Virus record (IMG/VR): IMGVR_UViG_3300045994_000614
Coordinates: 1 to 23,743 of that record
Reading direction: 5' to 3' (one strand)
From: a virus
Length of the DNA stretch: 23,743 nt
Under the pieces are notes generated by a model. That model saw only the letters and a program-made list of their open reading frames with translations, had not been told where the DNA came from and searched no databases. How positions within the stretch are numbered: the first letter of the stretch is position 1; each line of letters begins with the position of its first letter. Of the stretch, positions 1-23,743 are shown one piece after another. The position numbers and the translations under genes are program-made.

Positions 1-165
1 TCTGAATGTATAACTAAAGATCAAGTTGACCATATCATTATGGAAAATGAGAAATTTAAGCTCTTAATGGAAAATGATGAAGATACTCAACAGGCGTACC
101 AAAACAAATATGGTAATATAGGTACTGCAAATGATGAGATTGATGATTTTTTCTTTATAGACTAA
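1..165 (+). CDS. C-terminal part of an unidentified protein (partial)
   Basis: An open frame runs from the first base of the window to TAA at 163-165, giving 54 residues of the end of a protein whose start lies outside the window. It is hydrophilic and acidic, contains LMENDEDTQQAYQNK, and ends in an Asp/Phe-rich tail (DEIDDFFFID). I do not recognise a family. It is followed by a strong hairpin with a T-rich tail (216-247), consistent with this being the last gene of a transcription unit. Confidence 0.6.
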   Translation, partial: SECITKDQVDHIIMENEKFKLLMENDEDTQQAYQNKYGNIGTANDEIDDFFFID

Positions 166-215
166 TCTTACATTCAAGCCACACGGGACACTCTGCAAGG
201 TAGAGCCGAAAACAC

Positions 216-247
216 AAGGGCATATGTAATGTATGCCCTTTACTTTT
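216..247 (+). terminator. Hairpin terminator after the first gene
   Basis: A perfect 9-bp stem (AAGGGCATA at 216-224 with TATGCCCTT at 232-240) encloses a 7-base loop and is followed by TACTTTT. An ATG inside the 3' arm (233) opens a reading frame continuous with the next gene, but starting inside this stem is unlikely, so the later ATG at 269 is preferred. Confidence 0.75.
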
Positions 248-268
248 AAATCAATTAATAATCAATAT

Positions 269-532
269 ATGAGAAGCTATAAAGTGTTATTTGAATTAGT
301 TAAAGAAAATAAACATTTATTTGCAACTGGTTTATGTCCTTTAATAAACAAAATGTATCAAAAGGATATAATAACATGGGAAGAAGCTGATAAACTCATG
401 TTATACATAAGGAAATATACACCAATATTTTGGTGGTTTAAATATGCTCCTTATTGTTGGGAAAAAGGTAATTGGGATATTCGTTTACTTTGGATAGATA
501 AACAAATTAAAAAACATACACATGGCGAATGA
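269..532 (+). CDS. Hypothetical small Trp-rich protein
   Basis: This 87-residue protein has no family I recognise. Its C-terminal half is aromatic (FWWFKYAPYCWEKGNW), and the end is basic, finishing KKHTHGE. The frame is open upstream to an ATG at 233, but that codon sits in a terminator stem, so I take ATG 269, which has the AT-rich ATCAATAT leader seen before other genes here. It stops with TGA immediately followed by TAA. The next small gene starts at 522 inside its end, suggesting translational coupling. Confidence 0.6.
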   Translation: MRSYKVLFELVKENKHLFATGLCPLINKMYQKDIITWEEADKLMLYIRKYTPIFWWFKYAPYCWEKGNWDIRLLWIDKQIKKHTHGE

Positions 533-656
533 TAATGAAAGTTCAGGAAATGGTTTATGGATTATTATAATAATAATCATATTGATTACGATGTGTGACA
601 GATTAGATAACCTAGAACGTAAAAACCATTCATATGAGTACAACTACAGCAAATAG
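522..656 (+). CDS. Single-span membrane mini-protein
   Basis: This 44-residue gene overlaps the preceding stop (ATG at 522 inside the upstream gene) and the following start (634). It has a short polar N-terminus (MANDNESSGNG), one very hydrophobic segment (about residues 12-24, Leu-Trp followed by seven Ile), and a charged C-terminus, so it looks like a one-pass inner-membrane peptide. Function is unknown. Nested pairs of small membrane proteins in phages can be lysis (spanin or holin) components, but nothing specific supports that here. Confidence 0.5.
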   Translation: MANDNESSGNGLWIIIIIIILITMCDRLDNLERKNHSYEYNYSK

Positions 657-900
657 AAAACAGAATAATCATGATTTTATAGCATTAGCTATCATAATTA
701 TATTATTTACTATGTTAGGTATGTGTTCATGTACACATAGACTACATGATTCTCATGGTGAAAAACTACATAACAATGCATATTATGGTAGTCCTAATTA
801 TCATCCATATCATAAGCTACGAGGTTATCATGGTGAAAGTACACATGGTAATATAAGTTATGGTAATTCATACTATCATTCATATAAAAAACATAAATAA
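634..900 (+). CDS. Membrane-anchored protein with tandem His/Tyr/Gly repeat
   Basis: This is an 88-residue protein. Residues about 14-32 form a hydrophobic anchor (FIALAIIIILFTMLGMCSC) whose end holds two cysteines in a poor lipobox context. The remainder is two consecutive 25-residue repeats: His35, His41, His46 and His57 recur as His60, His66, His71 and His82, with shared HGE and YG steps. The His/Tyr/Gly-rich tail would sit on the far side of the membrane and could bind metal, but that is inference. It overlaps the upstream mini-gene by 23 bases. Function unknown. Confidence 0.6.
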   Translation: MSTTTANRKQNNHDFIALAIIIILFTMLGMCSCTHRLHDSHGEKLHNNAYYGSPNYHPYHKLRGYHGESTHGNISYGNSYYHSYKKHK

Positions 901-901
901 T

Positions 902-1099
902 ATGGCTAAACTAATACGATCATCTATTGAATGTGCTCACAATATACAAAAAATATGTTTTCATGACCCAAGTCATCTTAAACTATGTATATGTGAAGAA
1001 GAACAAAACTTCCCTAAAGCATGTCCATTAGAAGATGGCACACCACAACCAGGTGAATTTCAATACAACAAATCTAATAAAGATTATAATACTAATTAA
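902..1099 (+). CDS. Cys-rich small protein
   Basis: This 65-residue protein starts at ATG 902, one base after the preceding stop. The frame is open further upstream to 860, but that would overlap the previous gene by about 40 bases without better spacing. Six cysteines are arranged C11, C19, C29, C31 and two later ones, mixed with histidines (CFHDPSHLKLCIC), which resembles a small metal-binding or disulfide-stabilised fold. No family recognised. It is one of three adjacent Cys-rich mini-proteins. Confidence 0.5.
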   Translation: MAKLIRSSIECAHNIQKICFHDPSHLKLCICEEEQNFPKACPLEDGTPQPGEFQYNKSNKDYNTN

Positions 1100-1112
1100 T
1101 ACAAATACTACG

Positions 1113-1316
1113 ATGAATGAACACATAAGAAAAGTATGTAAAATGGGTATTAAAGGCGAAGTATGCCCTTATCTAGGTATGGGTAGTCATGGCTTTGTAT
1201 GCATGAAGACTTATACTAATCTAATACATAAGCATAAAATGGGTCCTGAAGGATTAAAGGTAGCCCTTGGTGGTAATTGCAAAGGTGCATCTCATGAAGA
1301 AATGAATAAAAAATAA
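1113..1316 (+). CDS. Cys/His-containing small protein
   Basis: This 67-residue protein begins at ATG 1113; an in-frame ATG at 1035 would force a long overlap with the upstream gene. Cysteines at 9, 18 and 30 (KVCKMGIKGEVCPYLG, then FVCMK) have a spacing loosely like that of the preceding protein, so the two may be distant paralogs. A fourth Cys lies in GGNCKGASHEE. Function unknown. Confidence 0.5.
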   Translation: MNEHIRKVCKMGIKGEVCPYLGMGSHGFVCMKTYTNLIHKHKMGPEGLKVALGGNCKGASHEEMNKK

Positions 1317-1320
1317 GTAT

Positions 1321-1587
1321 ATGGATATACAAGTAATAATATTATGTAATCAAACTAAATGTGTATATAATACACATGGTAAAGTAGGGGTAGTAGGTAA
1401 TAACCCTGAAGTAGTTGTAGATGATAACTATTGTACACATCAAGCTCCATTAATACGCAGATACCCACCAATAGGTAAAACTGTATGTAAGAGTTATTGG
1501 ACAAGGATAAATAAATGCAATGAATGTACTAATAAGGATTGTGATAATTGCATGAATATACCACCAGAACCAAAGAATAAGAGTTAG
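1321..1587 (+). CDS. Cys-rich small protein, C-terminal CxxC pairs
   Basis: This 88-residue protein is the last of the mini-gene cluster, four bases after the previous stop, and ends with TAG. Cysteines occur as CNQTKC near the N-terminus and as CNECTNKDCDNC near residues 68-79, which looks like a zinc knuckle or treble-clef-like metal site. A GVVGNNPEVVVDDNYC stretch lies between. I do not recognise the family. The non-coding tRNA-like region begins directly downstream. Confidence 0.55.
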   Translation: MDIQVIILCNQTKCVYNTHGKVGVVGNNPEVVVDDNYCTHQAPLIRRYPPIGKTVCKSYWTRINKCNECTNKDCDNCMNIPPEPKNKS

Positions 1588-1602
1588 ATATAAGAAAATG
1601 TA

Positions 1603-1622
1603 GGCGCTGTAAGCTAGCGCTG
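1603..1622 (+). other. Short hairpin before the tRNA-like element
   Basis: GCGCT and AGCGC pair around GTAAGCT, 20-30 bases before the tRNA-like sequence. There is no U-tract, so it is more likely part of the RNA leader or a processing signal than a terminator. Confidence 0.35.
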
Positions 1623-1640
1623 GTATAAGTAAGCTTACAA

Positions 1641-1723
1641 GGCGAATTAGCTCAGTAGGTAGAGCAATTGGATGGGGATCACTCTTTGTCCAATGGTCAG
1701 CAGTTCGATTCTGTTATTCGCCA
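1641..1723 (+). tRNA. tRNA-like element with an 18-base anticodon loop
   Basis: It folds as a cloverleaf. The acceptor stem is GGCGAAT (1641-1647) with ATTCGCC (1716-1722), followed by discriminator A. The D stem is GCTC/GAGC with loop AGTAGGTA. The T arm is AGCAG/CTGTT with loop TTCGATT. The anticodon stem is ATTGG (1667-1671) with CCAAT (1690-1694), but it encloses 18 bases (1672-1689) instead of 7, so no anticodon can be assigned. CCA is not encoded. It could be a tRNA carrying an 11-base insertion, a decayed tRNA, or a tRNA mimic serving as an RNase P/Z processing site for the structured RNA that follows. Confidence 0.55.
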
Positions 1724-2055
1724 CAAAAACATTCTCTGATCAAATAATAGATAGTCTATGAATCGGCTGGTTGAGCCCTCAAATTATCGAAAAACACCAA
1801 AATCATAGACTTAACCGCAAAGTTACTGGCGGGACCTTATGGGTAATCATATGATATAACCATCTGTGAATTATACAGCAATAAGTAACAGTTGATTGCA
1901 TACTACAACGCAATAATCCTGATAAGTCAAAGTAAACTACTGATACTAGGTTATGATGGTAAATTAGGTATTACAACAATCAGTATCAATTGTACGTAAT
2001 GTGCTAAATTATACTACGCTTTAAAATAGATGAGTATAAGCACGGAGAATGTTCT
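1724..2055 (+). ncRNA. Structured non-coding region following the tRNA-like element
   Basis: No credible open frame exists here. Pairings visible by eye include AGTCTATGA (1753-1761) with TCATAGACT (1803-1811), a perfect 9-bp helix. GGTTGAG inside its loop (about 1769-1775) can pair with CTTAACC (1810-1816), which would make a pseudoknot or an alternative fold. GTTACT (about 1823) can pair with AGTAAC (about 1885), and ATTGC with GCAAT around 1895-1914. The region is bounded by the tRNA-like element and a terminator at 2056-2110, so it is probably one transcript. I cannot match it to a known RNA family; GOLLD-type phage RNAs are also found next to tRNAs, which makes them a natural comparison. 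Confidence 0.5.
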
Positions 2056-2112
2056 AACCAGCACTAGGTTTAAATGTATCAATACTATGACTATAAGTGC
2101 TGGTTTGTTTTT
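2056..2112 (+). terminator. Long-stem terminator closing the tRNA/ncRNA region
   Basis: AACCAGCACT (2056-2065) pairs perfectly with AGTGCTGGTT (2096-2105) around a 30-base loop, followed by TGTTTTT. The next gene starts only about 23 bases after the T-run. Confidence 0.7.
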
Positions 2113-2134
2113 AAATTAATTAATATCAATATAT

Positions 2135-2290
2135 ATGAAACGAACTATTAAAGTACTAATCATAGTAGCAATTTCAATATTACCTATTAGTATAGGTGAT
2201 TGGTCTCCTGTTAATAGTTGGCAATGGTATGCTATTGTAGTACCATCACTTGCATTATTCACAATATTTGAAAATAGGATACTCAAATGA
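2135..2290 (+). CDS. Small two-span membrane protein
   Basis: This 51-residue protein has two hydrophobic segments: residues about 6-20 (KVLIIVAISILPISI) and about 32-45 (YAIVVPSLALFTIF), joined by a Trp-containing turn (GDWSPVNSWQW). It looks like a helical-hairpin inner-membrane peptide, a shape shared by small phage holins, although nothing else supports lysis. Its TGA stop overlaps the next start as ATGA (2287-2290), indicating translational coupling. The start follows an ATATCAATAT leader like that of the gene at 269. Confidence 0.6.
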   Translation: MKRTIKVLIIVAISILPISIGDWSPVNSWQWYAIVVPSLALFTIFENRILK

Positions 2291-2748
2291 AGAAATTCAA
2301 AGGATTGCAATTAACAAAGAAACAGTATGAGGATATAATATACTTATACAGTCCAAAAGATATATATCCTAGGAGATATATGGCTACTGTTAAATATCTA
2401 TACGAATTATTTATATCATATAATAATCGTAAAACCACATGGGATAGAACACCTCTACTTAGTTTAAAAGAAACTAAGGATTATGTAGATAATTACTTTA
2501 ATCATAAAAATAATACAATGACAGAAATTAAACTTGAAATTGGTTTGTTATATACATACCGTCTTGGTTTAATACCTGAAACGGTATATAAGTATATAGA
2601 AGAAGAACCACATGGAATGGCTTTACTTGAAACTAAAACTGGTAGTAGATGGCATTTTAGTAGAAATGCTTTAGTACCAGCTACAGAAGAGCAAATAAAA
2701 GAATTCAATAAAGAATGTCCAGATTGTAAATCTGATACATTACATTAA
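2287..2748 (+). CDS. Hypothetical protein with C-terminal CPDC motif
   Basis: This 153-residue protein is coupled to the upstream membrane mini-protein by an ATGA overlap. It is helical and basic at the N-terminus (FKGLQLTKKQYEDIIYLYS), with a middle segment typical of a soluble domain (MTEIKLEIGLLYTYRLGL) and a C-terminal ECPDCKSDTLH that could be half of a metal site or a redox pair. No family recognised. The gene is followed by a long non-coding interval with several terminators. Confidence 0.65.
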   Translation: MKKFKGLQLTKKQYEDIIYLYSPKDIYPRRYMATVKYLYELFISYNNRKTTWDRTPLLSLKETKDYVDNYFNHKNNTMTEIKLEIGLLYTYRLGLIPETVYKYIEEEPHGMALLETKTGSRWHFSRNALVPATEEQIKEFNKECPDCKSDTLH

Positions 2749-2770
2749 TAACATCTACAGGCAACCTTTT

Positions 2771-2890
2771 ACAGGAGTCAACAAGTGGTGTGCTCACTAT
2801 AAAGCACGTCGTTCTTACCGTTTATAGGTTTTTTAAACACTCGTAAGTATCCTAGCATTGGTGAAGTTAGCAGGTTGACTCCTGTTTTTT
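2771..2890 (+). ncRNA. Long-stem, 91-base-loop RNA element ending in a U-tract
   Basis: ACAGGAGTCAAC (2771-2782) pairs without mismatch to GTTGACTCCTGT (2874-2885), followed directly by TTTTTT. The 91-base loop contains further pairing, for example GTGC with GCAC around 2800-2817. The 3' edge is a good intrinsic terminator, but the enclosed sequence is far larger than a terminator loop, so this may be a small structured RNA carrying its own terminator. Comparable elements lie at 8211, 15521 and 16873. Confidence 0.6.
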
Positions 2891-2957
2891 CTAGCCTTGA
2901 TCCCACTGAGGTGTATTAACAAATACTTGATCCGTATTATACGTACATATCATTGCA

Positions 2958-2998
2958 TGGGAACTCCTTGGGAGTAGGTAAAGCTCCCTTTGTCTTTA
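2958..2998 (+). promoter_or_regulatory. Possible attenuator-like overlapping hairpins
   Basis: Within this stretch ACTCC can pair with GGAGT, or the same GGGAG can instead pair with CTCCC (about 2970-2974 with 2984-2988), the latter followed by TTTGTCTTT. The two helices are mutually exclusive, as in transcription attenuators. There is no open frame that would serve as a leader peptide, so the call is weak. The rest of 2891-3130 shows no gene; it also holds TGGCC/GGCCA and AACGG/CCGTT pairings near 3056-3080. Confidence 0.3.
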
Positions 2999-3130
2999 AC
3001 ATAATACCCTAGTTTCTATATTTGATACTGAACATTATGATTAAAGAAAACAATTTGGCCCTAGAACGGCCACCCCCGTTATAAGCCTTATAGATATTAA
3101 AAAATTTAGTTAAATTCGGTTTATAGCACT

Positions 3131-3170
3131 GGTATGCTACATCGTATAATTTGTAGCATACCTTTACTTT
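3131..3170 (+). terminator. Hairpin before the zinc-finger/sigma operon
   Basis: GGTATGCTACA (3131-3141) pairs perfectly with TGTAGCATACC (3152-3162) around a 10-base loop, followed by TTTACTTT. The first gene of the next unit starts 24 bases later, so any promoter for that unit must lie upstream of or inside this hairpin. Confidence 0.65.
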
Positions 3171-3193
3171 AATATAAATTAAAACCATATAAT

Positions 3194-3391
3194 ATGCCAA
3201 GACACTTATGGATATGTGATTTTGAATGTGGATACACAGACGAATCAAGAAATCGTGTTGAATCACACGAAGAAAATTGTGATAAAAATCCTAATAATAA
3301 TCCAATAATAGAAGAAATTGAGGTTATAGATGAGGATGATGATGAAGAAGATAATGACTATCATGCAATAGGAGAATACGAAACTGATTAA
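3194..3391 (+). CDS. C2HC zinc-finger mini-protein with acidic tail (copy 1)
   Basis: This 65-residue protein has an N-terminal single zinc-finger-like unit: Cys8, Cys12, His25 and Cys29 (C-x3-C-x12-H-x3-C), including the segment CGYTDESRNRVESHEENC. Residues after about 38 are strongly acidic (EIEVIDEDDDEEDND). The next gene encodes a paralog with identical ligand spacing, and an ECF sigma factor gene follows. A single finger plus an acidic tail suggests a protein- or nucleic-acid-binding regulator. A role as sigma partner or anti-sigma factor is inference from context only; the known zinc anti-sigma (ZAS) family uses a different motif. Confidence 0.65.
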   Translation: MPRHLWICDFECGYTDESRNRVESHEENCDKNPNNNPIIEEIEVIDEDDDEEDNDYHAIGEYETD

Positions 3392-3393
3392 TT

Positions 3394-3579
3394 ATGGCAA
3401 CAGAATCATTTGAATGTAAACATGATTGTGGTTATACTACTTACTCAGTAAGAGATATAAAAACACACGAAGACAATTGTTATCTTAATCCTGCTAATGC
3501 CCATGGAGATAATGGGCTTGACGAAGAACCTAAAGGGGATGACATATTAGATGACTATTATGACTCCATTGACGATTAA
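3394..3579 (+). CDS. C2HC zinc-finger mini-protein with acidic tail (copy 2)
   Basis: This 61-residue protein is a paralog of its upstream neighbour, starting two bases after that stop. Cys8, Cys12, His25 and Cys29 are in register with copy 1, and CGYT and the H-E-x-N-C ending are shared, while the tails differ in sequence but both are acidic (DDILDDYYDSIDD). The end overlaps the sigma-factor start by 29 bases, so the proteins are probably made together. The duplication with diverged tails suggests different partners for the two copies. Confidence 0.65.
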   Translation: MATESFECKHDCGYTTYSVRDIKTHEDNCYLNPANAHGDNGLDEEPKGDDILDDYYDSIDD

Positions 3580-4114
3580 TCATAGATTCATACAACATAT
3601 TATAAATGTTGATAAAGAATCATATTCAGTTATACTTGATCAATACTGGGATAAGATATTTCACCATATACAGAAGATTGTTAAGGATACAGAACAAGCA
3701 AGAGATATCACTAGTGAAGTATTTGCAAAAGTATATTTAAATCTTAATCTATTTAAGCCTAATTTTAAGTTTAATTCATGGATATATAAAGTTGCTACTA
3801 ATACAGCAATAGATTACTTAAGATCAGAGAAATTAAGAAATGATATACAAATAAAACCTGATGATTATATTCAAGTTGCTGATGACTCTACAGCTGATAC
3901 AGCTATAAACAAGAAAGAAAAGAATAATGCTCTAGATTTAGCAATCAGTATGCTAAAAGAAGAGTATAGGATAATAATACGATTAAGGTACTATGAGGAA
4001 TTAAGTTATGAAGAAATAGCTCGAACCCTTCATATTCCAATTGGTACTGTTAAAGCAAACTTATTTAGAGCAAAAAAGATGTTATCAAAAATAGTTATTA
4101 ATCAAAAAAAGTAA
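3551..4114 (+). CDS. ECF-type RNA polymerase sigma factor
   Basis: This 187-residue protein has the two-domain layout of group 4 (ECF) sigma factors. Region 2 spans about residues 27-95, with ARDITSEVFAKVYLNL and the FNSWIYKVATNTAIDYLR segment that contacts core polymerase and the -10 DNA. Region 4 spans about 128-180, with a helix-turn-helix (LSYEEIARTLHIPIGTVKAN) for -35 recognition. No anti-sigma-sensing extension is visible. It would redirect host RNA polymerase to phage promoters. ATG 3551 overlaps the preceding zinc-finger gene; ATG 3560 is an alternative start giving nearly the same protein. Confidence 0.88.
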   Translation: MTIMTPLTINHRFIQHIINVDKESYSVILDQYWDKIFHHIQKIVKDTEQARDITSEVFAKVYLNLNLFKPNFKFNSWIYKVATNTAIDYLRSEKLRNDIQIKPDDYIQVADDSTADTAINKKEKNNALDLAISMLKEEYRIIIRLRYYEELSYEEIARTLHIPIGTVKANLFRAKKMLSKIVINQKK

Positions 4115-4116
4115 TC

Positions 4117-4494
4117 ATGAGTAAAAAATTAGTAAAATTCAGAGTACACACAGCTGTTTTCCTGGATGACAAAGGTAACCCAGTTTCCGAATTACATTTG
4201 TTTATTAATGTAAGAAACGATGGTACTAAGGACATTACGATTTATAGAGTAAGCTCTATTAATGCTTCAGGATCATTGAAAATGATAAAGAATGAACAAC
4301 GCCCTGTACCAGTTACATTAGCACCTGGTAAAGAATGGGAGACTTGGGTTCCTGCAACCATTTTTGAAAGCAAAGATCATTATTTCATGAATTTTGTATT
4401 GAAATACAATAGTATTAAAGGAAAAATACTTGAGTTAAGATCTACTCAAAGATACAATGTACCTAAATCAGGTCCAGTACCTACAGGTAAGTAA
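4117..4494 (+). CDS. Hypothetical beta-rich protein
   Basis: This 125-residue protein starts two bases after the sigma stop, behind an A-rich leader. Its alternating hydrophobic pattern (KFRVHTAVFLDDKGNPVSEL, then FINVRNDGTKDITIYRV) and a Pro/Gly-rich turn (VPVTLAPGKEWETWVPA) suggest an Ig-like beta sandwich. The C-terminus is a short polar Pro/Gly tail. I do not recognise a family. A perfect 12-bp hairpin follows. Codons are somewhat less AT-biased than in neighbours such as the polymerase, hinting at an abundant protein. Confidence 0.65.
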   Translation: MSKKLVKFRVHTAVFLDDKGNPVSELHLFINVRNDGTKDITIYRVSSINASGSLKMIKNEQRPVPVTLAPGKEWETWVPATIFESKDHYFMNFVLKYNSIKGKILELRSTQRYNVPKSGPVPTGK

Positions 4495-4518
4495 TAACTG
4501 ATTACATAACAACTTAAT

Positions 4519-4550
4519 AATATGGCCAATCATCGTATTGGCCATATTTA
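4519..4550 (+). terminator. Perfect 12-bp hairpin terminator
   Basis: AATATGGCCAAT (4519-4530) pairs with ATTGGCCATATT (4537-4548) around a 6-base loop. It covers a TTG (4538) that would otherwise extend the next gene, so that start is rejected. Confidence 0.7.
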
Positions 4551-4579
4551 CTATAAATGTGGATAAAAAATATAAAGCT

Positions 4580-4867
4580 ATGCCAAAAAAAATCAAATTC
4601 AAAGATCGTAAAGATCTAATTGATCAATTGATCATCAAGAAAAAGGATATTCCTGAAGCCAGTAAAGTAATCGATGATTTAGCTAAATCATTGGAACGTT
4701 ACCAAAGAGGTGACAGAGAAGCTATGCAACACGTAATTAAAGTACGTAAAAAGATCTTTAACACAAATGCTGAACTGTACATCGAATTAGATGAAACAGG
4801 TATGCATGATATGACAGTCGCTACACTCGACGTTCTTAACCTCATTGATGAAACTAATGAGGACTAA
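4580..4867 (+). CDS. Hypothetical small helical protein
   Basis: This 95-residue protein starts at ATG 4580. The frame is open upstream to a TTG at 4538, but that lies inside a terminator hairpin, and PKKIKFKDRK is a natural N-terminus. It is mostly helical and charged (LIDQLIIKKKDIPEASKV, ending in an acidic LIDETNED). No family recognised. The intergenic sequence after it carries two palindromes that may regulate the large gene downstream. Confidence 0.6.
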   Translation: MPKKIKFKDRKDLIDQLIIKKKDIPEASKVIDDLAKSLERYQRGDREAMQHVIKVRKKIFNTNAELYIELDETGMHDMTVATLDVLNLIDETNED

Positions 4868-4874
4868 AATATAA

Positions 4875-4900
4875 TTGTACTGTACAAATACAATATTGTA
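4875..4900 (+). promoter_or_regulatory. Twin palindromes, operator-like, before the 1086-residue gene
   Basis: TTGTAC-T-GTACAA (4875-4887) is a perfect inverted repeat, and TACAATATTGTA (4889-4900) is a perfect 12-base palindrome; both are built from TTGTA/TACAA half-sites. They lie 32-57 bases before the start at 4932, where a repressor or activator dimer would bind. A near copy (CCGTACAGTACAA) occurs at 14887-14899. No protein binding is demonstrated. Confidence 0.45.
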
Positions 4901-4931
4901 AATACTTAAAAAAACACTAAAAAAATCAATT

Positions 4932-7900
4932 ATGAGTAATAATCAACCACTCACACATGTAGATCGTTCTGAAGTTTTTAAAGAACTCCTTAAACAGGAT
5001 ATAAACGCTTTAAGAGGATTTATGTACAAAGATGCTAATGATGTCATCGATACTATTAAGTATTGGAAAGTAAGACGTCAGGAGCCTGATGTAGTTAAAA
5101 ACAAAGATCAAAGGGATACTATTAGCCTTGAAATTATAAGGCTTGAAGCACTTTTGTTAGGTAAGACAGAGTTTACTTTTTCTTACTTTAAAATTGCAGA
5201 AGATAATATTATCAGTGCATCTGCCGAAATAATGTCTAAGGACTTATTTAAATCAATAGAACCTGTGTCAGGTGATACAGTTGTTGATTTAATGAAGGAT
5301 CTTGTTGATAAAGGAGGAAAAGTAATTCCTATGTTACCTGAAAAGATTAAATTAGTTGATCTTCGTGAAAAATGTAAATCTTTACTTTTGGAAGGTAAAG
5401 GCGAAGAAGCTATAGCATTTGCAACAAAATATCTTTCTGTAGGTAATTATATTCCTGATAAAAAGATAAAAGGCAAACCTGATCTGTATCACAAAGGAAG
5501 AATAGAAAGTTGGGTTGCAGAGATAACAAGAGGCCTTAAGTTTGTTAATAACTTAGAGCCAAAAAACCAGCCAGCTCCAATAGTAGACAAAACCCCTACT
5601 ACGCCTGTAACAGAATTACAGGATACGAAACCTGGAGCAAAAGAGGTGATTGCGGATACTGTACCTTCTACAAAGGTGGAACCAGAACCTGTAAAGACGA
5701 AGACAGAAGATGAACCTATTGTACCAAGAGAAGGTAGTGTAGAAATCAATATGAAAGAAAATCCTGAAGCATTCGAAATTTGGATGGCAGCTTCCGGTAG
5801 AACACTTGAAGATTGGTTTGGACCAGAGTTAATGGAAGATGATAAATATAAAGAATTTGACAGCATTCAAATAAGTACAGAAGACGTAGATAATTTGGTT
5901 AAGGAATTAATAGAAATCTATGGATTAAAAGCTAGTGAAGTTGTTGATGAAGAAGCAGATGAAAAAGCCGATGAGGATAATGTAAGCTTTGAAAATGATG
6001 ATTTGTCATTAGATGAAGAGATTACTCATATAGAGGATTTCCTCGTTAAATTGCATAAACTAAGAGGTACTGATTCTAAGAAACCTGAAAATCTTGATGA
6101 GATAAAAGAATTATGCAATACTTTCTTTGAATCAAGAGAAGATGAAGATTATGAAGAACAGGACAAAGTATTTGAAATCATAAGAGATCATCCTGAGAAC
6201 CTTAAAGATGCTAAGGCATTCTTTAATCTTATTTCTTATCCAAAACCAATTTTACTGACTGCAAAAGACGGTAAAGGTGTAATTACAACTGACAATTATA
6301 ATTCTGTTATTCTAGAAATAGAATCAGATTTAAAAGAAGCAGAAAGTAAAAAAGGAAATGAAGTAGATAAAGCTGTAGCAAAACTTGAAGACAAATGGGT
6401 TAATCACTTAAGAGGTCACATACTTGCTAGTAAAGAACAAAGAGCAGATAAAACTTTCTACATTGCTAATAAAGTAACTTTTTATACTCAATATCATGTA
6501 TATGATTTTATTGATAAAATAGCTAATGCAGAAATTACTAGCAAAAGTACAGCAACTGCACAAAGTGCAGCAACCGTACCAAGTACGGAAATAAAAGTTG
6601 ATGTTGTTATACCAAGACCAGATAAAGCTCCTGCACCAAAAACTGAAGACAAGCCAGTAGAAAAGACTCATGTGTGTACTACTATTGAAGAAGCTCTTGC
6701 TTTAGTTGTAAAAAATGGTGGCAAAGAAGCAGATGCTCAGACTCACCCATTTTGTGAAGCATTAAAAGGTACTACAATTTCTGCAGGACCATTCAAAATG
6801 ACTCTTGATGAAGTTAATTACAAAAACTACATCAATAGTAAATATGATGAAGCTTTAGCTCTTTACAAGTCTACTTTAACAACATATCCAATGGAAGATA
6901 TGGCTACATTAATTTCACAAGCCGTATCTACAAAACAAACTCCAGAAGATTTCGTTAAAGAAAATCTATCTTTAATTCAAAAAGAAGATGGTACATTCTT
7001 AAAAGTAACTGGTAAATTAGGTGATGCAGATTATAGTGCTAATATAACTTCTGAAGAAACATTCCTTTCCTGGGTGAAAGAGATGTATGAATTAGAGGAG
7101 AAAATAGGTATTAATGATGAGCCTGAGAAAGTTTATGAAGTTTCTACTACTATCAAATCCTATGTGGATTTTGAAAAACAAATAAAAGATAAAGCTACTA
7201 AAGTGGCTTTACCAGAACTACAGAAGTGGGCAAGAGAGGTTGCTTGTGATAAAGTATTCGGTGAAGACAATCACAAAACACCATTCTGGTTCAGTGCTGA
7301 GGATAAAGTAGATTATTTAAATAACTACATCGAAGCGTTGACACGTGCTCATTATACAACACCAGAAAGTAAAGCTAAAAAAGAGACTGAGCTTAGCAAT
7401 TATATTATTTCAAAACTTAAAGGCAGTACTGATTCACTTTTTAATTTTGTAAATGAACTCAGAAAGTATTGCACAGAAAAGAATCTTGATTATAATCTTA
7501 AGAGCTTAAAGGCTATAGTCCTATCCCTTGCAGAAACTCACAATAAGACAATGTTAGATAATTATCTGAAATTGTCAGGTGAGACAAAAGACAAGGAACC
7601 TGTATCAAAAAAAGGAGATGAAAAACCAATTGTAAATGAAACAATTGCTCCTATTGTTGAAGAGAAGATAGATGATATCAAAGACACTAACACAATTGTA
7701 AGCAAAATCTTTGCAGAAGCAAAAGATGTTAAAGACAAGCTTGCATTTAGTAAAGTTATTTGGAAGTATAGAGGTAATTCAGCTGCTGTATTAAGAGCTG
7801 CCATACATTTAATAATAGGTGATAAAAGAATTGTAGACCTAAAGTTAACTACGGTTGGCGAAGTAAATACATGGGTATCTGAAATTATTAGCAAAACTTC

Positions 7901-8192
7901 CTTAGAAACTGCTCCTGTTGATGTAAAAGATAAATCAACTATTCCATCTACTGCTGTAGAAGAAGATTTGTTTATAATTTTTGGTAATTCTGAGAAAAAA
8001 ACATTCAGAGATAACTTGGATCGTTTAATAGAAGCAAACGAGGATTCCACAGAATTTCGTGGAAAACTTATTGATGCTATGAAAGCGAGTAAAGCATCTC
8101 ATGTAATGACTGTAGCTAAGCAATCTATGGAAGAAATGCACAAAATGATAAAGAGTGCATTCGAGAGAAAAGAGGATAAACAATTAAAATAA
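4932..8192 (+). CDS. Large multidomain protein with repeated PST linkers
   Basis: This 1086-residue protein is the largest gene in the window and is unrecognised. Acidic helical modules alternate with Pro/Thr/Lys-rich linkers near residues 215-265, 540-585, 875-920 and 985-1005, three of which carry a [VI]PST core (VPSTKVEPEP, VPSTEIKVDV, IPSTAVEEDL). Modules often end in a W-V-x-E-[IM] helix just before a linker or loop (SWVAEITRG, SWVKEMYEL, TWVSEIISK), suggesting a repeated fold. No enzyme motif, signal peptide or membrane segment is visible. It could be a scaffold, virion or host-interacting protein. The leader contains AAAAAATCAATTATG and twin palindromes. Confidence 0.8.
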   Translation: MSNNQPLTHVDRSEVFKELLKQDINALRGFMYKDANDVIDTIKYWKVRRQEPDVVKNKDQRDTISLEIIRLEALLLGKTEFTFSYFKIAEDNIISASAEIMSKDLFKSIEPVSGDTVVDLMKDLVDKGGKVIPMLPEKIKLVDLREKCKSLLLEGKGEEAIAFATKYLSVGNYIPDKKIKGKPDLYHKGRIESWVAEITRGLKFVNNLEPKNQPAPIVDKTPTTPVTELQDTKPGAKEVIADTVPSTKVEPEPVKTKTEDEPIVPREGSVEINMKENPEAFEIWMAASGRTLEDWFGPELMEDDKYKEFDSIQISTEDVDNLVKELIEIYGLKASEVVDEEADEKADEDNVSFENDDLSLDEEITHIEDFLVKLHKLRGTDSKKPENLDEIKELCNTFFESREDEDYEEQDKVFEIIRDHPENLKDAKAFFNLISYPKPILLTAKDGKGVITTDNYNSVILEIESDLKEAESKKGNEVDKAVAKLEDKWVNHLRGHILASKEQRADKTFYIANKVTFYTQYHVYDFIDKIANAEITSKSTATAQSAATVPSTEIKVDVVIPRPDKAPAPKTEDKPVEKTHVCTTIEEALALVVKNGGKEADAQTHPFCEALKGTTISAGPFKMTLDEVNYKNYINSKYDEALALYKSTLTTYPMEDMATLISQAVSTKQTPEDFVKENLSLIQKEDGTFLKVTGKLGDADYSANITSEETFLSWVKEMYELEEKIGINDEPEKVYEVSTTIKSYVDFEKQIKDKATKVALPELQKWAREVACDKVFGEDNHKTPFWFSAEDKVDYLNNYIEALTRAHYTTPESKAKKETELSNYIISKLKGSTDSLFNFVNELRKYCTEKNLDYNLKSLKAIVLSLAETHNKTMLDNYLKLSGETKDKEPVSKKGDEKPIVNETIAPIVEEKIDDIKDTNTIVSKIFAEAKDVKDKLAFSKVIWKYRGNSAAVLRAAIHLIIGDKRIVDLKLTTVGEVNTWVSEIISKTSLETAPVDVKDKSTIPSTAVEEDLFIIFGNSEKKTFRDNLDRLIEANEDSTEFRGKLIDAMKASKASHVMTVAKQSMEEMHKMIKSAFERKEDKQLK

Positions 8193-8210
8193 CTTAGCTT
8201 AAATGTGTAT

Positions 8211-8316
8211 GGCCCCAATATCTATTCGAGGTATCTAATAAGAGAATCTTATCCTACTCTTTTAAAGGACAAATCGGATTATACCAGCTGAAATGGGTAG
8301 TATTGGGGCCTTTTTT
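8211..8316 (+). ncRNA. Long-stem, 80-base-loop RNA element ending in a U-tract
   Basis: GGCCCCAATA (8211-8220) pairs perfectly with TATTGGGGCC (8301-8310), followed by TTTTTT. The enclosed 80 bases contain nested pairing (GGTAT with ATACC; AAGAG with CTCTT). It lies between the 1086-residue gene and the three-gene operon, 17 bases before the latter's start. It can terminate transcription but is larger than needed for that. Confidence 0.6.
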
Positions 8317-8333
8317 ATTTAATAACATACGAT

Positions 8334-8939
8334 ATGGCAAAAGAACAAATGAATGCTATTAAATTAGCTAAATTAAAAATTCAGATTGACATAATTCGTA
8401 AGTGTATCTATCTATCACAAAATATCATATTAAGTAATGCATTTAAAGTAAGTTTAAATCAGACACATTTCTTTTTAGCTAGACTTTCTTTTGTTATACC
8501 AAATGCAACAGATTATATTAAATCAATGCAGGACTCAAATGATATTCTAGTATATGGATTAAAAAGACAAATTTCTATTTCTTTGAAAAACCTTATGTAC
8601 ATGAAGGATAAAGACTTGTACATTGGTGATTTATTTTGGTTTAGTATACATGATATAAGATCTGGTTATATTTTATTATATCCTAGTATTAATACCGGTT
8701 TTGCTAATTATGTGTTTTTCCTAAGAGAAGTAATAGATCCATTTGATGGTACTACCTATTTCCCAGGAGATGTCAAATTAATAAGACATGTAGGTCATGT
8801 ACTAAATAGTATACCAAAACTATCAGATAAGGAATTAGGAAGATACTTACCATTTTATATACTACGTAAAGATGAGATACTAAAAGAATTAGATCAACTA
8901 AAACGATCATTAAACCAAACTCAAAATGAACGAAATTAA
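8334..8939 (+). CDS. Hypothetical protein, first gene of the ANL operon
   Basis: This 201-residue protein is unrecognised. The N-terminal half is helical (LKIQIDIIRKCIYLSQNI), and the middle is aromatic beta-type sequence (LYIGDLFWFSIHDIRSGYIL, then PFDGTTYFPGD). A charged C-terminal helix (KDEILKELDQLKRSLNQT) could be a coiled coil. No signal peptide or confident membrane span is visible. Its end overlaps the next start by 14 bases, tying it to the adenylating-enzyme operon. A carrier or partner role is possible only by context. Confidence 0.65.
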   Translation: MAKEQMNAIKLAKLKIQIDIIRKCIYLSQNIILSNAFKVSLNQTHFFLARLSFVIPNATDYIKSMQDSNDILVYGLKRQISISLKNLMYMKDKDLYIGDLFWFSIHDIRSGYILLYPSINTGFANYVFFLREVIDPFDGTTYFPGDVKLIRHVGHVLNSIPKLSDKELGRYLPFYILRKDEILKELDQLKRSLNQTQNERN

Positions 8940-9294
8940 TAAAAGTGCACACTTGCTTTTTAAGCAAATGTTCAGTAATAAAATAGTCCAACTGGAATCA
9001 GAAGCAGCTCGAAAAGAAAGTAATGGTGCTTTTACTAGGCAACTAGATATTAGCAAACTTAAAAACAAAATTGAACTTTTTATAGAGCAACGTGCTTTTG
9101 GTAAATTTGAACTAAGAGTTCTGGAAAAGAATGCAGATAGTATTGAATCCTATAAATATGCTTTAGTAGTAAAAAACTACGAAAAGGAAATTAAGGATAA
9201 ACATACTACTCTATTCATAATAACTATAGATAGTTCTTTTACTGAAGTACTTTTCTATCAGATGTCTATTAATAATGTAATAGTACCATTATGA
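8926..9294 (+). CDS. Hypothetical protein coupled to the adenylating enzyme
   Basis: This 122-residue protein overlaps its upstream neighbour by 14 bases, and its TGA stop overlaps the next ATG as ATGA (9291-9294). A helical N-terminus (SAHLLFKQMFSNKIVQLESE) is followed by an alternating beta region (YKYALVVKNYEK, TTLFIITIDSSFTEVLFYQM). No family recognised. The tight coupling suggests its product acts with the ANL-like protein. Confidence 0.6.
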   Translation: MNEINKSAHLLFKQMFSNKIVQLESEAARKESNGAFTRQLDISKLKNKIELFIEQRAFGKFELRVLEKNADSIESYKYALVVKNYEKEIKDKHTTLFIITIDSSFTEVLFYQMSINNVIVPL

Positions 9295-9551
9295 AACTAA
9301 TAGATTATTTGTTGACCGTCTTTGAAGCAAGATGGGATACCACTTTTGGTGTAGATGATTTTTGAAAATTAATAACTTTCAAAGAGTTTATACAAGAAGT
9401 AAAATATTTTTTAGTTATCATAAGAAATATTAGAACTACATTTCGGCATGATATTACATTTGGACTATTAGGAGAAAATAGTACAAGTTACATTGCCTGT
9501 TATATTGCATTAATTCTTTCTAATGTAGATTTTTACTTAATCCCTCACAGA
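9291..9551 (+). pseudogene. N-terminal segment of the ANL enzyme, split by an in-frame TGA
   Basis: ATG 9291 overlaps the upstream stop (ATGA) and opens a frame that meets TGA at 9363-9365 after 24 codons, then stays open into the downstream gene. The part after the TGA reads like a standard adenylating-enzyme N-terminus: ITFKEFIQEVKYFL (compare the family's usual TYxEL start), then an FGLLGENSTSYIACYIALIL-type strand-helix, then DFYLIP. No ATG occurs between the TGA and 9552. This is therefore coding sequence separated by one stop codon. It could reflect a nonsense mutation, stop-codon readthrough or a sequencing error. TGA appears to act as a real stop elsewhere here (ATGA overlaps at 2287 and 9291). 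Confidence 0.65.
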
Positions 9552-10946
9552 ATGAGTGATAAAGCAATAAAGTCTGTAATCATTAATGAAGAACTTAATG
9601 TATTATTTTATTCTGAACCACATCAGGTATTAGATAATAGAAAGCGAACATTATTTGCAACTATATCATCTTTACCATGGTTTAAGCAAGTAGTAGGCCT
9701 ACAGAATAAACTATATATACTACGTAAATCAGATGCTTTAGACATTACAGATAGTGAAATTAACGCTGCAATGTATGAAGCTGTATCTGCATCTATGAAG
9801 TTAGAAGACTTAAGAACATTACTTTATGGTAACTTTGTAAAAAGACATAGAGTTATAAATATGTTTTCTTCTGGAGTAGATAAAGTACATCCAAGTTTAA
9901 TCTACTTTGATAATAACACTATATATGAAAGTATATTAAAACTATCTGATTCATTATCATTGCCTGATCTTGACCGCAGAAAAATATATTCTGAGGTAGA
10001 TTACGATTATGCACCTGTATGGACTATACTATTACCATTAGTAGAGAATGCCATTTTTGTATCAAATCAATCTCAAGCTGAGATATTAATTGAGTCTTCA
10101 TCATCATTTGAAGATAAATGGAACTTTGTTACCGGAGAATTATATGAAACAAGGATTATCGGTAAATTATTAATGGAAGACTGGTTATACTGGCCTTTCA
10201 GAGTAATTACTAGATATTTATTAAGAAAGCACCTTAATTACGGGACAAAGAAAAAGGCAATTATTATTATAAATGCCTTCCTATCACCAAGGATATTAAA
10301 AACTGTCTTAGCTAAATTTCCGATTTATACTACTTATGGTATGCAGGAATGTAATCATATTCTAGCTATTAACGATTATTCAGGCGTTGATATGTTAGAA
10401 GATAATTGTGTAGGTAAATTTATTAAAGGAGTATCAGGAGATATAAAACAATTATATCATACTGCAGACGAAGGTTCCTTAGTAATTACTTCTAAGCTTT
10501 TAAGTGACTATCTTTCTTTTGAAAGAGATATTTGGTGGGATACCAGAGATCATGCAAACATAAAGAATGATTTGTTATTTATATATGGTAAAATGAGATA
10601 TAATATAGATAACTCTAGTACTATAGGAGCAAACTTTGAAAATGTGGAACGTATAATAAAAAGCGTACCATACTTTAAAGAAGTACTAATATTCAAGGAT
10701 GGTAAAGACATGTATCATGTATTAGTGTATCCAAACATGAAATCTGTTGAAGCTATACAGCGTGGACTATTGTATCTTTCATCAATCATAAAGCCATTTG
10801 TAGGCATGCTAAATGAAAACTTTGGCATTGATTTCTTTGTAGATATAAAAGTAATGCATTCACCATTCTTAAAATCTCATACTGATAAAATCCGTAAAGG
10901 AGCTTATATTGCTATTATAGAAGAAGAATATAAACAAAAAGGTTGA
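9552..10946 (+). CDS. Divergent acyl-CoA synthetase-like (ANL superfamily) adenylating protein
   Basis: The uninterrupted part is 464 residues; with the upstream segment it would be about 551, normal for the family. ANL enzymes activate a carboxylic acid as acyl-AMP. Landmarks, numbered from ATG 9552: INMFSSG (102-108) in place of the Ser/Thr/Gly-rich P-loop, but the following TTGxPK is replaced by VDKVHPS; TTYGMQE (260-266) for the YGxTE motif; WWDTRD (328-333) for TGD; IYGKMR (344-349) and FENVERII (362-369) for the GR hinge and following helix; DKIRKG (445-450) with a Lys at the usual catalytic position. The segment before YGMQE resembles long-chain acyl-CoA synthetases. The altered P-loop makes activity uncertain. 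Such genes are unusual in phages. Confidence 0.7.
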   Translation: MSDKAIKSVIINEELNVLFYSEPHQVLDNRKRTLFATISSLPWFKQVVGLQNKLYILRKSDALDITDSEINAAMYEAVSASMKLEDLRTLLYGNFVKRHRVINMFSSGVDKVHPSLIYFDNNTIYESILKLSDSLSLPDLDRRKIYSEVDYDYAPVWTILLPLVENAIFVSNQSQAEILIESSSSFEDKWNFVTGELYETRIIGKLLMEDWLYWPFRVITRYLLRKHLNYGTKKKAIIIINAFLSPRILKTVLAKFPIYTTYGMQECNHILAINDYSGVDMLEDNCVGKFIKGVSGDIKQLYHTADEGSLVITSKLLSDYLSFERDIWWDTRDHANIKNDLLFIYGKMRYNIDNSSTIGANFENVERIIKSVPYFKEVLIFKDGKDMYHVLVYPNMKSVEAIQRGLLYLSSIIKPFVGMLNENFGIDFFVDIKVMHSPFLKSHTDKIRKGAYIAIIEEEYKQKG

Positions 10947-12540
10947 TGTTGTTGTACTTAGATAAATGACTGCAAACTGTCATCTACACTAAATAGGTAG
11001 GATCTTTAAATAACTGAATGCATGAAAGGGCAGTCTCCATACGGGGATCAAATCAGGAAGTGATCGGCTAAGGTTTAACAACTATAAACAAGTTATTCAT
11101 TCTAACATAGAATGTCAGCAGACCATAGATTGAGGTCAAATGCTATAACCCTTCATGATAATCAAAATGCATTGGTGCATGTAAGGTACGCATACCTGGT
11201 ACACGAAGTTGAAGTGAAGAACTAAACTATAAGTCTTTCTATGAGAAACATTATGAGTAGCAAGAAGGGTGGAATCCCCAGGTAAAAAATTGTCTGTTAA
11301 GGCTACCGAAGAAATGCTAGAATAACATCGACACAAGGGTTGTGTGGGAGGAAAAAGAGTCGAGGCAGTGATTGTCTTGGTTACGTTTAACGAGGCGGTG
11401 TACTTAAGTGTACAACAGCTGGGCAACGAATATTCTAGATCCCCTACTCTCGGCAATTGTCACGAGGACTAAAGAAATCGGGAGAAATGAGAGAAACGGG
11501 GTGACGTATGACTAACGGGAACAATAAGAGGTCAACTATCGCCAGTTATTATTGGGATGACTGGGGTTAAAAGCAGGATCTAATCCCTATTTCTGTAATT
11601 GTCATAAAACAGGGGGTCAAAGACGACCTGGGAATAGGAACAACTGTGAATGATAGAAAGGATATTATTTTTGCTACACTGTAAATAAAAATTCAAGTAA
11701 TCGTAGTACTAAGAGACGTTCTTATATACATTAGCATTATGTAAGAATAAGTTCAAAAGTAGCCCATGGTTAATGGGATGCCTTATGGCTTCGTGGTTGA
11801 AATCCACCGTTGAAAGAATAATAAAATACAGCCAACTATTTGGATAATAGACATTTTCCCAACAATACATATCAGATTCTGGAGTATCTTACGTAAAGGC
11901 CTACAATAGACGTGATGTCACGACACTAATGGGTCTTAAGATATAGAAGGACAACCCACCGCAGGTAGAACCGGCTAAAGAGGTAGGGGGTGAAACCTAC
12001 TCATTATTAAGTGCACTATTACATTAGGTACATGTGTTGAAGTCGAAAAAAAGAGTAAAGGATTATCATTATAGTCAAACACTCACTTCTTTATATATGT
12101 CAAAAAATTAACAAATTTTTCTGATTGAGGAGAAGAAGTAGATCCTAAAGAATATCTTAGGATAGTATCACTATCTAACTAGTAGGACATCATTTAATAA
12201 GTAAATACACAACGAGTGTACGTTATACAAACAACGTGTTATATTAGACATTATATGTCGAAAAATATGAAAAATGTTCCATAAGTTAAGCAAGGAACTA
12301 GAACTACAGGCTTACAAGCAGGAAGCACTCAAGTAGTTAACGTAATCCATTTCTGTTTGGTATACAGTTTAGTCAGCAATGAGTAGATGTAGACTATCGA
12401 TAAGAGGAGACCATAGCATTCAAATCTTGAGAAGAATAAATAACATAAGAGTAAAAAAGGATTTCAAAGCGCATGAAGCGAAAATGTACTCATAAGTTAA
12501 CTACTCTGCTTCAACACTAATTTGGCTAAACATTAGCGTT
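10947..12540 (+). ncRNA. Giant (about 1.6 kb) structured non-coding region
   Basis: No + strand reading frame resembles a protein, and a 106-codon frame on the - strand (11136-11456) has no family features. Perfect short hairpins crowd the sequence: ATGAC/GTCAT (10966), CATTCTA/TAGAATG (11098-11114), ATGCA/TGCAT (11167), AGGTA/TACCT (11184), ACACAA/TTGTGT (11331-11345), TGTAC/GTACA (11399), CCCAT/ATGGG (11763), GTGG/CCAC (11793), ATCCTAA/TTAGGAT (12142-12163) and GCTAA/TTAGC (12525-12537). CCTATTTC (11586) pairs with GGAATAGG (11631) around an internal GGTC/GACC hairpin. Base composition is more balanced than in the genes, especially at 11260-11640. I see no group II domain V and no convincing group I core. 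It resembles giant phage RNAs of the GOLLD/ROOL type in style, but I cannot assign it. Confidence 0.65.
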
Positions 12541-12999
12541 ATGAAAATTCAAAGTTATAATCATTTTAAACTTTTAAAAAGTGATCTCCCAGAGATTACC
12601 AAAAACAAAGTTATTACAGATGTAGATGTTGGAGGGATAAAACTTGTTTATCAAGTTACCATACGTCAATGTTTAACTTTCTTATTTTTTGATAAGCTTA
12701 TTATAATACCATTACCATCTTTACATATTTCATCTATTCAAAAAGTATTTCTTAAACCATATAAAGAATATTATTCTAGAATAAAAGAAAATAAAAATTT
12801 ACCTAAAAGTTTATGGGGTAAAAATAATGATCCATTAACAGCTTTATGGGTAGAAATGGAATTTGATTATGAAAGTGTTAAACCAGGCAAAAGTATAATA
12901 GAAGATAAAAAAGAAATAAGAGATACAAACATTACAAAGCATTTGAATAAAATAGAAAAATCTTTTTTTATAAAATCAAAGAACAATCAATTTGTTTAA
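12541..12999 (+). CDS. Hypothetical protein after the giant RNA
   Basis: This 152-residue protein is unrecognised. Its first half is beta-like (VDVGGIKLVYQVTIRQ, then LTFLFFDKLIIIPLPSL), and the C-terminus is a basic, Lys/Asn-rich helical tail. It is very AT-rich. Its ATG begins three bases after a small hairpin (GCTAA-ACA-TTAGC) that ends the structured non-coding region, so its translation may depend on how that RNA folds. Confidence 0.6.
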   Translation: MKIQSYNHFKLLKSDLPEITKNKVITDVDVGGIKLVYQVTIRQCLTFLFFDKLIIIPLPSLHISSIQKVFLKPYKEYYSRIKENKNLPKSLWGKNNDPLTALWVEMEFDYESVKPGKSIIEDKKEIRDTNITKHLNKIEKSFFIKSKNNQFV

Positions 13000-13022
13000 T
13001 CAACATCAAAAAATCAATTATC

Positions 13023-13616
13023 ATGGAAGACCAGAACAAAGAAAACAGAAACGAGAATCGTAACGAAAACCGTAATGAAAAGAGAGATAAAGAATTTCTC
13101 AAAGGTGAAGCTCAGGGTAACAAGAGTGGTCGTGATCTTATTAATGTCACGATAAGTAAGGATATGTTGAATGCTTTAAGCCAGGCTGCAAGAAATGCAA
13201 TCAGTCTTGAGGAAGCTGCATTGGAAATTGATACTGTAAATCCAGCAAAAATTACGTTGGAAGCTACTCTTTATATGCTCAAGAGTAAACCTGCAAATGA
13301 CAAAATCTCTAAAAGAGATGCTAAGAAAAAAGATTGCTTCACACCTAAAGTAGTAGGTATTGTATCTGTAGAAGTTAATACTATGACAAATGTAGTAAAA
13401 CCTGGTTTTATTACTATTAATGGTAGTATTGATATTCCAAAATCAGGTCGTCGTATTGTAAAAGCAGACGAATGTATTTTTGACAACGAACTTGATGCAA
13501 GAGAAGTTGCAAGAGTATTGACTGAAATTGAACTTGAAAGAGCTACTGAAATGTTGAATGAAGCCACAGAAGCTGTTAATTTTATCAAGAAACAGCTTGA
13601 TGACGATCGTTACTAG
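13023..13616 (+). CDS. Hypothetical protein with Asn/Arg/Glu repeat N-terminus
   Basis: This 197-residue protein starts with low-complexity NENRNENRNEKRDKE repeats (residues about 7-24), probably disordered. A soluble alpha/beta domain follows (DLINVTISKDMLNALSQA; VVGIVSVEVNTMTNVVKPGF; a GRRIVKADECIFDNELDARE segment) and then a long charged C-terminal helix (EIELERATEMLNEATEAV). The leader AAAAAATCAATTATC and less AT-biased codons match the 1086-residue gene, suggesting high expression. No family recognised. It ends with TAG before a hairpin-rich spacer. Confidence 0.65.
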   Translation: MEDQNKENRNENRNENRNEKRDKEFLKGEAQGNKSGRDLINVTISKDMLNALSQAARNAISLEEAALEIDTVNPAKITLEATLYMLKSKPANDKISKRDAKKKDCFTPKVVGIVSVEVNTMTNVVKPGFITINGSIDIPKSGRRIVKADECIFDNELDAREVARVLTEIELERATEMLNEATEAVNFIKKQLDDDRY

Positions 13617-13630
13617 AATAATCTAGCCTT

Positions 13631-13690
13631 GATAGAGATACTAATACTATCTTGTTTCTCACTGTGGGTAGGTTAAGCCCACTCTATTTT
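13631..13690 (+). terminator. Hairpins with T-rich tail
   Basis: GATAG (13631-13635) pairs with CTATC (13647-13651), and GTGGG (13664-13668) pairs with CCCAC (13678-13682), the latter followed by TCTATTTTAT. The second is the likely terminator; the next gene starts about 27 bases later. Confidence 0.5.
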
Positions 13691-13716
13691 ATCAACGATT
13701 AATTAATCTTTATATC

Positions 13717-14322
13717 ATGAAAAAGTCAATAATAATTTATCTTATGATGTTTGCATGTATGTTTATAGTTCCTTCTTTTATATTTTCGCAGGAAAAGAAG
13801 ATAGATACAATTACAGTGCAAAAATTATCCAAAGATAGTGTTACTGTTAATATCAATTTTCAGAATCCAGAGGTTATTGTGACGGATTCTCGTTCAAGCG
13901 GAGTTCTTGAAAAGAAACTTGATTCAACAACAGCAACAAATGAAAAACTAATTAATGTAATAAATACACTAAGTCAAGACTTTGGCAATGTAGTAACCTT
14001 ACAAAAAGAAGTAAGAGGTGCATCTGCTATTGATCGCATAGAACAATCTACAGGATACTCTGAAGAGCAGATTAAAGAAGTGTTTGCTCAAGAAAGAATG
14101 TTAAACTTAGTTTATGGTATATGTACATTGATATTTATAATAGCATGTTTAATAATTTATGTTACATCTTTTGAAAGATATAGAGGACTAACAGCTGTAT
14201 TACTATTAGTATGTTTCTTAATTTATGTAGGGATATTATTAGCAAGTAAATATATATTCCCTCAATTATTTGGAGTAAACTACCAACAATTTTTTCAGCT
14301 ACTTAAATACATACCAGTATAA
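13717..14322 (+). CDS. Exported membrane protein with two C-terminal spans
   Basis: This 201-residue protein has an N-terminal signal-like segment (MKKSIIIYLMMFACMFIVPSFIFSQ), probably cleaved after residue 24 or 25 or retained as an anchor. A polar region with heptad-like character lies at residues about 60-130 (GVLEKKLDSTTATNEKLINV). Two membrane spans sit close together near residues 131-150 (LVYGICTLIFIIACLIIYV) and 158-178 (LTAVLLLVCFLIYVGILLA), before a short aromatic tail. The N-terminal part would face the periplasm. It could be a holin-like or envelope-interaction protein; no family recognised. The next gene starts directly after its stop. Confidence 0.65.
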   Translation: MKKSIIIYLMMFACMFIVPSFIFSQEKKIDTITVQKLSKDSVTVNINFQNPEVIVTDSRSSGVLEKKLDSTTATNEKLINVINTLSQDFGNVVTLQKEVRGASAIDRIEQSTGYSEEQIKEVFAQERMLNLVYGICTLIFIIACLIIYVTSFERYRGLTAVLLLVCFLIYVGILLASKYIFPQLFGVNYQQFFQLLKYIPV

Positions 14323-14880
14323 ATGGTAAAAAGTCTCATAAAAATCAACTACATCACGAAAAAGAAAATTGCCGAGATGTGTGTTGTACTATTGCCAAGG
14401 GTTGGTTACGCTCGAGTGACCAACTCAGGCATAGTTATTTTAAAAAGATCCTGGTGGTCTTTACGTAGAACAAGAATACCAGTTACCGATATCATTATAA
14501 AATATTTACCTATATATATAGGTACATTAATGCATAAGAAAGATACAAGAGAAGTGTATATTGCTATGTGTAATGATAAAGTAGCTACGATAGTTAGTCT
14601 TACAAAATATACAGATAAATTAGATTTACTGGATTATGTATACAGAGAGTATGCAAAAGCTTGTTTAATTAGCGAGCCAGAAGATCTTACTTTATCGTAT
14701 AATCTACCTATCCGAGGGAGAGTTCATTCTTTTAACTTAAGTCCAATATTCAAAAAGATGAAAGTTAAAGAACAAAAAATAACAATTGCTAGCAAAGTTG
14801 AAAAACTTCGCAAGCGACACAGTATAAATTTCAAAGATTTTGCTTACTTATTTATTAACCAGCAAGTAAGTACAGTATAG
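14323..14880 (+). CDS. Hypothetical basic protein
   Basis: This 185-residue protein starts immediately after the upstream stop (TAA then ATG, no gap), indicating coupling to the exported membrane protein. It is basic, with a Trp/Arg patch (LKRSWWSLRRTRIPVTDI) and a C-terminal Lys/Arg helix (KVEKLRKRHSINFKDFAY). No signal peptide. No family recognised. It ends with TAG before a structured spacer. Confidence 0.6.
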   Translation: MVKSLIKINYITKKKIAEMCVVLLPRVGYARVTNSGIVILKRSWWSLRRTRIPVTDIIIKYLPIYIGTLMHKKDTREVYIAMCNDKVATIVSLTKYTDKLDLLDYVYREYAKACLISEPEDLTLSYNLPIRGRVHSFNLSPIFKKMKVKEQKITIASKVEKLRKRHSINFKDFAYLFINQQVSTV

Positions 14881-14886
14881 TTGAAC

Positions 14887-15054
14887 CCGTACAGTACAAC
14901 TAATATATATCCGCTGTGATAGCGGATATAAGCTTGTTATTTCAACTGCCGTCACGAGGCAACAAGTGTTATATGCAAGAGCATACTAAAGTTGAATAAA
15001 TTTTAAATCGCTTGGTATATATTAATACGTAAGGGTAAACAGGTTACCTTTATT
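14887..15054 (+). ncRNA. Structured intergenic RNA with operator-like motif
   Basis: TATATCCGCT (14906-14915) pairs perfectly with AGCGGATATA (14921-14930) around GTGAT. TTCAAC (14941-14946) pairs with GTTGAA (14991-14996) and encloses two hairpins, TGCC/GGCA and ATGC/GCAT, making a three-way junction. A final hairpin near 15031-15055 (AAGG-TAA with TTACCTT) leads into TTATTC. The first bases (14887-14899) repeat the TTGTAC-type palindrome seen at 4875 in near-perfect form. It could be a leader, a small RNA or a terminator complex. Confidence 0.5.
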
Positions 15055-15065
15055 CAAAAATCAAA

Positions 15066-15506
15066 ATGAATATGAAAAAGAAGTTGCAATTATCAACTTT
15101 AATCAAGATCCAAAAGAACTTGGAAGGTTTAGTTTTAACTAAACAAAAGTATATTCAAACATACAATGATACTGAAATTAATGTTTTAGAAACATTGGAT
15201 GCAATAACAGAAGCTGAAGATGAACTTGTTAAAATAAAAGAAGTTATTCAAGAAGCTAATAAACAAAAACATGAAGATGGTCATACAAATAACTATTGGA
15301 TTTATTGTTTATCTAACTTGAACCAACGTAAAAAGTTTTTGGAAGAAGTTAAAACTACAGACAAATCTCAGTTAAAAGAATCTGATAGAAAAGCACATTT
15401 AGCTAAAATTGATGAAAAGATCAATGATATAAGAGCTAAGTTGACTGAATTCAATACAAGGGAAGTTTCCTTTGAAATGAATGAAAAGGTATTAGCTGTG
15501 CTTTAA
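15066..15506 (+). CDS. Coiled-coil protein
   Basis: This 146-residue protein is almost entirely charged helix with heptad-like leucines (LETLDAITEAEDELVKIKEV; LNQRKKFLEEVKTTDKSQL; KIDEKINDIRAKLTEF), so an elongated coiled-coil dimer is likely. ATG 15066 is preferred; Met-Asn-Met gives another in-frame start two codons later. The leader CAAAAATCAAA resembles those of other likely abundant proteins here. No family recognised. A long-stem hairpin with a U-tract follows. Confidence 0.6.
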   Translation: MNMKKKLQLSTLIKIQKNLEGLVLTKQKYIQTYNDTEINVLETLDAITEAEDELVKIKEVIQEANKQKHEDGHTNNYWIYCLSNLNQRKKFLEEVKTTDKSQLKESDRKAHLAKIDEKINDIRAKLTEFNTREVSFEMNEKVLAVL

Positions 15507-15520
15507 AATATTGTTAAATT

Positions 15521-15598
15521 AAAGGGAGTATGCTGAAGCGTAGCAGTTAAGGTTAAATTTATTTAACTACTGTCTCTGTCAACGGTACTCCCTTTTTT
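15521..15598 (+). ncRNA. Long-stem, 55-base-loop RNA element ending in a U-tract
   Basis: AAAGGGAGTA (15521-15530) pairs perfectly with TACTCCCTTT (15586-15595), continuing into TTTTTT. Inside, TGCT/AGCA and GTTAA/TTAAC form two nested hairpins, giving a multibranched fold. It is the third element of this design and lies 12 bases before the next start. Confidence 0.6.
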
Positions 15599-15610
15599 AA
15601 TATTAATCAT

Positions 15611-16249
15611 ATGCCAAAATCAAAAAAGAATTTATTAGGAAATATTAATTTGGGTAGGTTTAAACAACATCTAAATAAGTCAACTGAAGAACAGTTAACT
15701 TTTACTAGATCTTGGATAGATCCTGAAGATCCAGAAATAACTATAACATTTACTAGGAAACCTAAAGCTAAGCATATTAAAACAAAAGGTGTAGCTTATA
15801 AAGTTCCAAGAAAAGATATAAGGATAAGACCAATACATGATGAACTGTATTATATTGAAAAAAAACAAAGGGAGTTAGAAGAATCCCTTAAAGTTAAGAT
15901 TATAGTTCCTAGATATTCTAAAAAGACTATTGAAAGAATTATGGATGTATTAAACCTTAATATAGATGAAGTTGAAAGTTTATTAATGTTATATACATAT
16001 ACTAATCTTATACCAGGGTATATTAAAGGTTTACAGAAACTTAAACCAACAAAATTCATTATTGTTGAACATAAAAATAGCAAATTAAAATCTCATACAC
16101 ATGTACGTTTCGCCAGACAAGATATGCCTGCTTATAAATCAAGGACGATACCAAAGATTGGTAAACCAACTGAACGCCAATACCTTATTAAAGTTACGAA
16201 CCACAGTGGGTATTACGCCTTACCATATAAAAAGAGCAAGGAAAATTAA
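15611..16249 (+). CDS. Hypothetical basic protein overlapping the next gene
   Basis: This 212-residue strongly basic protein is unrecognised. It has a Lys-rich N-terminus (MPKSKKNLLGNINLGRFKQ), a beta-type stretch (ITITFTRKPKAKHIKTKG), a helical centre (KKTIERIMDVLNLNIDEVES) and a basic C-terminus. Its last 149 bases are also read in another frame by the following gene, and wobble positions there are less AT-rich than elsewhere, consistent with two proteins sharing the DNA. Nucleic-acid binding is plausible from charge only. Confidence 0.6.
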   Translation: MPKSKKNLLGNINLGRFKQHLNKSTEEQLTFTRSWIDPEDPEITITFTRKPKAKHIKTKGVAYKVPRKDIRIRPIHDELYYIEKKQRELEESLKVKIIVPRYSKKTIERIMDVLNLNIDEVESLLMLYTYTNLIPGYIKGLQKLKPTKFIIVEHKNSKLKSHTHVRFARQDMPAYKSRTIPKIGKPTERQYLIKVTNHSGYYALPYKKSKEN

Positions 16250-16547
16250 AAAACTGATTCATAAGGAAGATATTGATCTTCAATTAGAACAAACTATAGA
16301 AAAAACATTAATCTCAAAACTACCAACTTTACAACAAAAGAACATGACTGCGTTAAGATTAGCAGATTATGTTGCTAAAATATCTAAGTCTAAAAAACAA
16401 AGAATTAATAGAGAACTACAGAGAGCCTGGAACAAATCAGGACGTGGTATAATAGATGGTATGAATTGTAAGGCAAGAAGATTGAAGAGATTACATTATA
16501 AATATGCCTGTAAAGATAAAAACAGGTACAAACGTAAAAAATATTAA
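16101..16547 (+). CDS. Hypothetical very basic helical protein
   Basis: This 148-residue protein starts at ATG 16101 inside the upstream gene (149-base overlap). A GTG at 16206 or later starts would shorten the overlap, but the N-terminal sequence (MYVSPDKICLLINQGRYQ) looks protein-like. The rest is Lys/Arg-rich helix (HIKRARKIKKLIHKED; KSKKQRINRELQRAWNKSGR) with a basic tail ending KRKKY, typical of nucleic-acid-binding proteins. No family recognised. A frameshift joining it to the upstream frame is an alternative. Confidence 0.5.
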   Translation: MYVSPDKICLLINQGRYQRLVNQLNANTLLKLRTTVGITPYHIKRARKIKKLIHKEDIDLQLEQTIEKTLISKLPTLQQKNMTALRLADYVAKISKSKKQRINRELQRAWNKSGRGIIDGMNCKARRLKRLHYKYACKDKNRYKRKKY

Positions 16548-16568
16548 CAATATCAAAAACTTAATGTC

Positions 16569-16862
16569 ATGTCAGATAATGAAAATAAACACCAGAATAA
16601 TCAGAACCAAAACCAAGGTGGTAATGATGAAAACAAACAAAAACAGGAAAAAGCTAACAAAGAAGTCTTAGAAATAGAAGCTAGACTTAATGAACTTGAA
16701 AGAGCTAGGCCTTATCTTATAAATAGTACTATTCTTGAAGAAGGTTATTTCTATTTTGATAGGACTGAAAAACTTTATACAAGATTAAAAGAACTTAAGA
16801 AGAATATTGCTACTGGTAAATTAGCACCAGATATTCAATTTATATTAACGGATAAACCATAA
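16569..16862 (+). CDS. Hypothetical protein with Asn/Gln-rich N-terminus
   Basis: This 97-residue protein has residues 4-25 rich in Asn, Gln and Lys (HQNNQNQNQGGNDENK), surely disordered. The rest is a charged helical hairpin (EVLEIEARLNELERARPYL; RTEKLYTRLKELKKNIATG) with an aromatic turn (EEGYFYFDRTEK). The leader contains ATCAAAAACTTAATGTC. It resembles the Asn-rich head of the protein at 13023 in style only. No family recognised. A long-stem RNA element follows. Confidence 0.6.
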   Translation: MSDNENKHQNNQNQNQGGNDENKQKQEKANKEVLEIEARLNELERARPYLINSTILEEGYFYFDRTEKLYTRLKELKKNIATGKLAPDIQFILTDKP

Positions 16863-16872
16863 TAAATAAAAA

Positions 16873-16966
16873 GGTAAATCACTTGCCAAATCAGGTTAAG
16901 ATGCCCGCTTTTGCTAGTGTGTACAACTAGGAGTCAGAGGTAGAAAGTGATTTACCCCTTATTTTA
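16873..16966 (+). ncRNA. Long-stem, 60-base-loop RNA element
   Basis: GGTAAATCACTT (16873-16884) pairs without mismatch to AAGTGATTTACC (16945-16956), followed by CCTTATTTTA. The loop holds 60 bases with weaker internal pairing. The next gene starts about 40 bases downstream after a GGAG (about 16996) that is one of few Shine-Dalgarno-like sites here. Confidence 0.55.
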
Positions 16967-17007
16967 TTTAACTGAATTGGAGTATACCTAATACGGAGAA
17001 GATTCAA

Positions 17008-17901
17008 ATGATAAGACAAAAAAAACACTCTAGATCATATAAAATAAAATCTACTAAACAAATACAAACTCCATTAGTATGTATTAAAGATATTGTAACT
17101 AAGCAAGTTATGAGAATTCCAAGACACATTGCTAATACATTAGTAGAAAGATTCAAACATATGGAATATGCTACTAAAAGAGAATGGAGATATTATTTGC
17201 ATGATCAGAAAAAAAAAGTAATACTGATACATCCTGATCCTTATTGGAAAGAGAAACCTGAGACTGAAAAAGTAGGTAAAGATGATGTAAAAGATACGAG
17301 AAACTATTTACCAAGAATAGATCCAAGAGATCGTAAGTCTATATTAAAGAAAGATAAAGGCTTATCTAGGAAACAGCGTAGAGAGTGGAAACATAGAAGA
17401 CCACCTAGACAGTTTGATATGTATACTAAACATCAGACAATTATTATTGAACCTGAATATAAATGGAAGGTATATAAATTAAATGTTAATGTTAATCCAA
17501 TGGTTTATAGGATTAATAAATCTACAGGAGAATTGATTACTAAACCTAATAAAAGACTTAATAAGTATTTAAAAACTATAGATCTTAATAAATCTATAAT
17601 AAAGACTGATAAGTTTGAAATTAAACAACAAGTATTTGATTATGACTATATACCAAAGATATTTAGTAGTAAAAAACAACCTACGGAAGTTACTATTTTA
17701 CGTTTGGACGGAAGTCCAGCTTTCAAGAAAATTTACAAAGGAAAACGAATGATAACTGTAACAATTAAACAGCGTTCACGTACTACATATAGGACCATAA
17801 TAACCAAACAATATCCTTCTGTAATAAGCGACAGAAGATATATAGTTAAAAAGAATATTGAAGCATTAAAAAAACATCAAGAAGAACAAAAGACTGAATA
17901 A
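17008..17901 (+). CDS. Hypothetical basic protein upstream of the DNA polymerase
   Basis: This 297-residue protein is rich in Lys and Arg throughout, with an especially basic centre (RKQRREWKHRRPPRQFDMYT) and repeated beta-type strands after residue 150 (WKVYKLNVNVNPMVYRINK; PTEVTILRLDGSPAFKKIY). It ends two bases before the polymerase start, suggesting co-expression with replication genes. Charge and context suggest nucleic-acid binding, but no family is recognised and no catalytic motif is seen. A GGAG lies about 10 bases before its start. Confidence 0.6.
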   Translation: MIRQKKHSRSYKIKSTKQIQTPLVCIKDIVTKQVMRIPRHIANTLVERFKHMEYATKREWRYYLHDQKKKVILIHPDPYWKEKPETEKVGKDDVKDTRNYLPRIDPRDRKSILKKDKGLSRKQRREWKHRRPPRQFDMYTKHQTIIIEPEYKWKVYKLNVNVNPMVYRINKSTGELITKPNKRLNKYLKTIDLNKSIIKTDKFEIKQQVFDYDYIPKIFSSKKQPTEVTILRLDGSPAFKKIYKGKRMITVTIKQRSRTTYRTIITKQYPSVISDRRYIVKKNIEALKKHQEEQKTE

Positions 17902-17903
17902 AT

Positions 17904-19766
17904 ATGATATGGATATATGATATAGAAACATTTATAAATTTTTTCTGTGTCACATTTAAAAATCCAAAATCACAAGAAATTAAACAATTTATCATATTTG
18001 AAGATGTTAACCAAGGTGAGGAGTTATTGAAGTTTATTCAATCTAATTCCTCATCATGGTTTATAGGCTATAACTCCGAAAAGTTTGATAATCAATTACT
18101 TAACTATCTTTACAAAAATTCATTTGAAACTTGCATGTCTCCATCTAGTGAGATAACAAGAAATGTATGGAATTTATCAGGTATAATAATACGTGATAAA
18201 ATAATAGATTATAAATATAATTTACCATTTAGACAAATAGATCTAATGAAAATAGGGAGATATAAGAAATCCCTTAAATTATTAGGTGTTAATCTTAAGT
18301 GGTCAAAATTACAAGATCTACCACTACCATATGAAGCATGGATTACTAAAGAACAAGTGCCTACAATATTAGATTATAATTTAAATGATGTATTAATAAC
18401 AGAACAGTTATATTATCATCTAAAAAATGCAATCAAATTTAGGCATGAGTTATCAGAGATATATGAAATTGATTTATATAATGAATCAGATACAGGTATA
18501 GCCGATAGACTATTAGAGAAATTTTATTCAGAGTCAACTGGTATAAAAATACAAGACTTTAAAAACTTACGAACAGAAAGAAAATTCATTAAATTTGATT
18601 GGGTAGTATTTAAAGATATATACTTTGATACACCAGAATTTATTGGATTACTAGAACTTATTAAAAATCATACATATTATAAAGATCAGCCATTCTTTTC
18701 TAAGAAAATTACTTTTGATAATATAATATATAAGCTTGGTTTAGGTGGTCTACATACTGTAGATGAACCAGGTTTATTTGAAGAAACAAAAGATAATTAT
18801 ATTATAGATGCTGATATAGGTAGTATGTATCCAGCTACACTACTTAATAATGATCTATCCCCTGAACATTTAGGTACTAAATTCTTAAAGCAATTTAGGA
18901 AGATACGAGATGATAGGTTAATAGAAAAAGCATTAAAAAATAAAACTAAGTCAGAAGGTTTAAAACTTATAATGAATGTAGCAATAGGTAAAACAAGGAA
19001 TAAGTATTCATTCTTATTTGATGCACTTGTAAATCTACAAGTAACTGTAAATGGTCAATTATATATATTAATGCTAATTGAAAAATTAGTATTAAATGGT
19101 TTTAAAATTATATCAGCTAATACAGATGGTATAACTACTATAGTACCTAAAGATAAAGTTGATTTATATTACAGTATATGTAAAGAATGGGAGAAACAAC
19201 ATCATTATGAACTTGAATATGTTAAATATAAAAAATATGTCCGCAGGGATGTTAATAATTATTTAGCTATTAAAGAAGATGATATAAAAGAAAAAGGCAT
19301 ATTTAATAAAACATGGCCAAAATTCTTTAATAATAGTACTGATCCATTAAGTAAGGGTTGGGATAAACCAATAGTATCAAAAGCTTTATACGACTTTTTT
19401 GTCAACAACATACCAATAATACAAACAATTAATAATTCAACTGATATACACGATTTCTGCATTGCCAAAAGGATAGACGATAAATTCACAAATGTATTCC
19501 ATACTATGAAGAATGGAAAATACCAAAAAGAAGATTTACAGAGATCTGTTAGATATTATGTATCTAAAGATGGAGGTGTGTTATTAAAAACTTGTGAGGG
19601 AGAAGACAAAACAAGTAATTATGAAGTAAATAAAAGAGTGACTATATTTAATAATTATATTCATTATGATGACTTTTCTAAGTACAATATAGACTATAAT
19701 TATTATATTAATCATACTCAAAAAATAATTGATCTTATTATCAATCCACAATTAACCTTATTCTAA
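17904..19766 (+). CDS. Family B DNA polymerase with 3'-5' exonuclease
   Basis: This 620-residue replicative polymerase has exonuclease motifs Exo I at D6-I-E8, Exo II around N57 and D62 (IGYNSEKFDNQ), and Exo III at Y158-x3-D162. Polymerase motif A is DIGSMYP (304-310, catalytic Asp304). Motif B is K354-x3-N358-VAIG with the usual Tyr replaced. Motif C is ANTDG (405-409, Asp408), where the first Asp of the standard DTD is Asn. A KKYV element near 440 matches the downstream KKY-type motif. At 620 residues it is compact for family B. It sits upstream of the helicase gene in a replication block. No terminal-protein gene is evident, so priming mode is unknown. Confidence 0.9.
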   Translation: MIWIYDIETFINFFCVTFKNPKSQEIKQFIIFEDVNQGEELLKFIQSNSSSWFIGYNSEKFDNQLLNYLYKNSFETCMSPSSEITRNVWNLSGIIIRDKIIDYKYNLPFRQIDLMKIGRYKKSLKLLGVNLKWSKLQDLPLPYEAWITKEQVPTILDYNLNDVLITEQLYYHLKNAIKFRHELSEIYEIDLYNESDTGIADRLLEKFYSESTGIKIQDFKNLRTERKFIKFDWVVFKDIYFDTPEFIGLLELIKNHTYYKDQPFFSKKITFDNIIYKLGLGGLHTVDEPGLFEETKDNYIIDADIGSMYPATLLNNDLSPEHLGTKFLKQFRKIRDDRLIEKALKNKTKSEGLKLIMNVAIGKTRNKYSFLFDALVNLQVTVNGQLYILMLIEKLVLNGFKIISANTDGITTIVPKDKVDLYYSICKEWEKQHHYELEYVKYKKYVRRDVNNYLAIKEDDIKEKGIFNKTWPKFFNNSTDPLSKGWDKPIVSKALYDFFVNNIPIIQTINNSTDIHDFCIAKRIDDKFTNVFHTMKNGKYQKEDLQRSVRYYVSKDGGVLLKTCEGEDKTSNYEVNKRVTIFNNYIHYDDFSKYNIDYNYYINHTQKIIDLIINPQLTLF

Positions 19767-19767
19767 T

Positions 19768-20133
19768 ATGGAAGGACCATTTGGAGAATTCTTTGATGTT
19801 GTTAATAACTATAAGTTCAACAACATGACTCTTATAGAGGATGAAAATTTCTTTAATATATTTGATGCTAAAGAATTTAAACCAAATAAGAATCCAAATA
19901 ATAAAGAACTAAGATTAGCTTTAGATTTAATAGATGATATATATCCTTTATATAAGCATATAGAAATTGAATCTAAAACTGATTTTTTAAGAGATATATT
20001 TAAAATGGAAGTATCTAAAGAAAGATTACAGAGATTAAATTCTCATAAAGATATTCTATTTAAGTATATAATTACTGGTGCAAAACCAGGATCAAAAACA
20101 AACAAAGTAATAATAAGAAGGGTAATAAAATAA
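19768..20133 (+). CDS. Hypothetical small protein of the replication block
   Basis: This 121-residue protein starts one base after the polymerase stop. The N-terminal half is acidic and aromatic (MEGPFGEFFDVVNNYKF; EDENFFNIFDAKEF), the middle is helical (LRLALDLIDDIYPLYKH), and the C-terminus is basic (GSKTNKVIIRRVIK). No family recognised. Its position suggests a polymerase accessory role, but that is inference only. Confidence 0.6.
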   Translation: MEGPFGEFFDVVNNYKFNNMTLIEDENFFNIFDAKEFKPNKNPNNKELRLALDLIDDIYPLYKHIEIESKTDFLRDIFKMEVSKERLQRLNSHKDILFKYIITGAKPGSKTNKVIIRRVIK

Positions 20134-20194
20134 TAACAAATTTTATAATTCTTTACCGAACAATATTTTACCTTTATCATGAAATATAAATAAC

Positions 20195-20782
20195 ATGATA
20201 ATAGAAGTAGATATTAAATATTTGACAGAATGTAGAATATCAGTTCACCAATATGTAATACTTAAACTTGCTTATGAAAAAGAGTTAAAGCTTTTAGAGA
20301 GATATTTAATAGCTTCAGGGCAATTAAATAGATTAATGGAAGATTTAACTTATCTTCATGAATCTGAATTTTTAGAGAATCCGCCTAACTCAGATGCAAT
20401 CATAAATACCATAAGAATTTCCAATAAATTCGCCAGACTTTTTCAATCCGATGTTGATTCATTTGAAGAATTCTATAATGCCTTTCCAGTCCGTGTACTG
20501 AGGCCTGATGGAAATTACGATTATTTAAGAGTAGATCACAAGCGAAGCAAGTTACTATACAACAATGTTGTAGGAGGTGATGTCTCACGACATCAATTAA
20601 TTATGAAAGGTTTAAAATTAGAAGTAGATGATCGCTCTCGTAGAGGTCAGCTTGCTTTTATGAAACGTATGCCTATGTGGCTATCATCCGAAGCGTGGAA
20701 AGTCTATGCAGAAACTGATTCAGGTAATCAGGGATCTACTCGGGATGAATTGAAAATAGGTTATGGTCAAAACTTTGAGTAA
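20195..20782 (+). CDS. Hypothetical protein preceding the helicase (loader candidate)
   Basis: This 195-residue protein has a helical N-terminal half (LILE-type segments such as YEKELKLLERYLIASGQL) and a C-terminal part with Arg/Lys clusters (YLRVDHKRSKLLYNN; DDRSRRGQLAFMKRMP). Wobble positions in its second half are noticeably less AT-rich. Its stop lies two bases before the preferred helicase start. Helicase loaders and primase-like subunits often occupy this position, but no motif proves it. Confidence 0.6.
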   Translation: MIIEVDIKYLTECRISVHQYVILKLAYEKELKLLERYLIASGQLNRLMEDLTYLHESEFLENPPNSDAIINTIRISNKFARLFQSDVDSFEEFYNAFPVRVLRPDGNYDYLRVDHKRSKLLYNNVVGGDVSRHQLIMKGLKLEVDDRSRRGQLAFMKRMPMWLSSEAWKVYAETDSGNQGSTRDELKIGYGQNFE

Positions 20783-20783
20783 A

Positions 20784-21722
20784 ATGCTACAATATCAACA
20801 TATTAAAGAGCCCACTAGAGATATACTAGAGTATATTGATGGCAGACGTCATGGAGCCTTCAAGTCACTTAAGACTCGCTGGAGTAAGTTTAATAAACAA
20901 TGTATGGGGGGTATAGAACCAAATACTATTTATACCTTTGCAGGTATATCTGGTTCAGGAAAATCATCATTTGTAAATAGTTTGGAAACAGACTTATTTG
21001 ATTGTAATCCTGGAGAAAGTTTTATTGTTCTATCATTTAATTTCGAAATGTTAAGTTCTCGTCAAGTGGGGCGCAAATTGTCATACAAAATGAGTAAAAC
21101 AACTTCAGAGTTGTATAGTGGAAACACAGACGATGAAGCTACAAGGTTAAGTGATGAAGAGTATAATAGTATCAAAAAACATGCAGATAAGATTAGCCAG
21201 TATCCTATTTATTATATAGATAGTCCTGGTACAGTTAAAGAAATATCCGAATCGATTTCATATTTTCAAGAAACAATTGCCTTAAACAAATGGTTATTAG
21301 TAATACTCGATCATACTTTACTTACTAGGGGTTCCTCTGGTGATAAAGAACGAGAGATATTATATGAGTTACAAAAGGTGTTTATGCAAGCTAAGAAAGT
21401 AGGACGAACAACTATCTTACAGATTAGTCAAATGAACAGAGATATTGAGAATAGTGATAGAATATCAAATAAGAATATGCATTATCCTATGCGTAAAGAT
21501 ATATTTGGTGGAGATAGTGTATTTCAAGCATCTGATTATGTAGTGGTATTACATAGACCTGAGCTGTTAGGAATCAGTGAATACGGACCAAGCGAAAAAA
21601 CCTGTGAAAATAGGGTATTCATGCATTTCCTAAAAGTAAGGGAAGGAGAACCGAAAATACTAACATTCTTAAACAACCTTAAGTATAATTCGATAGAAGA
21701 ACTACCTAAGGAATTAATTTAG
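20784..21722 (+). CDS. dnaB: DnaB-type replicative helicase, C-terminal RecA domain only
   Basis: This 312-residue protein is a 5'-3' replicative helicase motor. Motifs: Walker A GISGSGKS (54-61), SFNFEM with Glu88 (matching the family's SLEM catalytic Glu), Walker B VILDHT (Asp176), QISQMNR (213-219, matching LSQLNR), and FGGDSVFQASDYVVVLHRP near 241-259 with the arginine-finger region. The N-terminal primase-interaction domain of bacterial DnaB (about 470 residues in all) is absent. I choose ATG 20784, just after the upstream stop; ATG 20763 would add seven residues and a 20-base overlap. Confidence 0.87.
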   Translation: MLQYQHIKEPTRDILEYIDGRRHGAFKSLKTRWSKFNKQCMGGIEPNTIYTFAGISGSGKSSFVNSLETDLFDCNPGESFIVLSFNFEMLSSRQVGRKLSYKMSKTTSELYSGNTDDEATRLSDEEYNSIKKHADKISQYPIYYIDSPGTVKEISESISYFQETIALNKWLLVILDHTLLTRGSSGDKEREILYELQKVFMQAKKVGRTTILQISQMNRDIENSDRISNKNMHYPMRKDIFGGDSVFQASDYVVVLHRPELLGISEYGPSEKTCENRVFMHFLKVREGEPKILTFLNNLKYNSIEELPKELI

Positions 21723-21741
21723 AAGGCAAAAAAAATCACAT

Positions 21742-22458
21742 ATGAAAAATTATTTAAGTTTATCAAACATAGCAACTGCAGTAAAACAAATTATTCCCGC
21801 TTCTTCAAACTCAAGAAGAAGACGTGAAAGAGAAATGGCAAAACGTAATGCTTTTGTTGTTTCTAATAGCGATGTACTTGGTCTTTATACAAAAAGACTT
21901 ATGAAAGAAATGAATAAATATCCTAATTTAAAAGAGATTTCTAAGGCTCTTAGAGATCATAGTCTTAAACATATTGAAGTAGGAAATTTGATCGTTTTTG
22001 GAGAATCTAAACGTGGTGTCAATTATGATTTCAGAGTTGTAAAGAATGCAAAGATTCTTGATCATCTCGATGGACGTGAGTTTGAAACTTACGATATTAT
22101 TGATGATTTTAATAAGATCATTAAGAAGTTGAGAACATACGTTTTAGATAATTCTAAAGAAACAGAAGAGGAATATATCTGTGTTGCTAAGACTAAAAAA
22201 GCACCAAAAGTTAGAACATTTGATGTTGTATTAACACCAGATCGTTTTAAGAAATCCAGTAATTATACCGTTAATTTAGCTATCATCAGTCCCACTATAA
22301 AGGAACAGAAGGTAACTATATTTGACAACTGGGTAAAAGTAGGCTATAACCAGTATGATATTTATACTAACTTCAAAGGTGAAGAATTTATTTATGTCGA
22401 CAGACACAAATTCTTTATTGAAAAAGATAGATTCGGTCGTAAATATCTTATTGACTAA
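21742..22458 (+). CDS. Hypothetical protein between helicase and ATPase
   Basis: This 238-residue protein is unrecognised. A basic N-terminus (SSNSRRRREREMAKRNAF) leads to an alpha/beta core (SKALRDHSLKHIEVGNLIVF; GVNYDFRVVKNAKILDHLDG) and a beta-rich C-terminal part (YTVNLAIISPTIKEQKVTI; YNQYDIYTNFKGEEFIYVD). The leader AAAAAAAATCACAT and less AT-biased codons match the other presumably abundant proteins. Its neighbours are replication and recombination genes, so DNA binding is plausible but not shown. A very strong hairpin terminator follows. Confidence 0.65.
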   Translation: MKNYLSLSNIATAVKQIIPASSNSRRRREREMAKRNAFVVSNSDVLGLYTKRLMKEMNKYPNLKEISKALRDHSLKHIEVGNLIVFGESKRGVNYDFRVVKNAKILDHLDGREFETYDIIDDFNKIIKKLRTYVLDNSKETEEEYICVAKTKKAPKVRTFDVVLTPDRFKKSSNYTVNLAIISPTIKEQKVTIFDNWVKVGYNQYDIYTNFKGEEFIYVDRHKFFIEKDRFGRKYLID

Positions 22459-22472
22459 TTATAAATAACACT

Positions 22473-22516
22473 AAGGTTGTGGTGTATTTATAAAATAGTA
22501 TACCACAACCTTTTTA
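22473..22516 (+). terminator. Strong hairpin terminator
   Basis: A 14-bp stem (22473-22486 with 22499-22512, one G-U pair; core AAGGTTGTGGT/ACCACAACCTT) encloses a 12-base loop and runs into TTTTT. The next gene starts 16 bases later, so its promoter must lie in or above this hairpin, or it relies on read-through. Confidence 0.8.
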
Positions 22517-22531
22517 TTAAACATTAGATAA

Positions 22532-23182
22532 ATGATAACAGCATATCAATTTGCATTAGTTGGTATGTCTGGAAGAGGGAAGACTATGGCCTTCAGAAAT
22601 ATGGATCCTGATACTACAGGGTACGTAAATATGGAGAACAAACCATTACCCTTTCTCAATACGTTTAAAAACTATAGTACTCCGAACAATTGGCAAGAAT
22701 GTTATCAAAAAATTATCGAATATGCAAAAGATAGTTCTATAAAAGTCATTATCGTTGATTCATTTTCAGCGTATATTGACAGTGTATTGAAAACAGCCAG
22801 AGATACAAAACGTGGTTTCGATATTTGGAATTATTATAATGAAGAAATAGGCAAATTTCTCTACCTTATAAAAAATGTGCGTAAGCATATAATAGTTACA
22901 GCTCATTATGAATGGGTTGAAACAGATGAAGGTGCAGTAGAGAAACGAATTATGGTCAAGGGAAAAGAATGGAAAGGTTTTATTGAAAAAGACTTTACTA
23001 TTGTCCATTATGCTGATATGAAAGTCGAAGATAAAAAACGTAGTTATTACATTACGTTAAACTCCGATGGGAAATCATCAGCTAAAACACCACCCATGTT
23101 TCTTGATTCAGAAGATCAGGATAAAATGGAAAATGACTATAATGCATTCATTATAAAAGTAAACAAAATATTAAATAATTAA
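22532..23182 (+). CDS. Sak4-like RecA-fold ATPase (phage recombination)
   Basis: This 216-residue P-loop ATPase is of the phage nucleotide-binding protein/Sak4 type, single-domain RecA relatives that assist single-strand annealing. Walker A is GMSGRGKT (11-18). Walker B is VIIVDS (72-77, Asp76). IIVTAHYEW near 120-128 carries the TAH element in the sensor position. C-terminal strands follow (DFTIVHYADMKVEDKKRSYY). Length matches such proteins. Its downstream neighbour looks like an OB-fold ssDNA-binding partner, a common pairing for Sak4. A broader assignment as AAA-type phage ATPase remains possible. Confidence 0.75.
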   Translation: MITAYQFALVGMSGRGKTMAFRNMDPDTTGYVNMENKPLPFLNTFKNYSTPNNWQECYQKIIEYAKDSSIKVIIVDSFSAYIDSVLKTARDTKRGFDIWNYYNEEIGKFLYLIKNVRKHIIVTAHYEWVETDEGAVEKRIMVKGKEWKGFIEKDFTIVHYADMKVEDKKRSYYITLNSDGKSSAKTPPMFLDSEDQDKMENDYNAFIIKVNKILNN

Positions 23183-23200
23183 AAATAGGAGTATAATAAT

Positions 23201-23743
23201 ATGTCAACATATAAAGTAAACAAAACAATTAATTCAGAGGGAAGAACCTTAAATTTTATAGAACCAGGTATTCATGAAAACGTAGAACTGGTCTCTATTG
23301 AGTATAAAATTAGTCCTAATAATAATCCTTTCATAGTATTCACATTTGAAAAAGATGGGAAGAAGTTAACTCATACTGAATATGAGCCTAAAGATAAGGA
23401 TGGTAATGTCTTAGAAGATAAGAAACTTAATCAGACAATACGATTCAAACATATTGCAACTAAATATGTTACAGAAGAAGTATTTGATATTGAGAAGAAT
23501 ACATTTGAAGAATATTGCAAAGAAATAATAAGAATTCTCACAGGTAAATTTGAAAAGAAGAAAATGAGAATAAAAGTCATTTATTCTCCTAAGAATTTTA
23601 CCTCATTACCAAAATATGTACCGTTCATAGAAAGTATGGACATACCAAAGGAAAAGAGTAGGCTGGAAATCTCATCTATAGATAAGATGGTTAAAGATGC
23701 ACCAGATAAAAAAGAAGAAAGACCAAATCCTTATAAGGATTTA
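23201..23743 (+). CDS. Probable ssDNA-binding (OB-fold-like) protein, partial
   Basis: The first 181 residues are present and the frame runs off the window. The N-terminal pattern FIEPGIHENVELVSIEYK, then NNNPFIVFTFEKDGKKLTH, resembles phage ssDNA-binding proteins in which a beta-barrel follows a GxHxxVxL strand. The C-terminal part becomes Lys/Pro/Asp-rich (DKKEERPNPYKDL). An AGGAG sits 14 bases upstream of the start, one of few such sites here. Adjacent to a Sak4-like ATPase gene, it is likely its DNA-binding partner, but the call rests on pattern and context. Confidence 0.6.
   Translation, partial: MSTYKVNKTINSEGRTLNFIEPGIHENVELVSIEYKISPNNNPFIVFTFEKDGKKLTHTEYEPKDKDGNVLEDKKLNQTIRFKHIATKYVTEEVFDIEKNTFEEYCKEIIRILTGKFEKKKMRIKVIYSPKNFTSLPKYVPFIESMDIPKEKSRLEISSIDKMVKDAPDKKEERPNPYKDL

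Follow-up and report, generated by a model that had tools for sequence, protein, structure and literature searches.

The interval between positions 10947 and 12540 of the window (the whole 23,743-nucleotide stretch analysed, from a 23.7 kb virus contig) very probably holds a phage-encoded gene, read from the + strand, for a giant structured non-coding RNA of ∼1.5 kb; the phage belongs to an environmental lineage that is sister to the Suoliviridae. The initial annotation of this DNA had proposed a candidate structured RNA of ∼1.6 kb here, and that interpretation is supported by covariation, by homologs and by the absence of a coding frame. The window encodes a DNA polymerase B, a helicase, an AAA ATPase and a sigma factor, from which it was placed among the crAss-like phages. 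We propose that the RNA gene is inherited vertically in this sister lineage (Crassvirales), that its product has a multi-domain fold containing pseudoknots and T-loop modules, and that two RNA copies could pair loop to loop through a palindrome that varies yet stays palindromic. An equivalent and probably homologous RNA of 1.8–2.5 kb would occupy the same place in the Suoliviridae.

The open reading frames on either side abut the interval, the upstream one ending at 10946 and the next beginning at 12541. The longest open frame within the window interval does not exceed that of shuffled sequence under the standard code, with TAG read as Q or with TGA read as W, and under the same three codes none of ten homologs contains a frame above shuffled sequence. 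Hence the interval is gene-free, as first described, and a conserved coding frame in related phages, which had been named as evidence against an RNA, was found in none of the ten homologs. A protein-coding gene, recoded stops included, was rejected since no open frame exceeds chance and none is kept in the 11 homologs. The composition is also more balanced than that of the genes, with a GC content of 0.37 across the interval and up to 0.41 inside it compared with ∼0.30 in genes. Between the sigma-factor region and the RNA, positions 4932–8192 encode a 1,086-residue protein that has no match in PHROGs and matches Pfam only below threshold.

The search for relatives started from three genes (DNA polymerase, helicase and upstream neighbour) and from a motif within the RNA. 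A homologous gene-free interval of 1.3–2.0 kb, on the same strand and between the same two flanking genes, was present in ten further distinct crAss-like contigs, and these homologous intergenic regions showed strong covariation when aligned. The 11 distinct contigs are the window, G003 (= G011), G005, G007, G009, G010, G028, G030, G034, G050 and G053. A homolog of the upstream neighbour matches PF00501 below its cut-off; the window protein itself, a very divergent acyl-CoA synthetase-like sequence, is missing ∼90 N-terminal residues of its relatives. When searched against 50,697 phage records, neither the interval (blastn) nor the upstream neighbour (tblastn) gave a match. A DNA pattern run on bacterial genomes gave seven matches, none of which is counted because no profile match was convincing; the best (E 9e-5 over 42 nt) was in L067, itself picked by the same motif. 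This contig, part of a Trichodesmium MAG, carries at 802–834 a short likeness to the GGGTGGAATTCCCTGG...CTGTTAAG motif with no phage context seen, and the likeness is probably due to chance. Among more distant DNA polymerase B relatives, L054 (1106–2204) and L047 (3936–4876) have gene-free intervals of ∼1 kb upstream of the polymerase, and L054 gave a weak match to the G007 RNA (E 5e-4).

Helices were sought across the whole alignment of eight homologs, antiparallel stacking representing real helices and parallel stacking serving as control. With G-U pairs allowed, 11 antiparallel and 2 parallel helices had at least three double-changed pairs and 6 versus 0 had at least four, and with Watson–Crick pairs only the window clade gave 6 versus 0 helices with at least two such pairs. 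The analysis covers 11 homologs in all, in automatic alignments of a very divergent RNA, with slid and parallel controls as the correction for phylogeny. In a separate alignment, the named helices of the 5′ domain were paired in 96.3% of cells compared with 30–49% in slid controls, with 14 of 20 pairs double-changed and a covariation score reached by none of 500 shuffles. The named helices of the T domain were paired in 85.6% of cells (35–54% slid) and 19 of their 32 pairs are double-changed. Claimed helices are limited to those with several double changes; the automatic scan also gives overlapping low-value alternatives. The single-sequence fold of positions 10950–11940 is modestly stabler than shuffles (z −1.6, with 1 of 20 shuffles at least as good). 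Hairpin counts within one sequence are weak evidence, and the signal beyond chance is the covariation across homologs, in which the proposal of a structured RNA is borne out: the homologs share a conserved, non-coding, multi-domain base-paired structure with pseudoknots. Features are collected in Table 1.

Table 1. Features of the RNA interval and its neighbours, in window coordinates.
Feature	Position	Strand	Evidence
Upstream neighbour, divergent ANL-superfamily (AMP-binding) protein, synteny marker	9552..10946	+	Profile versus 2-succinylbenzoate-CoA ligase 3ipl, E 1.5e-10
Probable giant structured RNA, whole intergenic region	10947..12540	+	No ORF beyond chance; homologs at the same place in 10 further contigs; covariation
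5′ hairpin, 5-bp stem, 8-nt UGNGAAUU-like loop, starting 20 nt past upstream stop codon	10966..10983	+	Full pairing with differing letters in 7 homologs
Long-range helix 11117-11121 / 11294-11298 (pseudoknot)	11117..11298	+	100% of cells paired; 3/5 pairs changed on both sides
Putative kissing-loop hairpin, stem 11141-11144 / 11189-11192 plus inner stems	11141..11192	+	Covarying stems; folds put palindrome in apical loop in most homologs
8-nt palindrome AAUGCAUU in apical loop, predicted intermolecular kissing contact	11166..11173	+	8/8 homologs keep an 8-nt palindrome
Helix 11257-11261 / 11302-11306 around T-loop-type hairpin GGG-UGGAAUC-CCC (11267-11279)	11257..11306	+	5/5 enclosing pairs double-changed, 100% paired
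Helix 11573-11576 / 11644-11647 around 11586-11593 / 11631-11638, inner 11615-11618 / 11625-11628	11573..11647	+	Four double-change pairs in outer helix
T domain, closed by 11663-11670 / 11842-11849, with helix 11672-11677 / 11731-11736 inside	11663..11849	+	98.4% and 91.7% paired; 4 and 5 double-changed pairs
Three-hairpin module: CCCA/UGGG 11763-11777, GCC/GGC 11780-11789, T-loop hairpin GUGG-UUGAAAU-CCAC 11793-11807	11749..11811	+	Covariation
3′ hairpin	12468..12482	+	Four double-change pairs among 8 homologs; imperfect in window
Conserved 3′ element GCUUCAACAC	12508..12517	+	Near-invariant in most window-clade homologs
Downstream neighbour, conserved protein without named family, synteny marker	12541..12999	+	Homolog after the RNA in 11/11 window-clade members
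Second downstream neighbour, likewise without named family, common to other environmental clade	13023..13616	+	hhalign of both clades' alignments, E 3e-5, probability 73%

The 5′ hairpin illustrates how far the letters change while pairing is kept, its stem occurring as ATGAC/GTCAT, ATAGC/GCTAT, GTAGC/GCTAC, CTGGC/GCCAG, ATTGC/GCAAT and GTGCAC/GTGCAC. Within the 5′ domain the fold has two crossing helices: the long-range helix 11117–11121/11294–11298 crosses 11257–11261/11302–11306 and both contain compensatory changes, which together define a pseudoknot. A nested helix picked out in the initial annotation is present, CCTATTTC at 11586–11593 pairing with GGAATAGG at 11631–11638 and enclosing GGTC/GACC, and four homologs retain its outer helix while differing in sequence (CTTTGTTC/GAACAGAG, CCTATCT/AGATAGG, CTTATTTTG/CAAAATAAG and TTCATTC/GAATGAA). 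This helix was checked by hand because the MAFFT alignment slipped one column in some homologs; the same check gave only partial support for the inner AAA-loop hairpin. Since the helix at 11586–11638 is kept in four homologs and the hairpin 20 nt past the upstream stop in seven, the structure spans the interval from end to end. A further T-domain helix (P3, with 11731–11736 in its loop) is plausible by eye and is not claimed because only 32.6% of its cells are paired in the automatic alignment.

A scan for sites that change yet remain palindromic identified one place only, in both the eight-row and the eleven-row alignments. Four versions of the 8-nt palindrome occur there, AATGCATT in the window, CATGCATG in five homologs, TGTTAACA in G053 and AGCATGCT in G007, and a 6-nt palindrome is found in 10 of the 11 homologs, adding CAATTG within ACAATTGT in the more distant G034 and TACGTA in G050. 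The palindrome is mostly preceded by AA(A), and GAG often comes after it. In most homologs the predicted folds place it in the loop of a stable stem; for the window and G030, a rival local hairpin taken in isolation is somewhat stabler, and G034 folds poorly. Adjacent letters of one loop cannot pair intramolecularly, and a covarying palindrome is therefore a sign that two molecules pair with each other. In OLE and GOLLD, intermolecular contacts visible by cryo-EM are backed by the same reasoning, from loops that switch between palindromes (PMC12286853). The alignments thus provide sequence evidence for a symmetric intermolecular kissing loop of the kind sought in giant ornate RNAs, and the RNA is likely to form a homodimer or larger homo-oligomer through its palindromic loop. 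Dimerisation is a clear prediction of this loop, and a cheap one.

Two 7-nt T-loop-type hairpins are present, at 11267–11279 and 11793–11807. The second belongs to the 66-nt three-hairpin module, in which 98.3% of cells are paired compared with 28–60% in slid controls, 7 of 12 pairs are double-changed, and the arms follow the order of a class II tRNA (anticodon arm, long variable arm, T arm). Some homologs have a canonical T loop at this place, UUCAAAU in G009 (T arm GUGGG-UUCAAAU-CCCAC) and UUCGAAU in G053. A covariance model of the module (R1), built from five homologs, with the variable insert between GCC and GGC omitted from some of them, recovered it in three sequences outside the training set, the window (E 2.5e-10), G003 and G005, and weakly in G028 (E 0.013); all matches were at the expected place and strand, and the E-values are rough. 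A second model (R2, helix 11257–11306 with its T-loop-type hairpin), built from eight homologs, found the untrained G028 (E 3e-5), G034 (E 0.015) and G050 (E 0.12), again with rough E-values and with matches inside the interval on the correct strand. With R1 and R2, the T-loop module was not detected in gut crAss-like phages.

We tentatively favour a role for the RNA in infection as a scaffold or assembly over one as a message or an antisense regulator. This reading is by analogy with GOLLD, ROOL and OLE; for GOLLD and ROOL an RNA-only assembly that could act as scaffold or compartment has been proposed. The RNA could instead act in trans, as an RNA or ribozyme whose tRNA-like module bears on translation or RNA processing. 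The arm order at 11749–11811, the canonical T loop of some homologs, the preservation of both by covariation, the second T-loop-type hairpin and the tRNA genes nearby in related genomes would all fit such a role. However, ARAGORN and Rfam found no tRNA or tmRNA in the interval or its homologs, and the module was not found in the gut relatives. T loops are moreover common in large RNAs for purely architectural reasons. We consider a role of this kind unlikely, if worth bearing in mind.

All 16 named Suoliviridae genomes examined (L163–L169 and L171–L179, representing Uncouvirinae, Loutivirinae, Boorivirinae and Oafivirinae) have a gene-free interval of 1.9–2.5 kb at the equivalent position, with a gene of ∼180–210 codons on one side and, on the other, a short gene lying downstream from the sigma factor. 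These intervals are unannotated save for an antisense hypothetical ORF in cr7_1, cr109_1 and cr113_1, which is probably spurious. A second environmental clade (L107, L110, L117, L131, L135, L137 and L140) has its own conserved structured interval of ∼1.8–2.3 kb at the matching place; it contains a GGGGTGGAAATCC hairpin that is similar to the T-loop hairpin of the window. Scans were run on the Loutivirinae, Oafivirinae, Boorivirinae, second environmental clade and window clade, and with Watson–Crick pairs only the first four gave 16, 10, 6 and 4 helices, respectively, with at least two double changes and no parallel helix in any of them. No comparable interval was found in the replication module of crAss001 (Steigviridae) or crAss002 (Intestiviridae). 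In a helicase tree the window clade stands apart from the Suoliviridae and the second clade, the deepest fork being weak. In L003 the helicase gene is broken by ∼0.9 kb, probably an intron (4819–5724), and the helicase of cr118_1 is annotated as two pieces.

At the level of primary sequence, homology of the window clade to the gut Suoliviridae was not demonstrable, and the two are linked by synteny, size and covarying structure only. One ancestral RNA across the deepest split is the simplest reading, and the RNAs of the two groups are probably homologous. Somewhat more speculatively, the Suoliviridae and their environmental sister lineage may share one ancestral core non-protein gene of 1.3–2.5 kb, retained by practically all genomes, whose product would form an RNA-only homo-oligomeric particle in infection and would be the largest known ornate RNA.

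The neighbouring genes bear on whether the structure could be a leader (5′ UTR) element controlling the gene at 12541–12999. The interval does reach the start codon of that gene on the same strand, and the gene is kept throughout the window clade. In the second environmental clade, however, this gene is absent and the second downstream gene directly follows the interval; no riboswitch or leader family matched, and a leader would need neither such size nor a conserved dimerisation loop. Control of this gene by a leader is thus improbable. The RNA is probably transcribed together with the neighbouring genes.

Transcription itself would be unnecessary if the interval were a cis-acting nucleic-acid element, that is, a replication origin, a packaging site or a single-stranded DNA structure. 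It adjoins replication genes in every clade, and covariation alone cannot separate RNA from folded single-stranded DNA. Strand asymmetry speaks against such an element, as G-U cells outnumber A-C cells by 6 to 1 in the 5′ domain helices, favouring RNA from the + strand, and as the + strand also yields more helices in two gut groups, the Loutivirinae and Boorivirinae, with the remaining three groups neutral or nearly so. This constitutes moderate sequence evidence for the + strand reading. To our knowledge, 1.3–2.5 kb with pseudoknots and T-loop modules is also far beyond known origin elements, and an untranscribed element is accordingly a distinctly poor candidate. A mobile or decayed self-splicing intron can be set aside almost entirely even though group I introns abound in delta-group crAss-like phages (PMC7886860), because no intron model matched, the two flanking genes are intact and independently conserved, and distant phages have the interval at one fixed position, not sporadically, in keeping with the initial view that this is not an intron in an obvious host gene.

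Very large structured RNAs are rare, and those recently solved are RNA-only complexes whose roles are unknown. The window RNA is larger than these, has no Rfam 15 relative and has a fixed place in a family with well-sequenced human gut members. If it is transcribed, protein-centred annotation has missed a core gene in a major part of the human virome, and if the single-ancestor reading is true, one of the most abundant human gut virus groups would have the RNA as a core feature. Much of the human gut virome thus appears to carry a giant RNA without prior description. Text searches of open-licence literature found no earlier description, so that one elsewhere is possible; the words non-coding, noncoding and intergenic are absent from a comparison of crAss-like genomes (PMC7886860) and from a review of the Crassvirales (PMC10136315).

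In covariance searches with Rfam 15 the window matched none of GOLLD, ROOL, OLE, HEARO and the group I/II introns, whether the gathering thresholds were applied or matches were accepted up to E = 5, and none of these families matched the ten homologs up to E = 1; chance snoRNA/lncRNA matches below threshold were all that appeared. The library search is effective, since the same library found a group I intron elsewhere (in L140). By the membership tests taken together, the RNA is not GOLLD, ROOL, OLE, an intron, a tRNA, a tmRNA or a TROVE-linked Y RNA. It is nonetheless a large non-coding RNA with extensive covarying structure and pseudoknots, as giant ornate RNAs are, and the expectation that it would be larger than GOLLD or ROOL was confirmed, at 1.3–2.0 kb in the window clade and up to 2.5 kb in the gut relatives.

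Bacterial Y RNA (YrlA, which acts with a Ro60/TROVE protein) contains a tRNA-like module, as does the window RNA, which is far larger. A TROVE/Y RNA link, prompted by the TROVE gene of crAss001, was rejected, no TROVE protein being found in the window or in 27 related records, several of them fragmentary. In crAss001 itself (MH675552, 95965–96869) a 0.9 kb gene-free stretch adjoins the TROVE (Ro60-like) gene and could hold a Y-type RNA. The palindromic loop is comparable to the HIV-1 DIS, where a purine-flanked palindrome in an apical loop directs homodimerisation by kissing; the window loop differs in having mostly an 8-nt rather than a 6-nt palindrome, in its flanks and in lying within a large non-coding RNA, and no kinship is implied. 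OLE is bacterial and ∼0.6 kb, unlike the window RNA, which has no Rfam match to it. Both are large RNAs, and OLE forms dimers and has a covarying palindromic loop, L9.3 (PMC12286853). ROOL is likewise a large ornate RNA with several pseudoknots, occurs near tRNA islands and forms an RNA-only cage of unknown function (PMC12286853); the window RNA differs from it in having no Rfam match and no motif seen in common, and the solved ROOL is 659 nt. GOLLD differs in length (∼0.8 kb compared with 1.3–2.5 kb), in its host phages and in its modules, and the window RNA has no Rfam match to it. However, GOLLD too is a very large pseudoknotted phage or prophage RNA, often near tRNAs, and it is a homo-oligomer with a symmetric kissing loop that changes palindromes (PMC12286853), as the oligomer here is predicted to be from sequence. 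We infer that the window RNA is related to none of GOLLD, ROOL and OLE and may nevertheless work in their manner.
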